In this document: in pieces, positions 1 to 64,000 of the stretch
Layout: each line of letters starts with the position of its first letter
Position numbering within the stretch: position 1 is the first letter of the stretch
DNA from: Tenacibaculum sp.
Lineage (GTDB): Bacteria > Bacteroidota > Bacteroidia > Flavobacteriales > Flavobacteriaceae
DNA length: 64,000 nucleotides
Assembly: GCA_020629275.1 (NCBI GenBank)
Contig: JAHDDQ010000009.1
Coordinates: 1 to 64,000, forward strand
Direction: 5' to 3'
The notes under the pieces: generated by a model
What the model saw: the letters and a program-made list of their open reading frames with translations, nothing else
Database searches by the model: none
Told to the model about the DNA's origin: nothing
Made by a program: the position numbers and the translations under genes

Positions 1-1139
1 TCTGGGTATTCCTCTTTCAATACATAGGCATTCCCTATTTTATAATTTAACTTTTGCGATGTTAATGAATCGTTATTCTTTTCTACATCATTCGATTTAT
101 TCATTCCTTCAACTCTTTCTTCTACATAAGATTCATCATCTACGTTTTCTAATATTTCTTTCCTTAATTTAATTTCATCGTCATACTGCCTTGTTTTATT
201 ATAAAAATCAGCTACCTCTTGTTGTACTTTTAATGATTTTTTTTTGGGTAATTCAGCAGCAATTTTTAACGTATTACTAAATGCTGAATTTGCTTTACCT
301 ATATTACCTTGTTTAGCATATACATTTGCAATTTTAGCATTTAGATCAGGAACTTCTTCTTCTATAGAGGTGGTTTCAGCTACCTCTAACCCTTTTTCAT
401 AATTAGCTTTAGCTTCTTTATACTTGTTCTTTGCCAATAAAACATCCCCCAATCCTTCAAAAACTCTTATTCTTTCATAATTACTCAAATCTCTTTTTTG
501 AAGCTGATTATATGATGCTTCACTTTCATTATACTTTTTTGCTAGATACTGAGTTTTAGCTAGCTGAAGTAGTGTAGCTATCTTTGAGTTGATCTGCAGT
601 GATATTTTATAATTTGTAATCGCTATATCGTACTGCTTCCAGTGTAAATAAATATCTGCTAGAACTTTGTACGTATTTGCATTCCTTTTTTTGGATTGGT
701 TAGATTTCAAAGCGTCTTCAATGAAACATAAACTTTTATCAATATCTTTTTCCTTGTAAAGTTTTGCTGAGTCTATTAATATTTGATAATTATCTATCTC
801 TCTTTTACTCAACGAAAAAAAACTTTTCTCCCTACGTCTTGGTAAATCTTTTATTATTATCTTAATATCTTCATCAGATTTTATCGTATATCTCACCGTC
901 TCAAAATCTGGATGCCGAACAGTTAGTTGATCGTTTACCTGTGCTCTTATTTTATAAACACCATCGATATCTGCAAAATTAACGATAGAGCTATTCACTT
1001 GAATTTCTGCATTTTTTACTGGAGTATTATTTTTTTCATCAACAACTCTAACTTTTACAACAAAGCTTTTTGATTGTTGTGCTATTGAATCCGTATAACT
1101 CAACAGCAATAAAAGGCAGCACATGTATCTCAAAATCAT
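1..1139 (-). CDS. TPR-repeat protein, N-terminal part of a probable sensor histidine kinase (runs off the window)
   Basis: The frame opens with ATG at 1139 and stays open to the window edge, giving about 379 residues of a longer protein. Residues 1-22 form a signal peptide with a hydrophobic, Cys/Leu-rich core. Residues 24-85 look like a carboxypeptidase-regulatory-like beta-sandwich. From about residue 100 on there are repeated helix pairs with TPR spacing (for example YKEAKANYEKGLEVAE). In Flavobacteriaceae this arrangement commonly continues into a membrane helix and a HisKA/HATPase or LytS-type kinase, but that part is outside the window, so the kinase call is inference. It is divergent from the SIMPL gene. 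A TPR lipoprotein or adhesion protein is also possible. Confidence 0.75.
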   Translation of the reverse strand, partial: MILRYMCCLLLLLSYTDSIAQQSKSFVVKVRVVDEKNNTPVKNAEIQVNSSIVNFADIDGVYKIRAQVNDQLTVRHPDFETVRYTIKSDEDIKIIIKDLPRRREKSFFSLSKREIDNYQILIDSAKLYKEKDIDKSLCFIEDALKSNQSKKRNANTYKVLADIYLHWKQYDIAITNYKISLQINSKIATLLQLAKTQYLAKKYNESEASYNQLQKRDLSNYERIRVFEGLGDVLLAKNKYKEAKANYEKGLEVAETTSIEEEVPDLNAKIANVYAKQGNIGKANSAFSNTLKIAAELPKKKSLKVQQEVADFYNKTRQYDDEIKLRKEILENVDDESYVEERVEGMNKSNDVEKNNDSLTSQKLNYKIGNAYVLKEEYP

Positions 1140-1328
1140 CTAACGTTTCTTATTATAAATAAATTTATTATGTAAACATATTACCAAAAAATCAATAAAA
1201 AAAATACGTTTAAAATATCAAACTACTTGTAAACTTAAAAAAACCACTATCACTCAATTAAAAATGGTTTTGACTAATTCAAAATTAACGTTTACTCATT
1301 TTCATTTTTTTTATAAAAATTTCGATAA

Positions 1329-1336
1329 TAGTTTTG
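1329..1336 (+). promoter_or_regulatory. Candidate -7 promoter box for the SIMPL gene
   Basis: TAGTTTTG matches the Bacteroidota TAnnTTTG -7 element 22 bases before the ATG at 1359. I see no clear TTG -33 element at the right distance. Confidence 0.4.
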
Positions 1337-1358
1337 AAGTATTAAGAAAATAGAATTA

Positions 1359-2084
1359 ATGAAAATATTCAAAATATTACTACCACTACTACTTATTACA
1401 ATTTCTGGTTTTAGTCAAAATCAACACAACATTTCATACATCGAAGTTACGGGAACTGCTCAAAGAGAAATCGTGCCTAATAGAATATTCTTGGATGTTA
1501 CATTAGAAGAACGAATAGAGCAAGGAAATAAAATAGCAATTCAACAAGTAGAAAAGAATTTTAAAAACGAGTTAGAGGCTTGTGGAATCTCTAGTAATAA
1601 TCTTACTATTTCAGATTTAAATGCTAAACTGGTTAAAACAGGATGGTGGAGTAAGGAAATGTTAGCTACAGCTAATTACGAACTTCAAATTAACAATACT
1701 CAGCATTTAAAAGATGTCTTTGAGATTATTGAAAAACTCAAAATAAAGAATGCTAGAATTACGAAAGCTACCCATTCTGAAATTGAAAAACTTCGAAAAG
1801 AAAATAGAGTTTCTGCTATAAAAGCTGCTAAGGAAAAAGCAGATTATTTACTTAGTGCTATTGGTGAAAAAACTGGGAAACCCATAATTGTTAATGAAAT
1901 AGGAGTTGGAAAAGAAGCTAATTTTTCTGTAGCTAATGTTGCTTATCATAGAAATAAATTGAGTTCTGCTAAAACAGAATTATCGCGACATGGAAACGTA
2001 CAGTTTAAAAACTTAATGATTACATCTAGCATTTACGTGAAATTTGAAATCAAAATAATTGAAGAAGAGAGCGTTTACTTTTAA
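1359..2084 (+). CDS. SIMPL domain-containing (DUF541) exported protein
   Basis: The 241-residue protein starts with a signal peptide (residues 1-20, ending GFSQ). It continues with the typical SIMPL opening, YIEVTGTAQREIVPNRI, followed by the alternating beta and helix pattern of the DUF541 family. This family is periplasmic or surface associated. Some members affect oxidative-stress tolerance or signalling, but no reaction is known. The gene stands alone between a divergent TPR gene and a convergent glucosaminidase gene only 23 bases away. The exact role is unknown. Confidence 0.85.
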   Translation: MKIFKILLPLLLITISGFSQNQHNISYIEVTGTAQREIVPNRIFLDVTLEERIEQGNKIAIQQVEKNFKNELEACGISSNNLTISDLNAKLVKTGWWSKEMLATANYELQINNTQHLKDVFEIIEKLKIKNARITKATHSEIEKLRKENRVSAIKAAKEKADYLLSAIGEKTGKPIIVNEIGVGKEANFSVANVAYHRNKLSSAKTELSRHGNVQFKNLMITSSIYVKFEIKIIEEESVYF

Positions 2085-2107
2085 GAAGAGTGGTGAATCC
2101 ACTCTTT

Positions 2108-2935
2108 TTATCTTAAAATTAATTCTTGATTTATGCTTATCGCATTGCTAGCTAAGTTGTTCAAACGTTTTAATTTACTTACACTTATGTTAAATTTTCT
2201 AGCAATCGAATATAAAGTATCGCCTTTCAGTACCTTATAAAAAAATCTAGTTTTTTCACCTTCTGAAATACTAGTATTCGTATTGCTTTTAACGTATGTA
2301 TTTTTATTTCTGTCGTACTTATCTAAATCGTATTTTCTAATTAATGCTATCAGCTTATTTGGATATTTTCTATCTGTAGCATATCCTGCTCTTTTTAAGC
2401 CATAAGCCCATCCTTTATAATCTGTTGTTCTTAATTTAAACAATTTTGAGTAGCGCCTTCTGGTAATTAAAAATTTAGAATGATCTTCATAAGATTCTTC
2501 TGGATATTTATATTTTCTGAAGCATTCTCCTATTTCATCATCATCATGAGTAATCCTTTTTCCTTTCCAATTCTTATGACACTTAATTCCAAAATGATTA
2601 TTTGAGCGGATTGCTAAAGGACTTCTACCACTACCAGATTCTAAAATTCCTTGTGCCAAAGTTATACTTGCAGGAATTTTATAATGATGCATTTCTCTAA
2701 CCGCAATAGGAGCAAACTTCTCGATATATTGCTTTGTGGTAAGTGTAATACGTTTTGAAGTTACTTTTTTATTTTTCTTCGGAACGTCTAACTGATGTAC
2801 TTTTCTCTTGTTACTACGAATTGGTTCATCTATAACAACTCTTTTATCAGGAACTTTTGTAACTAATGGTTTTTTTGAACCACAGCTTGTTATGATTAGT
2901 GTTATACCTAATAAAATAAATATTCGTAGTTTCAT
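2108..2935 (-). CDS. Lipoprotein glucosaminidase (GH73-type) with C-terminal LysM
   Basis: This 275-residue protein likely cleaves the glycan strand of peptidoglycan during wall turnover. Residues 1-18 are a lipoprotein signal with lipobox ITSC (Cys18). Residues 65-210 carry the GH73/FlgJ-like core, including AQGILESGSG with the probable catalytic Glu99, then SNNHFGIKC. Residues 231-275 form one LysM domain (KVLKGDTLYSIARKFNIS), which binds peptidoglycan. The start overlaps the end of the upstream PLP-enzyme gene by four bases (ATGA type), so the two are translationally coupled, although their functions look unrelated. Confidence 0.88.
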   Translation of the reverse strand: MKLRIFILLGITLIITSCGSKKPLVTKVPDKRVVIDEPIRSNKRKVHQLDVPKKNKKVTSKRITLTTKQYIEKFAPIAVREMHHYKIPASITLAQGILESGSGRSPLAIRSNNHFGIKCHKNWKGKRITHDDDEIGECFRKYKYPEESYEDHSKFLITRRRYSKLFKLRTTDYKGWAYGLKRAGYATDRKYPNKLIALIRKYDLDKYDRNKNTYVKSNTNTSISEGEKTRFFYKVLKGDTLYSIARKFNISVSKLKRLNNLASNAISINQELILR

Positions 2936-3873
2936 TGTCGTAATTTAATTAAATCTAAGTTCTTCTTTCTTAATTTAGTATTAAAACCGTGTATTCCTTG
3001 TAAGCCTCCAGTATGAATTGCTAATATTTTACTTCCTGATTCAAAATAACCTTCTTTTACACGATTTAATATTTTGTATATCATTTTACCTGTATAAATA
3101 GGATCCAACAATACATTTGTTTCTCTGTAAAAATCATTTATGAAACGAATAAGATCAGTATTATATTTCCCATAACCACCGAAATGATTTTCAGAAATAA
3201 TTTCCCAGCCTTCTTTAGGCTCTACATATTTTACTACTTCATCATTCAAAAAATCTCCTTTTAAAGCAGAAAAACCCAGTATTTGTTGGTCTGACCATTT
3301 TGACCTTATAATTCCAGCTATTGTTCCACCTGTTCCAACAGCTGTACAAATATACTTGAACTTTTTATCTTTAGTCGTCAGAATTTCTTCACATCCTTTA
3401 ATTGCTAGATCATTGGTACCACCTTCTGGAATAAGATAAAAATTCCCATATTTTTCTTTCAGACTTGAAATATATGATGGTTCATTTTTCTCTTTATAAG
3501 TTGCTCTACTAACAAATTCAAATCTCATACCATTTATATGAGCTTCATATAGTGTTTTGTTTTCTTTTATTACTTGTTCAAATTTATCTTCAAGCTCTTC
3601 TCCTCGTATTATTCCTATCGTTTGTATACCTGAGATTTTCCCTGCTACCGCAGTTGCTACTATATGATTAGAAAAAGCACCTCCAAAAGTTAAAATGGTA
3701 TTTTTATTTTGTTTTTTTGCTTCTTGAATATTAAATTTTAATTTTCTAAACTTATTTCCAGATACAAACTCATGAATTTTATCTTCTCGTTTTATCCAAA
3801 GTTCTACTTTCTTTGCTTTTAAAAGTGGTAACTCTATTTGTTCATTAAATGTTTGTATTTCTTGTGTAAACAT
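2932..3873 (-). CDS. PLP-dependent ACC deaminase / D-cysteine desulfhydrase family protein
   Basis: The 313-residue fold-type II PLP enzyme has the cofactor lysine in SGNKFRKL (Lys41), the substrate loop FGGAFSNHIVATA and the glycine-rich phosphate-binding loop VGTGGTIAG. These place it in the family that contains 1-aminocyclopropane-1-carboxylate deaminase and D-cysteine desulfhydrase. In Bacteroidota D-cysteine desulfhydrase activity is the more plausible role, but sequence alone does not decide. It lies three bases downstream of the ABC-F gene and overlaps the following glucosaminidase gene by four bases, so the three probably share a transcript. Confidence 0.85.
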   Translation of the reverse strand: MFTQEIQTFNEQIELPLLKAKKVELWIKREDKIHEFVSGNKFRKLKFNIQEAKKQNKNTILTFGGAFSNHIVATAVAGKISGIQTIGIIRGEELEDKFEQVIKENKTLYEAHINGMRFEFVSRATYKEKNEPSYISSLKEKYGNFYLIPEGGTNDLAIKGCEEILTTKDKKFKYICTAVGTGGTIAGIIRSKWSDQQILGFSALKGDFLNDEVVKYVEPKEGWEIISENHFGGYGKYNTDLIRFINDFYRETNVLLDPIYTGKMIYKILNRVKEGYFESGSKILAIHTGGLQGIHGFNTKLRKKNLDLIKLRQ

Positions 3874-3876
3874 ATA

Positions 3877-5793
3877 CTAGAAGTTCCCTATCTTTTCTTC
3901 TACTTCTTCCCACTCAAGCATTAAGTCTTCTAATTCTTTTTTCTTGGCTTTATATTTATCAAAAAAATTAGGTTGTGAAGAAACTTCATCATAATTATTG
4001 GCTAAATCTAGATCTGTTTGAGCTATTTTCTTTTCTAATTCTGAAATTGAATTTTCGATTTTAGAGGATCTATTTCTTAACTTTTTTAATTCTTTCTCTT
4101 CCTCTCTTGATAATTTATGCGCTTCTTTCTTTGTCGTATCTTTTTCTTTTACAACTACTGTTCTTTTTTCAGCTTCCCTTAAATTTTCAATCTTATGTTG
4201 TTCCAAGAAGTAATCAATATCTCCTAGATATTCTTTAATCTCTTTATCTTTAAAACCATATACTGTTTTTGTAAGTCCTTGTAAAAAATCTCTATCATGT
4301 GAAACTATTATTAAGGTTCCTTCAAAGTTTTGTAATGCTTGTTTTAAAACGTTTTTAGAAGCTATATCAAGGTGATTCGTAGGCTCATCCATTATTAAAA
4401 CATTGAATGGAGATAATAATAATTTACATAACGCCAATCGATTTCGTTCTCCTCCAGATAAAACTTTAGCTTTTTTATCTACTGCTTCACCTCCAAATAA
4501 AAATGCACCAAGCATATCGCGAACCTTAACTCTATTCCCATCATTTGCAGACTCTTCCATAATCTCCAAAACCGTCTTTTCTGGTGGTAGATGCTCTGAT
4601 TGATTTTGCGCAAAGTAACCTACTTCAACATTATGTCCTAATTTTAAATGACCTTCAAAGGGAATTTCTCCAACCATCATTTTAGCAAGTGTAGATTTTC
4701 CTTGTCCGTTTTGACCTACAAATGCTATTTTACTATTACGCTCAATTAATAAATCTACATTTTGCAGTACTTGTTTCTCTCCATAATTCTTAGCCAGATC
4801 TTCTGCTTCTACTACAATCTTTCCTGGCTCTTTAGATATTGCAAAACGTACATTCATTACAGCATTATCATCTTGGTCTACCTCTATACGCTCTACCTTG
4901 TCTAGCTTTTTTATAAGAGATTGTGCCATGGAAGCTTTATTCGCTTTAGCTCTAAACTTTTCTATTAGTTTCTGAGTATGTTGAATTTCTTTCTCTTGAT
5001 TCTTCTGCGCTTGTAATTGCTTTTCTTTTATATCTGCTCTTAATTCTAGAAATTGAGAATATGGCTTTTTATAATCATAAATTTGACCTAATGAAATTTC
5101 TATAGTTCTGTTAGTTACATTATCTAAAAACATTTTATCATGAGATACTAGAACTATTGCTCCAGAATAATTTTTTAGAAAGTTTTCTAACCAAATGATA
5201 GATTCTATATCTAAATGGTTTGTTGGTTCATCTAGTAATAATATATCGTTATTCTGGAGCAGTAATTTAGCCAATTCTATACGCATTCTCCAACCTCCAG
5301 AGAATGTATCTGTTAGTTTATCAAAATCCTCTCTTTGAAAACCTAATCCTTGTAATATTTTTTCTGTATCTCCTTGATAATTATACCCCCCTAAAAGCTC
5401 ATATCGCTCAGTAAGTTCATTAAGGTCTATAATTAATTGATTGTAGCTTTCACTTTCATAGTCTGTTCGCTCAACTAACTGTGTATTTATATTTTCAAGC
5501 TTGCCTTCTATTTCTTTGATTTCTTCAAATGCTTGATATGCTTCTTCTAGTATTGTTCTTCCTTGGACAAAATCAATATCTTGACGTAAAAATCCTATTT
5601 TAATATCTTTATCAAAAGCCATTGTTCCTCCACTACTTTCGATATCTTTAGATAATACTTTTAGTAATGTAGATTTTCCTGCTCCATTTTTTCCTATTAA
5701 TCCAATACGATCACCTTTTGTTAATTTAAAAGTAATACCTGAAAACAGGTCGGTTCCCATAAAAGTAACCGTTAAGTTATGTACATTCAGCAT
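3877..5793 (-). CDS. ABC-F family ATPase (ribosome-associated)
   Basis: This protein has two ATP-binding cassettes and no membrane segments, as in ABC-F translation factors. The first cassette has Walker A GKNGAGKST and signature SGGWRMR. The second has GQNGQGKST and SGGERNR. A charged linker (about residues 235-320) and a C-terminal coiled coil (about residues 545-635) correspond to the ABC_tran_Xtn linker and ABC_tran_CTD. I chose the ATG at 5793 (MLNVHNLTV), which matches the family start. A second ATG three codons upstream (5802) is possible. Such proteins rescue or tune stalled ribosomes, and some give antibiotic resistance. Nothing here marks this one as a resistance gene. Confidence 0.88.
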   Translation of the reverse strand: MLNVHNLTVTFMGTDLFSGITFKLTKGDRIGLIGKNGAGKSTLLKVLSKDIESSGGTMAFDKDIKIGFLRQDIDFVQGRTILEEAYQAFEEIKEIEGKLENINTQLVERTDYESESYNQLIIDLNELTERYELLGGYNYQGDTEKILQGLGFQREDFDKLTDTFSGGWRMRIELAKLLLQNNDILLLDEPTNHLDIESIIWLENFLKNYSGAIVLVSHDKMFLDNVTNRTIEISLGQIYDYKKPYSQFLELRADIKEKQLQAQKNQEKEIQHTQKLIEKFRAKANKASMAQSLIKKLDKVERIEVDQDDNAVMNVRFAISKEPGKIVVEAEDLAKNYGEKQVLQNVDLLIERNSKIAFVGQNGQGKSTLAKMMVGEIPFEGHLKLGHNVEVGYFAQNQSEHLPPEKTVLEIMEESANDGNRVKVRDMLGAFLFGGEAVDKKAKVLSGGERNRLALCKLLLSPFNVLIMDEPTNHLDIASKNVLKQALQNFEGTLIIVSHDRDFLQGLTKTVYGFKDKEIKEYLGDIDYFLEQHKIENLREAEKRTVVVKEKDTTKKEAHKLSREEEKELKKLRNRSSKIENSISELEKKIAQTDLDLANNYDEVSSQPNFFDKYKAKKKELEDLMLEWEEVEEKIGNF

Positions 5794-5924
5794 AAGTATC
5801 AATAATTATCTTCATAAAGTAAGCACATTTTATACGCTAGCTTACATTATGAAGTTTTTTTTTCAGAAATTTGTACAAACTTACAAAACTGCACTAGTTT
5901 TACGTATTAAAATCAATAGAAAGT

Positions 5925-6317
5925 ATGTTTAAAAAAGGATCAAAACTATATAGCATTTTTAATAATAAGTGCCCGAGATGTAATAACGGAGACTTTTTTA
6001 AATATAAGGCTTCTTTTAACCCAAAAAAAGTTACTACACTTCACGAAAACTGTTCCCATTGTGGCTTAAAATATATGATGGAACCTTCTTTCTTTTTTGG
6101 TGCAATGTATGTTAATTACGCATTAGCTGTAGCCCTTTTTGTAGCTATTTTTATAATTGCTAAAGTATTCTTTGGATTAAGTATTTTATATAGCTTTATT
6201 ACTATCGTAGTTATATCTTTATTAGTAACGCCAATAACATTACGTTTATCTAGAATTATCTGGATAAATATTTTCGTTAGTTACAATAAAAAATATGTCA
6301 AGTCAAAAGAAGCTTAA
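5925..6317 (+). CDS. DUF983 family membrane protein with zinc-ribbon-like cysteines
   Basis: The 130-residue protein carries a zinc-ribbon-like set of cysteines (Cys16/Cys19 in CPRC, Cys43/Cys46 in CSHC), then MEPSFFFGAMYVNYA and two membrane helices (about residues 60-80 and 85-105). This is the DUF983 family, of unknown function, widespread in Bacteroidota and Alphaproteobacteria. It converges on the FAD oxidoreductase gene. The two stop codons share the palindrome TTAA at 6314-6317. Confidence 0.85.
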   Translation: MFKKGSKLYSIFNNKCPRCNNGDFFKYKASFNPKKVTTLHENCSHCGLKYMMEPSFFFGAMYVNYALAVALFVAIFIIAKVFFGLSILYSFITIVVISLLVTPITLRLSRIIWINIFVSYNKKYVKSKEA

Positions 6318-7369
6318 TTTGTAAACAGCTTTTGAAATCGCTCGATGTTTATTTCTTTATCTAATTGTTGACCATTTTCTAAATGATTATATAGATTATT
6401 TGCAACTGTTGGTGCTATCATAACACCTCTAGATCCAAAACCGTTTAAAACACTTAATTTTGAATATTTAGGATGTACTCCTACTAAAGGCCTTCTATCT
6501 CTCACTGTTGGACGAATCCCGGCAGTTTGATCTACTATTGAGAACGGAACTGTAATGGTTTTTTGAAGTTTCTCCAACAATTCTTTCTTCCCTTCTTCTG
6601 TTATTGTTTGTGTTTTATCTTCTCTATTGAATGTAGCACCTACCTTGTAAAGATCATTCCCTAAAGGAAGTACGAATACAGATGATTTCAGCATGAAATC
6701 TATCTTCAATTCAGGTGCTTTAATAGTAATAATTTCGCCTTTGGTTCCATTTAATGGTAGATAATTGAAGTAAGGGTTTGATTTAATTCCAAAGCCTTCG
6801 CAAAAAACGATTCTGCCCGACTCTATATTTTTATATTGAACATTTTCATCTTTTATGTAGAGATCATCGTATTCAAATTTTGAATATTTCATTAAGTTTT
6901 GCTCTTTTAAGAAAAGCCTATATCTTTCTACTAATTTCTTTGTATCAATTCGTCCTGTTCGTATTAGTTCACCGAATCCATGCACTCCTATAACTCCTTT
7001 AATTTTATCTCTTAATATCTGAGGATTCATGTATAAAGAAAGTTTTGGTTTATCTGAAGCTTCGAACCAATTATTTTGATCTGCTACAGAATTAAATACC
7101 TTTCTAGCACTAAATTTTGTATCAAAATCTTCGTTAAACCTTTCTTCAATTTTATTATAAAAAGGCATTGCATATTCAATTTGCTCGTGACCGTTCCAAA
7201 CAGGAGTAAATCGTTTTACAATTACAGGATTATATGTTCCGCTAGCAACACTAGAGGAAGTTTGTGAGTTATTCTCAAAAACAATAAACGTTTTATTATT
7301 CTTTATTAGTTGCTCAACAAAGGCCAATCCCGCTAAGCCTAACCCTACAATTATGTAATCAACTTTCAT
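6314..7369 (-). CDS. FAD-dependent oxidoreductase, DAO family
   Basis: The 351-residue protein has an N-terminal Rossmann FAD site (VDYIIVGLGLAGLAFVEQL) and the conserved C-terminal GIRPTVRDRRPLVGVHP with FNGFGSRG, as in D-amino-acid oxidase / MnmC C-domain-like flavoproteins. It has no MnmC methyltransferase domain and no signal peptide, so it is a cytoplasmic amine or amino-acid oxidase of unknown substrate. The gene is on its own between the leader-peptide gene terminator and the convergent DUF983 gene. Confidence 0.8.
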   Translation of the reverse strand: MKVDYIIVGLGLAGLAFVEQLIKNNKTFIVFENNSQTSSSVASGTYNPVIVKRFTPVWNGHEQIEYAMPFYNKIEERFNEDFDTKFSARKVFNSVADQNNWFEASDKPKLSLYMNPQILRDKIKGVIGVHGFGELIRTGRIDTKKLVERYRLFLKEQNLMKYSKFEYDDLYIKDENVQYKNIESGRIVFCEGFGIKSNPYFNYLPLNGTKGEIITIKAPELKIDFMLKSSVFVLPLGNDLYKVGATFNREDKTQTITEEGKKELLEKLQKTITVPFSIVDQTAGIRPTVRDRRPLVGVHPKYSKLSVLNGFGSRGVMIAPTVANNLYNHLENGQQLDKEINIERFQKLFTN

Positions 7370-7391
7370 TATTCAAAAGTACATATTATCC

Positions 7392-7423
7392 ATAAAAAAA
7401 GCGCTCTGAAAAACATAGCGCTT
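7392..7423 (-). terminator. Rho-independent terminator behind the 66-residue peptide gene
   Basis: Arms AAGCGCT (7399-7405) and AGCGCTT (7417-7423) enclose an 11-base loop. On the minus strand the hairpin runs into seven T residues. It lies between the peptide gene (stop at 7499) and the FAD oxidoreductase start, so it closes the peptide transcript. Confidence 0.75.
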
Positions 7424-7498
7424 ATATATTATATAATATCACATTTAGAACTTTAATAGTTTTCTGTATTTATGACACTATTTTGTTCTTTATTGTCT

Positions 7499-7699
7499 TT
7501 AGAAATTTTCAGCTCTCCAAGCATCACAAAACTCCCAACAAGAATTTACATTTGGGAAACCGTCAAAATCAACACCTCTGAAAAGTTCTTGACCTCCTCC
7601 TGGTTTACCACACCTACAATTACCCGCAGCATAAATAGAAACTAAATTTTCTTTCGACAACTTTTTTACTCCTTTTAAATCTAAAATGTTTTCTAACAT
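7499..7699 (-). CDS. Small peptide with Bacteroidota bacteriocin-like leader and Cys-containing core
   Basis: The 66-residue peptide begins MLENILDLKGVKKLSKENL, the amphipathic pattern of the ComC/GG-type leaders of Bacteroidota natural-product precursors. A small-residue cleavage site follows (IYAAG, residues 22-26) where most relatives have GG. The remaining 40 residues are Gly/Asn-rich with four cysteines (NCRCGKPGGG and SCWEFCDAW). I infer export and trimming by a peptidase-containing ABC transporter elsewhere in the genome, because none is next to it. It has its own terminator and lies just downstream of gldN's terminator, so it is a monocistronic unit. A regulatory peptide or antibacterial role is unproven. 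Confidence 0.65.
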   Translation of the reverse strand: MLENILDLKGVKKLSKENLVSIYAAGNCRCGKPGGGQELFRGVDFDGFPNVNSCWEFCDAWRAENF

Positions 7700-7792
7700 A
7701 ATTCTTTTTTTTTTAATTAATATTTCTGTTCATAGTTCATAGGAATTTGATCAGGACTCGATAGTAACGTTATAAATATATATTAATTATGT

Positions 7793-7834
7793 AAAAAAAA
7801 TAAGGTTAAGTTAAAAAATTAACATAACCTTATT
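7793..7834 (-). terminator. Terminator of the gldKLMN operon
   Basis: A long hairpin, with outer arms AATAAGGTTA (7799-7808) and TAACCTTATT (7825-7834), inner arms GTTAA/TTAAC and a four-base loop, is followed on the minus strand by eight T residues. It begins 26 bases after the gldN stop. Confidence 0.85.
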
Positions 7835-7860
7835 ATAAAGTTTATTTGCAATCAAAAAAA

Positions 7861-8739
7861 TTAATAGTTCCACATATCCATTTCACGGTTACGTATTCCT
7901 TCTTTAATTCTATCAGCTTCCAATAATTGAAATAATGAGTTTCCTCTAATATAGTCAGCAATCTTTCTGTCTCCGTAAAGATTTTCCTCTTTAACGATTG
8001 TAGAGTTAAAACGGCGTGCATTTAACAAGTTATCATAAGATATTGGATGCGCCGAATTCTTCGGATTAAATACTTTTGACGAATGTAAAACATCACGAGC
8101 ATCTGGAAAAAACACCCAAAATAGCTCATAAATATTATCACTATCATCTATTTCATCAACACCCATAACTTGTACATCAGGTCCCATAGGAGCCAATGCT
8201 AACATACGGTATTTAAGCTCTCCTTGACGTTTATCAAAATACCAGATTCCTTTGATTAGGTACCCTTTTATATCTTGTGACTGTACATAATAAGGATCAG
8301 AATACCCTCCTTGCTCTTCACCGCCATCAACCTCTCTTATATTTTCTGTCATCTGCTTTATTTCCTTCATACCTATTTTAGTCGTGAAATAAGAATCTTG
8401 ATAAACTTCTTTTATTTTACCTTCTTTGATACCCTTCATTAAAGTGTCAAATAAAGAACGCCTACTATTAGATGTACTCGTAGTATCAATTGGATAATAG
8501 TAAGGTAAATTGATTTTTTGGTTTAAATCTACGAACTCCCATACTACTTTTGACCATAATACATCTCGATCACTGATATAGCCATATGGTAACGGCTTCT
8601 CATCATCAGAATCAATTTGAGCCTGTGTCTTTACACCAATCGCCTCTACTTTCTTAGCATTTAATAGATTGGCTTGAGCAGAAACTACTCCATAAGTAGC
8701 TAGTGCTATTGTAACCATATAAAAACGCTTCCAATTCAT
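7861..8739 (-). CDS. gldN: Gliding motility / T9SS protein GldN
   Basis: The 292-residue periplasmic protein has a signal peptide (residues 1-22) and the GldN/PorN core, including LPYGYISDRDVLWSKVVWEFVDLNQKINLPYYYP and the C-terminal WVFFPDARDVL. GldN forms the periplasmic ring of the type IX secretion system with GldK under the outer membrane. It is the last gene of gldK-L-M-N, 19 bases after gldM. It is followed by a strong terminator. Length and order match other Flavobacteriaceae, so the system looks intact here. Confidence 0.96.
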   Translation of the reverse strand: MNWKRFYMVTIALATYGVVSAQANLLNAKKVEAIGVKTQAQIDSDDEKPLPYGYISDRDVLWSKVVWEFVDLNQKINLPYYYPIDTTSTSNSRRSLFDTLMKGIKEGKIKEVYQDSYFTTKIGMKEIKQMTENIREVDGGEEQGGYSDPYYVQSQDIKGYLIKGIWYFDKRQGELKYRMLALAPMGPDVQVMGVDEIDDSDNIYELFWVFFPDARDVLHSSKVFNPKNSAHPISYDNLLNARRFNSTIVKEENLYGDRKIADYIRGNSLFQLLEADRIKEGIRNREMDMWNY

Positions 8740-8758
8740 ACTCTTTGATTTTTAATTA

Positions 8759-10285
8759 TTAATTTGATACTTTAATTACAACAGGAAGTACCTTTTTTAA
8801 TTTATACCCTGATGTAGTTGCTTGAATATCGTAAATTGTGATTTGATCACCACGTCTTGCTTTTGCAATTGCTTGTTTCGCTCTTGCATTCATACCTGTA
8901 CCTGAAACTGGAATAGCTACTTGACCTGGCACCTTAATTTTAAAAGAAGACACTTTAAGTGTTAAATCGAATAAGAAATCTGGTAAACCTGCACCAACTC
9001 TAGTTTTTGCTACACTTTGTTTTGGCATAGAAACTGTACCAAACTGACCTCTTATCATACCTACTGCTGGTGGAATATCTTTAATTCTAAACTTCTTATT
9101 AGAACTAACTTTTGTTCCTCCAGGTAGTGTTCCAGTAACTCTAATAGTTACTTCGTTACCTTTTCCAGGTCTCATGATATAACTATCTCCTTTAGACCTT
9201 TTTAATCCTGCTGCAGAAGCTACTACCTTATTAGACGGTACACCTGGCATAGAAATAGTCATTGGGTTTGCTAAACCACGATAAACTGCATTCATTTTAT
9301 CAGCTGAAATTACAGCTTCATTTGGTTTAGGTATTACAGAATAACCTCCTTTGATAGGAATTTCAACTAAAGAATCATTTTCTTTAAAGAAAAAACTACC
9401 TTTTAGTTCCTTGTCACCTACACCACCAGCTGGCCCGTCTAATAAAACTTGACCTGCTTTTATTTTATCTTCTGGCCAATCTTTGCCATTAATAACTACT
9501 TTTTCTGCAGTTAAATTCGGATCATTTTTACCTAATACAATTTTACCAGATAACTTTTCTCCAGGATAATATGCATTCTTTTCGAAAACTACCATTGCAT
9601 CGTAGTTTGTCATAGAAACTGCTTTTGTTAACTCTCCTTGTAATAATGCAGATAATGCATCAGACTCTGTAGCTTTTATATCTGCTTGAATCTGAGTTAA
9701 TTTTGTTAATGAAGCAATTAATGGAAAACCTTCGTAATGATAGTTTAACCAATTTAACTGTAATCCTTCTTTATTCTTAACAGGATCTGTATTGAAACGA
9801 GACTTTACAACACTTGCAATTTCTCTTTCACCTAAAAGATCAACAGAGCTGTTTCTAAAGTCGTCCATCTTTGAGATGAATTCTTTTCCTTCAGCACTAA
9901 TTGTACCTCCTTTAAAGAAATAATTATCTAGAAAATCTGTTTTACTCATAGATTCATAAGCAGTTTTATCTTCTAAATCTGCTGTCATTTTAGACTTTAA
10001 ATCTTCTAAATATGTGTAAAATTCGTCCGCTTTAACTCTTAAAGAATCAGTTTTTTCTTTAGCTTCTCCGTATTGCTTTTCTTGTTCAGCTGCTTTCTGA
10101 GCTAGATTCTCGTAAGCTGCTTTATTTGTAACAGTTGCTCTTTCATTAGCATCTGTTAACTTTTCTTTCATTAGTCCAAATGCAGATAATACTTCTGTAC
10201 TTGTCGTCATTGCTAACATCGCAAGGAATACAAGGTACATCAGGTTAATCATCTTCTGCCTTGGAGATTGTTTTCCGCCTGCCAT
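8759..10285 (-). CDS. gldM: Gliding motility / T9SS protein GldM
   Basis: This 508-residue inner-membrane protein has one N-terminal membrane helix (about residues 15-35, MINLMYLVFLAMLAMTTS). A coiled-coil region (residues 45-110) follows, then the chain of periplasmic beta domains typical of GldM/PorM. With GldL it forms the proton-driven rotary motor of the type IX secretion system, and its periplasmic arm contacts the GldK/GldN ring. It is the third gene of gldKLMN, 54 bases after gldL and 19 before gldN. The length is normal. Confidence 0.97.
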   Translation of the reverse strand: MAGGKQSPRQKMINLMYLVFLAMLAMTTSTEVLSAFGLMKEKLTDANERATVTNKAAYENLAQKAAEQEKQYGEAKEKTDSLRVKADEFYTYLEDLKSKMTADLEDKTAYESMSKTDFLDNYFFKGGTISAEGKEFISKMDDFRNSSVDLLGEREIASVVKSRFNTDPVKNKEGLQLNWLNYHYEGFPLIASLTKLTQIQADIKATESDALSALLQGELTKAVSMTNYDAMVVFEKNAYYPGEKLSGKIVLGKNDPNLTAEKVVINGKDWPEDKIKAGQVLLDGPAGGVGDKELKGSFFFKENDSLVEIPIKGGYSVIPKPNEAVISADKMNAVYRGLANPMTISMPGVPSNKVVASAAGLKRSKGDSYIMRPGKGNEVTIRVTGTLPGGTKVSSNKKFRIKDIPPAVGMIRGQFGTVSMPKQSVAKTRVGAGLPDFLFDLTLKVSSFKIKVPGQVAIPVSGTGMNARAKQAIAKARRGDQITIYDIQATTSGYKLKKVLPVVIKVSN

Positions 10286-10339
10286 AATTTTTTTCCTAAA
10301 TTAGTTTGTTTAGTTTATACTTAATTTTTTGAACTAAAA

Positions 10340-10996
10340 TTATTTGCTCATTGCAGAAAGCATTCCACCATATACTCCATTTAATGAAGATAAGTTTGTT
10401 GCTAACGATTTCATTTGCTCTTGTAAACGTTGAGAGTTTTCTACCATTGCAGTATTTAATTCAGACTGCTTAGAAGCGTTCTCAACTTGTGTTTGATATA
10501 ATCCATTTAAAGAAGCCATTTGAGAAGCTGCTTTAGACATTTGCTCATTGTAATTGTTTGTAGCAGAAATAGATTGAGATGCAGATGCTAATGGCTCAAC
10601 CGCTCCTTGGAAATCTTTGATACTGCTTCCTAAACGAGATACTAATTGTGCATCTAATTTAGCTTCTTTTAAGATATTATCTAATTTCTGAGATAATAAT
10701 GACTGAGCTTCCTCTGGAGTTGCTTCTTTTTCTTTTTTACCTCCTCTACCTGATGATGTACCATCAGCTAATTCTGGGTATACTTTTGTCCAATCTAAGT
10801 CTTCTTCTATTGGTTCAAATGCTGACAAAGCAAAAACTAATGCTTCTACTGCCATACCTATTGTAAGCATTATTCCACCACTAATAGGACCTATACTATA
10901 GTGCTGAATTTTAAATAGTGCACCAACAATTACGATTGCGGCTCCTAAACCGTAAGCCATGTTGAATAATCTTTTAGTAGATTGTGATTGTGCCAT
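10340..10996 (-). CDS. gldL: Gliding motility / T9SS motor protein GldL
   Basis: The 218-residue protein has two membrane helices (about residues 12-30 and 35-58), with a glutamate in the second (GMAVEALVFALSAFEP) matching the functionally important motor glutamate of the family. A cytoplasmic tail with a long helical region follows. GldL pentamers surround the GldM dimer and convert proton motive force to rotation. It is the second gene of gldKLMN, 50 bases after gldK. Confidence 0.96.
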   Translation of the reverse strand: MAQSQSTKRLFNMAYGLGAAIVIVGALFKIQHYSIGPISGGIMLTIGMAVEALVFALSAFEPIEEDLDWTKVYPELADGTSSGRGGKKEKEATPEEAQSLLSQKLDNILKEAKLDAQLVSRLGSSIKDFQGAVEPLASASQSISATNNYNEQMSKAASQMASLNGLYQTQVENASKQSELNTAMVENSQRLQEQMKSLATNLSSLNGVYGGMLSAMSK

Positions 10997-11046
10997 AATT
11001 CTGAATTTTTGTTTATTTATTAATTAGGGATTTGTAATATACTTAT

Positions 11047-12420
11047 TTATTGTTTTTTTGTACCTAGGTAATCTTGCACAGTTCTAAAACCTATATAACT
11101 TCTTGCCGTGTCTGCATACTCCCAGTCACGAGAACCAACTTCTAAAAAGTAAGCCACGTCTTTCCAAGATCCTCCACGAACAATTTTTCGTCTATTCTCT
11201 CTGTTTTCTACATTTGGATTCATTGTAGATCCCATGTAGTATGACATTTGATTGTAAGCTGTGTTAGTCCATTCTGAAACATTTCCAGCCATGTTATACA
11301 ATCCGAATCCGTTAGGGTTGTATGAAACCGCTTCTACAGTATACAGTGCTCCATCGGCTGCATAATCTCCACGAACTGGTTTAAAATTCGCTAAAAAACA
11401 TCCTCTATCACTTGTAGTACTCGGTCCACCCCATGGGTATTTTGCATAATCCAGTCCACCACGTGCAGCATATTCCCATTCTGCCTCTGTAGGTAATCTA
11501 AAAGCTGGAACTAAACCTAACTTCTTTTTTGATCTTTGGTATGAATTTTTATTCTTTGTTCTCCAATGACAAAACGCTTGTGCTTGTTTCCAACTTACAC
11601 CAACTACTGGGTAACCTTCATAAGCTTTATGAGCAAAGTATTCTTGGTGCATTGGGTCATTGTACGAATAATTAAAATCTTTTATCCATGCTGTTGTATC
11701 TGGATAAACATTTAATGTTTCATCTTTGAGAAATGCTTTTCTATTTTTTCCAGTTCTTGCAGCCTCTTCATTGTCAAACCAAAAATATCTGTAATTTAAT
11801 AGTTTTGTATTAAATGATCTTATTCCATTAAGTGATTCATCTTTCTTTATATATAATGAATCCATTACCTCAACATAATCTTCATCTGGATAATCTTCTC
11901 TATTCCATATTAATTCTTCTTCCCAGTTTAATGGTTTAATAGAATCTATACCTTCACCCACTTCATAGTAGTTTTCCCTCATGTATTTTTCATAAGGAGA
12001 CTCACTAACTGTATCTTTAGAAGCAAACGCATACGACTGAATACCTTCAGCTCTTTTAGGTTCTCCTTCTACATCAGAATCTCCAGAAGCAAATTCTGCT
12101 TGATATGCTAATTTAGTTCTCACTACAGAATCTCTAACCCAATTAACGAATTGTTTGTATTCGCTGTTAGTAACTTCAGTTTCATCCATATAAAACGGTT
12201 GAACCGTTACTGTTCTTGTTGGAGCGTTCATGGCTCCTAAAGGATCTTCGTCTTGTTTACCCATAGTAAACGAACCTCCTTTTATAAAAACCATACCATA
12301 TGGCTTTTCTGCAAACCATTTTCTTTTAGATTTAACACCAACAAGCTCTCCTCTATCGTTGTTTGAGCCACAACTATAAACGACTGCTAATATCAGGGCA
12401 AATAATGCTACTTTCTTCAT
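11047..12420 (-). CDS. gldK: Gliding motility / T9SS lipoprotein GldK
   Basis: The 457-residue lipoprotein (lipobox VYSC, Cys17) has a formylglycine-generating-enzyme/SUMF1 fold: IKGGSFTMGKQDEDP near residue 45, PVVGVSWKQAQAFCHWR, RLPTEAEWEYAARGG and IVRGGSWKD. GldK/PorK forms the outer-membrane-associated ring of the T9SS with GldN. The usual FGE active-site chemistry is not expected in this subfamily. It is first in gldKLMN, with a -7 box about 77 bases upstream, and a large insertion (about residues 110-260) typical of flavobacterial GldK. Confidence 0.96.
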   Translation of the reverse strand: MKKVALFALILAVVYSCGSNNDRGELVGVKSKRKWFAEKPYGMVFIKGGSFTMGKQDEDPLGAMNAPTRTVTVQPFYMDETEVTNSEYKQFVNWVRDSVVRTKLAYQAEFASGDSDVEGEPKRAEGIQSYAFASKDTVSESPYEKYMRENYYEVGEGIDSIKPLNWEEELIWNREDYPDEDYVEVMDSLYIKKDESLNGIRSFNTKLLNYRYFWFDNEEAARTGKNRKAFLKDETLNVYPDTTAWIKDFNYSYNDPMHQEYFAHKAYEGYPVVGVSWKQAQAFCHWRTKNKNSYQRSKKKLGLVPAFRLPTEAEWEYAARGGLDYAKYPWGGPSTTSDRGCFLANFKPVRGDYAADGALYTVEAVSYNPNGFGLYNMAGNVSEWTNTAYNQMSYYMGSTMNPNVENRENRRKIVRGGSWKDVAYFLEVGSRDWEYADTARSYIGFRTVQDYLGTKKQ

Positions 12421-12496
12421 GTTTTCTCTATTAAAAAGTTCGTAACTTTTTTATTATGAATTATATATTTTATCAACATTTACTAATCAAGGGATG

Positions 12497-12504
12497 CAAA
12501 TATA
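12497..12504 (-). promoter_or_regulatory. Candidate -7 box of the gldKLMN operon
   Basis: On the minus strand TATATTTG matches TAnnTTTG, just past the stop codon of the upstream arginase-fold gene (12511) and 77-84 bases before the gldK ATG. The best TTG upstream is only 11 bases away, so the -33 element is unclear. Confidence 0.45.
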
Positions 12505-12510
12505 AGTTTT

Positions 12511-13671
12511 TTATACAAGTTTTTGCTGTGCTTTATACCATCTTTCGGGAATTTTTTGATCTAAAGCCTTCACATAGTCTTGATATGCACAAGGTATTAA
12601 CGCATGTCTCTTATATTTATTATCCGAGATTAAATTTATCTCCATCCACCATCTTCCACTTTTATCACTCTTATAAAAATTAATCAGGTCATCATCTTCA
12701 AAGATAACACTGAATTTCTGATAACTTTCCTTTGTTGAATATGGGTAATCTTTTGCTCTGTAATTAACACCTTCAATAAAATACCATATCGATTGTGCAA
12801 TTAAATTAGCTGTTTGATTTCCTATATCGAACAAGCTGTTATATTCATAGACACCAAAAGAAGTGACTTTGTCACTTATTCCTGCATATCTAGCTATTGA
12901 ACATAACTGTACTCCGTTGAATCCATTAGGATTTGCATTATTGTTTGCTGGTGCATCGCTTTGTTGTATGCTTCCAACATCTATACTTACAATATCTGCA
13001 TCTCTTAATATTGGTTCAATTAGTTCAACATTCTTAACTTCTCCTAATCTATAAGCATCAAAATATAAATTTTGAAGCAAGTTAATCTCTTCTTGAGAAT
13101 TAAAATATGTTTGATATCCCACGTTACTATAATTGAATAAATTATTAGGTTCTTCCATAATAATTTTACTCAAAAATGACTCTGAACTTAATTCGTCTTC
13201 CAATGTTCCCAGATCGAAATGACTATCGATAGCGACCAAATTTACTGTTTGTTCTAAACTATCGTATCCTCTATAATTTGCGTAAGTCAAATCTTGACTT
13301 CCACCTATTAAAACCACTAATATATTATTTTTTATTAAAAAGGACATTACTTCTGATAACGCAAAATAAGTATCTCTTACTGTGTTACCTTGTTCAATGT
13401 TTCCTATATCAGCTATTTTAACATTCCAGTTTCCTGGAAACAACTTATATAAACCTTGTCTTATTTTTGAAATATCTTCACCGCAGCCTTGGTTATTAAC
13501 TCCATTTCTACCTTCTTTAACACCTAATATAACAATACCAACATCATCAAGATCAGGCATGCCTGATTCTGAAGAATGTATTTGAATGTTCATACCTAAC
13601 GACTTAGGTGATTGCATAATTATATTTGCAAAAACCTCATTAGATATTGGTGATAAAAAATCGGTATTCAT
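12511..13671 (-). CDS. Arginase/formimidoylglutamase-fold protein with degenerate metal site
   Basis: This 386-residue protein has the ureohydrolase fold and is usually labelled formimidoylglutamase beside gldK in flavobacteria. One Mn motif is intact (AIDSHFDLG, Asp149/His151/Asp153). However, the GGxHE motif reads GGSQDLTY (residues 123-130), so its His is replaced, and the SxDxD motif reads SIDVGSIQQSD, with Gly233 in place of the second Asp. Two of the six classical metal ligands are therefore missing, so arginase-type catalysis is doubtful. It sits between topA and gldK, conserved synteny that suggests a link to the gld locus. Its upstream region has two C-runs. Confidence 0.8.
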   Translation of the reverse strand: MNTDFLSPISNEVFANIIMQSPKSLGMNIQIHSSESGMPDLDDVGIVILGVKEGRNGVNNQGCGEDISKIRQGLYKLFPGNWNVKIADIGNIEQGNTVRDTYFALSEVMSFLIKNNILVVLIGGSQDLTYANYRGYDSLEQTVNLVAIDSHFDLGTLEDELSSESFLSKIIMEEPNNLFNYSNVGYQTYFNSQEEINLLQNLYFDAYRLGEVKNVELIEPILRDADIVSIDVGSIQQSDAPANNNANPNGFNGVQLCSIARYAGISDKVTSFGVYEYNSLFDIGNQTANLIAQSIWYFIEGVNYRAKDYPYSTKESYQKFSVIFEDDDLINFYKSDKSGRWWMEINLISDNKYKRHALIPCAYQDYVKALDQKIPERWYKAQQKLV

Positions 13672-13709
13672 TAATTTTGGGGATTAGTGAATGGGGGCAA
13701 GATATAAAT

Positions 13710-16184
13710 TTATTTCTTTTTAGCAGTCTTTCCCTTAGTTTTTTTATTTTTTTCAACTAATTTAAGTGCATCCTCTTTTGAAAGCTTCTCTATTTCAGTG
13801 GTTTTAGGTAACTCTACCTTAACTTTACCTTTTATAACATTGAACCTACCCCATCTTGCTTTCTCTACTCTTACACCTATATCTTCCCAGTTATGAATTA
13901 TTTTTTCACGTTCTTTTTTCTTCTTGTCTTCAATTAATTCTTCTAAATCTGACTGTGTTAAGTTATCAAAGTCATATTTTTTATTCACATTAATAAACAT
14001 ACTATTCCATTTGATGTAAGGTCCAAAACGACCAACACCTTTCTGGATAGGAAACTCTTCATAGTGACCAATAGGAGCATCTGCTTTTCTTTTGGCTTCA
14101 ATAAGTTCTATAGCTCTATCTAAATCGACATCCATTGGATTTTCACCTTTATCTAGAGAAACATACATTTTATCAAAACGAATAAAAGGACCATACCTAC
14201 CATTAGAAACAGAAACCTCTACATCTTCGTAACTACCAAGTGTTTTTGGTAATTTAAATAAATCCATAGCTTCTTCATACGTAATCGTTCCCATATTTTG
14301 GTCTGCTTGTAAGCTAGCAAACTTTGGCTTTTCTTCATCTGAAACTTCTCCAATCTGAATCATTGCTCCAAACTTACCTAGTCTTACATATACATTCTTA
14401 CCAGAGTCTGGATCTACACCTAATAGTCTTTGTCCGCTTGCTCTTTCCGCATTTTCAGCTACATCTTTAACTACGGGATGAAAATCTTTGTAGAAATCTT
14501 TAATCATAGACGTCCAGTTTTCCTTTCCTTCAGCTATATCATCAAAATCTGATTCAACCTGAGCAGTAAAACCATAATCTAATATTGCTGAAAAATGATC
14601 TACAAGAAAATCATTTACAATATTACCTATATCTGTAGGCATTAACTTCCCTTTATCTGCACCAACTTTCTCGGTTAATTCTTGTTGAGAAATTGAATTG
14701 TCTTTTAGTGTAATTTGAGTATAATGTCGTTCAACACCTTCTGCTACTCCTTTCGCCACATAACCTCTTCTCTGGACGGTAGAAATAGTTGGTGCATAGG
14801 TAGATGGACGACCAATTCCTAACTCTTCTAATCTTTTAACTAATGATGCTTCTGTATATCGAGATGGCGGACGTGTATATCTTTCTGTTGCTGTTATGTA
14901 ATCATTATTTAATACTTCACCAATATTCATCTTAGGAAGCATTCCTGCTTGCTCTTCATCTTCATTATCTGTACCCTCTAAGTATACTTTAAGAAAACCA
15001 TCAAACGTTATTACTTCTCCATTAGCTATAAAAAGCTTTTCATTTTTATTGTTCTCTATTTTGACATTTGTTCGTTCTAATTGAGCATCACTCATTTGAG
15101 AGGCTACGGTGCGTTTCCATATCAAACTATATAATCTATTCTGATCATAATCGATTGATACTTCATGGTTTTCCATGTTAGTTGGCCTTATCGCTTCGTG
15201 AGCTTCTTGAGCTCCTTTAGATTTCGTAGAAAAATTACGAGGTTTACTGTATTGTTTACCATAAGAATTTGTTATTTCTTCCTCTGCAGCACTCATGGCC
15301 TCCGAAGATAAATTAACACTATCTGTCCTCATATAGGTTATCAATCCAGCTTCATATAAGCGCTGTGCTATCATCATTGTTTTAGCTACAGGAAAACTTA
15401 ATTTCCTCGAGGCTTCTTGCTGTAATGTTGATGTTGTAAATGGTGCAGCTGGAGTTTTCTTTGCTGGTTTAGTTTGCAAATCAGCTACATTGAATTCCGC
15501 AGTTAAACATGAGTTTAAAAATTGTTCAGCATCCTCCTTCTTCGTAAAGTTTTTAGCTAATTTTGCCTTAAATTTCTTACCATCAATATTTATAAATTCG
15601 GCGTCAATCCTGTAAGAAGCTACGGGAGTAAATCCGTCAATATCTCTTTCTTTCTCTACAATTAATCGAACCGCTACAGATTGTACTCTACCTGCTGATA
15701 ATCCTGCTTTGACTTTACGCCATAAAACAGGCGACAACTCATATCCTACAATTCTATCTAAAACTCTTCTTGCTTGTTGGGCGTCTACTAAATTGTAATT
15801 TATTGATCTCGGGTTTTCAATTGCTTTTAGAATGGCATTCTTTGTTATAGAGTTAAAAACAATTCGTTTCGTATCCTTATCTTCTAACTTCAATTGTTCT
15901 GCTAAGTGCCATGCAATAGCTTCTCCTTCTCGATCTTCATCGGAAGCTAACCACACAGTTTCTGCTTTCTTTGCTAAATCTTTAAGTTTTTTAACTAAAG
16001 CTTTTTTATCCGAAGAAACGATATATTTAGGATTGAAATCTCCTTCAACATCCACACCTAACTCTTTAGAAGGTAAATCAGCTATGTGTCCAAAACTTGA
16101 TTCAACTCTAAAATCTTTACCTAAAAACTTTTCTATAGTTTTAGCTTTCGCAGGTGACTCAACAATTACTAAATTTTTTGCCAT
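13710..16184 (-). CDS. topA: DNA topoisomerase I
   Basis: This 824-residue type IA topoisomerase relaxes negative supercoils. The Toprim domain is at residues 1-115 (IVESPAKAKTIEKFLG, then DEDREGEAIAWH binding Mg2+). The active-site tyrosine lies in YEAGLITYMRTDSVNLS near residue 285. The C-terminal third holds repeated Toprim C-terminal domains (GRFGPYIKW, GRYGPFIRF, ARWGRFNVIKG) rather than zinc fingers, followed by a Lys-rich tail, as usual in Bacteroidota. It begins the minus-strand run topA, arginase-fold gene, gldKLMN. The gap to the next gene is 38 bases. Confidence 0.97.
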   Translation of the reverse strand: MAKNLVIVESPAKAKTIEKFLGKDFRVESSFGHIADLPSKELGVDVEGDFNPKYIVSSDKKALVKKLKDLAKKAETVWLASDEDREGEAIAWHLAEQLKLEDKDTKRIVFNSITKNAILKAIENPRSINYNLVDAQQARRVLDRIVGYELSPVLWRKVKAGLSAGRVQSVAVRLIVEKERDIDGFTPVASYRIDAEFINIDGKKFKAKLAKNFTKKEDAEQFLNSCLTAEFNVADLQTKPAKKTPAAPFTTSTLQQEASRKLSFPVAKTMMIAQRLYEAGLITYMRTDSVNLSSEAMSAAEEEITNSYGKQYSKPRNFSTKSKGAQEAHEAIRPTNMENHEVSIDYDQNRLYSLIWKRTVASQMSDAQLERTNVKIENNKNEKLFIANGEVITFDGFLKVYLEGTDNEDEEQAGMLPKMNIGEVLNNDYITATERYTRPPSRYTEASLVKRLEELGIGRPSTYAPTISTVQRRGYVAKGVAEGVERHYTQITLKDNSISQQELTEKVGADKGKLMPTDIGNIVNDFLVDHFSAILDYGFTAQVESDFDDIAEGKENWTSMIKDFYKDFHPVVKDVAENAERASGQRLLGVDPDSGKNVYVRLGKFGAMIQIGEVSDEEKPKFASLQADQNMGTITYEEAMDLFKLPKTLGSYEDVEVSVSNGRYGPFIRFDKMYVSLDKGENPMDVDLDRAIELIEAKRKADAPIGHYEEFPIQKGVGRFGPYIKWNSMFINVNKKYDFDNLTQSDLEELIEDKKKKEREKIIHNWEDIGVRVEKARWGRFNVIKGKVKVELPKTTEIEKLSKEDALKLVEKNKKTKGKTAKKK

Positions 16185-16241
16185 TTATAAATTTCAATTA
16201 TCAATTTTCACACCTAATATATGATAGATGCTTCAAGATTG

Positions 16242-16249
16242 CAAAAGTA
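16242..16249 (-). promoter_or_regulatory. Candidate -7 box for topA
   Basis: The minus strand reads TACTTTTG (TAnnTTTG), 57-64 bases upstream of the topA ATG. No convincing TTG -33 element is seen. Confidence 0.4.
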
Positions 16250-16535
16250 GATACTTTTTTTTTATTAAAAATTCTTTTGTGAGAATTAACGGTAAATTAA
16301 ACTCCAAATACTTTTTCTAAATCATTCCCTACTTATAAAAACCCCTATAAATTGAAGTATCAGAATATTTCATACAGCCAGTTTTAACAGTAGATCTGTA
16401 AAGTATCTTCAAAAGGACTTTTTATATTTGAATGATCTTTTTAGTTCCTTCCGTTTAATGAAATAACTTAGAAATTTCACCCAAGAATAAAACAAGTAAT
16501 AAACCTTCTTTTCTAAAATATTAAAATTATGACAA

Positions 16536-16570
16536 TTTGTCATAAAATATTAAATTTGGTTGTATCTTTG
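16536..16570 (+). promoter_or_regulatory. Promoter of miaB (TTTG, 23-base spacer, TATCTTTG)
   Basis: TTTG at 16536-16539 and TATCTTTG at 16563-16570 match the Bacteroidota -33/-7 consensus. The expected start of transcription, near 16575, lies downstream of the in-frame ATG at 16560. That excludes the ATG and supports translation from 16599. Confidence 0.7.
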
Positions 16571-16598
16571 CCCACTACTTATTCACGATTATAGATTC

Positions 16599-18056
16599 AT
16601 GGAACAGATTGAAAAAGTCATAGACGAAAATAAACAAGGTAAAGCTTTATTAACTAAGCAAAAAAATGGAAATGCGAAAAAGCTTTTCATAGAAAGTTAC
16701 GGCTGCCAAATGAATATGAATGATAGCGAAATAGTTGCTGCAATTCTTGCTGAAGAAGGTTTCAATACCACCTCAAATATGGAGGAAGCAGATTTGGTAT
16801 TAGTGAATACCTGTTCTATTAGGGAAAAGGCAGAAACAACCGTTCGTAATCGATTGAAAAAATACAATGCAATTAAGAAGAAAGTAAACCCAAAAATGAA
16901 AGTTGGTGTTTTAGGTTGTATGGCAGAGCGACTGAAGGCTAAATTCTTAGAAGAAGAAAAAATTGTTGATTTAGTTGTTGGTCCCGATGCATACAGGGAT
17001 CTTCCTAATTTAGTTGAAGAAGTTGAAGCAGGAAGAGATGCAGTAAATGTTATTTTGTCAAAAGAAGAAACTTATGCAGATGTTTCGCCAGTTAGATTAA
17101 ACTCCAATGGTGTTTCAGCTTTCGTTTCCATTACTCGTGGTTGTGATAACATGTGTACGTTCTGCGTCGTTCCTTTTACACGTGGTCGTGAACGTAGTAG
17201 AGATCCTAAAAGCATCCTTGAAGAAATCCAGTCAATGCAAGAGCAAAATTTTAAGGAAATCACATTATTGGGTCAAAACGTAGACTCTTATCTATGGTAT
17301 GGAGGTGGATTGAAAAAAGATTTCGATAAAGCCTCAGAAATGGCTCAAGCTACAGCGGTTGGTTTTGCTCAACTCATGGACATGTGCGCTACGCAGTTTC
17401 CAAAAATGCGTTTTAGATTTTCTACGTCAAATCCGCAGGATATGACTTTAGACGTCATACATATTATGGCAAAACATAAGAATATTTGTAAATACATTCA
17501 TTTACCTATTCAAAGTGGAAGTAACACCATGTTAAAAGCAATGAATCGATTACATACTCGTGAAGAGTATTTAGAGTTGATTGAAAATATTTATAAAATT
17601 ATTCCTGAAATGAATTTGAGTCAGGACATGATTACTGGTTTTTGTGGGGAAACAGAGGAAGATCACCAAGATACATTAGATTTAATGAAGAAAGTAAAAT
17701 ATAGCTTTGGCTTTATGTTTGCTTATTCTGAGCGACCAGGAACTTTAGCTGCTAAAAAAATGGAAGATAATGTACCATTAGCAATTAAGAAAAGAAGACT
17801 CCAAGAAGTTATAGATCTTCAACAACAACATAGTTTATATAGAGCAAAACAACATGTAGGTAAGATCCAAGAAGTATTGATTGAAGGAACCTCTAAAAAA
17901 TCTGATCAACACTGGAAAGGACGTAATACACAAAACACAGTAGTAGTATTTCCTAAAGAGAACTATAAAATGGGTGATTTTGTAAATGTGAAGATTGAAG
18001 ATTGCACTACAGCAACACTTATAGGAACACCTGTTGGATATTCAGAAAATAACTAA
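16599..18056 (+). CDS. miaB: tRNA-2-methylthio-N6-dimethylallyladenosine synthase MiaB
   Basis: This radical-SAM methylthiotransferase adds a methylthio group at C2 of i6A37 in tRNA. From the chosen start (MEQIEKVIDENKQGK) the protein has about 485 residues. An N-terminal UPF0004 domain (ESYGCQMNMNDSE, with the auxiliary cluster cysteines) comes first, then the radical SAM motif TRGCDNMCTFCVVPFTRGRE (CxxxCxxC) and a C-terminal TRAM domain. The upstream in-frame ATG at 16560 adds 13 residues that would overlap the promoter. It leads the plus-strand run to secG. Confidence 0.96.
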   Translation: MEQIEKVIDENKQGKALLTKQKNGNAKKLFIESYGCQMNMNDSEIVAAILAEEGFNTTSNMEEADLVLVNTCSIREKAETTVRNRLKKYNAIKKKVNPKMKVGVLGCMAERLKAKFLEEEKIVDLVVGPDAYRDLPNLVEEVEAGRDAVNVILSKEETYADVSPVRLNSNGVSAFVSITRGCDNMCTFCVVPFTRGRERSRDPKSILEEIQSMQEQNFKEITLLGQNVDSYLWYGGGLKKDFDKASEMAQATAVGFAQLMDMCATQFPKMRFRFSTSNPQDMTLDVIHIMAKHKNICKYIHLPIQSGSNTMLKAMNRLHTREEYLELIENIYKIIPEMNLSQDMITGFCGETEEDHQDTLDLMKKVKYSFGFMFAYSERPGTLAAKKMEDNVPLAIKKRRLQEVIDLQQQHSLYRAKQHVGKIQEVLIEGTSKKSDQHWKGRNTQNTVVVFPKENYKMGDFVNVKIEDCTTATLIGTPVGYSENN

Positions 18057-18117
18057 ACACTACTGTAAACTTAACTGAACAGAAACTCACCTCTACTCGC
18101 AAATAAACAACTAAGCA

Positions 18118-19350
18118 ATGGAAAACTTACAAACAGTAAAGCAGCGTTTCGGAATTATTGGAAACGATTTACAACTCAACAGAGCCATAGAAAAGGCTGT
18201 GCGTGTTGCTCCTACTGACATTTCTGTTTTAGTAACTGGAGAAAGTGGTGTTGGAAAAGAAAGTATTCCTAAAATAATACATCAATTATCACATCGCAAA
18301 CACGCTAAATATATAGCAGTAAACTGTGGGGCTATTCCAGAAGGAACTATAGATAGTGAATTATTTGGACATGAAAAAGGAGCTTTTACTGGTGCTACCT
18401 CAACAAGAAAAGGATATTTTGAAGTAACTGATGGAGGTACAATATTTTTAGATGAAGTAGGTGAACTACCACTAACAACTCAGGTCCGATTATTACGTGT
18501 ACTTGAGAATGGGGAATTCATTAAAGTTGGATCTTCGCAGGTACAAAAAACAAATGTTCGTATTGTTGCTGCTACAAATGTAAAAATGTTCGAGGCCATC
18601 AAAAAAGGCAAGTTTAGAGAAGATTTATATTATCGTTTAAGTACTATTGAAATAGCTTTACCTCCACTTCGTGAACGAGGTGAAGACATCAATTTATTGT
18701 TTAGAAAATTCGCTTCAGACTTTGCTCAAAAAAACAGAATTCCTGTTATTCGTTTAGATGAAAATGCATCGAAATCGTTACGAAACTATAAATTCCCTGG
18801 AAACATTAGGCAACTGAAAAACATTGCTGAACAGGTTTCTATTATGGAAGAAAACAGAAGCATATCCAACGATATTCTAGTACGATATTTACCGAATTTA
18901 TCTGGCAGTTTACCCGCAGTTGTTAATGAAAAATCTTCTAATAATGATTTTGCAAATGAACGTGACATCATGTACAAAATTTTGTTTGATATGAGAAACG
19001 ACATCAATGATTTGAAGAAATTGACTTTAGACTTAATGCAAAATGGAAATGCACAACAAGTACAAGAAGAAAACAGAGGTCTAATTCAACGTATTTACAA
19101 TAACGAAAAACCAGCATCTAGTTCTTCACATGATGTTGAAGTTGTAGAGATTCCTGAAATAGCAACACAAAGTAATTACGATTTTATTGAAACTATAGAA
19201 GAAGATGAGAGCCTTTCTTTACACGAGAAAGAAATAGAAATGATTAAGAAATCGTTAGAAAAAAACAAAGGAAAACGCAAATTAGCCGCCAAGGACCTTG
19301 GGATATCAGAACGAACCTTATATCGTAAAATCAAACAATACGATTTATAA
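18118..19350 (+). CDS. Sigma-54-dependent transcriptional activator without receiver domain (PspF-like layout)
   Basis: The 410-residue protein starts almost directly with the AAA+ sigma-54 interaction domain. Walker A is GESGVGKE (residues 41-48, Lys47), the sigma-54 contact loop GAFTGA is at residues 88-93, Walker B is IFLDEVGELPL, and the arginine region is RLSTIEIALPPLRERGEDI. A Fis-type helix-turn-helix follows at residues 385-410 (LAAKDLGISERTLYRKIKQY). There is no N-terminal receiver or GAF domain, so its signal is unknown and a protein partner is likely. It lies between miaB and lptE, an order common in Flavobacteriaceae, which suggests envelope-related control. Confidence 0.93.
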   Translation: MENLQTVKQRFGIIGNDLQLNRAIEKAVRVAPTDISVLVTGESGVGKESIPKIIHQLSHRKHAKYIAVNCGAIPEGTIDSELFGHEKGAFTGATSTRKGYFEVTDGGTIFLDEVGELPLTTQVRLLRVLENGEFIKVGSSQVQKTNVRIVAATNVKMFEAIKKGKFREDLYYRLSTIEIALPPLRERGEDINLLFRKFASDFAQKNRIPVIRLDENASKSLRNYKFPGNIRQLKNIAEQVSIMEENRSISNDILVRYLPNLSGSLPAVVNEKSSNNDFANERDIMYKILFDMRNDINDLKKLTLDLMQNGNAQQVQEENRGLIQRIYNNEKPASSSSHDVEVVEIPEIATQSNYDFIETIEEDESLSLHEKEIEMIKKSLEKNKGKRKLAAKDLGISERTLYRKIKQYDL

Positions 19351-19371
19351 TAAAAAATCTTAATTTATAAT

Positions 19372-19878
19372 ATGAAAAAAGCTTTAAACGCATTACTCTT
19401 CTTATCAATCATAACCATTGTAACTAGTTGTGGTGTTTATTCGCTTTCTGGGGGAGATACTGGAGATGCAAAAACCATACAAGTAGATTTCTTTCCTAAC
19501 CAATCCGCTTTAGTAGAACCAACTCTAAGTCAACGCTTCACACAAGATTTACAAGATCTTTTTACACGACAAACAAACCTAACGTTAACTCGAAGTAATG
19601 GTGATTTACGTTTTGATGGTGAAATTACTAATTACAGAATAACTCCAATGAGTGCAACTGCTAACCAACAGGCAGCACAAAATAGGTTGACTATTACCAT
19701 TAATGTTCGCTACACCAACAAGCTTGATGAAAAAGATGATTTTGAAAAACAATTTTCATTTTACTCAGATTTTGGAGCAACTCAGCAATTATCAGGTGGT
19801 GTATTAGATGCTGCACTTACAGAAATATTAGAACGAATAACACAAGATATTTTTAACGCCTCTGTTGCAAAATGGTAA
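19372..19878 (+). CDS. lptE: LptE family LPS-assembly lipoprotein
   Basis: The 168-residue lipoprotein has lipobox VTSC (Cys20) and the Bacteroidota LptE pattern: GVYSLSGGDTGDAKTIQVDFFPNQS, LSQRFTQDLQDLFTRQT, DLRFDGEITNYRITPM. LptE plugs the LptD barrel in the outer membrane for LPS insertion. The assignment rests on these family features and synteny with secG and groES. The stop codon overlaps the next start (ATGGTAA, seven bases shared), so the two are co-translated. Confidence 0.88.
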   Translation: MKKALNALLFLSIITIVTSCGVYSLSGGDTGDAKTIQVDFFPNQSALVEPTLSQRFTQDLQDLFTRQTNLTLTRSNGDLRFDGEITNYRITPMSATANQQAAQNRLTITINVRYTNKLDEKDDFEKQFSFYSDFGATQQLSGGVLDAALTEILERITQDIFNASVAKW

Positions 19879-20594
19879 GAGATCGCTACATAAAACTTTT
19901 AAATAAACCTCAAGATCATACTCAAGAAGATACTTTAGAGTTAAAAAGTACTATTAAGAAGTATCCTTACTTCCAGTCAGCTAGAATATTATATCTAAAA
20001 GCACTTAAAGATGCTAATAGTTTCAAATATAATAATGAGTTAAAAATTACTGCAGCATATACTGCGGACAGAAGTGTGTTATTCGACTTTATAACCTCAA
20101 AGGTATTTCATGAAATTTCTATAGAAAAGGAAAGTGTTACTGAAGAGAAAGCTATTCATAAACCTTCTGATGAAAACGTAACACAGGCAGAATTAACAAC
20201 TCAAGAACTTGAAATAGGAAAGCCTTTTAACTTTAATAAAAGTGAAACACACTCTTTTCAACAATGGCTACAGTTATCTGGAACAATACAAACAGTAAAG
20301 TCAGGTATTAGTCCAAAGAAAAAAACTTTACAAGACAATATTATAGATCGTTTCATATCTAGCAATCCAAAGATTCCTAAAGTAAACAAACATCAACCAC
20401 TCAACGCTAAGTCTGGAGAAACACGAAAAGAACCTTCTCTAATGACTGAAACCTTAGCAAAGATATACCTCGAACAAAAGAAGTATGAGAATGCTATCAA
20501 AGCTTATGAAATTTTAAGTTTGAAATATCCAGAAAAAAGTGGTTTCTTTGCAGACCAAATTAAAAAGATACGAATTTTACAAAACATAAAATAA
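19872..20594 (+). CDS. TPR-containing hypothetical protein of the lptE-secG operon
   Basis: The 240-residue soluble protein has no signal peptide. Residues 1-60 (KSTIKKYPYFQSARILYLKALKD) and the C-terminal 45 residues (TETLAKIYLEQKKYENAIKAYEILSLKYP) have TPR-like helix pairs. The middle is charged and probably disordered. The start overlaps lptE by seven bases and the stop shares one base with the secG start (TAATG), so it is tightly coupled to both. This order is common in Flavobacteriaceae. A role in envelope biogenesis is inference from context only. Confidence 0.8.
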   Translation: MVRDRYIKLLNKPQDHTQEDTLELKSTIKKYPYFQSARILYLKALKDANSFKYNNELKITAAYTADRSVLFDFITSKVFHEISIEKESVTEEKAIHKPSDENVTQAELTTQELEIGKPFNFNKSETHSFQQWLQLSGTIQTVKSGISPKKKTLQDNIIDRFISSNPKIPKVNKHQPLNAKSGETRKEPSLMTETLAKIYLEQKKYENAIKAYEILSLKYPEKSGFFADQIKKIRILQNIK

Positions 20595-20932
20595 TGACTA
20601 CATACACTTTACTTTTATTATTAATCTTGATTGTAGCTGCGGCTCTAATTTTAATTGTAATGGTACAAAACCCAAAAGGAGGAGGATTATCTTCTACTTT
20701 CGGTGGCGGAAATCAAAATATTGGTGGTGTTCAAAACACAAACAATTTTTTAGATAAAACTACCTGGACGTTAGCTATTGCGATGTTTGCATTAATATTA
20801 CTATCTAATTTTGCTATTCCTAGAGGGAATAGTGCTGATGCTCCAGATCTTAATAACGCTTTAGACGGAATAGAAGCTACTCCAGCAGAAACACCTTCTG
20901 AAACAGGAACAACGAAAGACTCAGTACAATAA
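20594..20932 (+). CDS. secG: Preprotein translocase subunit SecG
   Basis: The 112-residue protein has two membrane helices (residues 4-23 and 57-75) around the SecG signature MVQNPKGGGLSSTFGGGNQ. SecG assists SecYE during Sec export across the inner membrane. The Asp/Glu/Thr-rich tail after residue 80 is longer than in E. coli but usual in this lineage. It is the last gene before a terminator at 20956-20987. Confidence 0.94.
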   Translation: MTTYTLLLLLILIVAAALILIVMVQNPKGGGLSSTFGGGNQNIGGVQNTNNFLDKTTWTLAIAMFALILLSNFAIPRGNSADAPDLNNALDGIEATPAETPSETGTTKDSVQ

Positions 20933-20955
20933 AACGTTTTAAAACGTATATATAC

Positions 20956-20987
20956 AATGCCAACGATGACACGTTGGCATTTTTTTT
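20956..20987 (+). terminator. Terminator after secG
   Basis: A ten-base perfect stem, AATGCCAACG (20956-20965) with CGTTGGCATT (20972-20981), has a six-base loop and runs into a T tract. It separates the miaB-secG run from groESL. Confidence 0.92.
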
Positions 20988-21023
20988 GCTTAAAACTTAC
21001 ATCCTAATTAACACAATGTAAAA

Positions 21024-21059
21024 TTGTCAGTTTTGCTCTATTGGCATAATTTCTGACAA
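21024..21059 (+). promoter_or_regulatory. Inverted repeat upstream of groES, possible promoter/operator
   Basis: TTGTCAG (21024-21030) and CTGACAA (21053-21059) are exact inverted copies 22 bases apart. The first TTG lies 20 bases before TAATTTCT (21047-21054), a weak -7 box. The groES ATG is 49 bases further on. The arrangement could be the groESL promoter with a regulator site. I see no CIRCE-like element. Confidence 0.35.
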
Positions 21060-21107
21060 ATTTAGTGTGAAACAAAAACTCAAGATTAATCAAAATTTTA
21101 AACTAAA

Positions 21108-21383
21108 ATGGGATTAAATATTAAACCTTTAGCAGACAGAGTTCTTGTAGAACCAGCTGCAGCTGAAACTACAACAGCTTCGGGAATTATCATACCTGAT
21201 AACGCAAAAGAGAAACCTCAAAAAGGTACTGTTGTTGCCGTAGGTAATGGTACAAAAGATGAACCTTTAACTGTAAAAGTTGGTGACACTGTTTTGTACG
21301 GAAAGTATTCTGGAACTGAACTAAAATTTGAAGGTAGCGATTATTTAATGATGAGAGAGTCGGATATTTTGGCGATCATCTAA
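21108..21383 (+). CDS. groES: Co-chaperonin GroES
   Basis: The 91-residue Cpn10 protein has the family start ([28 protein letters not shown]) with the mobile loop that docks on GroEL, and the end [14 protein letters not shown]. It caps the GroEL ring during folding. groEL follows 33 bases downstream, so both are on one transcript. Confidence 0.98.
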
Positions 21384-21404
21384 ATTATTTTATTTAAAAA
21401 CTAA

Positions 21405-23054
<1,650 letters not shown>

Positions 23055-23118
23055 TTGGTTTTTCACAAATAACAATATATTCTTACGAATATATATTGTT
23101 AGCGTATAAATATAAAAG

Positions 23119-23147
23119 AAGCAATCTCAACATGAGGTTGCTTTTTT
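23119..23147 (+). terminator. Terminator after groEL
   Basis: The stem AAGCAATCTC (23119-23128) with GAGGTTGCTT (23134-23143) has one G-U pair and a five-base loop and is followed by a T tract. A second AT-only hairpin, AACAATATAT/ATATATTGTT (23071-23100), lies just before it. Confidence 0.85.
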
Positions 23148-23192
23148 ATATTTATACATGTAAGAACAAAACAGGTATTCTATTTTATAGAC

Positions 23193-24176
23193 ATGAAATT
23201 ATATTTATTACTATTTATATTCGTTTTCTCAAACGTATACACTCAAGAATTAGTTGAAATTGAATCGAAAGATACTTCTCACAAATTCCCTGTACTGAAA
23301 TATAACGAGTTTCCTCATATTGAAGAAAAAGTAAACTCCTTTCTGCAATTGAAATATCTACTCCATCTTCCAAGTAAGTTTAAAGAAAATCCTTTTGAAA
23401 TAGTAACCAATCCAAAGAAGGTTAATCAAGTATATCATTATGAGTCTTGGAAACATCTAAAACGTAATAAAAATATTTTACGCATACAGCTAAATGGTAA
23501 AATTGCCAGTAAAGAAGAGCCTTTTGAATACATTCAACATTTTGATTTAAGAAACGGGGATTTTTTTAGTTTTAACGATCTATTCAGTGAAAAAGGGTTG
23601 CAAATAATTCAAAAAGAAATAGCAGAAAAAATTAAAATTATTGTAAATAAAAACAATCTTTCTACTTCAGAATATAAATCCAAGCCCCATCATGAATTCT
23701 TGGAAAATAAATTAGTTATCACTCTTCCAAAGACTAAAAAAGAACAACTAATATTTTCTTACACTGAATTAAAGACTTTATTGTCTGATTATGGTGTAAA
23801 CCTACTCTTTCCTTCCAAAGAAATATTTAGAAGGCCAGATATAGCAAACAAACTATTAAGAGGAGAAGGAGTCACCAATAAAGGGACAAAATATGAACGT
23901 AAACTAAACTACAACATATTAATTTTCGATATTTCTAAAGACGGAAAAGCTTCTATTTACAGATGGAAAGAATCTTTAAAAAATGCAGAAGAATATTTTG
24001 AAGCATCAGTAATTGATAATACTATTCAAGCTGATGATATTATTTGGGATAAAAGATCTAAAAGAAAAGTTCATTTAATGTATAGTTTACATTTAGAAAA
24101 ATCAAGTAATAATGATTGGAGCGGTAAGTTGCAATTAGGTTCGCCTAGCTATTCTTTGACTTTTAAAGAATATTAA
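23193..24176 (+). CDS. Exported hypothetical protein
   Basis: The 327-residue protein has a signal peptide (residues 1-17, ending VYTQ). The middle contains YIQHFDLRNGDFFSFNDLFSEKG and a later helix-strand segment, a layout slightly like DUF3298/RsiV-type periplasmic domains, but I cannot assign it firmly. The C-terminal part (residues 230-327) is beta-rich. It has its own position between groEL and the peptide gene, with a 138-base region after it. No function is proposed. Confidence 0.7.
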   Translation: MKLYLLLFIFVFSNVYTQELVEIESKDTSHKFPVLKYNEFPHIEEKVNSFLQLKYLLHLPSKFKENPFEIVTNPKKVNQVYHYESWKHLKRNKNILRIQLNGKIASKEEPFEYIQHFDLRNGDFFSFNDLFSEKGLQIIQKEIAEKIKIIVNKNNLSTSEYKSKPHHEFLENKLVITLPKTKKEQLIFSYTELKTLLSDYGVNLLFPSKEIFRRPDIANKLLRGEGVTNKGTKYERKLNYNILIFDISKDGKASIYRWKESLKNAEEYFEASVIDNTIQADDIIWDKRSKRKVHLMYSLHLEKSSNNDWSGKLQLGSPSYSLTFKEY

Positions 24177-24313
24177 AAGAATGGACTATTGTTATATTTA
24201 AAACTAAAATAAAACACTTAAAAGTGTCGTAATAGTACTCAAGCGAAGAATAGACATAACCTGTGAGTGTCTCTAAAAGTTCACAGTTATATTAAATTAT
24301 AAATATTTCAATC

Positions 24314-24481
24314 ATGAAAAATCTAAAAAAAATTGGAACAGTTTTAAATAAAACTGAACAAAAAAAAATCTCAGGAGGTTTTAATCTTGATAGGTGTGTT
24401 GGCAAACCAGTTTTTGGAGAGTGCGCACCAAACCCTAATCCATATGCCGTTCCAGACCCTTGTATAATCTGTATAAACTAG
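24314..24481 (+). CDS. Short peptide with canonical double-glycine (bacteriocin-type) leader
   Basis: This reading frame encodes 55 residues (ATG 24314, TAG 24479-24481) and is short enough to be missed by length-filtered callers. The leader MKNLKKIGTVLNKTEQKKI is followed by SGG, the classical Bacteroidota GG-leader seen on bacteriocin-like and natural-product precursors cleaved by C39 peptidase ABC transporters. The 33-residue core is rich in Pro/Asn and has four Cys (DRCVGK, GECAPN, DPCIIC). A hairpin with T tract follows at 24499-24543. No modifying enzyme or C39 transporter is adjacent. Function is unknown; bacteriocin, signal or metal-binding peptide are all possible. Confidence 0.75.
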   Translation: MKNLKKIGTVLNKTEQKKISGGFNLDRCVGKPVFGECAPNPNPYAVPDPCIICIN

Positions 24482-24498
24482 GTTATTATACAAAACTC

Positions 24499-24543
24499 TC
24501 TCAAAGGTTTTTATTATGTTTCAAAACCTCTGAGACAGTTTTT
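24499..24543 (+). terminator. Imperfect hairpin terminator after the GG-leader peptide gene
   Basis: TCTCAAAGGTTTT (24499-24511) pairs with AAAACCTCTGAGA (24523-24535) apart from one mismatch. It is followed by CAG and a T5 run. It lies 18 bases past the stop codon. Confidence 0.6.
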
Positions 24544-24550
24544 AAATATT

Positions 24551-24919
24551 TTATTCTTTTTTATGGTGATTTTCTATTATTTCAGTATCTCTATACTTAC
24601 AACAAGGATGTAATGATGCGTAAGCTTCTTCTGATGCTTTAAATTCTTTCGTATCGTGACCTACATTAGCCAAGTTTTGGCAAACTATCTTTTCACTAGT
24701 TTTTCTTTCATCCATTATAAGCATTAGCTGATGAGAAGTAACATTCCAATTTGCATATTTTACTCCTTTAGTATTTAACGCTGCTTTTTCTATTCGTTTT
24801 TTACACATCATACAAACACCATCAACTTCAACAACTAATTTTGCATTTCTTTTCTTCTTTTGGGCTTGTGTCGCTGTAATTGTAAACAAAAGACACATTA
24901 CTGTGATTAATTTCTTCAT
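24551..24919 (-). CDS. Exported heavy-metal-associated (HMA) domain protein
   Basis: The 122-residue protein has a signal peptide (residues 1-19, ending TQAQ) and an HMA ferredoxin-like fold with the metal motif GVCMMCKKRIEKAA (CxxC). A further cysteine pair is near the C-terminus (HPCCKYRD) and several His/Cys lie between. It most likely binds Cu(I) or a similar soft metal in the periplasm. It is the last gene of a minus-strand trio with a TonB receptor (31 bases upstream) and an HYC_CC_PP protein, which supports a metal-uptake or metal-handling role. Confidence 0.85.
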   Translation of the reverse strand: MKKLITVMCLLFTITATQAQKKKRNAKLVVEVDGVCMMCKKRIEKAALNTKGVKYANWNVTSHQLMLIMDERKTSEKIVCQNLANVGHDTKEFKASEEAYASLHPCCKYRDTEIIENHHKKE

Positions 24920-24950
24920 TTCTAATTAATTTAAATTTTATGTATTTTCT

Positions 24951-27188
24951 TTAATTTATCTTAAATCTAAAACCTGCATAATAACTACTACCAAAAACTG
25001 GAGCGTATACTATTGTACTATCAAAATTTGCTCCAAAAGGATTTTCACTTCCTAATATTGGGTTTTTCTGCTGTACATTGGTCATGTTTTCTCCTCCTAA
25101 ATACACTTCAAACTTTTCAGAAAAAACCTTAGTGATTTGCATATTTAGTAAATTATATCCTGTTGAATAATCTGGTAGTTGTGTAGCGTTTAAGCTTGTA
25201 TCTGGTAAGCGTTGTTTTCCTATAAAATTATATGTTGCATCAAACTTCCATTGAGATCCGTTTTCTTTCTTATTAGTTTTAGCTGAAGTATTCACGAAAA
25301 AACGATGTCTTGGTTGAATAGGCTTGGATAAATTTCCTGATTCATAATCAGTCGTAACATCAAAGAACTTATAAGCCAATCTTAAATCTAAATTATGATG
25401 TGCTTGATAACTTGTCTCTATTTGAAAGCTATTCGCTATACTTTCTCCTTTTAAATTATAAAATGATATTTGTTGCGCATTTTCCCAATCTACAACAATT
25501 TGGTTTTCAAAATTAGTTTGATAAAAATCAAATGAAATATCTCCCTTCTTATCAAACAATCGAAAACCTTGTAAAAAAGAAATACCATAATTCCAAGCTA
25601 TTTCAGGGTTAAGACCATAAATATTACCCCCAGATCCGTTAATATTTATTTGCCTAGAAGAAGCAAATAATTGTTGATTTTCTGCAAAAATATTAGCACT
25701 TCTTTTTCCTCTACCTACAGAAGTTCTTAACACTCCTCGCTCCCAAGGCACGTATCTTAAATGTAGCCTAGGAGTTATAAAGGTACCTAATAAATTATGA
25801 TGATCTAATCGCATACCCAATGTAGCACTGAAGTTTTCTGTATTATCATATGCATATTCAAAAAAGGCTCCAACTGAATTTTCATTTCTCCCGAAAGAAG
25901 TTGTTTCTACTAATTCATCGTAACTGTCGTATGTAAAACTTATACCTGTCTTAAACTTATGACGCGTATCTCCAATGATTGAATTGAACATAAAGTTTGA
26001 ATATATACTTTGGTGGTTAATCTCATAATTTCTCAATCCAAAATAAGATTCTTGATCGTGTCCGCTGTAAGCTATTTGTAAGCCCATACTTTGAAAAGGA
26101 AGTTCTGGAAAAACATACCCTAATTTACCTGAAAAATCGAACCTATTGGTTTTAATTTCACTACCCCAAATTGTATTAGATCGCTTGTCTTTTTCTGGAT
26201 TAAAATCTAACTGTCCTGTTTGTTTTCTATCATCTAAAAATCTTAGATTCAAAAAACTTACCCATCCAGTTTCATTATCTGTAAATTGCCAGCGATTCAT
26301 TACGTTAATTTGCTCTGCTAATGGCGTATCCAAGAAGTTATCTCCGTTGTTATCAAATTTTTCTTTCCTTATATTTCCATGAACATATAAACCCGTTTGC
26401 CACTTTTTATTAATCTTCTGGTTAAAGTGCGTATTCAACTCTAATCTTCCATTTAAATTTCCATAACCATTTATAAAAAGTTTATTATCGGAAAATGGTT
26501 TTACTAATTCAGCGTTTATCTGTCCTGAAATACTTTCGTATCCATTTACTACACTTCCTGCTCCTTTAGTTATTTGAATACTTTCGACCCAAGTTCCTGG
26601 TGTAAAAGTTAATCCATATACCTGCGATGCTCCTCTAACCATAGGTATATTCTCTTGAGCTATTAAAAGGTAAGGACTATTTAAACCTAACATTTGTATT
26701 TGTCGTGTACCTGTTAAAGCATCTGAAAAGTTAACATCGATAGAAGGATTGGTTTCAAAGCTTTCTGCTAGATTACAACAAGCTGCTTTTAGTAATTCTT
26801 CGCTATTAACCGTAAATACATTTTGCGTTTGTAAAAATGACCTTGAAGTCGCTTGCTTTTTTGCTGAAATAGCTACTTCTTCAAGTATACTTTCTTCTTT
26901 TAAGAAGTGATGTATTGGTTTTAAACTATTAACCGATATGGTATCTGTCCTATACCCTATGAAACTCACTACTAATTTTTTGTATGCCTTATCGTACGGA
27001 ATTTCAAACCACCCTTTTTCATTAGTTGTGGTTCCAATTGTTGTATTTAACCAGTGTATGTTGGCTCCAAAAACACCTAGATTATCTTTTGGATTATTCT
27101 TATCCATAATCATGCCTTTGAAAGTTTGTTGTGCAAAAGAAGTCACAACAGTCAGTATAAGTATACTGAGTACTATATATTTTCTCAT
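24951..27188 (-). CDS. TonB-dependent outer-membrane receptor, probably metal-related
   Basis: The 745-residue protein has a signal peptide (residues 1-19), an N-terminal carboxypeptidase-regulatory-like domain (residues 20-95), a plug (residues 115-235, with AACCNLAESFETNPSIDV and YESISGQINAELV) and a 22-strand barrel ending in a family-typical hydrophobic strand (SYYAGFRFKIN). There is no SusD partner, so it is not a polysaccharide-type SusC. The Cys pair in the plug and the flanking HMA and HYC_CC_PP genes suggest a copper or related metal ligand. The substrate is inference. Confidence 0.88.
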   Translation of the reverse strand: MRKYIVLSILILTVVTSFAQQTFKGMIMDKNNPKDNLGVFGANIHWLNTTIGTTTNEKGWFEIPYDKAYKKLVVSFIGYRTDTISVNSLKPIHHFLKEESILEEVAISAKKQATSRSFLQTQNVFTVNSEELLKAACCNLAESFETNPSIDVNFSDALTGTRQIQMLGLNSPYLLIAQENIPMVRGASQVYGLTFTPGTWVESIQITKGAGSVVNGYESISGQINAELVKPFSDNKLFINGYGNLNGRLELNTHFNQKINKKWQTGLYVHGNIRKEKFDNNGDNFLDTPLAEQINVMNRWQFTDNETGWVSFLNLRFLDDRKQTGQLDFNPEKDKRSNTIWGSEIKTNRFDFSGKLGYVFPELPFQSMGLQIAYSGHDQESYFGLRNYEINHQSIYSNFMFNSIIGDTRHKFKTGISFTYDSYDELVETTSFGRNENSVGAFFEYAYDNTENFSATLGMRLDHHNLLGTFITPRLHLRYVPWERGVLRTSVGRGKRSANIFAENQQLFASSRQININGSGGNIYGLNPEIAWNYGISFLQGFRLFDKKGDISFDFYQTNFENQIVVDWENAQQISFYNLKGESIANSFQIETSYQAHHNLDLRLAYKFFDVTTDYESGNLSKPIQPRHRFFVNTSAKTNKKENGSQWKFDATYNFIGKQRLPDTSLNATQLPDYSTGYNLLNMQITKVFSEKFEVYLGGENMTNVQQKNPILGSENPFGANFDSTIVYAPVFGSSYYAGFRFKIN

Positions 27189-27254
27189 TATTTATATCAT
27201 TATGCGTTTCGTATCTATATTAAGTGACTATCGTCTAATTAAAAAGATGCAAAA

Positions 27255-27671
27255 TCATATAATAAAAACTTCATGAAGTACCTGTATATCGGCGACTATG
27301 TTTGGTGGTGAGTAATTTTTGTAAAGAACAATTTCTTTCTCTTCATCGAGATATAAATTGTTATAAGTGTGTATAAAAGCAATTATAAATTGTTGCTTTT
27401 TTAATGTTAGCTTTTTTAACGCAGCTTGTAAATCTTCTTGAGCTTCTATTTGCTGTATCTCATCTTTGCAACATTTCTTCTTTTGTATAACTTCTTTTGT
27501 ATCACAATCGTCTTCTCCAACTTCATCTGCACACCCCTTAGAATTTCCGAAATAGGCTACATCAACTAAAAAATCTCCACAAAAATGCTTTTCTATCGTT
27601 ATTGAAAACGTAGAAAACAACACTAATAGTGCCATTACTGTTGTTGATATTTTAGTGAATATTTGTTTCAT
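27255..27671 (-). CDS. HYC_CC_PP family membrane-anchored protein
   Basis: From ATG 27671 the protein has about 138 residues with an N-terminal hydrophobic segment (MALLVLFSTFSITI). It then carries the three name-giving motifs in order: HFCGDFLVDVAYFG (HYC position), KKCCKDE (CC) and YSPPNIVADIQ (PP). The family is found beside TonB receptors and metal proteins in Bacteroidota, with no known activity. The further upstream ATG (27683) overlaps a -7-like box (27681-27688), so I prefer 27671. It heads the trio with the receptor and HMA protein. Confidence 0.8.
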   Translation of the reverse strand: MKQIFTKISTTVMALLVLFSTFSITIEKHFCGDFLVDVAYFGNSKGCADEVGEDDCDTKEVIQKKKCCKDEIQQIEAQEDLQAALKKLTLKKQQFIIAFIHTYNNLYLDEEKEIVLYKNYSPPNIVADIQVLHEVFII

Positions 27672-27680
27672 TATACATAA

Positions 27681-27688
27681 CAAAAGTA
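27681..27688 (-). promoter_or_regulatory. Candidate -7 box for the metal-related operon
   Basis: The minus strand reads TACTTTTG (TAnnTTTG), ending ten bases before the ATG at 27671. It implies a very short leader. No good TTG is seen 18-23 bases upstream, so confidence is low. Confidence 0.35.
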
Positions 27689-27827
27689 AAAAAGTTTACT
27701 CTTATTTCTTCTTTATATCATTATTTTAACAACAAAATAACGATGAATGGTAGTTTTCCGTCGTTGAAAGGAAAATTATTTTTTACTGTTTAAGAGCCTA
27801 ATTACAATCGATTAGAAAAACATAATG

Positions 27828-28817
27828 CTAAAGCTTTCTATTAACTACATAATCAATCATTTTTAATAATGAATCTTTATATTCAGAATCAGGATAATTA
27901 TTTAAAATACTGATTGCTTTATTTTTATAATCATGCATTTTCTCGGTAGTATATTCTATACCTCCACTCTGCTTCACAAAAGCGATAACTTCTTTAACTC
28001 GCTTTTTATTCTTATTGTGCTTTTTCACAGAATTAATAAGCCATTTTTTATCCTTCTTAGACGCATTATTAAGGCTATAAATAAGCGGAAGCGTCATTTT
28101 CTGTTCTTTGATATCTATTCCTGTTGGCTTACCTATTTTATCGTCAGTATAATCAAATAAATCGTCTTTTATTTGAAAAGCTATTCCTATATACTCTCCA
28201 AACTTTCGCATTTGCTGTATGGTTTCATTCTTAGCTCCTACTGAAGCTGCTCCAATACCACAACAAGCTGCTATTAAAGTAGCTGTTTTCTGACGAATAA
28301 TTTCAAAGTAAATATCTTCTGTAATATCTAATTTTCTAGCTTTCTCAATCTGCAAAAGTTCTCCTTCACTCATCTCTCTCACTGCTATGGATATCAGTTT
28401 CAACAAGTCAAAATCCTCATTATCAATAGAGAGTAAAAGTCCTTTTGATAATAAAAAATCTCCTACTAAAACAGCTATTTTATTTTTCCATAACGCATTA
28501 ATTGAAAAGAATCCCCTCCTTCTATTACTATCATCTACGACATCATCGTGTACTAACGTTGCTGTGTGAATTAATTCTACAATTGAGGCTCCTCTATATG
28601 TTCGTTCATCGAAGCCTCCTTTGGAAACCATTTTAGCCACCAAGAAAACAAACATTGGTCGCATTTGTTTTCCTTTTCTTCTGACTATATAATACGTTAT
28701 TCTGTTGAGCAATGGTATTTTGGACAACATTGAATCTTTAAACTTAGATTCAAATAGTTCCATTTCTTTTGCTATAGGAAGTTTTATTTCTTCAACTGGT
28801 TTCATTTCTGCATTCAT
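27828..28817 (-). CDS. Polyprenyl (trans-isoprenyl) diphosphate synthase
   Basis: The 329-residue enzyme extends allylic diphosphates with IPP. It has the first aspartate-rich motif HDDVVDDS (Asp91/92 and Asp95/96, DDxxD), the second QIKDDLFDYTDD, and RGKQMRPMFVFL for IPP binding. Residues before the first motif are Ala/Ser-poor, and small residues suggest a long product (octaprenyl/heptaprenyl for menaquinone), but chain length cannot be read with certainty. It is the last gene of a minus-strand run rlmN, GGR-type flavoprotein, membrane protein, synthase, all with short gaps. Confidence 0.93.
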   Translation of the reverse strand: MNAEMKPVEEIKLPIAKEMELFESKFKDSMLSKIPLLNRITYYIVRRKGKQMRPMFVFLVAKMVSKGGFDERTYRGASIVELIHTATLVHDDVVDDSNRRRGFFSINALWKNKIAVLVGDFLLSKGLLLSIDNEDFDLLKLISIAVREMSEGELLQIEKARKLDITEDIYFEIIRQKTATLIAACCGIGAASVGAKNETIQQMRKFGEYIGIAFQIKDDLFDYTDDKIGKPTGIDIKEQKMTLPLIYSLNNASKKDKKWLINSVKKHNKNKKRVKEVIAFVKQSGGIEYTTEKMHDYKNKAISILNNYPDSEYKDSLLKMIDYVVNRKL

Positions 28818-28845
28818 TTCTCAATGCGCATCAAAAATAAAGAAA

Positions 28846-29595
28846 TTAATTAAGACTGATTGCCCTTATCTTTTTAAACCTTTCCCATATTTTTTTATTA
28901 CGCCTCTTATATATAGACATAGTTCCTCTATCCAATCCATAATAAAACAAACAAATTCCTGAAGGTGGATTGCCACTAGGAAGAATTTCAAAAGTGTCAA
29001 AAGCTATTTTTGGCCATACCCAACAACCAAATGAAGTTCCAATTATTTCTACGTATCCAACAACAGCAAACATTGTTAAATAAAACAGTTTCTCTTTAGG
29101 GTATTTTCGTAACAACAGAAAGACTAATAAAGTCATTACAAAACCAAAAATATCATTTGTAAATATTAAAAGTACAACAGCATATATTACTATGGAAATC
29201 GTTAAAAAAAGTTCTATATTTTTATGAGATACTCTTACTTTAGGTTTTCTTGAAAAGTTATAAACCGCTAAGAAAACTAAGGCATGTCCGAAAGGAATAT
29301 AATGAGGAATATTGTTCAATCTGTATGAATACATATTTAATCCTAGAGAAAAAATATACTCTCCCACAATACCAATAATTAATGCGTATATCAATTGTTG
29401 CCTAATTCTTGATGTTCCTCTATAATAAAAAAACATAAAAACAATAATTACTAGTGTATTGTTTACCCATTGAGAATGTTCAAAGTAATTTTCAGCAAAA
29501 AAAACACTATCAAATAAGGGGCCTAAGAAAAGAAGGATCAAAATCCAACTTAATGATTGAATTATTTGACCGCCGAGTGTATTTGAAAAGCTCAT
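28846..29595 (-). CDS. Multi-pass membrane protein in an isoprenoid gene cluster, unknown function
   Basis: The 249-residue protein has about seven membrane helices spread over residues 12-190, then GTSFGCWVWPKIAFDTFEILPSGNPPSGICLFYYGLD and a short basic tail. The conserved-looking polar segment in the C-terminal half, with GCWVWP and PSGNPPSG, could be an active site. I do not recognise the family. Its place between a geranylgeranyl-reductase-type flavoprotein (24 bases upstream) and a polyprenyl synthase (28 bases downstream) suggests an isoprenoid, carotenoid or quinone step in the inner membrane. Confidence 0.7.
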   Translation of the reverse strand: MSFSNTLGGQIIQSLSWILILLFLGPLFDSVFFAENYFEHSQWVNNTLVIIVFMFFYYRGTSRIRQQLIYALIIGIVGEYIFSLGLNMYSYRLNNIPHYIPFGHALVFLAVYNFSRKPKVRVSHKNIELFLTISIVIYAVVLLIFTNDIFGFVMTLLVFLLLRKYPKEKLFYLTMFAVVGYVEIIGTSFGCWVWPKIAFDTFEILPSGNPPSGICLFYYGLDRGTMSIYKRRNKKIWERFKKIRAISLN

Positions 29596-29619
29596 TTATA
29601 TCTTATTTGATCATAAAAA

Positions 29620-30822
29620 CTAACTTAGTTTAACTCTGTTCCATAAAAAAGACAAAACTCGTCTAAACATTTTATTAAATTTAAATTCAAATAAAATATT
29701 GATCAACTGATCAATATCAACTAGATCACGATACTTCTTAATTCTGTTATCAATTTTATCATCTGGGTATTTATGATACATTGTTTCTGTTAAATAATAA
29801 CAAAGTCTCCAAGTAAACAGATACTTTTTTCTCCACTTTTTTCGATACTTACTAAAAGTATTTTCTCCTTTCGTTATGTATCCTATGATATGCTCAGTCA
29901 CATCATCTGCACTTCGTAGTGCGTATCGTATACCTTCGCCTCCTAATGGGTTAATCGACGATATTGAATCTCCAATTGCTACTATATTTTTTTTATAGAA
30001 AGACTCCGACATATTTTTTGTACTCCGAACCGTTCCTCCATGAACATCTATAACCTCAGCATCTCCAGCCTTCATATAATCGGCTATAATGCGTTCGGTT
30101 ATTTGCTTTAATGATTCTGAACCTTTCTTCAAACCTTTAGAAAGCATTTTCGCAGTTCCTACTTTTAGAACATTGTTATCCATAGGAAATATCCAAGAAT
30201 ATCCCTTATAACACCATTTATCACCTAGAAAAAAGAATAAATCATCTTTAAACCTGTCGTATACCTGATCATTAACTTTAATCATATATTCAACACCAGC
30301 ACTTATTTCCATTTCTGGCTGGTCAGCAATAGTATCGTAGATTACTTTTCTAGCTGATCCTGTAGCATCGACTAATAACTTAGCTTTAATCGCTAATTTT
30401 TTCTTTTCTTTTTTTGATTCTAAATGTGCTATTATTTTATCATCATCGGTATATTCTTTTGATATGTGAGAGTATCCCATTAAAACATCTCCTCCATTTG
30501 CTACACATTCGTCTGCTAAAAATTGCCTAAACTTGGCAAAATCTAACACAACTCCTTTATTTTCTTTTGAAGTCCATCTTGAAATTTCATTAGAACTTTG
30601 TAGCGTGAAATTTTTCCAATACCGTCCCACTACATGTTCAGGTAAATCAAATTCCTCAAACCCTTGCAATGACATTCCTGCACTTGAGAAATCATTATCG
30701 TAAAAAGAAGCGAAACGCTCTACTAACAAAACACTAAGTCCAGCTTTAGCTATGTTTCTAGCGCATTGACCTCCGCCTGGTCCTGCTCCTACGACTATGA
30801 CGTCATATTCCTCTTTTATCAT
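29620..30822 (-). CDS. FAD-dependent oxidoreductase of the geranylgeranyl reductase family
   Basis: The 400-residue flavoprotein has an N-terminal dinucleotide site (YDVIVVGAGPGGGQCARNIAKAG, glycines 12/14/16-18), the mid-region LLVDATGSARKVIYD and the FAD-binding SSINPLGGEGIRYALRSADDV. These motifs define the GGR/lycopene-cyclase-like group. It may reduce double bonds of an isoprenoid chain (menaquinone, phytol-type lipid) or act in carotenoid chemistry. It starts two bases after the rlmN stop and is followed by a membrane protein and a polyprenyl synthase. Confidence 0.82.
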   Translation of the reverse strand: MIKEEYDVIVVGAGPGGGQCARNIAKAGLSVLLVERFASFYDNDFSSAGMSLQGFEEFDLPEHVVGRYWKNFTLQSSNEISRWTSKENKGVVLDFAKFRQFLADECVANGGDVLMGYSHISKEYTDDDKIIAHLESKKEKKKLAIKAKLLVDATGSARKVIYDTIADQPEMEISAGVEYMIKVNDQVYDRFKDDLFFFLGDKWCYKGYSWIFPMDNNVLKVGTAKMLSKGLKKGSESLKQITERIIADYMKAGDAEVIDVHGGTVRSTKNMSESFYKKNIVAIGDSISSINPLGGEGIRYALRSADDVTEHIIGYITKGENTFSKYRKKWRKKYLFTWRLCYYLTETMYHKYPDDKIDNRIKKYRDLVDIDQLINILFEFKFNKMFRRVLSFLWNRVKLS

Positions 30823-30824
30823 TC

Positions 30825-31865
30825 TTATGATTTATTTGCTAATTGACCACAAGCGGCATCTATATCTTTTCCTCTCGAGCGACGAACATTTACAACAATA
30901 TCATGCATTTCTAAGTTTGATATGTAATTGTTTAATGCTCTTTGTGAAGCTTGCTGAAATTCACCATCATCAATCGGGTTATATTCTATTAAATTAACCT
31001 TTGCTGGAACATATTTACAAAATTCAACCAATGCATCTATATCTTCCTTGCGATCGTTGATACCTTCCCAAACTACATATTCATAGGTTATGGTACGTTT
31101 TGTTTTTTCATACCAATACTCTAAAGACTCTCTTAAATCTGCAAGTGGGAAATTTGTATTAAAAGGCATTATTGAAGTTCTTACTTCGTCTATGGCCGAG
31201 TGTAATGAAACCGCTAAATTGAATTTAACTTCGTCATCAGCCATTTTTTTTATCATTTTTGGAACACCTGAAGTCGATAATGTTATTCTTTTAGATGACA
31301 TTCCTAATCCTTCTGGCGATGTAATTTTGTCAATGGCTTTTATAACATTGTTATAATTCATCAAGGGCTCTCCCATTCCCATAAATACAATATTTGTTAA
31401 TTTATGATTATGGTATATCCTACTTTGTTTGTCTATAGCCACAACTTGATCGTAAATTTCGTCTGGATTCAAGTTTCGCATTCGTTTTAATCGTGCTGTT
31501 GCGCAAAATTTACAATCTAAACTACATCCCACTTGACTTGACACACATGCTGTAGTTCTTTTATCCGTCGGAATAAGTACTGATTCAACAATTAATCCGT
31601 CGTGAAGTTTTATCGCATTTTTAATCGTGCCATCTTTACTTCTCTGCATCGTATCAACCTCTATATGGTTAATTACAAAGTTTGCATCTAACATTTCGCG
31701 AGTTTGCTTAGATATGTTTGTCATGTCTTCAAAAGTATATGCTGCTTTACTCCAAAGCCATTCGTATACTTGATTACCACGAAACGCCTTATCGCCATTT
31801 TCAACAAAGAAATTTCTTAACTGTTCCTTAGTTAATGCTCGTATGTCTTTTTTCTGAGATTTCAT
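30825..31865 (-). CDS. rlmN: 23S rRNA (adenine-2503-C2)-methyltransferase RlmN
   Basis: This radical-SAM enzyme methylates C2 of A2503 in 23S rRNA and A37 of some tRNAs. It has the cluster motif GCSLDCKFCATAR (CxxxCxxC) and the conserved C-terminal cysteine in RGKDIDAACGQLA. I chose the ATG at 31865 (MKSQKKDIRALTKEQLRNFF). The upstream ATG at 31889 would place eight residues across a good promoter (31871-31899). From 31865 the protein has 346 residues, normal for the family. It leads the isoprenoid-type operon. Confidence 0.96.
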   Translation of the reverse strand: MKSQKKDIRALTKEQLRNFFVENGDKAFRGNQVYEWLWSKAAYTFEDMTNISKQTREMLDANFVINHIEVDTMQRSKDGTIKNAIKLHDGLIVESVLIPTDKRTTACVSSQVGCSLDCKFCATARLKRMRNLNPDEIYDQVVAIDKQSRIYHNHKLTNIVFMGMGEPLMNYNNVIKAIDKITSPEGLGMSSKRITLSTSGVPKMIKKMADDEVKFNLAVSLHSAIDEVRTSIMPFNTNFPLADLRESLEYWYEKTKRTITYEYVVWEGINDRKEDIDALVEFCKYVPAKVNLIEYNPIDDGEFQQASQRALNNYISNLEMHDIVVNVRRSRGKDIDAACGQLANKS

Positions 31866-31870
31866 CGATA

Positions 31871-31899
31871 CAAAAATACGGTATTGCATATAAATTCAA
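31871..31899 (-). promoter_or_regulatory. Promoter of rlmN (TTG, 18-base spacer, TATTTTTG)
   Basis: On the minus strand TTG (31899-31897) and TATTTTTG (31878-31871) match the Bacteroidota -33/-7 consensus. The expected transcription start, about five bases past the box, falls at or next to the ATG at 31865. The mRNA would be leaderless or nearly so. Confidence 0.6.
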
Positions 31900-32068
31900 C
31901 TATTTCCATTAAGATTTACTAACCATTGTTTTAGAAGATTCTATTACATCCGTAACAGTATTTATAGCTTTCATGAATCTAATTGACTCTTTTAAGGTTT
32001 CTACTCAAGTGTTAGCGTTTAAATTTTCTAATTTAATATCCTAGATTATAAACCATTAACAACATATT

Positions 32069-32278
32069 ATGCCTAAAGTAAAAAAGAGTGATTTGCAAGA
32101 TTATGTAATTTCTAAGGGAGGTAGTTTAGTACAACTTACTAATGGAAATTATAATATACGAAAAGGAGAGAAATCTGCTAATATTGGAAAGCCTGATAGT
32201 AGTAATAAATGGAATGCAGCTCAGTTAACTAGAGCGTGGGGCATAGCAACTGATATTCCGAAACCTGATTGGGTGTAA
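32069..32278 (+). CDS. Small hypothetical protein (69 residues)
   Basis: The protein is basic, soluble and compact, with no signal peptide. It begins PKVKKSDLQDYVISKGGSLVQL and has a beta-hairpin-like middle (TNGNYNIRKGEKSANIGKP) and a Trp-rich end (NKWNAAQLTRAWGIATDIPKPDW). I do not recognise a family. The gene stands alone on the plus strand between rlmN and queA, ends at a bidirectional terminator and looks like real coding sequence in composition. A nucleic-acid-binding role is conceivable but unsupported. Confidence 0.6.
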   Translation: MPKVKKSDLQDYVISKGGSLVQLTNGNYNIRKGEKSANIGKPDSSNKWNAAQLTRAWGIATDIPKPDWV

Positions 32279-32282
32279 TTAA

Positions 32283-32311
32283 AAAGTCCTGCTTTGTTAA
32301 GCAGGACTTTT
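32283..32311. terminator. Bidirectional terminator between the 69-residue gene and queA
   Basis: Perfect 11-base arms, AAAGTCCTGCT (32283-32293) and AGCAGGACTTT (32300-32310), enclose a six-base loop. T runs on both strands make it usable for the plus-strand small gene and the minus-strand queA. Confidence 0.9.
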
Positions 32312-32318
32312 ATAATTT

Positions 32319-33368
32319 TTATATAATAAGCATCGCATCACCGTACGAGTAAAATTTATATTTCTCTTTTACTGCTTCTTCGTATGCTTCCATTACAAAA
32401 TCGTATCCTGCAAAAGCTGCTACCATCATCAATAACGTCGATTTTGGCGTATGAAAATTAGTAATCATACTATTTGCTATACTAAAATCGTATGGAGGAA
32501 AAACAAACTTGTTAGTCCATCCTGTGTATGCATTTAATCGTTGATCGGCAGAAACTGATGATTCTACAGTACGCATTACTGTAGTTCCAACAGCACATAT
32601 TCTACGTTTAGTTTCTAGCGCATTGTTAACCATCGTACATGCTTCTTCTGGAATGATAATTTGTTCCGAATCCATTTTATGCTTAGATAAATCCTCAACC
32701 TCTACAGGATTAAATGTACCTAAACCTACATGCAATGTCATCTCAGCGAAATCAATTCCTTTAATTTCTAGCCTTTTCATTAAATGCTTAGAGAAATGTA
32801 AACCTGCAGTTGGTGCAGCTACAGCTCCTTCATTTTTAGCAAAAATAGTCTGATAGCGTTGTTCATCTTCTGGCTCAACGTCTCTCTTTATATACTTTGG
32901 TAATGGTGTCTCACCTAACTCTAGTAGTTTCTTTCTGAATTCTTCATAAGATCCATCATATAAGAAACGTAAGGTTCTACCTCTTGAGGTTGTATTATCT
33001 ATAACCTCAGCAACAAGGCTTTCATCATTTCCAAAAAATAGTTTATTTCCTATTCTTATCTTACGAGCAGGATCTACTAATACATCCCATAATCTGTGCT
33101 CTGAATTCAATTCGCGTAATAAAAAAACTTCAATTCTAGCTCCTGTTTTTTCTTTATTACCATACATACGAGCTGGAAACACTTTCGTGTTATTTAGCAT
33201 CATCACATCACCCTCTTCAAAATAATTTATTAAATCTTTGAACTGTTTATGCTCTATAGTTTGTTCTTTACGATTTAAAACCATTAGACGAGCTTCATCT
33301 CTGTGTTCAGATGGATACTCTGCTAGTAATTCGCTTGGTAATTCGAAGTTAAATTGAGATAATTTCAT
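32319..33368 (-). CDS. queA: S-adenosylmethionine:tRNA ribosyltransferase-isomerase QueA
   Basis: The 349-residue enzyme makes epoxyqueuosine from preQ1 in tRNA, using SAM as ribosyl donor. It matches the family from the start ([33 protein letters not shown]) through [23 protein letters not shown] and the C-terminal [17 protein letters not shown]. The length is standard. A clear promoter lies at 33392-33423 and a terminator just after the stop. Confidence 0.97.
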
Positions 33369-33391
33369 TGTAGAATATTTATTAACGGCGG

Positions 33392-33423
33392 CAAATATAC
33401 GATTTCGGCATAGGGGTTGTCAA
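33392..33423 (-). promoter_or_regulatory. Promoter of queA (TTGACAA, 21-base spacer, TATATTTG)
   Basis: On the minus strand TTG within TTGACAA (33423-33417) and TATATTTG (33399-33392) fit the Bacteroidota promoter model. They give a leader of about 20 bases before the ATG at 33368. Confidence 0.65.
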
Positions 33424-33435
33424 GCATTTAGCTTA

Positions 33436-34668
33436 TTATTTTACAACTTCTTGATGAATTCCTATGTGATTCATATCTTTCCAAAAGTTCTGATAGGATT
33501 TTGTAACTACCATAGCATCTTTAATTTGCAACGGAACTTTTAAAGCCAATGGAGCAAAAGCCATAGCCATTCTATGATCGTTGTAGGTTTCTATAACTAC
33601 ATCTTTATTAATATTTTCAGATTCTTTTAAATGTAAACTTTCATTAGTTATGGTAATGTTAGCTCCTAGTTTTGTTAACTCTTCTTTTAATGCTTCTAGC
33701 CTATCTGTCTCTTTAATTTTCAATGTATGTAAACCGTGTAGATCACAAGGCACACCTAGTGCAAAACAAGTTACTGCTATTGTTTGCGCGATATCTGGAG
33801 CTTTTATTAAATTCAAGTCTAGCGGCTTTTTATTTGTTGTTGTCGTCTTCTCCAATAGTATAGTAGTTCCGTTAAAAGTTGTTGATACTCCAAAATGATT
33901 GTATATTTTGGCTAAACAACTATCGCCTTGTAAACTTTCTTCTTTGTAAGCTGCTAACTGTATTTTAGAACCTACTTCACCTAGAGCTACTATTGAATAA
34001 AAATAAGAGGCTGAACTCCAGTCTGCTTCTACAGTAAGTGTTCTTTTATTGATATTTTTGATTGGAGCAATTTTTATTTTATTCTCCTGAAAAATAGTTT
34101 CTATTCCCAATTGATTTAGTAAACTTAATGTCATTTCAATATAAGGAATCGAAGTAATTTCTCCCAACAAACTCACTTTCAAACCTCTTTTTAGACTTGG
34201 TGCTATCAATAAAAGAGCTGATATGTATTGGCTACTTACATTTCCTTGAATAGTTATTTCATCTTTTATAAATTCTTTACCTGTAATTGATAAAGGAGGG
34301 TATCCTTCTTTATTTAAATACTTTATATCTGCTCCTAAGCTTTGTAGAGCTTCTACAAGTATAGCTATGGGTCTATTGTGCATTCTATCTGAGCCTTGCA
34401 ACACTTTAGTTACACCTACTTGGCTTGCGAAATATGCTGTTAAAAAGCGCATTGCTGTTCCTGCATGACCTATATCTACAATATCTGAATTTCCAGACAA
34501 AGCTTCTTGCATATGTACAGAATCGTCTGAACTTGATAGGTTGGCTATATTTATCTCAGGAAATAGTTTCTGTAGAATTAACAAGCGATTCGATTCACTT
34601 TTCGAACCAGAAATTGTTATTTCATGATTAAACTTCTCTTTTTTAGGAACTCTTAACAATAAATCCAT
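33436..34668 (-). CDS. aroA: 3-phosphoshikimate 1-carboxyvinyltransferase (EPSP synthase)
   Basis: The 410-residue protein catalyses the sixth shikimate step, joining PEP to shikimate-3-phosphate. Motifs are SGSKSESNRLLILQ near the N-terminus, GHAGTAMRFLTAYFA, GNVSSQYISALLLIAP, the KETDRLEALKEELTKLGA region and YNDHRMAMAFAPLAL. The N-terminal motif differs slightly from the usual GSKSxSNR spacing but remains functional in appearance. It is divergent from the BNR gene, 40 bases apart. queA lies downstream after its own promoter. Confidence 0.95.
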   Translation of the reverse strand: MDLLLRVPKKEKFNHEITISGSKSESNRLLILQKLFPEINIANLSSSDDSVHMQEALSGNSDIVDIGHAGTAMRFLTAYFASQVGVTKVLQGSDRMHNRPIAILVEALQSLGADIKYLNKEGYPPLSITGKEFIKDEITIQGNVSSQYISALLLIAPSLKRGLKVSLLGEITSIPYIEMTLSLLNQLGIETIFQENKIKIAPIKNINKRTLTVEADWSSASYFYSIVALGEVGSKIQLAAYKEESLQGDSCLAKIYNHFGVSTTFNGTTILLEKTTTTNKKPLDLNLIKAPDIAQTIAVTCFALGVPCDLHGLHTLKIKETDRLEALKEELTKLGANITITNESLHLKESENINKDVVIETYNDHRMAMAFAPLALKVPLQIKDAMVVTKSYQNFWKDMNHIGIHQEVVK

Positions 34669-34708
34669 TTACAAAACTTTATATTTAGCTTTCCAAACAA
34701 CTAACCAA

Positions 34709-37700
34709 ATGAAGAAACTATTTTTTATAGGAGTTTGTATGCTACTTTTCACAAACTTCAAAGTTAACGCTCAAAAAAACAACAACCAATTTTCTAAAGA
34801 TTATTTTAATGCTACTAAATGGAGAAATATAGGTCCGTTTAGAGGTGGAAGAAGTTGTGCTGTTACAGGCGTATCCAAAAAACCTAATTTGTTTTACATG
34901 GGATCTACCGGTGGTGGTATATGGAAAACTAATGATGCCGGTAATACCTGGAAAAATATTTCTGATGGTTTTTTTGGAGGATCTGTGGGATCTATAGCTG
35001 TAAGTGAATGGGATAATAATGTCATTTATGCTGGTATGGGAGAAAAAACTATTAGAGGTAATGTATCTTCTGGAGATGGCGTATGGAAATCTTTAGATGC
35101 AGGAAAGACATGGAAGAAAATGGGATTAACTAATTCTCGTCATATTCCAAGGATTAGAATTCATCCAAAGAATCCTGATATCGTGTATGCTGCAGTTTTA
35201 GGAGATATTTATAAATCAACAACAGATCGAGGCGTTTACAAGTCGATAGATGGTGGAAACACATGGAAAAAAGTACTGTATAGCAATAAGGATGCTGGTG
35301 CTATTGATTTATTAATTGATCCAAACAATCCAAGAATTTTATATGCTACTACTTGGAATGTTCGTAGAACTCCGTACAGTCTATCTAGTGGTGGAGACGG
35401 TTCTGGTATTTGGAAAAGTACTGATAATGGTGAAACTTGGAAAAATATTTCTGCTAATGACGGCTTGCCTAAAGGCGTATGGGGAATATCAGGAGTTACT
35501 GTATCTCCTGTCAATTCTGATATTGTTTGGGCACTCATTGAAAATAAAAATGGAGGTGTTTACAAATCAACAAATGGAGGAAAAACATGGAAACTTATAA
35601 ATAAAGAGCAAAAATTACGTCAACGTGCTTGGTATTACACACGTTTATATGCAGATACGAAAGATGAAGATATTTTGTATGTATTAAATGTTCGATATCA
35701 TAAGTCTACCGATGGTGGTAAAACCTATAAAACGTACAACGCTCCTCATGGTGATCATCATGACTTATGGATTGCTCCTGAAGATAATCAACGAATGATT
35801 ATTGGCGATGATGGAGGTGCTCAAATTTCTTTTGATGCAGGCGAAAATTGGTCTACTTATTTAAACCAACCAACTTCTCAGTTTTATCGTGTTACTACAG
35901 ATAATCATTTTCCTTACAGAATTTATGCTGCACAGCAGGATAACTCAACATTAAGAATTTCCCATAGAACAGACGGTAGATTTATAACAGATAAAGATTG
36001 GGAAAGCTCTGCAGGTGGCGAAAGCGGTCATATTGCTGTTGATCCATCAAATAATGATATTGTATATGGAGGAAGTTACGGTGGCTTATTGACTCGAAAA
36101 AATCATAAAACTGGAGAAACTAGAGCTATCAATATTTGGCCAGACGATCCAATGGGACACGGTGCAGAAGATTTCAAATACCGTTTCCAATGGAATTTCC
36201 CTGTTTTATTTTCACCAAATAATTCCAAGAAACTATATGCTGCTTCCAATCATTTACATGCAACAACCAATGAAGGACAATCATGGGAAATAATTAGTCC
36301 AGATTTAACAAGAAACGATCCTAAAACATTAGTTTCTTCTGGTGGCCCTATTACTAAAGACAATACTGGAGTAGAATATTACGGAACTATTTTTGCTGTT
36401 GCAGAAGTTCCTAACGAAGATGGTGTTATTTATACAGGATCTGACGATGGCTTGGTACACATTACTAAAAATGGTGGTAAAAACTGGGAGAATATAACTC
36501 CTAAAGGAATGCCAGAATGGATGATGATTAATTGTATTGAAATTAACCCGCATAAAAAGGGTGGAGCTTATGTTGTAGGTACAAAATATAAATCTGGTGA
36601 TTACAGACCATATATTTATGTTACAGAGAACTACGGTAAATCGTGGAAAAAAATAACAACAGGAATACAACAAGAAGACTTTACTAGAGCATTGAGAGCA
36701 GATCCTAAACGTAAGGGTTTATTATATGCTGGTACAGAAAGAGGTATGTATATTTCTTTTAATGACGGAAAGAGTTGGGACAAATTTCAGTTAAACCTAC
36801 CTATTGTTCCAATAACTGATTTAACGATTAAAGAAGACAATTTGATTGCTGCTACTCAAGGGCGTTCTTTGTGGATTATTGATGATCTAACTCCACTACA
36901 TCAATTGAATACAACTTTAACCAATAGTGATTTCTTTATTTACAAGCCAAAAGCAAGTTACAGAATGGGTGGTGGAAGAAATGCAACGTCAAGAAGAAAT
37001 GGAACAAACCATTATGGTGGTGTTGGTATTAATTACTATTTGAAAAATTACACTAAAAAAGATACTATTACTATCCGAATCTATGACAGTAATAAAACCT
37101 TAGTAAGTACACACAGTAATTATCCTGATAAAGAATTAAAAGAAGAGAAATTAAAGGTAAAAGAAGGTAATAATCAATTTTACTGGAATATGATGTATAA
37201 AGGTGCTGAACGAGTAAAAGGTATGATTTTATGGTGGGCTTCTCTTAGTGGGCCTATGGCATTACCTGGTGATTACACTGCAGAGCTATCTGTAAATGGA
37301 AAAGTAAAAAGTCAACCTTTCACTGTACTTAAAAAACCTAATTCTGAAGCTTCTGCTGCTGATTTAAAAGCACAGTTTGATTTTATAAATGGTATCAATA
37401 CCAAAATGACAGAAATACACAAGGCACTTAAAAATGTAAAAAAAGTTAAAGCACAAGTATCGAAACTAAAAGCTTCATTAAAAGATAAAAAAGCAAACAA
37501 ACCGCTTCTTGATTTTGCTACTAAATTAGTTAAAGATATGACTGTTATTGAAAATAATTTATATCAAACTAAAAGTAAGAGTAATCAAGATCCTCTGAAT
37601 TTTCCTATTAAACTGAACAATAAATTAGGTCATCTTAACTCTTTGTCAAGAATTGGAGATTTTAAACCTACCGATCAGGCAATTGCCTTTAAAAAAGAAG

Positions 37701-37816
37701 TTACTAAGGATATTGATATTGAACTTAATAAATTATACTCATTATTTAATAATGATGTAAAAGAGTTAAATAAAAAAGTAAAACAAGCACAAATAGATTT
37801 TATTCAACTTGACTAA
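34709..37816 (+). CDS. Secreted BNR/sortilin-like beta-propeller protein
   Basis: The 1035-residue protein has a signal peptide (residues 1-21). It then has many Asp-box (S-x-D-x-G-x-T-W) repeats over about residues 45-760, such as KTNDAGNTWKNI, KSLDAGKTWKKM, KSTDNGETWKNI and KSTNGGKTWKLI, forming one or two propellers as in VPS10/sortilin and xyloglucanase-like proteins. The C-terminal 270 residues include a beta domain and a Lys-rich coiled-coil segment. There is no T9SS sorting tail. The family (WD40/YVTN/BNR-like) is common in Bacteroidota with no settled role; glycan or protein binding is likely. Confidence 0.87.
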   Translation: MKKLFFIGVCMLLFTNFKVNAQKNNNQFSKDYFNATKWRNIGPFRGGRSCAVTGVSKKPNLFYMGSTGGGIWKTNDAGNTWKNISDGFFGGSVGSIAVSEWDNNVIYAGMGEKTIRGNVSSGDGVWKSLDAGKTWKKMGLTNSRHIPRIRIHPKNPDIVYAAVLGDIYKSTTDRGVYKSIDGGNTWKKVLYSNKDAGAIDLLIDPNNPRILYATTWNVRRTPYSLSSGGDGSGIWKSTDNGETWKNISANDGLPKGVWGISGVTVSPVNSDIVWALIENKNGGVYKSTNGGKTWKLINKEQKLRQRAWYYTRLYADTKDEDILYVLNVRYHKSTDGGKTYKTYNAPHGDHHDLWIAPEDNQRMIIGDDGGAQISFDAGENWSTYLNQPTSQFYRVTTDNHFPYRIYAAQQDNSTLRISHRTDGRFITDKDWESSAGGESGHIAVDPSNNDIVYGGSYGGLLTRKNHKTGETRAINIWPDDPMGHGAEDFKYRFQWNFPVLFSPNNSKKLYAASNHLHATTNEGQSWEIISPDLTRNDPKTLVSSGGPITKDNTGVEYYGTIFAVAEVPNEDGVIYTGSDDGLVHITKNGGKNWENITPKGMPEWMMINCIEINPHKKGGAYVVGTKYKSGDYRPYIYVTENYGKSWKKITTGIQQEDFTRALRADPKRKGLLYAGTERGMYISFNDGKSWDKFQLNLPIVPITDLTIKEDNLIAATQGRSLWIIDDLTPLHQLNTTLTNSDFFIYKPKASYRMGGGRNATSRRNGTNHYGGVGINYYLKNYTKKDTITIRIYDSNKTLVSTHSNYPDKELKEEKLKVKEGNNQFYWNMMYKGAERVKGMILWWASLSGPMALPGDYTAELSVNGKVKSQPFTVLKKPNSEASAADLKAQFDFINGINTKMTEIHKALKNVKKVKAQVSKLKASLKDKKANKPLLDFATKLVKDMTVIENNLYQTKSKSNQDPLNFPIKLNNKLGHLNSLSRIGDFKPTDQAIAFKKEVTKDIDIELNKLYSLFNNDVKELNKKVKQAQIDFIQLD

Positions 37817-37820
37817 ATTC

Positions 37821-38696
37821 ATGGCACTAAAAAAATTAATACTACTAACGCTTCTTATTCAAGGAGCGTTTTTATTTGCTCAGAAGGAAGTATACGTTTC
37901 AGCTGAAAACGGATTAATTGTAAGAAATAAACCTAACAGAAAAGCTGAACGAATCGGGAAATTTAACCACGCTGAAAAGTTAAATTTATTACAAAAAACA
38001 GGAAAACAGATCATCGTAATTGATGAAGGAAAAACGATAAAAGGAGAATGGTATAAAGTGAATTCAAACAATGCTTTAACAGGCTATGTTTTTAGTGGAT
38101 TTCTATCTAATAAAAAACTTAAAAATTCGTTTGAATTTATTTCTTATAATACAGACTATGATTATTTCTTCTTGGAAGTTAAGAATAGCAAAGGCAATGT
38201 TGAAACATTTATTCACAATACTGAAGAGAACATCAAGTATTTAAGAGGCGATATAATTGAAATCGCCTGGAAAGAAGACTCTATTACTATGGCTGGAGAT
38301 GAAAGTATCGTTGAAAAAGCAAACATATTGGTTTCTTCTAAAAAAATTAGAGGTGGAAATGTTTCTAAATTTCGGAAGAATTATAAAAAAGAGATTTCTT
38401 ACTTATTAGATAAAGATAACTATTCAACGTCTTTTCTAGAGAAAATATACTTAAATATTGAATACTATACAGCAAATACTACTAATAAATTGCTGCGTAA
38501 TTTGATTATTAACAACAAGCAAATTACATGTACAGTAGCACAAATAAAACGAAATGATAAACCTTTCTTACAAATTGGCATAACACATCTATTTGAACAC
38601 AAAACAAATACTGTAAAATGGTTGTATTATAATTTAAACTCTTCTCAATTCTATGAATATGATTTACCTAATGATTCTTTAATTGAAATTAAATGA
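37821..38696 (+). CDS. Exported bacterial SH3-domain protein
   Basis: From ATG 37821 the protein has about 291 residues. It has a signal peptide (MALKKLILLTLLIQGAFLFAQ) and an SH3_3-type domain at about residues 22-95 (YVSAENGLIVRNKPNRKAERIGKF, EWYKVNSNNALTGYVFSGFL). An unassigned 190-residue C-terminal domain follows. An earlier TTG at 37809 is in frame but overlaps the BNR gene's end, so the ATG is preferred. It follows the BNR gene by four bases and likely shares its transcript. SH3 domains of this type often bind peptidoglycan or cell-wall peptides. Confidence 0.78.
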   Translation: MALKKLILLTLLIQGAFLFAQKEVYVSAENGLIVRNKPNRKAERIGKFNHAEKLNLLQKTGKQIIVIDEGKTIKGEWYKVNSNNALTGYVFSGFLSNKKLKNSFEFISYNTDYDYFFLEVKNSKGNVETFIHNTEENIKYLRGDIIEIAWKEDSITMAGDESIVEKANILVSSKKIRGGNVSKFRKNYKKEISYLLDKDNYSTSFLEKIYLNIEYYTANTTNKLLRNLIINNKQITCTVAQIKRNDKPFLQIGITHLFEHKTNTVKWLYYNLNSSQFYEYDLPNDSLIEIK

Positions 38697-38706
38697 TTAT
38701 TACATG

Positions 38707-38737
38707 AAAAAAGCTGTCTTGATAAGACAGCTTTTTT
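38707..38737. terminator. Bidirectional terminator between the SH3 gene and the metalloprotease gene
   Basis: Fourteen-base arms, AAAAAAGCTGTCTT (38707-38720) and AAGACAGCTTTTTT (38724-38737), with a three-base loop give T runs on both strands. It can serve the convergent genes. Confidence 0.9.
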
Positions 38738-38759
38738 ATTTCAAATAAAATTCTTCTTT

Positions 38760-41700
38760 CTATTTTACAACAAAACGTTGCGATTTACTTGTAAATTCAT
38801 TCTGTAGATTGATTAAGTATATTCCTGTTTTTAATTTATCGGTAGGAATATAACCTTCTTCAAGCTTTCCTCTGCTTAATACTTGTCCAAGCATATTTAC
38901 TATTGTATATGAAGTATTTGATAATTCCTTTTGCGATGAAGTAATCACTTTTAATGATTCTCCTTTAGTTACAGGATTTGGTGCCAATCGTAACGACGCA
39001 AATAATTCCTCGTCTTCATCTCCTAAAACATCTAATCTAGCTCCAAACTCAACAACTGCTCTTGAACTACTTGCACATGAAGTTTCGTAGATTTTCACAT
39101 TAGAAAATGTTGAATTATTACCAGAACCTGCATCATTATCATTAATAAATACTAATCTATCCATAACTCCTGTGTAAGAATCTCCTACTGGAATAACATA
39201 TGTTTTTGTTCCACTAGTGTAATCATCGAAGTTTGTAACTCCATAATTTTGTGTTCCGTATACTTTAAAATACCTACTTGAAGTTAGAGTTCCATCATTT
39301 TCAAATCCTACTCCATGAATTTCTCCTTCTGAAGTACTACTAAACTCAAATTCAATTACCGTATTAGCTGTAACTGTATAATTAAAGTTTATTTCTTTCC
39401 ATGTATTATTTGTTAACGTTAGCGTGTTTCCTCCTCCAGATACAGCTGAATTTCCTGCACTATCTTGGTTGGAGAAAGAACTAATTGTATAATCATTAAA
39501 GTTTAAACTAGCACAACCAGGATCTGGATTATTTCCTCCTGCAGTAACTTTAATATTATCAATTGCTATATCACTAGACCAACCATTGCCAGTTGTTCCT
39601 ACAAACCTTAAGCTTACGTCTCCTCCAATATATGCATTTAAGTTTACTGAAATAGCATTCCATTGATTCCCTTTATTTCCTGAATCTGTCCATAAATTTG
39701 TCCAGTTATTACCATCTGTAGAAGCTTGTAATGTTAAAGAACCAACATCATTACCAAACATATGATTACTGAATGAAATTGTAGCAGAAGACTCACTAGA
39801 AAGATCGAAACAAGGACTTACTAAAATTGCAGTAGCATTCGCTCCTATTTGCCCTAGGCTATTATTACTGGAAGCTTCTAAAAACATATAGAAACTACCG
39901 TCGGTAGCCGAACTCGGACCTGTATTATTAGACGGAGTTCCGTTAGCATCTCTTACCCAATTACCATCATCTCCTGTTGCTTGTGTCCATCCATCATTCG
40001 TTTCGAAGCTTTCACTGTAAGGTAATGACTGACATGAACTTCCTCCACCTCCTGTAGTTGTAAACGTTACAGAGGAACTAAAAGCTGAATTACTACTTGT
40101 ACATTGACTTCTAACTTGAACCTCATATTGTGTGGTAGCGGATAAACCAGATAATGTTGTTGACGTTCCTGAAATATTATTTGCAGTCCATGAAGATGTT
40201 CCTACTTCACGATAACGAACTCTATATGTTGCGCCTGAAACTGAATTCCATGCTATTGATGCTCCAGAATTTGATATACCAGATACTGTAACTCCAGTAG
40301 GAACTGTAGCTGTACAAGAGACTGCTCCACTTATCGTAAAATTAGTGTTAGAAATATCAAAGAAAATATGATTACTTCCTTTAACCATAATTCTATTTTG
40401 ACTTCCTGTTTGATTAGGAACCACAATATCATGAGATCCATCATTAGCAACTCCACTTGCTAGTATTATTGGGTATGTATCTCCTCCATCTGTAGATAAT
40501 AAGATATCTACATTTGCTGTATTCACTCCATTTCCAGTAGTCCCAGCTACATTCCATGTTACAGTTTGTGTTGATCCTGCTGCGTATGTTACATTACTAT
40601 TTGGTGAATTAACCACAAAAGGTCCAGCATTTGCATTTACTGTCACTCTCATATCATCGCTATCGTTCGTTCCGCCTCCTGCTCTATTATCTCGTACAGT
40701 AAGTCTAAAATTAAGACTTCTGTTTACATTAGGCACTGCTTCCCATCTCCAAGAAGTATTTCCTGTTTTAATGGTTTCAATTCTCGGAAAATATCTTGAA
40801 GGACTAGCCGAAGGTGGATATGATCTAAAAGCGACTCCTGATGTTGCGGTAACGCTAGGGTTTGTTGTACTAGCATCATTCTCATCAACTTGTTCCCATG
40901 TATATGTTAATGCATCAGAAGCATCAGCATCAGTAGCTGAACCTGTTAACAAAAAGGGAGTTGCTCTTGGTATTGTGTAATTACTTCCTGCATTTGCTAC
41001 AGGCACATTGTTTCCTGTTGCTGTGTTTGTTTGACATGATGTTGTTTTAATGTAATTTGTTATTTGTTGTATTGTAATTGCATGGAAATACGGATCACTA
41101 TTTTGTTGCACATCTGTAGCGCCAGTAATACCTGCATATCCCATAATTGTTGAACCACTTCCTGGCTCCATTTGAACATTTCTTCCTTCATTTCCTCCGA
41201 ATGTCCATGTATGATTTCCTCCAAATTGATGTCCGATTTCATGAGATACATAATCTACATCAAAAATTTCTCCTTCAGGAACTGTAGTTGAACTGAACCC
41301 ACTACCTTTTCTTCCATTCACACAAACACAACCTATACAACCTGCATTCCCATTGTTTGATGCTCTATGAAATAAATGTCCTATATCATAATTCGCTTCT
41401 CCTATTCTATTGGTTAATGTTGATTGTAATTGAGAATTTAAATTACCTCCATATGGATCTGAACTTGCATTTGTATAAATTACATCATCCGTATTTGGAA
41501 TAACAATCATGGTTACATTAAAATCAGATTCGTAAAGACCGTTTACTCTGGTCATTGTTGCATTAATTGCTGCTAATACTTGTGCTACTGTTCCACCATG
41601 ATAAGAACCATATTCTCCTGTTGTGGAAATAGCTATACGGTAAGTTCTCAAGATACCATCATCTGCATTACGATGCGCATGTCCAGATGAATGAGCTTCT

Positions 41701-42239
41701 GTTTTACTCTTAGGTTCTACAGTACAATTAAGACCTCCAATACGTTTTGGCTTGTCTGCCCTTTTGTACACGGAGTACGTATTGGAATCCTTAGAGTAAG
41801 ACTCTATAAAAACAGTTGCTTTATCTGCTCCTAAACGCATACTTTGCAATCCTTTTGGTGAGATACTAAATCGTATTCTATCTGTAGGATTATCTACTCC
41901 AATACCTGCATAAGATTTAATATTAGGATATCTAGCAGATAAATCCGGATGTAATACAGCTGCTTCAAAAACATGAAACCTCTCCATAACTCCATCTGCG
42001 TTAGGAAAGGATACTATTACTCTTGATTTTCTTGCAGTTCCTCTATCTGGAGCTCCATTTAATGCCTTTTTCAGTGCAACTACATCTAGCTTATAAATTG
42101 CTTTATCGGGTAGACTTTTTGCTAATGCTGATTTACTAATGTTTACTTTAGAAGTATTTTGTTTTTTCCAAAATTTACCGTCTTGCGCAAATAAAACGGT
42201 ACTAATCATAAACATGATTAAAGGTAATCTAGTTTTCAT
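38760..42239 (-). CDS. Secreted reprolysin-type zinc metalloprotease with T9SS sorting domain
   Basis: The 1159-residue protein has a signal peptide (residues 1-19) and a propeptide-like region to about residue 190. The zincin domain (about residues 195-400) has HEIGHQFGGNH (His333, Glu334, His337, His343) and the Met-turn in TIMGYAG. Further domains are PKD/Ig-like (412-535), FN3 (641-730), a MAM-like jelly roll (736-900) and a second beta-sandwich (906-1055). The T9SS type A tail (from about 1083, LRLAPNPVTKGESL to FVVK) sends it out through the GldKLMN machine. A six-C run sits four bases before the ATG. Confidence 0.92.
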   Translation of the reverse strand: MKTRLPLIMFMISTVLFAQDGKFWKKQNTSKVNISKSALAKSLPDKAIYKLDVVALKKALNGAPDRGTARKSRVIVSFPNADGVMERFHVFEAAVLHPDLSARYPNIKSYAGIGVDNPTDRIRFSISPKGLQSMRLGADKATVFIESYSKDSNTYSVYKRADKPKRIGGLNCTVEPKSKTEAHSSGHAHRNADDGILRTYRIAISTTGEYGSYHGGTVAQVLAAINATMTRVNGLYESDFNVTMIVIPNTDDVIYTNASSDPYGGNLNSQLQSTLTNRIGEANYDIGHLFHRASNNGNAGCIGCVCVNGRKGSGFSSTTVPEGEIFDVDYVSHEIGHQFGGNHTWTFGGNEGRNVQMEPGSGSTIMGYAGITGATDVQQNSDPYFHAITIQQITNYIKTTSCQTNTATGNNVPVANAGSNYTIPRATPFLLTGSATDADASDALTYTWEQVDENDASTTNPSVTATSGVAFRSYPPSASPSRYFPRIETIKTGNTSWRWEAVPNVNRSLNFRLTVRDNRAGGGTNDSDDMRVTVNANAGPFVVNSPNSNVTYAAGSTQTVTWNVAGTTGNGVNTANVDILLSTDGGDTYPIILASGVANDGSHDIVVPNQTGSQNRIMVKGSNHIFFDISNTNFTISGAVSCTATVPTGVTVSGISNSGASIAWNSVSGATYRVRYREVGTSSWTANNISGTSTTLSGLSATTQYEVQVRSQCTSSNSAFSSSVTFTTTGGGGSSCQSLPYSESFETNDGWTQATGDDGNWVRDANGTPSNNTGPSSATDGSFYMFLEASSNNSLGQIGANATAILVSPCFDLSSESSATISFSNHMFGNDVGSLTLQASTDGNNWTNLWTDSGNKGNQWNAISVNLNAYIGGDVSLRFVGTTGNGWSSDIAIDNIKVTAGGNNPDPGCASLNFNDYTISSFSNQDSAGNSAVSGGGNTLTLTNNTWKEINFNYTVTANTVIEFEFSSTSEGEIHGVGFENDGTLTSSRYFKVYGTQNYGVTNFDDYTSGTKTYVIPVGDSYTGVMDRLVFINDNDAGSGNNSTFSNVKIYETSCASSSRAVVEFGARLDVLGDEDEELFASLRLAPNPVTKGESLKVITSSQKELSNTSYTIVNMLGQVLSRGKLEEGYIPTDKLKTGIYLINLQNEFTSKSQRFVVK

Positions 42240-42243
42240 TTTC

Positions 42244-42249
42244 GGGGGG
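42244..42249 (-). promoter_or_regulatory. C-run just upstream of the metalloprotease start
   Basis: On the minus strand CCCCCC lies four bases before the ATG, in an otherwise AT-only leader. The same feature precedes the GH8 and GH9-GH48 genes, the other two T9SS cargo genes here. Confidence 0.4.
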
Positions 42250-42426
42250 TATTAAAGGTTTAAGTGTCAAATATAAAAAAAACAACACATAGTTATTGAT
42301 TGTAAATCAATATTTTAATAAAAAAAATAGTTATATTATTATTTTTTAACTCTTTTTGTATTTTTTAATTAATTAAAACTACAATCAATTAAATACTTTA
42401 AAAAACCAATCTCCCTATGAAAAGAA

Positions 42427-42456
42427 AAAAGCTAAAAATTTTCATTTTTAGCTTTT
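42427..42456 (-). terminator. Terminator behind the MazG-like / small membrane protein pair
   Basis: Thirteen-base arms, AAAAGCTAAAAAT (42427-42439) and ATTTTTAGCTTTT (42444-42456), have a four-base loop and lead into a T-rich run on the minus strand, 33 bases past the stop at 42489. Confidence 0.8.
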
Positions 42457-42488
42457 GATATTTTTAGATGAACTTTATTCTTTAATAA

Positions 42489-42731
42489 TTATTTCATTCT
42501 CTTATTCGTAACGTATATCCCATAGATTAAACTTACTGTAACCTTTGTAAGCCAGAAACGAATCCATTTTTTATTGGAGAAATGTCTTTCATAAACAATG
42601 TCGAAATTTCCTGAAAATATATCGCTTGCACTATTGAAAAGTAACGAGAATAACGTTACAATTACGAAAAAAGGGAATGCTATTTTAAAGACATTAACCC
42701 AAAATAGCTTTTGTTTTAATTTACTTAACAT
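42489..42731 (-). CDS. Small membrane protein, unknown
   Basis: The 80-residue protein has an N-terminal membrane helix (about residues 12-31, VFKIAFPFFVIVTLFSLLF), a basic middle and a second weaker hydrophobic segment (VTVSLIYGIYV), ending in a basic tail. I do not recognise it. Its start overlaps the end of the MazG-like gene by 11 bases, so translation is coupled. A terminator follows. Confidence 0.65.
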   Translation of the reverse strand: MLSKLKQKLFWVNVFKIAFPFFVIVTLFSLLFNSASDIFSGNFDIVYERHFSNKKWIRFWLTKVTVSLIYGIYVTNKRMK

Positions 42732-43065
42732 CCTTATTTATTTTTAACTTTTCGTTATTATGATGACGATCGTGATCTCTTTTAGTTTTTATGTCTAATT
42801 TCTTATCAAATGCCTCTTGTAAATTTACTCCTGTTTGATTAGCCAAACATAAAACTACAAATACAACATCTGCTAATTCTTCTCCTAAATCTTTATTTTT
42901 ATCACTTTCTTTTTCACTTTGCTCACCGTATCTGCGGGCAATAATTCTAGCCACTTCACCAACTTCTTCTGTTAATTGCGCCATGTTTGTAAGTTCGTTA
43001 AAATAACGAACTCCATGATTTTTAATCCAATCATCAACTTGCTTTTGTGCGTCTTGTATCTTCAT
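42721..43065 (-). CDS. MazG-like nucleotide pyrophosphohydrolase
   Basis: The protein has about 114 residues from ATG 43065 (MKIQDAQKQVDDWI). It carries the all-alpha NTP-pyrophosphohydrolase signature with EEVGEVARIIARRYGE and, further on, GEELADVVFVVLCLAN (the EExxE and ExxD Mg-binding set). It probably hydrolyses non-canonical or excess nucleoside triphosphates. The ATG at 43089 adds eight residues (MNYKLILS) not typical of the family. It is followed by an overlapping small membrane protein gene. Confidence 0.85.
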   Translation of the reverse strand: MKIQDAQKQVDDWIKNHGVRYFNELTNMAQLTEEVGEVARIIARRYGEQSEKESDKNKDLGEELADVVFVVLCLANQTGVNLQEAFDKKLDIKTKRDHDRHHNNEKLKINKDVK

Positions 43066-43143
43066 AGATAGTATTAGTTTATAGTTCAAAAATAATATTT
43101 ATTAAACTAAATGTATAGGAAAGGAAAATCATATTTATAAAAA

Positions 43144-43180
43144 AACAAAGCACCATTACTATGGTTAGAATGGTGTTTTA
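43144..43180 (-). terminator. Terminator after the GH8 gene
   Basis: Arms CACCATT (43151-43157) and AATGGTG (43169-43175), extended by A/T pairs and one G-U pair, are followed by a T7 run on the minus strand. It starts 26 bases past the GH8 stop. Confidence 0.75.
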
Positions 43181-43205
43181 TTGAATTGATTAGTAAAGAC
43201 GAATC

Positions 43206-44606
43206 TTACTTTCTGATAAATCGTATCGTTTTTCTCTTTGATTTTATGAAATATACTCCTGGTGATAGTGTAGAAATATTTAAAACATCAATATTTTCAT
43301 TCTTAACTGAAACACTCATTACTTCTTTCCCTACGGAATCGTAAATTTTAATAATACTCCCTAAATCGAAATTAGTTAGGTGAAGTTTTTCACTACTTGG
43401 GTTAGGGTATGCAATACTATTAATTTTTTCACTATTAAACTTCTCAGCATTTAAAACGGCTGTATTTGGATTATATAAATTCCCAGACATGGTATACATA
43501 TATAACACTCTCAATGTATTAGCAAAATATGCAGTAGAAGTTTGGCTTTTTAATGCTGAATAAGCTTCATCTACTATATTTTGATTTGTAGAAACCATAA
43601 GAGCTGATGAGAATGCTCCTGTAAAAACTACATCTTTGTAAGGTGTTCCAGAATTACCAGATATTTGCGTACCATCTTGATTGTAACCTGCTGTTATATT
43701 ATTTATCCCGCCAACTCCAGTAACAAAATTCTGACATTTTGATAAATAATCTTTAGCGTTGTTCTCTCCAAACCATAAATAATCTGTAGCAATTCTCCAT
43801 GGCGTTCTTGCAGCATCATAATAATACGATTTTCCTGCATTATGAGCCCAAGAAACAATGTCTGAATATGTTCCATCAGCTTTACACCAGTCAGAAACTA
43901 ACCCTCCAACTGCATTATTTGTTGACAAATTAGCATTTAAAACTTCATATGTTTTTACTATTACATTGTTCCAAAACTGTTGATCGTTTGTAAATTCTCC
44001 GTAAACTTTATAATACCCTGGTGCGAAATATGATGGATTTGTATTATTCGATCCGCCCCAAGCATCACCAGGTTTTAAGACATATGTATTTGCTTCTACT
44101 TCATGTTGCTTCATTGCAGCTATTAACTCTTTAGCATCTTCATGATAGTTTATCGTTCCAGAGTTATCAAAACGATTACCTGCAATAATTAAGGCTATCG
44201 CTGCGTCTAATTCAGCGTCTGTAGCTCCGTTTTGGCCATCTACAGTATTACATCCGTTTATTTTCCAGTGCATTACACCATTAGGATTTCTGTGACTCTT
44301 ATAATATTTCCAGAGTCCATCAAAGAGTTCTTTATCATTTGCGTAAGCAGATAATAACATTCCATAAGCTATACCTTCTGAAACTGAAAAATTAGGATCA
44401 TCAAATTTTACTCGTGCTCTTCCATCTGAACAATTTGTATCGGCAAAACGATTTTTCCAATCCAAATACGCTTGTTCTAGATCATTACTTTGTACATTAG
44501 TTGGCTTACTTCCAAAAGGATAATCAGCATTGGTAAACTGTATTGCGCTATTTTGTGCAACTAAACAATATATGCTCAAAAAAAGACAAATTAAAAAAGT
44601 TTTCAT
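43206..44606 (-). CDS. Secreted glycoside hydrolase family 8 enzyme with T9SS sorting domain
   Basis: The 466-residue protein has a signal peptide (residues 1-18) and a GH8 (alpha/alpha)6 barrel over about residues 25-375. Key segments are FSVSEGIAYGMLLSAY (probable acid Glu77), MHWKINGCN and GATDAELDAAIALI (conserved Asp130). GH8 members cut beta-1,4-glucan, chitosan, xylan or lichenan, and cellulose or mixed glucan is favoured here by the GH9-GH48 gene in the same window. The last 75 residues are a T9SS type A tail (NSIAYPNPSSEKLHL to TIRFIRK). A C5 run precedes the start by eight bases. Confidence 0.92.
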   Translation of the reverse strand: MKTFLICLFLSIYCLVAQNSAIQFTNADYPFGSKPTNVQSNDLEQAYLDWKNRFADTNCSDGRARVKFDDPNFSVSEGIAYGMLLSAYANDKELFDGLWKYYKSHRNPNGVMHWKINGCNTVDGQNGATDAELDAAIALIIAGNRFDNSGTINYHEDAKELIAAMKQHEVEANTYVLKPGDAWGGSNNTNPSYFAPGYYKVYGEFTNDQQFWNNVIVKTYEVLNANLSTNNAVGGLVSDWCKADGTYSDIVSWAHNAGKSYYYDAARTPWRIATDYLWFGENNAKDYLSKCQNFVTGVGGINNITAGYNQDGTQISGNSGTPYKDVVFTGAFSSALMVSTNQNIVDEAYSALKSQTSTAYFANTLRVLYMYTMSGNLYNPNTAVLNAEKFNSEKINSIAYPNPSSEKLHLTNFDLGSIIKIYDSVGKEVMSVSVKNENIDVLNISTLSPGVYFIKSKRKTIRFIRK

Positions 44607-44614
44607 TTTAAATA

Positions 44615-44619
44615 GGGGG
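44615..44619 (-). promoter_or_regulatory. C-run just upstream of the GH8 start
   Basis: On the minus strand CCCCC lies eight bases before the ATG (AACCCCCTATTTAAA, then ATG). This matches the other T9SS cargo genes. Confidence 0.4.
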
Positions 44620-44692
44620 TTGATTAATTATACAAATAACAACCCTTTTTTTATAATAATATTATCAATTCTTAATCTTTTTTAATCACTTT

Positions 44693-45226
44693 CTATAATC
44701 CTTCTCGAACTCTTCTGTCCAACCAAATAGCAAGTAGTGTTGCAATTACACCATACATACCTGTAACAAACCAATTTACTTGATGTCCGAACTCCCCAAC
44801 GATACCTAAACCTATCTTAGAACTAAAAATATGCGCTAAAGAAAATGCCATTGCATACAAAGCCATGTAGCTTCCTTCCGATCCTTCCTTAGCTCTTTTT
44901 AAAGCAAATGTATTTGTAAAAGGAAAACCTATCATTTCTCCAAATGTTATGATTACTATACTTACAATCAGAATCCCTATCCAGTAATTCCCTATTAATA
45001 CAAAGAAACTCAATGCGAATAAAACACATGCATAAGCAATTAATCGGGTAGGTTTTAATCCTTTTCTTTCTAAAAAATTAATAAGCGGCATTTCTAGAAT
45101 TACTATTATCATAACATTAATAAACATTATTAAACCGGTATCAAACTCTGTAAGATTGAATTGAACATTTTGATATATTGGCATGGTTATGATTAACTGA
45201 AAAAATGCCATTCCTATAAAAATCAT
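44693..45226 (-). pseudogene. C-terminal half of a frame-split MFS transporter
   Basis: These 177 residues (FFQLIITMPIYQNVQFNLTEF, EMPLINFLERKGLKP, then four hydrophobic helices) form the second six-helix half of a drug:H+-type MFS protein, whose first half is the upstream frame. Its ATG overlaps the upstream TGA as ATGA (45226-45223). Reading through with a -1 shift after the ATA codon would rejoin a normal protein of about 403 residues. This may be a one-base deletion, an assembly error or a truly split, translationally coupled transporter. Confidence 0.7.
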
Positions 45227-45903
45227 ATCGCGATAAAAATCTTGTAGCTTTTATCTTTGTAAGCCATATTTTTATCTGTTTTTTCTAAATTATCTTCCTT
45301 CTTTTTTAAAACAGTTTGCTTCTCCTTTACTAACATGTAAAAAATAATTATAGCTATTACGCATGTTATTCCGTCTACCCAAAATAATAAATTATATCCT
45401 TTAGAAACGATTATCCAACCTGCTAGTGTTGGTCCTATTCCCATCCCAAGATTTATAGCCAAACGTATTAATGCTAACGATCTTGTTTGATTCTCTGGTT
45501 TGCTATATGCCTTTACAGACACAAATAAAGCTGGCCTAAAAGTATCAGCAATAATCATTATTCCGAGAATTGTTAAACACAATCCCCAAAATGAACTAAC
45601 ATACTGCAGAAATATGAACCCTATTCCTGTAAAAAAAAGACTAAATACCATAACCTTATAAAATCCTATTTTATCGACTAACTTTCCTCCAAAAAAAGAA
45701 CCTAAAAGTGATCCTATTCCAAAAAAGACTAAAATAGATCCTGCATCTTCTTCATTATAACCTAACTCTTTTGTTAGGTATAAAGACAAAAATGGTATAA
45801 CCATAGTTCCTGCCCTATTCACTAAAGAAATCAACGATAAGAACCAAATTTCTTTTGATAGTCTTTCAAATGATTTGATATAGTTTCGGTAAAACTTTTT
45901 CAT
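45223..45903 (-). pseudogene. N-terminal half of a frame-split MFS transporter
   Basis: These 226 residues hold the first six MFS helices with the motif-A-like loop GGKLVDKIGFYKVM and motif-C-like GPTLAGWIIVSKGYN. The charged central loop (KKEDNLEKTDKNMAYKDKSYKIF) follows and then TGA at 45225-45223. The second half continues in the -1 frame at the overlapping ATG. The substrate is unknown. The 5' leader (45904 to about 46085) carries a 9-codon ORF and a terminator hairpin, suggesting attenuation control. Confidence 0.75.
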
Positions 45904-45937
45904 AATAGTTTGGTTATTTAGTTATTGGTAAAAAGCA

Positions 45938-45965
45938 AAAAGTCTGACTTTTCAGCCAGACTTTT
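45938..45965 (-). terminator. Terminator-like hairpin in the MFS leader (candidate attenuator)
   Basis: On the minus strand AAAAGTCTG and CAGACTTTT enclose a ten-base loop, followed by T-rich sequence, 35 bases before the MFS start codon. No plus-strand gene ends here, so it is not an ordinary terminator. AGACTT at 46012-46007 could pair with the first arm and act as an antiterminator. Confidence 0.6.
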
Positions 45966-46014
45966 GTATTGTTTTGTATTATATAATTATAATCTTTATA
46001 CATGATAAGTCTAA

Positions 46015-46044
46015 CTAGATGGTGAAAAAATCACCGATCTCCAT
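46015..46044 (-). CDS. Putative 9-codon leader peptide (MEIGDFFTI) upstream of the MFS gene
   Basis: ATG at 46044 and TAG at 46017-46015 frame nine codons inside the MFS leader, about 40 bases downstream of a -7 promoter box. Its codons for Gly-Asp-Phe-Phe-Thr overlap a small hairpin, GGTGA/TCACC (46021-46035). The stop lies two bases before the possible antiterminator element. The layout fits translation-dependent attenuation; that it is translated is inference. Confidence 0.4.
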   Translation of the reverse strand: MEIGDFFTI

Positions 46045-46374
46045 TGCTTATATGTATATGTATTTTTCATTTAGAAATGTATTATGTTACAAACATATAT
46101 AAAATATAGATAGGTTGTATGTTAATTTTAAGTTGTTTATTATTTCATAAGCAGTGCATAGCCTCATCAGTTTATTTATTTACTGACTTATTAGTCAAAA
46201 AAGAATGAATGGCATTACTGCATAAAATAAATACTAATAGTAAATTTGTAATTCATTTATGATTTAATTTTTATCATAATTGTTTTTGCATAGTTTTTAA
46301 AATTCGTTAGTCACTTCAAATTTAAATGGCTATCTAGTTTCGTAATAACGATTTTTTTAATATTTATTTATCTT
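46045..46374. other. Intergenic region between the MFS leader and the DUF1684 gene
   Basis: This 330-base AT-rich stretch has no gene. It holds the MFS -7 box (46090-46097) and a small dyad, TGACT-N4-AGTCA (46184-46197), that could be an operator. Near 46334 TAGTTTCG is a one-mismatch -7 box for the DUF1684 gene. Nothing else was recognised. Confidence 0.4.
46090..46097 (-). promoter_or_regulatory. Candidate -7 box of the MFS leader transcript
   Basis: The minus strand reads TATGTTTG (TAnnTTTG), implying a start near 46085 and a leader of about 180 bases. The -33 TTG is not evident. Confidence 0.45.
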
Positions 46375-46980
46375 ATGAAAAATTACTTCTATTTATTTTT
46401 TATTATTTGTTGTATTGCGTGTAATTCTCAAGGGAAAAGAAAGCTTCCTGGAAATTCACCTTTTCAACTTGAAATGAATGCTAAATTTAAAGATGCTTCT
46501 AAATCCCCTTTAACTAAAAAGGATTTAAAAACGTTTAAAAATCTTGATTTCTTTCCAATAGATGAAAAATATAAGGTTACTGCTAAACTTACTAAAACTC
46601 CTGATGCACCTACTTTTAATTTCCCTACAACTACATCTAGAGTTGTTACGTACAAAAAGTATGGAATTATAGAATTCACCATTGATGAGAAACAACTAAA
46701 ATTGGATATTTATAAGAATACTAACCCTATATCTGGATATGAAGATCATCTATTTTTACCTTTTTTAGACGATACCAATGGAAAAACTACCTATGCTGGC
46801 GGTCGTTTTATCGATGTACTCGTAAGTGATGAGAAAGAAAATGGTTTCATTTCTATTGATTTCAATAAAGCATATAATCCTTATTGTGCATATAGTGATC
46901 GTTACTCTTGTCCTATAACACCAAGAAATAATTATTTAGCTACTGAAGTAAAAGCTGGTGTAAAGGCATATAAAAAATAA
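46375..46980 (+). CDS. DUF1684 domain-containing lipoprotein
   Basis: The 201-residue lipoprotein has a short signal ending in a lipobox (IACN, Cys16). The DUF1684 signature follows: LFLPFLDDTNGKTTYAGGRFIDV, IDFNKAYNPYCAYSD and the end SCPITPRNNYLATEVKAGVKAY. The family is conserved in Bacteroidota and Actinobacteria with no defined reaction. The gene is monocistronic and converges on a Bor-family gene, with a shared hairpin at 46980-47002. Confidence 0.87.
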   Translation: MKNYFYLFFIICCIACNSQGKRKLPGNSPFQLEMNAKFKDASKSPLTKKDLKTFKNLDFFPIDEKYKVTAKLTKTPDAPTFNFPTTTSRVVTYKKYGIIEFTIDEKQLKLDIYKNTNPISGYEDHLFLPFLDDTNGKTTYAGGRFIDVLVSDEKENGFISIDFNKAYNPYCAYSDRYSCPITPRNNYLATEVKAGVKAYKK

Positions 46981-47002
46981 GTCCTACTTTTGAAGTAGGA
47001 CT
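46980..47002. terminator. Hairpin terminator shared by DUF1684 and Bor-family genes
   Basis: AGTCCTACTT (46980-46989) pairs perfectly with AAGTAGGACT (46993-47002) around a three-base loop. The minus strand then has a T-rich run, so it mainly ends the Bor-family transcript. Confidence 0.75.
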
Positions 47003-47029
47003 CATTCATAATTTTATAAAAAAATATAT

Positions 47030-47323
47030 TTATTTTTTTACTTCTACTGTTCTAACATTTATTGTAACAATGCTAGTAAAGAAACTAATTACACCATCTA
47101 CAAATGACTGCTCACTTTTAATAGTATAATCTTTAGCTCCATTAGCCATTTCCTTTGAATCTACAGTATTAATTGGCACTAATCCAAATAATGCATACCA
47201 TTGTTTCTTTTGAACTGTCTGAGAAGATTGCGCTCCACTACCAACTGTATGTACATGCGTAGCACATGAAGTTAAAAAAAGAGAAGCTGCTAATGCTAAC
47301 GTTAAAAATTTTGCTTTTTTCAT
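47030..47323 (-). CDS. Bor family lipoprotein
   Basis: The 97-residue lipoprotein has lipobox LTSC (Cys20) and the Bor pattern: CATHVHTVGSGAQSS, KKQWYALFGLVPINTVDSKEMANGAKDYTI. Lambda Bor and plasmid Iss confer serum resistance in enterics. In Bacteroidota the family is a chromosomal outer-membrane lipoprotein of unknown role, and no prophage genes are nearby. It follows a hypothetical lipoprotein gene by 26 bases and probably shares its transcript. Confidence 0.85.
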   Translation of the reverse strand: MKKAKFLTLALAASLFLTSCATHVHTVGSGAQSSQTVQKKQWYALFGLVPINTVDSKEMANGAKDYTIKSEQSFVDGVISFFTSIVTINVRTVEVKK

Positions 47324-47349
47324 AATTTAAAAATTGTAATTTATATTTA

Positions 47350-47916
47350 TTAAATATTCACTCTATTTATGGTTCCTAAAGAAGATTCTATTCGTTTTGC
47401 GAAAGCTTCGTCGTAATTGTTTTTAGGAATTATATAATTTATCTCTACTAGTTCTTTATTTGGTTTAATCATTAGTTTAAAAACGACATACTTATCATCT
47501 AAAAGAATGAACTGGTTAAACCGTATGGCATTACTATAAAACTCAGAAAATATTGGTTTGTTCCATTTCTTATCTATATAAGATCTGTTCTTTTTTACTA
47601 GTTGTTTTACCGCTAAAGTTTCGTTTACTTTTGATACTACTATTAAAGCAGTATCATCTTTATTAAAAAAGACTTTCTTATGTTCTAATTTAAGTCCCGA
47701 TAAAGAGTCTAATAATTTAGTATTTGAAATGGATTTTTCAACCTCATTAAATCCTTTTGGTGGAGAAAAAACTAAATTCAGTTTAGTATCAACATACCTT
47801 TTACTCAGTAAAGAATCATTTACAGTAAATGACATTCTACTAACTTTTGGTTCTTTTTGCTGATTACAGGAAAATAATATGGTTGTTATTGCTAAAGCAA
47901 TAAAAATTTTTTTCAA
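47350..47916 (-). CDS. Hypothetical lipoprotein
   Basis: The 188-residue protein has a lipoprotein signal (LFSCNQQ, Cys17). A charged domain with alternating strands and helices follows: VDTKLNLVFSPPKGFNEVEKS, ALIVVSKVNETLAVKQLV and KYVVFKLMIKPNKELVEINYII. I do not recognise a family. The gene lies upstream of the Bor-family gene on the same strand. Confidence 0.7.
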   Translation of the reverse strand: MKKIFIALAITTILFSCNQQKEPKVSRMSFTVNDSLLSKRYVDTKLNLVFSPPKGFNEVEKSISNTKLLDSLSGLKLEHKKVFFNKDDTALIVVSKVNETLAVKQLVKKNRSYIDKKWNKPIFSEFYSNAIRFNQFILLDDKYVVFKLMIKPNKELVEINYIIPKNNYDEAFAKRIESSLGTINRVNI

Positions 47917-48050
47917 AGCCTATATAATTTGCTCCAAAAAAAAGAAAAATTATTGAGCAATCCTATTAAATTTTTCAATTTTTTAACATTTTAAATAATG
48001 TTATTTTTCGTTATCCTAGGAATATACTCATTCCACTAACAAATAAACAA

Positions 48051-48073
48051 AAAACCCTCTTGTTGAGGGTTTT
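48051..48073 (-). terminator. Terminator after the crotonase gene
   Basis: AAAACCCTC (48051-48059) pairs with GAGGGTTTT (48065-48073) around a five-base loop. The minus strand continues into T residues. Confidence 0.85.
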
Positions 48074-48099
48074 CTATAATCTACAAATAAGTATTATTA

Positions 48100-48801
48100 T
48101 TAACTATTGAATGAGATTTCTTCAATATTATCCAGCTCAATCGCTTTCTCTAAGCGTGTTAAATGCTCTTTTCTTACTTTTAGTTTTGTATTCTTATGTG
48201 CTGTTTTATTAATTTTACCGAATAGTTGTGCTATTTGGATTGCTGTGGATAATAAGTGAGATTGTGGAACTACTTTATCTAAAAAACCTGCATTTACAGC
48301 TTCACTAGGAGAGTACATTTCTGCATTACTTACACTTCTTTCAAAATACACTGGCGTTAATTTACCTTTCGCTATTTCAATACCTGCATGATGCATCGTC
48401 ATTCCAATCATAACTTCATTTAACCCTATTTTAAAATCACCTTCAGCTCCTAATCTATAATCTGCAGATAATAATAAAAATGCTCCTTTAGCGACTGCAT
48501 GACCTCCACACGCCATAATTACTGGGCGAGGAAATGATAGTAAACGGTGAGATAATTTAGATCCTTTGGTTACTAATTCTTTTGCTGCATCAGCAGATTT
48601 AGTCATTACTTTTAAATCATAACCTCCTGATAAAATACCATCTTGACCTGTTATAATAACCACTCTTTCTTCCTGCTCAGCATTATTTAAACATTCATTA
48701 ATTTCATCTATAACCACATGAGAAATTGCATTTACTTTCCCATTAGCTATCTTTATAATTGCATAATTATCTTTCGTAGTATATTGTACTAAGTTGTTCA
48801 T
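48100..48801 (-). CDS. Crotonase/enoyl-CoA hydratase family protein
   Basis: The 233-residue protein has the crotonase fold with the oxyanion-hole segments RVVIITGQDGILSGGYDLKVM and RPVIMACGGHAVAKGAFLLLSADYRLG. The Glu pair typical of classical enoyl-CoA hydratases is not obvious: the second helix reads LNEVMIGMTMHHAGIEIA. The precise reaction (hydratase, isomerase or thioesterase type) is therefore open. It starts one base before the crcB stop, so the two are co-transcribed, without an evident functional tie. Confidence 0.85.
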   Translation of the reverse strand: MNNLVQYTTKDNYAIIKIANGKVNAISHVVIDEINECLNNAEQEERVVIITGQDGILSGGYDLKVMTKSADAAKELVTKGSKLSHRLLSFPRPVIMACGGHAVAKGAFLLLSADYRLGAEGDFKIGLNEVMIGMTMHHAGIEIAKGKLTPVYFERSVSNAEMYSPSEAVNAGFLDKVVPQSHLLSTAIQIAQLFGKINKTAHKNTKLKVRKEHLTRLEKAIELDNIEEISFNS

Positions 48802-48802
48802 A

Positions 48803-49174
48803 TTATATATATTTTACTAAAAAAATTCCAAGAAAAACTGCAAGAAAACCCAATATAAAACTTGCCGCTGTATACATTGTAAACGAAACAAAATCGCCAG
48901 ATTTTAAAAACATATGGTTCTCATAGGCAAAGGTAGAAAATGTGGTAAACCCACCACAAAAACCTGTTGCTAAAAGTAACGAATGCTCCTGAGTTAATGT
49001 ATTATTTTTAGCCGCTAAACCTAAAATAAAGCCGATACACAAGCTTCCTAAAATATTTGCTAAAAACGTACCAAATGGGATCCCTGTTTCAGTATTATTG
49101 AATGTTTTACTTAGTAAAAATCTCAACACACTACCAAAGCCTCCTCCGATAAATACTAAAAATAATTGTTTCAT
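48803..49174 (-). CDS. crcB: Fluoride channel CrcB/Fluc
   Basis: The protein has about 123 residues from ATG 49174 (MKQLFLVFIGGGFGSVLRFLL), four membrane helices and the Fluc signatures GGGFGSVLRF, GTFLANILGSLCIGF and GFCGGFTTFSTFAYE. It forms a dual-topology dimer exporting fluoride. An upstream in-frame ATG (49201) lies beyond a -7 box (49182-49189) and is rejected. I see no fluoride riboswitch in the short upstream gap. Confidence 0.93.
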   Translation of the reverse strand: MKQLFLVFIGGGFGSVLRFLLSKTFNNTETGIPFGTFLANILGSLCIGFILGLAAKNNTLTQEHSLLLATGFCGGFTTFSTFAYENHMFLKSGDFVSFTMYTAASFILGFLAVFLGIFLVKYI

Positions 49175-49181
49175 ATTTTCA

Positions 49182-49189
49182 CAAAAATA
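49182..49189 (-). promoter_or_regulatory. Candidate -7 box for crcB
   Basis: The minus strand reads TATTTTTG (TAnnTTTG), ending eight bases before the ATG at 49174. This predicts a leader of only a few bases. The same T-rich segment doubles as the tail of the upstream terminator, so confidence is limited. Confidence 0.35.
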
Positions 49190-49215
49190 ATAAAACCTCA
49201 CAAGTTATAGTGAGG
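49190..49215 (-). terminator. Terminator after the SRPBCC gene
   Basis: CCTCAC (49196-49201) pairs with GTGAGG (49210-49215) around an eight-base loop. The minus strand runs on into TTTTATTATTTTT. Confidence 0.7.
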
Positions 49216-49242
49216 CTTAGTTGTGTTGATTCTATTTAACTT

Positions 49243-50259
49243 TTACTTTATAGGATAATAAATATCTGTTTGTATGTCTTCTAATTTCACTTTTGAAGCG
49301 TCATTTACATAAAGTTCGTAAAGTGGAAATGTTGTTTCTAATTCATTTATTTTAAGATACTCTCCAACAACCAAGTGTGCTTCATAATCTCCTTTACCAT
49401 AATCTCCGAACTTAGATAGCATTGCGTATTTACCCCCTTTTACATTTATCTTCTCCATACCTTCGGGAAGGGGTAGCTCTTTGGTTAGAAAAAAACCAAT
49501 ATGAAACTTTGTCTCTCCAGCTATTTCATCCCACTTTTGATACAATGCGGCAGGAGTAAAATCATCATTTTTTAGTCCTAACTTTTCTGTTAATGAACTA
49601 ATTTTAATCATATTTTCAGTAAAAACTTTTTGAATTTCCGTCTGGTCAATTTTCGTTGTGTATGGATAACCAAAAAACACTTTATCTGTTGTTTTTACGA
49701 TCTGCGTTGCACTTAATCTATAGGGGTTAGGCATATCTTTCACCACTCGATCTAAATTATTTAATCCATTATCAATCATCGGTCCTAACATCTCGTCCCA
49801 ACCACCAGACATTGCTGAAAAAAATTTAAAAATAAACGGAGCCTCATCTTCTTTCATTCTCCAAGTAACTTTAGTATCTCCGCCTACTTCTTCAAAATTC
49901 CATATAATATCGCTTGGTTCATAATCTCCAAATCTCAACTCCTGACGAATCGATTTATTGGCCTTTGCAGCTATTGTTTTCATGCTACCAGGTCCGTCTT
50001 TGCTGGTCCAGCTGTCACTAGCGCCTACACCAGTTGTTATTTTCCCGTAAGTAACAACTATAGTACTATCTTCATCATGCCAAGGCCCCCATTTTTCCCA
50101 AGTTCTAAGATCATTAACAGTATTAAATACTTTAGTTATTGGCTGTTTTATAAGCTTTGACCTAGATACATCATAATTTGAAGGAAACATTGCCACATAT
50201 AATAATCCTACAAGGATCAATGCTAATACAAGTAATAATGTATATTTTAAGAATTTCAT
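49243..50259 (-). CDS. SRPBCC and GyrI-like domain protein with N-terminal membrane anchor
   Basis: The 338-residue protein has one N-terminal membrane helix (residues 4-26). A START/SRPBCC-type ligand-binding domain follows at about residues 33-180 (KLIKQPITKVFNTVNDLRTWEKWGPWHDED). A C-terminal GyrI-like/AraC-effector-binding domain (about residues 190-338) ends with the family pattern YELYVNDASKVKLEDIQTDIYYPIK. The arrangement is common in Bacteroidota and its ligand is unknown. It lies downstream of the DoxX gene, on the same strand, with a 49-base gap. Confidence 0.85.
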   Translation of the reverse strand: MKFLKYTLLLVLALILVGLLYVAMFPSNYDVSRSKLIKQPITKVFNTVNDLRTWEKWGPWHDEDSTIVVTYGKITTGVGASDSWTSKDGPGSMKTIAAKANKSIRQELRFGDYEPSDIIWNFEEVGGDTKVTWRMKEDEAPFIFKFFSAMSGGWDEMLGPMIDNGLNNLDRVVKDMPNPYRLSATQIVKTTDKVFFGYPYTTKIDQTEIQKVFTENMIKISSLTEKLGLKNDDFTPAALYQKWDEIAGETKFHIGFFLTKELPLPEGMEKINVKGGKYAMLSKFGDYGKGDYEAHLVVGEYLKINELETTFPLYELYVNDASKVKLEDIQTDIYYPIK

Positions 50260-50308
50260 ATTTGAGAAATTTAATTACCCATCTCTAAAGAGTATGGCTT
50301 AATATCTA

Positions 50309-51286
50309 CTATAATGTTACATCTTCTGCGTCTTTCCAATTCCATTTACCAACAATTACACCTTTCTTAACAGTTACAATACCTGGATTAGATCTAATTA
50401 CAGTTTTTATAGCTGTTCCGTCACAAGTTCCGAAAATATATGGTAAATCATATTCTTTCTTAAATGCAGCTAATGCTTCTTCATCATACATAATACCATC
50501 TGCTGTTAAAATATAAACTTCGTACCCTTTATTTTTAGCTTCCTTAGCTACTTTAGATACTTCGTGTATTCCTTCTTTATCAGCTTTATCCAGAACATTT
50601 AACATAATTAACATAGCATTATCTTTAGCTAACATTTCATCTAATAAATCGCCATCATCTGTGCTTATCTCAAAGTCATGAATTGGAGGAACCTCTCCGT
50701 CTCCTTGGTATTTCATTCCTTCTGCAATGTTTGTTCCTATCGAATAAGCTCTAAAATCAATAATAGGTAAGTGTTGTAATACGTAATACGTAATGAATAG
50801 TGAGACAACAACAGAACTATATGTTACTATTTTAGCTACTTTTAATGAAGGGATTTCTTTTATATATTTTAACCCTGCTATTAAAATTCCTATAAGAACA
50901 ATAAATAGTACATTTTTATAGAATGTTTGTTCAGGACTTATCTTTATAGCGTCTCCAAAACACCCACAATCAGTTACTTTATTGTACGTATGAGAATACC
51001 ATGTTAAAAATAGAAAAATTAAGGTTATACCAAATAAACTCCAAACAGTAAATTTTGGTTTAAAACCTACAAGTAGCATAATTCCTAAAACAGTTTCTGC
51101 AACTACTAATAAAATTGCAAAAACCAAAGCTAAAGGCGTTAGAAACTCTAAATTTAAAACTGCCTCACTAAAATATTCTTCAAGTTTGAATTGTGTTCCC
51201 ATTGGGTCTATCAATTTTACAAAACCGGAATAAATAAATAACAGTCCAACAAAGATTCTCGAAATGTGTGTTAATATTTTCAACAT
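50309..51286 (-). CDS. DoxX-type membrane protein, BT_3928-like
   Basis: The 325-residue protein has an N-terminal four-helix DoxX-like domain (HISRIFVGLLFIYSGFVKLIDPMG, then CGCFGDAIKI) and another membrane helix near residue 160. The C-terminal soluble domain resembles thioredoxin-type folds (MLIMLNVLDKADKEGIHEV, GTCDGTAIKTVIRSNPGIV). BT_3928-family proteins sit next to DUF1599 genes across Bacteroidota, as here (19 bases apart). A redox or membrane-quality role is inference. Confidence 0.85.
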   Translation of the reverse strand: MLKILTHISRIFVGLLFIYSGFVKLIDPMGTQFKLEEYFSEAVLNLEFLTPLALVFAILLVVAETVLGIMLLVGFKPKFTVWSLFGITLIFLFLTWYSHTYNKVTDCGCFGDAIKISPEQTFYKNVLFIVLIGILIAGLKYIKEIPSLKVAKIVTYSSVVVSLFITYYVLQHLPIIDFRAYSIGTNIAEGMKYQGDGEVPPIHDFEISTDDGDLLDEMLAKDNAMLIMLNVLDKADKEGIHEVSKVAKEAKNKGYEVYILTADGIMYDEEALAAFKKEYDLPYIFGTCDGTAIKTVIRSNPGIVTVKKGVIVGKWNWKDAEDVTL

Positions 51287-51305
51287 ATTTTTAGGGATTT
51301 TAATT

Positions 51306-51845
51306 CTATTCTTCTCTTAAATGAATGAGCGCAAATACAGCATAATTAATCATATCTTGATAATTGGCATCAATTCCTTCGGAAACTATTGTTTTTCCTT
51401 TGTTATCTTCTATTTGCTTAACACGCAATAATTTTTGCAATATTAAGTCGGTTAAAGAAGAAACTCTCATATCACGCCAAGCCTCACCATAGTCATGGTT
51501 TTTATTTTCCATTAACTCTTTGGTTATTTTAATATGCTTGTTATAATGCAATTCTGCTTTTTCAGTAGTTAAATCTGGCTGCTCAGCGACTCCCATTTCT
51601 AATTGTATCAAAGCCATTATTGAGTAATTTATAATTCCTATAAATTCTGACTTTTCTCCTTCATCTACCTTTCTTATATCATTTTCTTGTAGCTGACGAA
51701 TTCGTTGTGCTTTTATAAAGATTTGATCTGTTAGCGACGGTAGCCTTAAAATTCTCCAAGCACTTCCATAATCTGACATTTTTTTAACAAACAAATCGCG
51801 GCAGACTTCTATCACCGCGTTGTACTGATTAGATGTATTTTGCAT
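51306..51845 (-). CDS. DUF1599 domain-containing protein
   Basis: The 179-residue protein contains two copies of a motif: LFVKKMSDYGSAWRILRLPSLTDQIFIKAQRIRQL and, later, MENKNHDYGEAWRDMRVSSLTDLILQKLLRVKQ. This duplication is the DUF1599 (nucleotide-modification-associated) family. The gene is divergent from the LOG-family gene and followed by the DoxX gene, a conserved Bacteroidota pair. The enzyme function is unknown; a nucleotide-related role is family lore rather than evidence here. Confidence 0.9.
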   Translation of the reverse strand: MQNTSNQYNAVIEVCRDLFVKKMSDYGSAWRILRLPSLTDQIFIKAQRIRQLQENDIRKVDEGEKSEFIGIINYSIMALIQLEMGVAEQPDLTTEKAELHYNKHIKITKELMENKNHDYGEAWRDMRVSSLTDLILQKLLRVKQIEDNKGKTIVSEGIDANYQDMINYAVFALIHLREE

Positions 51846-51924
51846 TTATATTTTTAGAAAAACTACGTAAAAATAGCAAATCAAATAGGTTTTCGATTAT
51901 TTTTATCAAAAAATTTGATATTGT

Positions 51925-52515
51925 ATGTCTATTAATTCAGTTACTGTTTTCTGTGGAGCAAGCCTTGGTCATCGAAATATTTATCAAAAAACAGCCATAG
52001 AGCTAGGTGTTTTTTTCGCTAAAAATAACATTGATCTTATTTATGGTGCTGGAAAAATTGGTTTAATGGGAGTTATTGCAGATGCTGTTTTAAAAGAAAA
52101 CGGGCAAGTTATTGGAGTAATTCCTGAACTACTTAAACATGAAGAGGTTGTACATCCTAAGATTACTAAAACTATTTTTACTAAAACCATGAGCGAGCGT
52201 AAATTCATTATGAGTAAAATGACTGATGCTTATATTGCCCTGCCTGGAGGTTTTGGAACTTTAGATGAACTGTTTGAAGCGCTTACATTACAACAATTGT
52301 ATATTGAGAAAAAACCTGTAGGAATATTGAATGTAAATGGGTTTTTTGATCCGCTAATAGAGCAATTAACTTTGATGATTGAAGAAGGTTTTTTGAAACT
52401 TAAAAATAGAGAAATGTTAATTATTGATGCTAGTGTAGAAGGATTAATGAAAAAATTAAATGCTTACCAAGCACCTGAAGCTAATAGCATTATTGATAAA
52501 GTGGTAAAGAAGTAA
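51925..52515 (+). CDS. LOG family (TIGR00730) Rossmann-fold protein
   Basis: The 196-residue protein has the PGGxGTxxE motif (ALPGGFGTLDELFEALTLQQL) and the N-terminal VFCGASLG. Relatives are cytokinin-type LOG phosphoribohydrolases that release a base from nucleoside 5'-monophosphate; bacterial members may be general nucleotide hydrolases. It shares one base with the folP start (TAATG), so the two are co-translated. Confidence 0.92.
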   Translation: MSINSVTVFCGASLGHRNIYQKTAIELGVFFAKNNIDLIYGAGKIGLMGVIADAVLKENGQVIGVIPELLKHEEVVHPKITKTIFTKTMSERKFIMSKMTDAYIALPGGFGTLDELFEALTLQQLYIEKKPVGILNVNGFFDPLIEQLTLMIEEGFLKLKNREMLIIDASVEGLMKKLNAYQAPEANSIIDKVVKK

Positions 52516-53345
52516 TGATGACGATTAATTGTAAAGGAAATTTAATTGATTTTAGTACGCCTAGCGTAATGGGAATTTTAAATATTACCCCAGATTCCTT
52601 TTATGATGGAGGTGCCTATAAAAATAACAAGGAAATTCTTCTTCAGGTTTCTAAAATGTTAAATGAAGGAGCTACATTTATTGACGTAGGTGCATACTCT
52701 TCAAGGCCAGGAGCATCTCATATCTCTGAAGACCAAGAATTACTAAGAATCACTCCTATTATACAATTGCTAGTAAAAGAATTTCCAGATATCATTATTT
52801 CTGTAGATACATTTAGAAGCAAAGTTGCCACTGAGACTATCGACATGGGCGCTGCTTTAATTAATGATATTTCTGGCGGCAAAATGGATGAAAATATGTT
52901 TTCGACTATAGCTCAGCTTCAAGTTCCATATATTCTGATGCATATGCAAGGTACTCCTCAAAATATGCAACAGCATCCTAAATATGATAATATAACAAAG
53001 GAGTTGATTTCATTTTTTGCAAAACAAATTTTTACTTTAAAACAACTTCATGTTCACGATGTGATCATAGATGTAGGCTTCGGTTTTGGAAAGACAATAG
53101 CACATAATTATACACTTTTAAATGACTTAGCTCTTTTCAAACATTTAGATGTTCCTATTTTAACTGGGGTCTCAAGAAAATCAATGCTCTATAAGCTGCT
53201 TGATATAACACCAAAAGAAGCTTTAAATGCGACCTCTATAGCTAATACTATTGCTTTGTTGAACGGGTCTAACATTCTCAGGGTCCATGACGTTAAAGAA
53301 GCTATTGAAGCCATTGAAATTGTAAAAAACACCATTCAATTATAA
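52515..53345 (+). CDS. folP: Dihydropteroate synthase
   Basis: The 276-residue TIM-barrel enzyme condenses p-aminobenzoate with dihydropterin diphosphate in folate synthesis and is the sulfonamide target. Motifs are MGILNITPDSFYDGG, FIDVGAYSSRPGA, IISVDTFRS, LINDISGG, YILMHMQGTPQNMQ and VGFGFGKT. The start overlaps the LOG gene by one base; a second ATG follows directly. The cdaA gene, its common partner in Bacteroidota, is separated here by an ExbD gene. Confidence 0.97.
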   Translation: MMTINCKGNLIDFSTPSVMGILNITPDSFYDGGAYKNNKEILLQVSKMLNEGATFIDVGAYSSRPGASHISEDQELLRITPIIQLLVKEFPDIIISVDTFRSKVATETIDMGAALINDISGGKMDENMFSTIAQLQVPYILMHMQGTPQNMQQHPKYDNITKELISFFAKQIFTLKQLHVHDVIIDVGFGFGKTIAHNYTLLNDLALFKHLDVPILTGVSRKSMLYKLLDITPKEALNATSIANTIALLNGSNILRVHDVKEAIEAIEIVKNTIQL

Positions 53346-53476
53346 AAAACACACCTCGTTGATACACCATTTAGAATTATACTTTTCTGGCATTGTTTTT
53401 GTTAATTTATGTTAACACCAAAAATTGCACTAGTAGCCAAACTTTAAACTAAAAATTTAATTTAAAACTACTTATC

Positions 53477-54091
53477 ATGAAAAGAAAACGTATTTCAGAA
53501 ATTAACGCAGGCTCTATGGCCGACATTGCTTTTTTACTTCTAATATTTTTTTTAGTTACTACTACAATGGACGTAGACAAAGGTATTTTTAGAAAAATGC
53601 CTCAAAAAGATGAAAATGCTCCTCCTGTAGTTACTAAAAATAAAAACATATTAGATATAAGTATTAATAGAAATAATGAAATTTGGCTTGGTAACGAGAA
53701 AATAGCATTGGGAGAACTACATAAACTCGCTATCGATTTTATTGATAATGGAGGCGGGACAGACAAGAATGGTAGAATTTGCGATTGGTGTAATGGTGCA
53801 CAAAAAAGTAATCTATCTGATCATCCTACAAAGGCTATTATTTCTATATCTGCAGATAGAAAAGCTAATTATGAAACCTATGTAACAGTGATGGATGCGG
53901 TAAATTCAGCGTACTCTAGTTTAAGAAATAAGCTTTGCTATACAATGTTTAATAAAAATTACAAGGTTTTAGAAGCTGAGTATAAAAAAACTAGAAGTAA
54001 TGATTTACTTAGAAAAATTAAATTAATTCAAGAAAAATACCCGCTTTTAATTGCTGACATAGAATCTACCTCTGCAATGGCACAAATGTAA
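53477..54091 (+). CDS. ExbD/TolR-type biopolymer transport protein (no ExbB nearby)
   Basis: The 204-residue protein has the ExbD opening KRISEINAGSMADIAFLLLIFFLVTTTMD. One membrane helix holds the motor aspartate (MADIAFLLL). A periplasmic domain contains RICDWCNGAQ, and HPTKAIISISADRKANYETYVTVMDAV is typical of the larger Bacteroidota ExbD copy. ExbD normally works with ExbB to power TonB. No ExbB gene lies here, so the partner must be elsewhere. It sits between folP and cdaA. Confidence 0.9.
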   Translation: MKRKRISEINAGSMADIAFLLLIFFLVTTTMDVDKGIFRKMPQKDENAPPVVTKNKNILDISINRNNEIWLGNEKIALGELHKLAIDFIDNGGGTDKNGRICDWCNGAQKSNLSDHPTKAIISISADRKANYETYVTVMDAVNSAYSSLRNKLCYTMFNKNYKVLEAEYKKTRSNDLLRKIKLIQEKYPLLIADIESTSAMAQM

Positions 54092-54126
54092 ATTATTAGT
54101 ACATTTACGCAAATGCCTTTGATATC

Positions 54127-54909
54127 ATGTTAGATTTTATTGATTTTTCGTTTTTAGATATTCTCGATATTATTCTTGTAGCTGTACTACTGTATTATAT
54201 TTATAAGTTGCTGAAAGGTACTGTAGCTATAAATATCGTTGTTGGTATAACAGTAATATTTTTAATTTGGAAAATAACGCAAGCATTACGTATGGAGATG
54301 CTAAGTGGAATTTTAGGATACCTACTATCTGGTGGTGTAATTGCTTTAATTATTGTTTTTCAACAAGAAATAAGAAAGTTCTTATTAATGATTGGAACAA
54401 CAAATTTTTCTACTAGACGAGGTTTTTTAAACCAATTGAAATTCTTACAATCTGAAATTAATACAGATACAGATGTAGAATCTATAGTGAATTCGTGCGT
54501 GCATTTATCTACAACGAAAACTGGTGCCTTAATTGTTATCGAAAGAACAAATAAATTGGATTTTCTAGTGAATTCAGGAGATAACATGAATGCTTTAGTA
54601 AATGAAGCTATTATCGAAAGTATTTTTTATAAGAACAGTCCATTACATGATGGAGCAACAATAATTAGAGATAATTATATTATCGCTACACGTGTGATAT
54701 TACCTGTTTCTGATAATTCAAAAATTCCTGCTCGTTTCGGGTTACGTCACAGGGCTGCTATTGGTATTGCAGAAAAAACTGATGCGGTGTGTATCTTAGT
54801 ATCTGAAGAAACAGGAGAAATATCTTATATTAAAGATGCTGAATTTGTACTTTATAAAGATATAACCGAACTTATTGAAAAGGTTAAAAAAGACCTAACT
54901 AAATACTAA
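54127..54909 (+). CDS. cdaA: Diadenylate cyclase CdaA
   Basis: The 260-residue protein has three N-terminal membrane helices (within residues 12-80) and a DAC domain making c-di-AMP from two ATP. Conserved parts are HDGATIIRDNYIIATRVILPVS (the DGA motif) and RFGLRHRAAIGIAEKTDAVCILVSEETGEIS (RHR motif). It belongs to the folP-cdaA neighbourhood of Bacteroidota. It ends at a strong bidirectional terminator. c-di-AMP controls osmolyte and wall balance. Confidence 0.95.
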   Translation: MLDFIDFSFLDILDIILVAVLLYYIYKLLKGTVAINIVVGITVIFLIWKITQALRMEMLSGILGYLLSGGVIALIIVFQQEIRKFLLMIGTTNFSTRRGFLNQLKFLQSEINTDTDVESIVNSCVHLSTTKTGALIVIERTNKLDFLVNSGDNMNALVNEAIIESIFYKNSPLHDGATIIRDNYIIATRVILPVSDNSKIPARFGLRHRAAIGIAEKTDAVCILVSEETGEISYIKDAEFVLYKDITELIEKVKKDLTKY

Positions 54910-54923
54910 ATTATAACATAAGA

Positions 54924-54959
54924 AAAATCGATGTTGAAATCATATTCAACATCGATTTT
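54924..54959. terminator. Strong bidirectional terminator between cdaA and the GH9-GH48 gene
   Basis: Perfect 15-base arms, AAAATCGATGTTGAA (54924-54938) and TTCAACATCGATTTT (54945-54959), enclose a six-base loop. T-rich flanks on both strands allow use by the convergent genes. Confidence 0.92.
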
Positions 54960-54996
54960 AATAATTCAAACTACTGCACTGTACTCAACTAAACGC

Positions 54997-57900
54997 CTAC
55001 TTAACGATAATTTTCTTTGTTTCTAGTGTTCCAGTATTCACATTTCTAACTTCTAGAATATACATTCCTTTAGCCAAATCATTCACAGAAATAAAAGTGC
55101 TTTCTTCGTTATTAATTGTTTTACTTCTAACAACAAGTCCTGTTAAATCTATCAATCTTATCTCAACAGTACTTGGAACATTTGTTCTTGTTACACCAGT
55201 ATTAAATACTGATACTGCAAAGTAATCAGAAGTTGGGTTAGGACCTACCGATACATTCATAACTTCTTGTTTCGGTTTTGCTCTTTCTGCAACTGGAGTG
55301 TTTCCAAAGAAAAAACCGTACTCTGCATTTGCTAAAGCAACTTCAATTTGTGCCCAGCTTCTGTGGTAACGTTGTGTAAATTCTTGACCTGAATTATATG
55401 CAGATTCTAACCTTGCATACTCTGGATCGTTTTTATATCCTGAACGAATATCAATGAATTTAACACCTGGCTTTATCTCGTCGCCATTTGGCATTGTACC
55501 TCTATAATTGTTAGGTACATAAACTTCCTCTTCAAAAATACGTTTAAAATCACCTCTACTCTCTGGAGCAGAAACACCTTTATCATCTCTGTACGTTCTC
55601 CACATTCTATCTAACACTTCTTTAGCTAAATCTCTAGAAGCAACATCTAAGGTTTCGTACTTCTCTGTAGCTGCTGCATAATAAATTAATGCTTTTGCCA
55701 TCGATGCAGCTACACCTAGATCTTTACCATAATCTATTACTGTTACGCTAAGACCATTGTTTGCTTGAGGATTCGCTGGATTCCAGGTATTTGGCTGACC
55801 ACTCCATTCTAATGTCGCTGGAATTTCAAAATCATCTTCTCCAATTAATTTCACGATATCTTTCACCCAGTTTGTCCAGTTTTCTATTAAACGCTTAGCC
55901 ATAGGATCGTTGGTAATGTAATAGTATTCCGCAACACGCTCCATAGACCATGCTTGCCAACCAAACCAAGTTCCACTTCCTGGATCATGATATACAGGGT
56001 CGTTATCGTAAGCCATATCATAAAATGTAGATTTTTCTGAAGGATATGTACTATAATTTCCATTCCAACTATTGGTTGCTCCACCAGCTATTGCTCCTTC
56101 TTTAGATTGTAACCAAGTATAAAACTCCATTTGTCTTTTTAAACTTTCTGTCCAATCTTTTTCTCCATTTTTAGATTTAGGCTTCAACGAGTTTACATTA
56201 GTTAACGCATAGGCAGCAACTGGGTTTTGATACCCAAAATGACAATGGCTTGAACTTATTCTAAATGCCCATGGTGCAGATGTATCTACTGCTCCACCCC
56301 AAGATATATACCATGACATTAAATAATGTGCACTGTCATAACCTGAACCAGCTCCAGTTGTTTCGCTTTGTACCCCTAATGGTTTAAAATATTTATCAAA
56401 CATTGCTAGTCGTAGGTAATCTCCCATTTTTACAGTTTTATCTAAATTGGTAACACCTATACCCTGCTCTTTAGCATATTCTTGTGCCCAATACATTGCT
56501 TGAACAACTCTTGCGTCTGCGTCAGGAGCACTTGTATACCTCCATTGTTTAGCATAATTTTGATCTTGAATAAAGATTGGAAGGAAACCTTCTTCTGCAC
56601 TTCCCCACTTAAAACCTTCCCATGACGGATGCGGAACAGTCTCGTATACAGACTCTTGCTCTCCTCTTTGAAAAGTATTAATATACGATGGCGTACTTAC
56701 TCCATCTCCTCTATTCCCGTAGCCATAAAAATTATCATTATCTAATAACCAGTGCATTTGATAAACATCTGCTCCATAGGTAGCCGTTAAATCCGAAGAA
56801 ACTGGATCTACCCCTACTGGTGCTGAAAAATTCAATGGTGATGGATAATCGCTTGGTAACGGAAATTCTGGCGCGTAAGAAGCAGGACTTGCAGGATTAT
56901 AAGCTCCATTAGTCGGTTGATCTGCTTTTGTTGGAATAATAAACTGTTCTATTTTATTCCATACATTATTTAACGGTTTCCAATCTTTATTGATTCTTCC
57001 ATTCATTACTTCCAACCAAATCCAATATGAATATAGTTCACTAGTTGACTCATGCCCATGATCTGGAGCTTCAACAAGTAATGTTTCTATTGAATGATGC
57101 GGAGAACCATCGGCGCTGAAGTAACCATTTGCTGGATCGTAAAATTCTTGTCTGATTTCATTAAATCGATCTAAATATTCGTTTCCAGTTGGAGGATTAA
57201 TAACAATATCATCTTGTACTATTATTTTTTGTGTTTTCTTACTTTCACCTCCATTTCCGTCAGTTACAGTTAATTCAGCAATATACTCTCCTGTTGTGTA
57301 TACATTCGAAACTGTAATTCCGTTTCCTACATTTCCGTCTCCAAAATCCCAGTTATACGTTAAAACATCGCCATCTAAATCTGAAGATGAGGTAGCATTA
57401 AAGCTTACTTCTAAAGGCGAAATCCCTGATATTGGCGTTGCTGAAAAATCTGCTACTGGGTCGTTATTTGTCGTCCCTCCACAGTTAGGTAATGCACTAG
57501 AATTACTAAAGTAAATAGTAAAATCTGATGTTTTTGAGACCAACACAAAATTTCCTTCATCTAAAGTAGCCCAATATGAACCATCTAGATTTGGAAAACC
57601 AGAACCTGTAATTGTGATCGCTGGTTGAACTTGATTAAAACTCTGAGTTATTTTTGGCTTTAGATCATTCCACCAAGATGGTGCTCCATTATTGGTTAGT
57701 ATTGAAAATTGATACAGACCATTATTCGTTGAATCCCAATTAATAGTGAAATTGTTAACATTCTCAAGACTTGGTCCACCAGCACCTAATACATAAGCAT
57801 TTTTGAACTGCGAACTTATTGATGGTAATGCACTACTTGAAGGTGTATTGAACGTACAACTGTTTCTAAGAATATTGGCTGTATTTAAAGGCGCTGCACT

Positions 57901-60525
57901 ACAATTTGGCGGAGTTGCCGACGTACTAAAATATATTGTAAATCCACCAGTTTTAGAAACCAACACAAAGTTTCCTTGATCAATAGTAGCCCAATATGAA
58001 CCGTCTAAATTTGGAAATCCTGAATCTGAGATTGTTATTGCTGGTTGAGTAGCATTAAAATTCTGAGTTACCTTAGGCTTGAAATCATTCCACCATGAAG
58101 GAACACCATTATTAGTATTCATCGAAAATTGATATAGGCCGTTGTTAGCTAAATCCCAATTAATAGTAAAATTCGCTACATTACTTAAATCTGGTCCGCC
58201 AGTACCCAAAACATATATGTTTGTAAATGGTGCATTAATACTTGGCAAAGCATTATTTACAGGAGTACTAAATGTACAATCTGTTTCCTGTCCTACTTCA
58301 TTTCTAATAACTTCAATACTGTTTGAAAGATCAAACTCACCAGATAAATTTGCTATGTTAGCATTAGTTGACAATCCTGTGATTGCTCCGTTGTAACTAA
58401 CATTATATATAAAGCAAATTCCAGAACCCGTCTCATCGAAATTCACATCTTCTGGTGAAGCCGGTAATCCTAATATTTTTCCTACAGCATCAGTAACAAT
58501 CCATTTTTGCGTAGCTCCAATCGTACCAGTTAATGTAATCCCTGAAACGTTATCAGCTATTCCATCTCCTATGGTAAAAATAAATGGTCCGCCTGTTAAA
58601 ACACCTCCATCTACTACTGGTGGCGTAATATCTCCTTGGTTAGGTTCTTTTCCTCCCACTAGTTCCCCATTAACGTATACAGGAACATTTTGAGCAATCT
58701 TTAAATTATTAGAAAGGTCTTTGTAAGAAAAATCATTATCTGCGTTCCAAGCACTTGCTGGTGCTGTTGGTGGCAAACCAACTCTTAACTGAATTTCTCT
58801 TCTGTATTCACCTTGTCCACCTGGAAAAGGCATATCAGAAGAACTAACAGCAACCTCTGCATAATAAATATTATTATTTATATCCCAAGGCTTAAGAGTG
58901 TTACTAGTAATAGTACCTGCTCCTCGTGCGGTTAATTGATAATCACTTGCTGAAAAACCTGCTGCTATACCTTCTGATATATTAACAAAATACCTTGCTT
59001 TCATGGTATTTGGAACTCTAGCTGGCCAAGCCGATCTGTTATTCAACCATATCGCTACCTCAGTAAACTTCGATTGATCGTTATTCAATTTAACTTCATT
59101 TATAAACTCTATACCTGGTGTCTCTGGCTGCGGAAAATCTGGTAAAGGAGCTCCTCCATATTCCATCACCATACGCGCTAAAACTCCTTGGTAACAAGCA
59201 TTATAATCTGTAGCTACTTCATTTGCTTGAAAATCTGTTCTGTTATCTACGAATACATCGTTAGGTTTTCCTGGACCACCTATTAATGCTCCCCAAAGTG
59301 TATGTCTTGAGTCAGTTGGTACTGCTTCACTACGTGCCCAGCTAGCGTGTTGACCTCTGTGATGCGGTCTGTCTGGTGGATTAACTCCATAACCTGTAAC
59401 TAAACTTCTATTTAAAGGGTTGTCTCCTAACACATAGTTTACCTGTGAAACTGCAAAATTAAAGTACTTACTCTTATTAGATGTTGCTACTTTATCACTA
59501 TAAATTAAAGCTGTTAATGAAGCATTCATTGCGTGTCTTGAAGAACCCCATTGTGTTAAATGAGCTTGTCCTCCTGGAGAGTAGTTTATCCCTCCTCCAA
59601 CTTGCCAAAAATCTAAATGACGTTCAGCATCTTGTTTGTATGTGTTTTTTCCTGTTATGATGCTTAATAGAACCATATTTCCATACGATTTATCATCCCA
59701 CACAAAACTCCATAAAAAATCTGGTTTACTGTATAACGCTTCAGCTTTAGCTAAATATGTATCATCTCCAGTTGCTTTGTATAACCATAACGCTCCCCAA
59801 ACTAATTCATCTTGATATCCTCCTGACGAATAGGTTCCGGTTGCTGGTATATTTCCATCTTCATTGTATTTACCTCTATAGGTATCTCCAAATTCATATA
59901 ATTCCTTTGCGTGCCTTAATAATGTTGCACTGTAAGATGGATCTGAGTCTTTGAATATAATACTTGCTGATGCCAAAGCGGCAGCTGTTTCGCATGCAAC
60001 TTCTGTTCCTGGATTTGACGCTGTAATTTTATATGATTTGCGCTGCCCATACTGAGGATGCACATCTATCATTTCTGGCGACATCCAAAAATTATGGTCC
60101 TGAGATTTAGAGTCTGCTATTTGTGCATAAAACTCATTTGGTGAAGGATGACATTTAATAAAGTAGTCGGTTACCCATTTAATGTTTCTCTTAAAAGCTG
60201 ATGATTGTTGTGCCAAATCATATCCATCTTTGTATTCCAAATAGCCCCAATTTAGAGCTGTTACTGAAAATGCCATTGGAAATCCAAATTTAACATGATC
60301 TCCTGCATCGTGCCAACCTCCTGTGAGGTCCAAACCAACATCTTGCCCATCATTCACACCAGCGTTGGATCGCCAACTTATACGATTCCAATCGGGTAGA
60401 ACGCCAGACTGTTGTGTTTCATAAAATAATAATGATTTTTGTAGTGCTTCTGCATAATTATGTTGTGCAAAAAGCTGAGTTGAAACTGTGAGAAGTATTC
60501 CCACGAAAAAATGTTTAAGTTTCAT
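54997..60525 (-). CDS. Multimodular secreted cellulase: GH9, CBM3c-like, unknown modules, PKD, GH48, T9SS tail
   Basis: The 1842-residue protein carries a signal peptide (1-21) and GH9 (about 22-455, GGWHDAGDHVKFG with Asp73/Asp76; probable acid Glu436 in DFQANEVATDYNA). A CBM3c-like domain (473-610), an unassigned beta domain (640-748) and two tandem 126-residue modules follow, each starting and ending with Cys (750-875, 890-1015). Next are PKD (1022-1105), GH48 (1113-1745; APDHGHESTSE with probable acid Glu1159, and TSAPDADAR) and a T9SS type A tail (1756-1842). GH9 cuts inside chains and GH48 acts from chain ends, so one polypeptide should attack crystalline cellulose. The layout recalls Caldicellulosiruptor CelA. 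Confidence 0.94.
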   Translation of the reverse strand: MKLKHFFVGILLTVSTQLFAQHNYAEALQKSLLFYETQQSGVLPDWNRISWRSNAGVNDGQDVGLDLTGGWHDAGDHVKFGFPMAFSVTALNWGYLEYKDGYDLAQQSSAFKRNIKWVTDYFIKCHPSPNEFYAQIADSKSQDHNFWMSPEMIDVHPQYGQRKSYKITASNPGTEVACETAAALASASIIFKDSDPSYSATLLRHAKELYEFGDTYRGKYNEDGNIPATGTYSSGGYQDELVWGALWLYKATGDDTYLAKAEALYSKPDFLWSFVWDDKSYGNMVLLSIITGKNTYKQDAERHLDFWQVGGGINYSPGGQAHLTQWGSSRHAMNASLTALIYSDKVATSNKSKYFNFAVSQVNYVLGDNPLNRSLVTGYGVNPPDRPHHRGQHASWARSEAVPTDSRHTLWGALIGGPGKPNDVFVDNRTDFQANEVATDYNACYQGVLARMVMEYGGAPLPDFPQPETPGIEFINEVKLNNDQSKFTEVAIWLNNRSAWPARVPNTMKARYFVNISEGIAAGFSASDYQLTARGAGTITSNTLKPWDINNNIYYAEVAVSSSDMPFPGGQGEYRREIQLRVGLPPTAPASAWNADNDFSYKDLSNNLKIAQNVPVYVNGELVGGKEPNQGDITPPVVDGGVLTGGPFIFTIGDGIADNVSGITLTGTIGATQKWIVTDAVGKILGLPASPEDVNFDETGSGICFIYNVSYNGAITGLSTNANIANLSGEFDLSNSIEVIRNEVGQETDCTFSTPVNNALPSINAPFTNIYVLGTGGPDLSNVANFTINWDLANNGLYQFSMNTNNGVPSWWNDFKPKVTQNFNATQPAITISDSGFPNLDGSYWATIDQGNFVLVSKTGGFTIYFSTSATPPNCSAAPLNTANILRNSCTFNTPSSSALPSISSQFKNAYVLGAGGPSLENVNNFTINWDSTNNGLYQFSILTNNGAPSWWNDLKPKITQSFNQVQPAITITGSGFPNLDGSYWATLDEGNFVLVSKTSDFTIYFSNSSALPNCGGTTNNDPVADFSATPISGISPLEVSFNATSSSDLDGDVLTYNWDFGDGNVGNGITVSNVYTTGEYIAELTVTDGNGGESKKTQKIIVQDDIVINPPTGNEYLDRFNEIRQEFYDPANGYFSADGSPHHSIETLLVEAPDHGHESTSELYSYWIWLEVMNGRINKDWKPLNNVWNKIEQFIIPTKADQPTNGAYNPASPASYAPEFPLPSDYPSPLNFSAPVGVDPVSSDLTATYGADVYQMHWLLDNDNFYGYGNRGDGVSTPSYINTFQRGEQESVYETVPHPSWEGFKWGSAEEGFLPIFIQDQNYAKQWRYTSAPDADARVVQAMYWAQEYAKEQGIGVTNLDKTVKMGDYLRLAMFDKYFKPLGVQSETTGAGSGYDSAHYLMSWYISWGGAVDTSAPWAFRISSSHCHFGYQNPVAAYALTNVNSLKPKSKNGEKDWTESLKRQMEFYTWLQSKEGAIAGGATNSWNGNYSTYPSEKSTFYDMAYDNDPVYHDPGSGTWFGWQAWSMERVAEYYYITNDPMAKRLIENWTNWVKDIVKLIGEDDFEIPATLEWSGQPNTWNPANPQANNGLSVTVIDYGKDLGVAASMAKALIYYAAATEKYETLDVASRDLAKEVLDRMWRTYRDDKGVSAPESRGDFKRIFEEEVYVPNNYRGTMPNGDEIKPGVKFIDIRSGYKNDPEYARLESAYNSGQEFTQRYHRSWAQIEVALANAEYGFFFGNTPVAERAKPKQEVMNVSVGPNPTSDYFAVSVFNTGVTRTNVPSTVEIRLIDLTGLVVRSKTINNEESTFISVNDLAKGMYILEVRNVNTGTLETKKIIVK
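57481..58278 (-). repeat. Two tandem 126-residue modules inside the cellulase
   Basis: Module A (57901-58278) and module B (57481-57858) encode residues 750-875 and 890-1015. They share NFTINWD, NNGLYQFS, WWNDxKPK, SGFPNLDGSYWAT, GNFVLVSKT and FTIYFS, and each is bounded by cysteines (CTF at the start, PNC at the end). The high aromatic content suggests carbohydrate binding. Confidence 0.85.
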
Positions 60526-60532
60526 AGTATAA

Positions 60533-60538
60533 GGGGGG
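60533..60538 (-). promoter_or_regulatory. C-run just upstream of the cellulase start
   Basis: On the minus strand CCCCCC lies seven bases before the ATG at 60525 (AACCCCCCTTATACT, then ATG). It is almost the same context as for the GH8 gene. Confidence 0.45.
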
Positions 60539-60896
60539 TTAGTTTGTTACTTTTTTGAATAAGTAATGCCATTTCAACTAGTTTTATTTTCTAAAACTGC
60601 TGATTAAAGAACCACTAAATAATACTAGAATTAAGGTATTTCACTAGAAAGAACACGGGGGACTCTTAATTATAAACACAATTCTAAGTAATTTTGAAAT
60701 AATTATTTTAAGATATTTTCTTATCTAAAAAATAATTTAAAAAATTGGTTTTTAAGTTTTTACATACTAAATATAATGATAAAAACCAAGATTTAAATGG
60801 TTACCCTTTATTATGAAAAAATACGTTCTAAAAAAGTATTTATCGTACAAATTCTACTTCTGAGATTGCTCTTTTTTTAAAAAATTAAGCACAAAA

Positions 60897-60920
60897 AAAA
60901 CTCTCATTTCTGAGAGTTTT
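60897..60920 (-). terminator. Terminator after the Lys/Ala-rich lipoprotein gene
   Basis: AAAACTCTCA (60897-60906) pairs with TGAGAGTTTT (60911-60920) around a four-base loop, followed on the minus strand by eight T residues. Confidence 0.9.
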
Positions 60921-60957
60921 ACTACACAATGTGTTGTACTAATTTATGCTTTTAAGC

Positions 60958-61407
60958 TTATTGCTTAGGAGCCATTTTAGAAGCGATAGCTGTCATCGTT
61001 TCTGAAAACTTTTTAGCAGTTTCAGAATCTTTAATTGATCCTGCTAATTCTTGACCTTTTTTAGCTAATTCAACTCCTTTTTTAGCTAATTCTGTATTTT
61101 TTACTACATCTTTACCAGCCGCTAAATAATCTTTAGCATATTCAGCATAAGATTTTAAATATTCTCCTACTTTAGGATCTTTAAATTCTGGAATAGTTAC
61201 ACCTTCTAGAGCAGACTTAACTTCTCCTGTAGCTTTATCCATTGCTTTTTTTGTTTCGTCAGCAGCAGCTTTAACGTCTTTTTTAGCTTCATCAACTACA
61301 GTTTTTGTAGTTTCTTTAGCTTCTTTACCAGCTTCTTTAGCTTCTTTACATGATGTTGTTGCTATTAATGAAGCAGCAACAAACACAGTTAACATCACTT
61401 TTCTCAT
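60958..61407 (-). CDS. Lys/Ala/Glu-rich helical lipoprotein
   Basis: The 149-residue lipoprotein has lipobox TTSC (Cys20). A long amphipathic helical region (residues 21-85) rich in Lys, Ala and Glu with an 11-residue-like rhythm (EAKEAGKEAKE, DEAKKDVKAAADETKKAMDKA) resembles LEA or apolipoprotein repeats. A second helical part (residues 95-149) carries the doublet ELAKKGVELAKKGQELAG. No family can be named. Similar small helical lipoproteins may stabilise the envelope under stress. It has its own terminator. Confidence 0.75.
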   Translation of the reverse strand: MRKVMLTVFVAASLIATTSCKEAKEAGKEAKETTKTVVDEAKKDVKAAADETKKAMDKATGEVKSALEGVTIPEFKDPKVGEYLKSYAEYAKDYLAAGKDVVKNTELAKKGVELAKKGQELAGSIKDSETAKKFSETMTAIASKMAPKQ

Positions 61408-61483
61408 GATTAATGATTTTTTAGTTTAAGATTGAATAACAAATGTAACGTTTTGATTAAACTATACAAATAAAACCATCAAT

Positions 61484-63247
61484 TTATGAAAGCTCTGCAC
61501 TAAATTGTTTTTCATATAGATTTTTATAGTAACCATCGAAATTTAATAAATCGAGATGACTTCCTTGTTCTACTATTTTACCCTTATCCATTACGATAAT
61601 TTTATCTGCATTTTTAATAGTAGCTAATCGATGTGCTATTACTATTGAAGTTCTTCCTTTCGTAATTTTTTCTGTAGCATATTGTATCATTTGTTCTGAC
61701 TCAGTATCTACTGAAGATGTAGCTTCATCTAAAATTAAAATGCTAGGTTTACTAACATAAGCCCTTAAGAATGCTATTAACTGACGTTGGCCCGAAGACA
61801 ACATTGCGCCTCGTTCTTTGACTCTATAATTGTAGCCATTAGGCAAGCTCTCAATAAAGTCGTGTATGCCTATTTGTTTTGCGGCTTCTTTAACTTTTTC
61901 TAATGAAATTGTTGTGTCATTAAGTGTAATATTATTCAATATAGTATCTGAAAATAGAAATACATCTTGTAACACTACTGCAACTTGTTTTCGCAATGAA
62001 CCTAGATCATAATCTTCTACCAATACTCCGTCTACTAAAATTTGCCCACTATTTATTTCATAAAAGCGACTAATTAAATTAATTATTGTTGATTTCCCTG
62101 CTCCTGTTGAGCCTACAATTGCTATTGTTTGTCCATTAGTTGCCTTTAGAGAAATTCCTTTTAATACTTCTTCATCTTCTATGTAGCTAAAACGAACATT
62201 TTTAAACTCTATATCGCCTTGTAATTGTTCTGCTAATTTTGTTCCTGATTTATTGATAGAGCTTTCAGTATCCATGACCTTAAATACACGTTCACCAGAA
62301 ACAATACCCATTTGCAATTGATTAAACTTATCTGCTATTTGTCGTAAAGGTCTAAATAACATTTGAGCCATTTGTATGAATCCAATAATTGCGCCAACAG
62401 TTACACCATCGTTCTCCATTACTTGTAATCCTCCATACCATACTATTAAACCTATTGCGATAGATGATAATATTTCAGCAATAGGAAAAAAAATAGAATA
62501 ATACCAAACCGTTTTAACATGAGCATTCTTGTGTTTGTTATTTATTTCTTTGAAATTATCGTACTCTATCTTTTCCCTATTAAACAGTTGTACAATCTTC
62601 ATTCCTGTAACTCGTTCTTGAACAAAGCCATTTAAATTAGCTACTTGATTTCGTACGTCTTGGAATGTTTTTTTTATAGCAATTTGGAAAAGTTTTGTAG
62701 CATAAATTAAGATCGGTAGTACTGCTAATGCTATTAATGCAAGTTTCCAATTGATAACCAACATTACCACAACAACGACTAGCATTTTAAGTATGTCGCT
62801 TACAATCATGAAAACACCCTGAGAGAAAAAGTTAGCAATGGTTTCAATGTCTGAAACAACTCTTGTTACCAATCTACCAACAGAAGTATTGTCGAAATAT
62901 GACATTTTAAATTCTAAAATAGCATTGAAAATTTTTGTTCGAATATCTTTTATTATATGCTGTCCTACCCAATTTGCATAATATATAAAGCTAAATTGTA
63001 ATATCACCTGTATAATTAACACAGCTACCATAACTATGGTATAGTACATTAATCTCGTTACATCTTTATTTACCGTAAAATCGTCTACAGCTTTTAATAA
63101 AACTACTGGACTTGCTGCTGAGAATATGGCTAGTAATATTGTAGATATTGTAGCAATCCAAAATTCCGTTCGGTATTTTTTTGCAAAACTCATTAGTCTT
63201 GTAAAAACCTTCAAATCAAATGCGTTTCCTGTATTATCTTTACTCAC
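61484..63247 (-). CDS. ABC transporter with fused permease and ATPase (MsbA/MdlB-type exporter)
   Basis: The 587-residue half-transporter has six membrane helices in residues 25-310 and one nucleotide-binding domain with Walker A GSTGAGKST, Q-loop LQDVFLFSD, signature LSSGQRQL and Walker B ILILDEATSSVD. There is no N-terminal C39 peptidase domain, so it is not the processor of the GG-leader peptides. It begins four bases after truA and likely shares its transcript. The cargo (lipid A, drug or lipid) is unknown. Confidence 0.93.
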   Translation of the reverse strand: MSKDNTGNAFDLKVFTRLMSFAKKYRTEFWIATISTILLAIFSAASPVVLLKAVDDFTVNKDVTRLMYYTIVMVAVLIIQVILQFSFIYYANWVGQHIIKDIRTKIFNAILEFKMSYFDNTSVGRLVTRVVSDIETIANFFSQGVFMIVSDILKMLVVVVVMLVINWKLALIALAVLPILIYATKLFQIAIKKTFQDVRNQVANLNGFVQERVTGMKIVQLFNREKIEYDNFKEINNKHKNAHVKTVWYYSIFFPIAEILSSIAIGLIVWYGGLQVMENDGVTVGAIIGFIQMAQMLFRPLRQIADKFNQLQMGIVSGERVFKVMDTESSINKSGTKLAEQLQGDIEFKNVRFSYIEDEEVLKGISLKATNGQTIAIVGSTGAGKSTIINLISRFYEINSGQILVDGVLVEDYDLGSLRKQVAVVLQDVFLFSDTILNNITLNDTTISLEKVKEAAKQIGIHDFIESLPNGYNYRVKERGAMLSSGQRQLIAFLRAYVSKPSILILDEATSSVDTESEQMIQYATEKITKGRTSIVIAHRLATIKNADKIIVMDKGKIVEQGSHLDLLNFDGYYKNLYEKQFSAELS

Positions 63248-63251
63248 GTTC

Positions 63252-63983
63252 TTATATATAATTATATGCTACTTCTGTTAAAAATAATCCTTTTGCTGGA
63301 ACTGACATTCCTGCTTTACTTCTATTTTTACTTTCAATAATCGTTTTAAAATCTGCTATACTTATTTTTCCTAAACCAACATCAAGCAATGTACCCACTA
63401 TTGCTCGTACCATATTTCTTAAAAATCGGTTTGCTGATATATAAAATGTTAATTCTTTTTCTTCTAACTTCCATTCGGCTCTTGAGATTGTACAATTAAA
63501 AGTATGTACATCTGTTTTTACTTTTGAGAAACATTCAAAATCTTCGTATAAGAACAATATTCTAGCAGCCTCATTCATTAATGCTACATCAATGTTATAA
63601 TTAATTTGCCAACTCGTATCTAACAAAAAAGGATTTCTTCCTAGCCAAATTTTATATTCGTAACTCCGATTCGTTGCATCAAAACGCGCATGTGCATCAT
63701 TAGCTACTCGTATCGTTTTATAAATAGCAATGTCGTTGGGTAAAATTGCATTGAGTTTGTAAGTAAAATTATCGTCTAAATCTTTGTCTGTATCGAAATG
63801 TGCATACATTTGCGATGCATGAACGCCAGTATCGGTTCTACCAGCTCCCACAATTGTAATTGTTTCTCTTAAAATTGTACTTAATGCCTTGGTTAGTTTT
63901 TCTTGAACCGTAATTACATCGGGTTGCACTTGCCAACCATAATAGTTTTTACCGTTATATGATAGCTCTAAAAAATACCTCAA
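63252..63983 (-). CDS. truA: tRNA pseudouridine synthase A
   Basis: The 243-residue enzyme converts U38-40 of the tRNA anticodon stem to pseudouridine. It has the catalytic aspartate in AGRTDTGVHASQMYAHF (GRTD), the start RYFLELSYNGKNYYGWQVQP and the end RFLRNMVRAIVGTLLDVGLG. The length is standard and the gene is complete. The ABC exporter gene follows after four bases. Confidence 0.97.
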   Translation of the reverse strand: MRYFLELSYNGKNYYGWQVQPDVITVQEKLTKALSTILRETITIVGAGRTDTGVHASQMYAHFDTDKDLDDNFTYKLNAILPNDIAIYKTIRVANDAHARFDATNRSYEYKIWLGRNPFLLDTSWQINYNIDVALMNEAARILFLYEDFECFSKVKTDVHTFNCTISRAEWKLEEKELTFYISANRFLRNMVRAIVGTLLDVGLGKISIADFKTIIESKNRSKAGMSVPAKGLFLTEVAYNYI

Positions 63984-64000
63984 GAATTTATTTTTTTTAA

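Follow-up and report, generated by a model that had tools for sequence, protein, structure and literature searches.

The comparison system for the gene considered here is CelA (CbCel9A/Cel48A) of Caldicellulosiruptor bescii, as set out in the accessible part of its description (PMC3865294). The other point of reference is UKD, a module of the enzyme CelAly and the founder of family CBM113. According to the available portion of the paper (PMC13235733), UKD binds both insoluble cellulose (PASC and Avicel) and alginate; cellulose binding is tied to Y50, Y63 and Y64, and R36, K100 and K110, which are described as conserved, are suggested for alginate binding. GH48 has been tabulated in three Fulvivirga strains, where the section at hand attributes it to chitin (PMC10113389). 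In the accessible parts of the open-licence literature on GH48, CelA, Aquimarina and Tenacibaculum, no description of GH9-GH48 fusions in Bacteroidota or of GH9 exchange was found.

The window, a stretch of 64,000 nucleotides from a Tenacibaculum genome, carries on its minus strand an open frame that runs from an ATG at position 60525 to a stop at 54997 and encodes 1842 amino acids in the order GH9-CBM3c-X-CBM113-CBM113-PKD-GH48-CTD. The plus-strand reading of 54997-60525 contains 129 stops. The order of GH9, CBM3, PKD, GH48 and the tail was read by hmmscan against Pfam, and the C-terminal tail was also read by TIGR04183, where it scores above the model's cut-off. A preliminary description had proposed, from the letters of the DNA, a fusion of GH9, CBM3c, PKD, GH48 and a T9SS tail on a CelA-like plan; both the fusion and the domain order were recovered, the models for GH9, GH48, CBM3 and T9SS sorting all matched, and the catalytic residues are kept. 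It is highly probable that the gene encodes a secreted two-engine cellulase, that its plan is separate from that of CelA, and that its GH9-CBM3c cassette has been replaced recurrently on a GH48 chassis.

An assembly join, the artefact that the preliminary description had raised, is an unlikely source of the long frame, because a distinct near-copy (P0002, 1858 aa, with a GH48 region 99% identical) sits on a 129-kb contig and a closely similar fused gene adjoins the same ABC transporter gene in two congeners with single-contig genomes (G467 and G535). The proposed comparison of composition with the neighbours gave a GC3 of 21.5 for the gene against 20.5 +/- 3.8 for the 35 other ORFs of the window.

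Two catalytic domains and the modules around them

The protein begins with a putative signal peptide, judged by eye (residues 1-21; 60463..60525, minus strand, as are all parts of the gene). The GH9 domain follows at residues 24-449 (59179..60456; Pfam E 1.6e-143), and CBM3c, the second half of the exchangeable cassette, at residues 458-629 (58639..59154; Pfam CBM3 at 479-558, E 9.3e-8). Residues 22-627 align with the nearly complete GH9-CBM3c chain of T. fusca E4 (1js4), the best solved match for this unit. D55, D58 and E424 of E4, which we take to be its catalytic residues, correspond to D73, D76 and E436. With its full-length Pfam match and its Asp/Asp/Glu set, the first domain is assigned to GH9. 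The only CBM3 stretch that Pfam finds in the protein lies directly after GH9 and aligns with the CBM of E4, and by this position and alignment it is classed in subfamily c.

The GH48 domain (residues 1117-1740; 55306..57177; Pfam E 2.6e-286) was aligned over its full length with 4el8/4l0g and with CelS (8zu1). Its best PDB matches are 4el8 and 4l0g, presumably from C. bescii, and 6d5d, presumably also from Caldicellulosiruptor. The acidic motif residues E1152, E1163, D1335 and D1337, which we take to be the functional ones of GH48, are all retained, and the domain is placed in GH48 by these residues and the full-length Pfam match. Across the 88 fused proteins examined, the seven catalytic or motif positions are unchanged in every one. 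Judged by its residues, the window protein would be expected to act as a cellulase.

Between the two catalytic domains, the preliminary description had placed modules of unknown kind. Two of them match PDB 9KVN, the UKD of CelAly (E 2.3e-40), and are 73% identical to each other: CBM113 copy 1 (residues 749-878; 57892..58281) and copy 2 (residues 888-1014; 57484..57864). One Ig-like domain is still without a name. The aromatic plane Y50, Y63, Y64 of UKD is Y, W, W in each of the two copies. Among the 143 CBM113 copies of fused proteins in the matches listed (near-copies included), the three plane positions are aromatic in 141, 143 and 143, and position 63 is W in 125. The match to the founder structure and this plane place both modules in CBM113. 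At the alginate-linked positions, the window copies have A/N for R36, I/L for K100 and K/K for K110, so the residue set associated with the dual binding of the CelAly UKD appears to be incomplete in both. R36 is present in 27, K100 in 8 and K110 in 111 of the 143 copies; by this count R36 and K100 are mostly not conserved, contrary to the account in the available portion of PMC13235733. The set was collected with the window CBM113 and the window GH48 as queries and, being restricted to the matches listed, is biased towards both. The same residue trend is seen where the partner is an unfused GH9, an unfused GH48 or another domain, and it is therefore not special to the fusions. The window copies are predicted to be directed at cellulose and to bind alginate weakly. 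No CBM113 was found outside the cellulase gene in the window's genome (89% complete).

Module X (residues 640-745; 58291..58608) gave no match in a Pfam search. An AlphaFold2 model, confident at a mean pLDDT of 92.9, predicts an Ig-like beta-sandwich. Since a PKD pair occupies the same slot in P0003, module X looks like a spacer. In the relative L015, module X occurs in up to five repeats, and it stands where others carry PKD. A PKD domain (residues 1020-1101; 57223..57468; Pfam E 1.5e-17) precedes GH48.

The protein ends in a T9SS type A sorting tail (residues 1762-1840; 55006..55242; Por_Secre_tail E 7e-10). The genome, 89% complete, contains SprA, by which the presence of T9SS was judged, and with this sorting domain the protein is classed as a putative T9SS type A cargo. 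The genome also has one match to PF00150 and one other GH9 (G000:C85:3713-5044), which carries a CelD_N domain and a T9SS tail; six of the seven congeners also have a second GH9 that is about as divergent. Elsewhere in the window (38760-42239), a reprolysin-like metallopeptidase with MAM and fn3 domains also has a T9SS tail.

Rarity, relatives and a conserved site

GH48 was found in 8 of 146 genus genomes, 5 of 397 family genomes and 3 of 395 phylum genomes drawn, with the window's own counted each time, and the rarity of GH48 in Bacteroidota that had been stated beforehand thus holds. The idea that the fusion is singular is not supported: of 411 GH48 matches found, 120 were listed, and 63 of these contain GH9 and GH48 in one protein, with GH9 first in 61. 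Within the same matches listed, CBM113 is also present in 51 of the 63 fusions, and the named hosts include Aquimarina, Tenacibaculum, Flammeovirga and Reichenbachiella. The reversed order, GH48 before GH9, was seen in P0086 (named from Victivallales) and P0064. In Saccharicrinis aurantiacus, one frame of 1731 residues (L029:5709-10901) holds two GH48 domains.

The gene lies between a cdaA-like diadenylate cyclase gene (54127..54909, plus strand) and an ABC transporter gene (61484..63247, minus strand). The ABC gene adjoins the fused gene in six of the seven other GH48-bearing congeners, and the stretch read for the remaining one (L110) contains no ABC gene. In L108 and L109, cdaA stands on the other side of the gene, as in the window. 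Outside the GH48-bearing set, cdaA was matched in 38 other congener genomes, and the locus was read in 29 of these; the ABC gene lies close to cdaA (within ~3.8 kb) in 26 and not in 3. A single conserved site is therefore where the cellulase gene was either gained or lost.

How the two halves came to share a frame can be approached from a GH48 tree of 107 rows, a quick tree with SH-aLRT support only that was built, like the other trees, under LG+G4. At least 14 changes between the fused and unfused states are needed on it, and GH9 and GH48 have, on this reading of the tree, often been joined or split. One origin, compatible with our main model, is that two neighbouring genes were joined and that the CBM113 pair is the scar, with one copy from each parent. 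In L022, a GH9-CBM3c-PKD3-CBM113-CTD gene is adjacent to a CBM113-PKD-GH48-CTD gene, and L013 is arranged similarly; neighbouring genes for GH9 and GH48 are likewise present in L027 (Fulvivirga), L031 (Labilibaculum), L029 (Saccharicrinis), L036 and L040 (Herpetosiphon). However, the split forms L013, L019 and L022 are nested inside the fused clade and may be later fissions, and the CBM113 copies do not sort with the partners that such a joining predicts. We give this origin somewhat less than an even chance.

Beside the fused or split cellulase genes of Aquimarina lie genes for giant proteins (L006:12823-17901, L012:12844-17901 and L022:10489-17481). They give weak matches, above cut-off, to cytochrome c, MauG-like and RoxA-like haem models and contain PKD; that of L022 also has CBM3 and a T9SS tail. 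Separately, CBM113 occurs in two PF03067 proteins, P0146 and P0168. Together, the haem-match giants and the CBM113-bearing PF03067 proteins may act as an extracellular redox pair on cellulose.

GH9-CBM3c as a probable exchangeable cassette

After the removal of near-copies, 59 fused proteins remain for a comparison of the two halves. Their GH48 domains are at least 88% identical in 187 pairs, and in 90 of these the GH9 domains are less than 70% identical (146 of 315 such pairs before the reduction). Identity of GH9 alone, from which the types were defined, yields three main types and one single. Type 1, that of the window, is found in 23 of the 59 proteins and is 51-63% identical to the rest: 51-57% to type 2, with GH48 identities between the same types of up to 100%, and 55-63% to type 3, with GH48 up to 89%. 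Because types 2 and 3 intergrade (61-75% between them, 65-98% inside type 3), the split that we regard as firm in these sequences is that of type 1 against the rest.

On the bootstrapped GH48 tree, the GH9 types together need 12 changes against a possible 3, and the number falls to 8 when branches with either support below 99 are collapsed. For type 1 by itself, 10 changes are needed against a possible 1, and 9 are forced by the starred branches. AU tests on GH48 reject a single clade of type 1 (p 3e-6), of type 2 (4e-8) and of type 3 (2e-4). Pairwise identities correlate at 0.88 for the GH48 halves, 0.90 for the GH9 halves and 0.79 for GH9 versus CBM3c; for GH9 versus GH48 the value is 0.18-0.27. 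Well-supported sister groups with unlike GH9 types are L020/P0008, P0006/P0019, P0028/P0031 and L007/P0011, and inside Tenacibaculum L108-L109 have a well-supported sister placement and a different GH9 type. The GH9 and GH48 halves of these proteins have different histories.

One pair gives sharp borders. P0012 (Aquimarina spongiae) and P0011 are identical at 31 of 33 positions in residues 1-33 and at 1568 of 1585 from 641 to the end; over residues 41-630, the figure is 302 of 590 (51% in GH9-CBM3c against 99% over 1585 residues). The breakpoints lie near the GH9 start and where CBM3c meets PKD. The drop in identity also spans GH9-CBM3c, with softer edges, in P0014/P0008, L106/L108, P0006/P0019 and P0028/P0031. 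Any one mosaic may be an assembly chimera. In Tenacibaculum, the genomes of L106 and L108 are each a single contig; the two loci have the same ABC neighbour and are 84% identical in the ABC gene, 91% in GH48 and 57% in GH9. In Aquimarina, L007 and L020 can be aligned on both sides of the gene, and the GH9 part aligns only in patches. Flanks that identify GH9 as the replaced part come only from Tenacibaculum (L108 and L109 against L104-L107) and this one Aquimarina pair. Between the window gene and L104-L107, all of type 1, no exchange was seen (GH48 81-82%, GH9 85-86%). In L111, GH5 stands in place of GH9, and the GH48 is 81% identical to that of the window. This GH5-GH48 fusion (L111:4108-9318) contains X and CBM113 and adjoins a separate GH9-CBM3c gene. 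A donor GH9 was not seen in most of the 11 genomes; a second strong GH9 is present only in those of L011 and L022. The GH48 chassis stays stable, and GH9-CBM3c behaves like a cassette exchanged on it.

The same mosaic would be expected if two or three ancestral fused paralogues had carried different GH9 types, one had been kept per genome, and the GH48 halves had been homogenised by gene conversion; in some proteins the CBM113 copies have indeed been homogenised (100% identity in P0032). We consider this improbable. Two fused genes were never seen in one genome, ten of 11 genomes having one and that of L022 a split pair, and all eight GH48-bearing genus genomes have a single GH48. Moreover, P0011/P0012 would still require a crossover at the CBM3c/PKD junction, and L104-L107 and L108-L109 adjoin the same ABC gene.

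Replacement of the cassette is accordingly the reading that we prefer. The Tenacibaculum cellulase would be exported by Sec and then by T9SS, and its two CBM113 modules would hold it on cellulose, where GH9-CBM3c, as a processive endo-cutter, would open chains and GH48 would run from the chain ends and release cellobiose, probably in synergy. The GH48-bearing part and the tail would form a stable chassis at a fixed Tenacibaculum locus, on which GH9-CBM3c would have been replaced repeatedly by recombination, presumably homologous, with borders near the GH9 start and the CBM3c/PKD junction. It also seems fairly probable that the marine Bacteroidota GH48 fusions as a whole are a natural plug-in enzyme, in which a locus-stable GH48-CBM113-T9SS chassis receives an endo front cassette (several GH9 types, or GH5 in L111/P0024) that recombination at fixed borders swaps among species, so that combinatorial cellulases arise with no cellulosome. 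Some marine Bacteroidota do possess GH48, fused to an endoglucanase, which is a plausible route to crystalline cellulose at sea. Since natural pairs such as P0011/P0012 differ almost only in GH9-CBM3c, they would show how the endo partner affects GH48, with no need for designed chimeras.

Relation to CelA and other described enzymes

In the GH48 tree, the marine fusions fall inside a Bacteroidota-rich clade; Clostridia, Caldicellulosiruptor, Chloroflexi and Actinobacteria are placed together in another. The Caldicellulosiruptor row is a GH10-GH48 protein that stands in for CelA, whose own domains lie outside all trees. One clade of the marine GH48s and this row is rejected (p-AU 9e-5, for a group chosen after inspection of the tree). 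The transfer of a CelA-type gene from Caldicellulosiruptor-like bacteria with later remodelling is very improbable, for although the module order is the same and the best GH48 PDB matches are those that we take to be from Caldicellulosiruptor, the GH48 clade is a separate one by the stand-in tested and, for GH9-CBM3c, T. fusca E4 is the best match of known structure. Of the two origins offered beforehand, convergence therefore fits better than remodelling after transfer, and the CelA-like plan looks to have arisen in Bacteroidota apart from Caldicellulosiruptor CelA, as judged with CelA's own domains outside the trees. The CelA plan would then have had more than one origin, here with another binding module. 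Nor does the window protein classify as a CelA orthologue: its GH48 clade is apart from the GH10-GH48 stand-in, and one CBM3 stretch, after GH9, is found rather than two CBM3b between the catalytic domains.

As far as the accessible part of the CelA description goes, both proteins have GH9-CBM3c at the N-terminus, GH48 at the C-terminus and cellulose binders between them. Unlike CelA with its two CBM3b, the window protein has two CBM113, X and PKD; the CBM3b slots are filled by unrelated modules, as had been proposed, and these include, as assigned here, a different cellulose binder. It also differs in its T9SS tail and in the clade of its GH48 (tested with the stand-in). CelAly of Aquimarina sp. 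2-A2 is likewise a multimodular marine flavobacterial enzyme with CBM113 (UKD) and a T9SS tail; according to the available portion of its description (PMC13235733), it joins GH5 to the alginate lyase PL31, where the window protein joins GH9 to GH48, and two of its three alginate-linked CBM113 residues differ in the window copies. T. fusca Cel9A (E4, 1js4) has the GH9-CBM3c unit in common with the window protein, whereas its solved chain is without GH48 and a T9SS tail. The GH9-...-GH48 fusions of the databases, several of them labelled 'glycoside hydrolase family 48 protein', belong to the same family and mostly share the plan; they vary in how many spacers they have and of which kind (PKD or X), in how many CBM113 they carry and where, and in the type of GH9.
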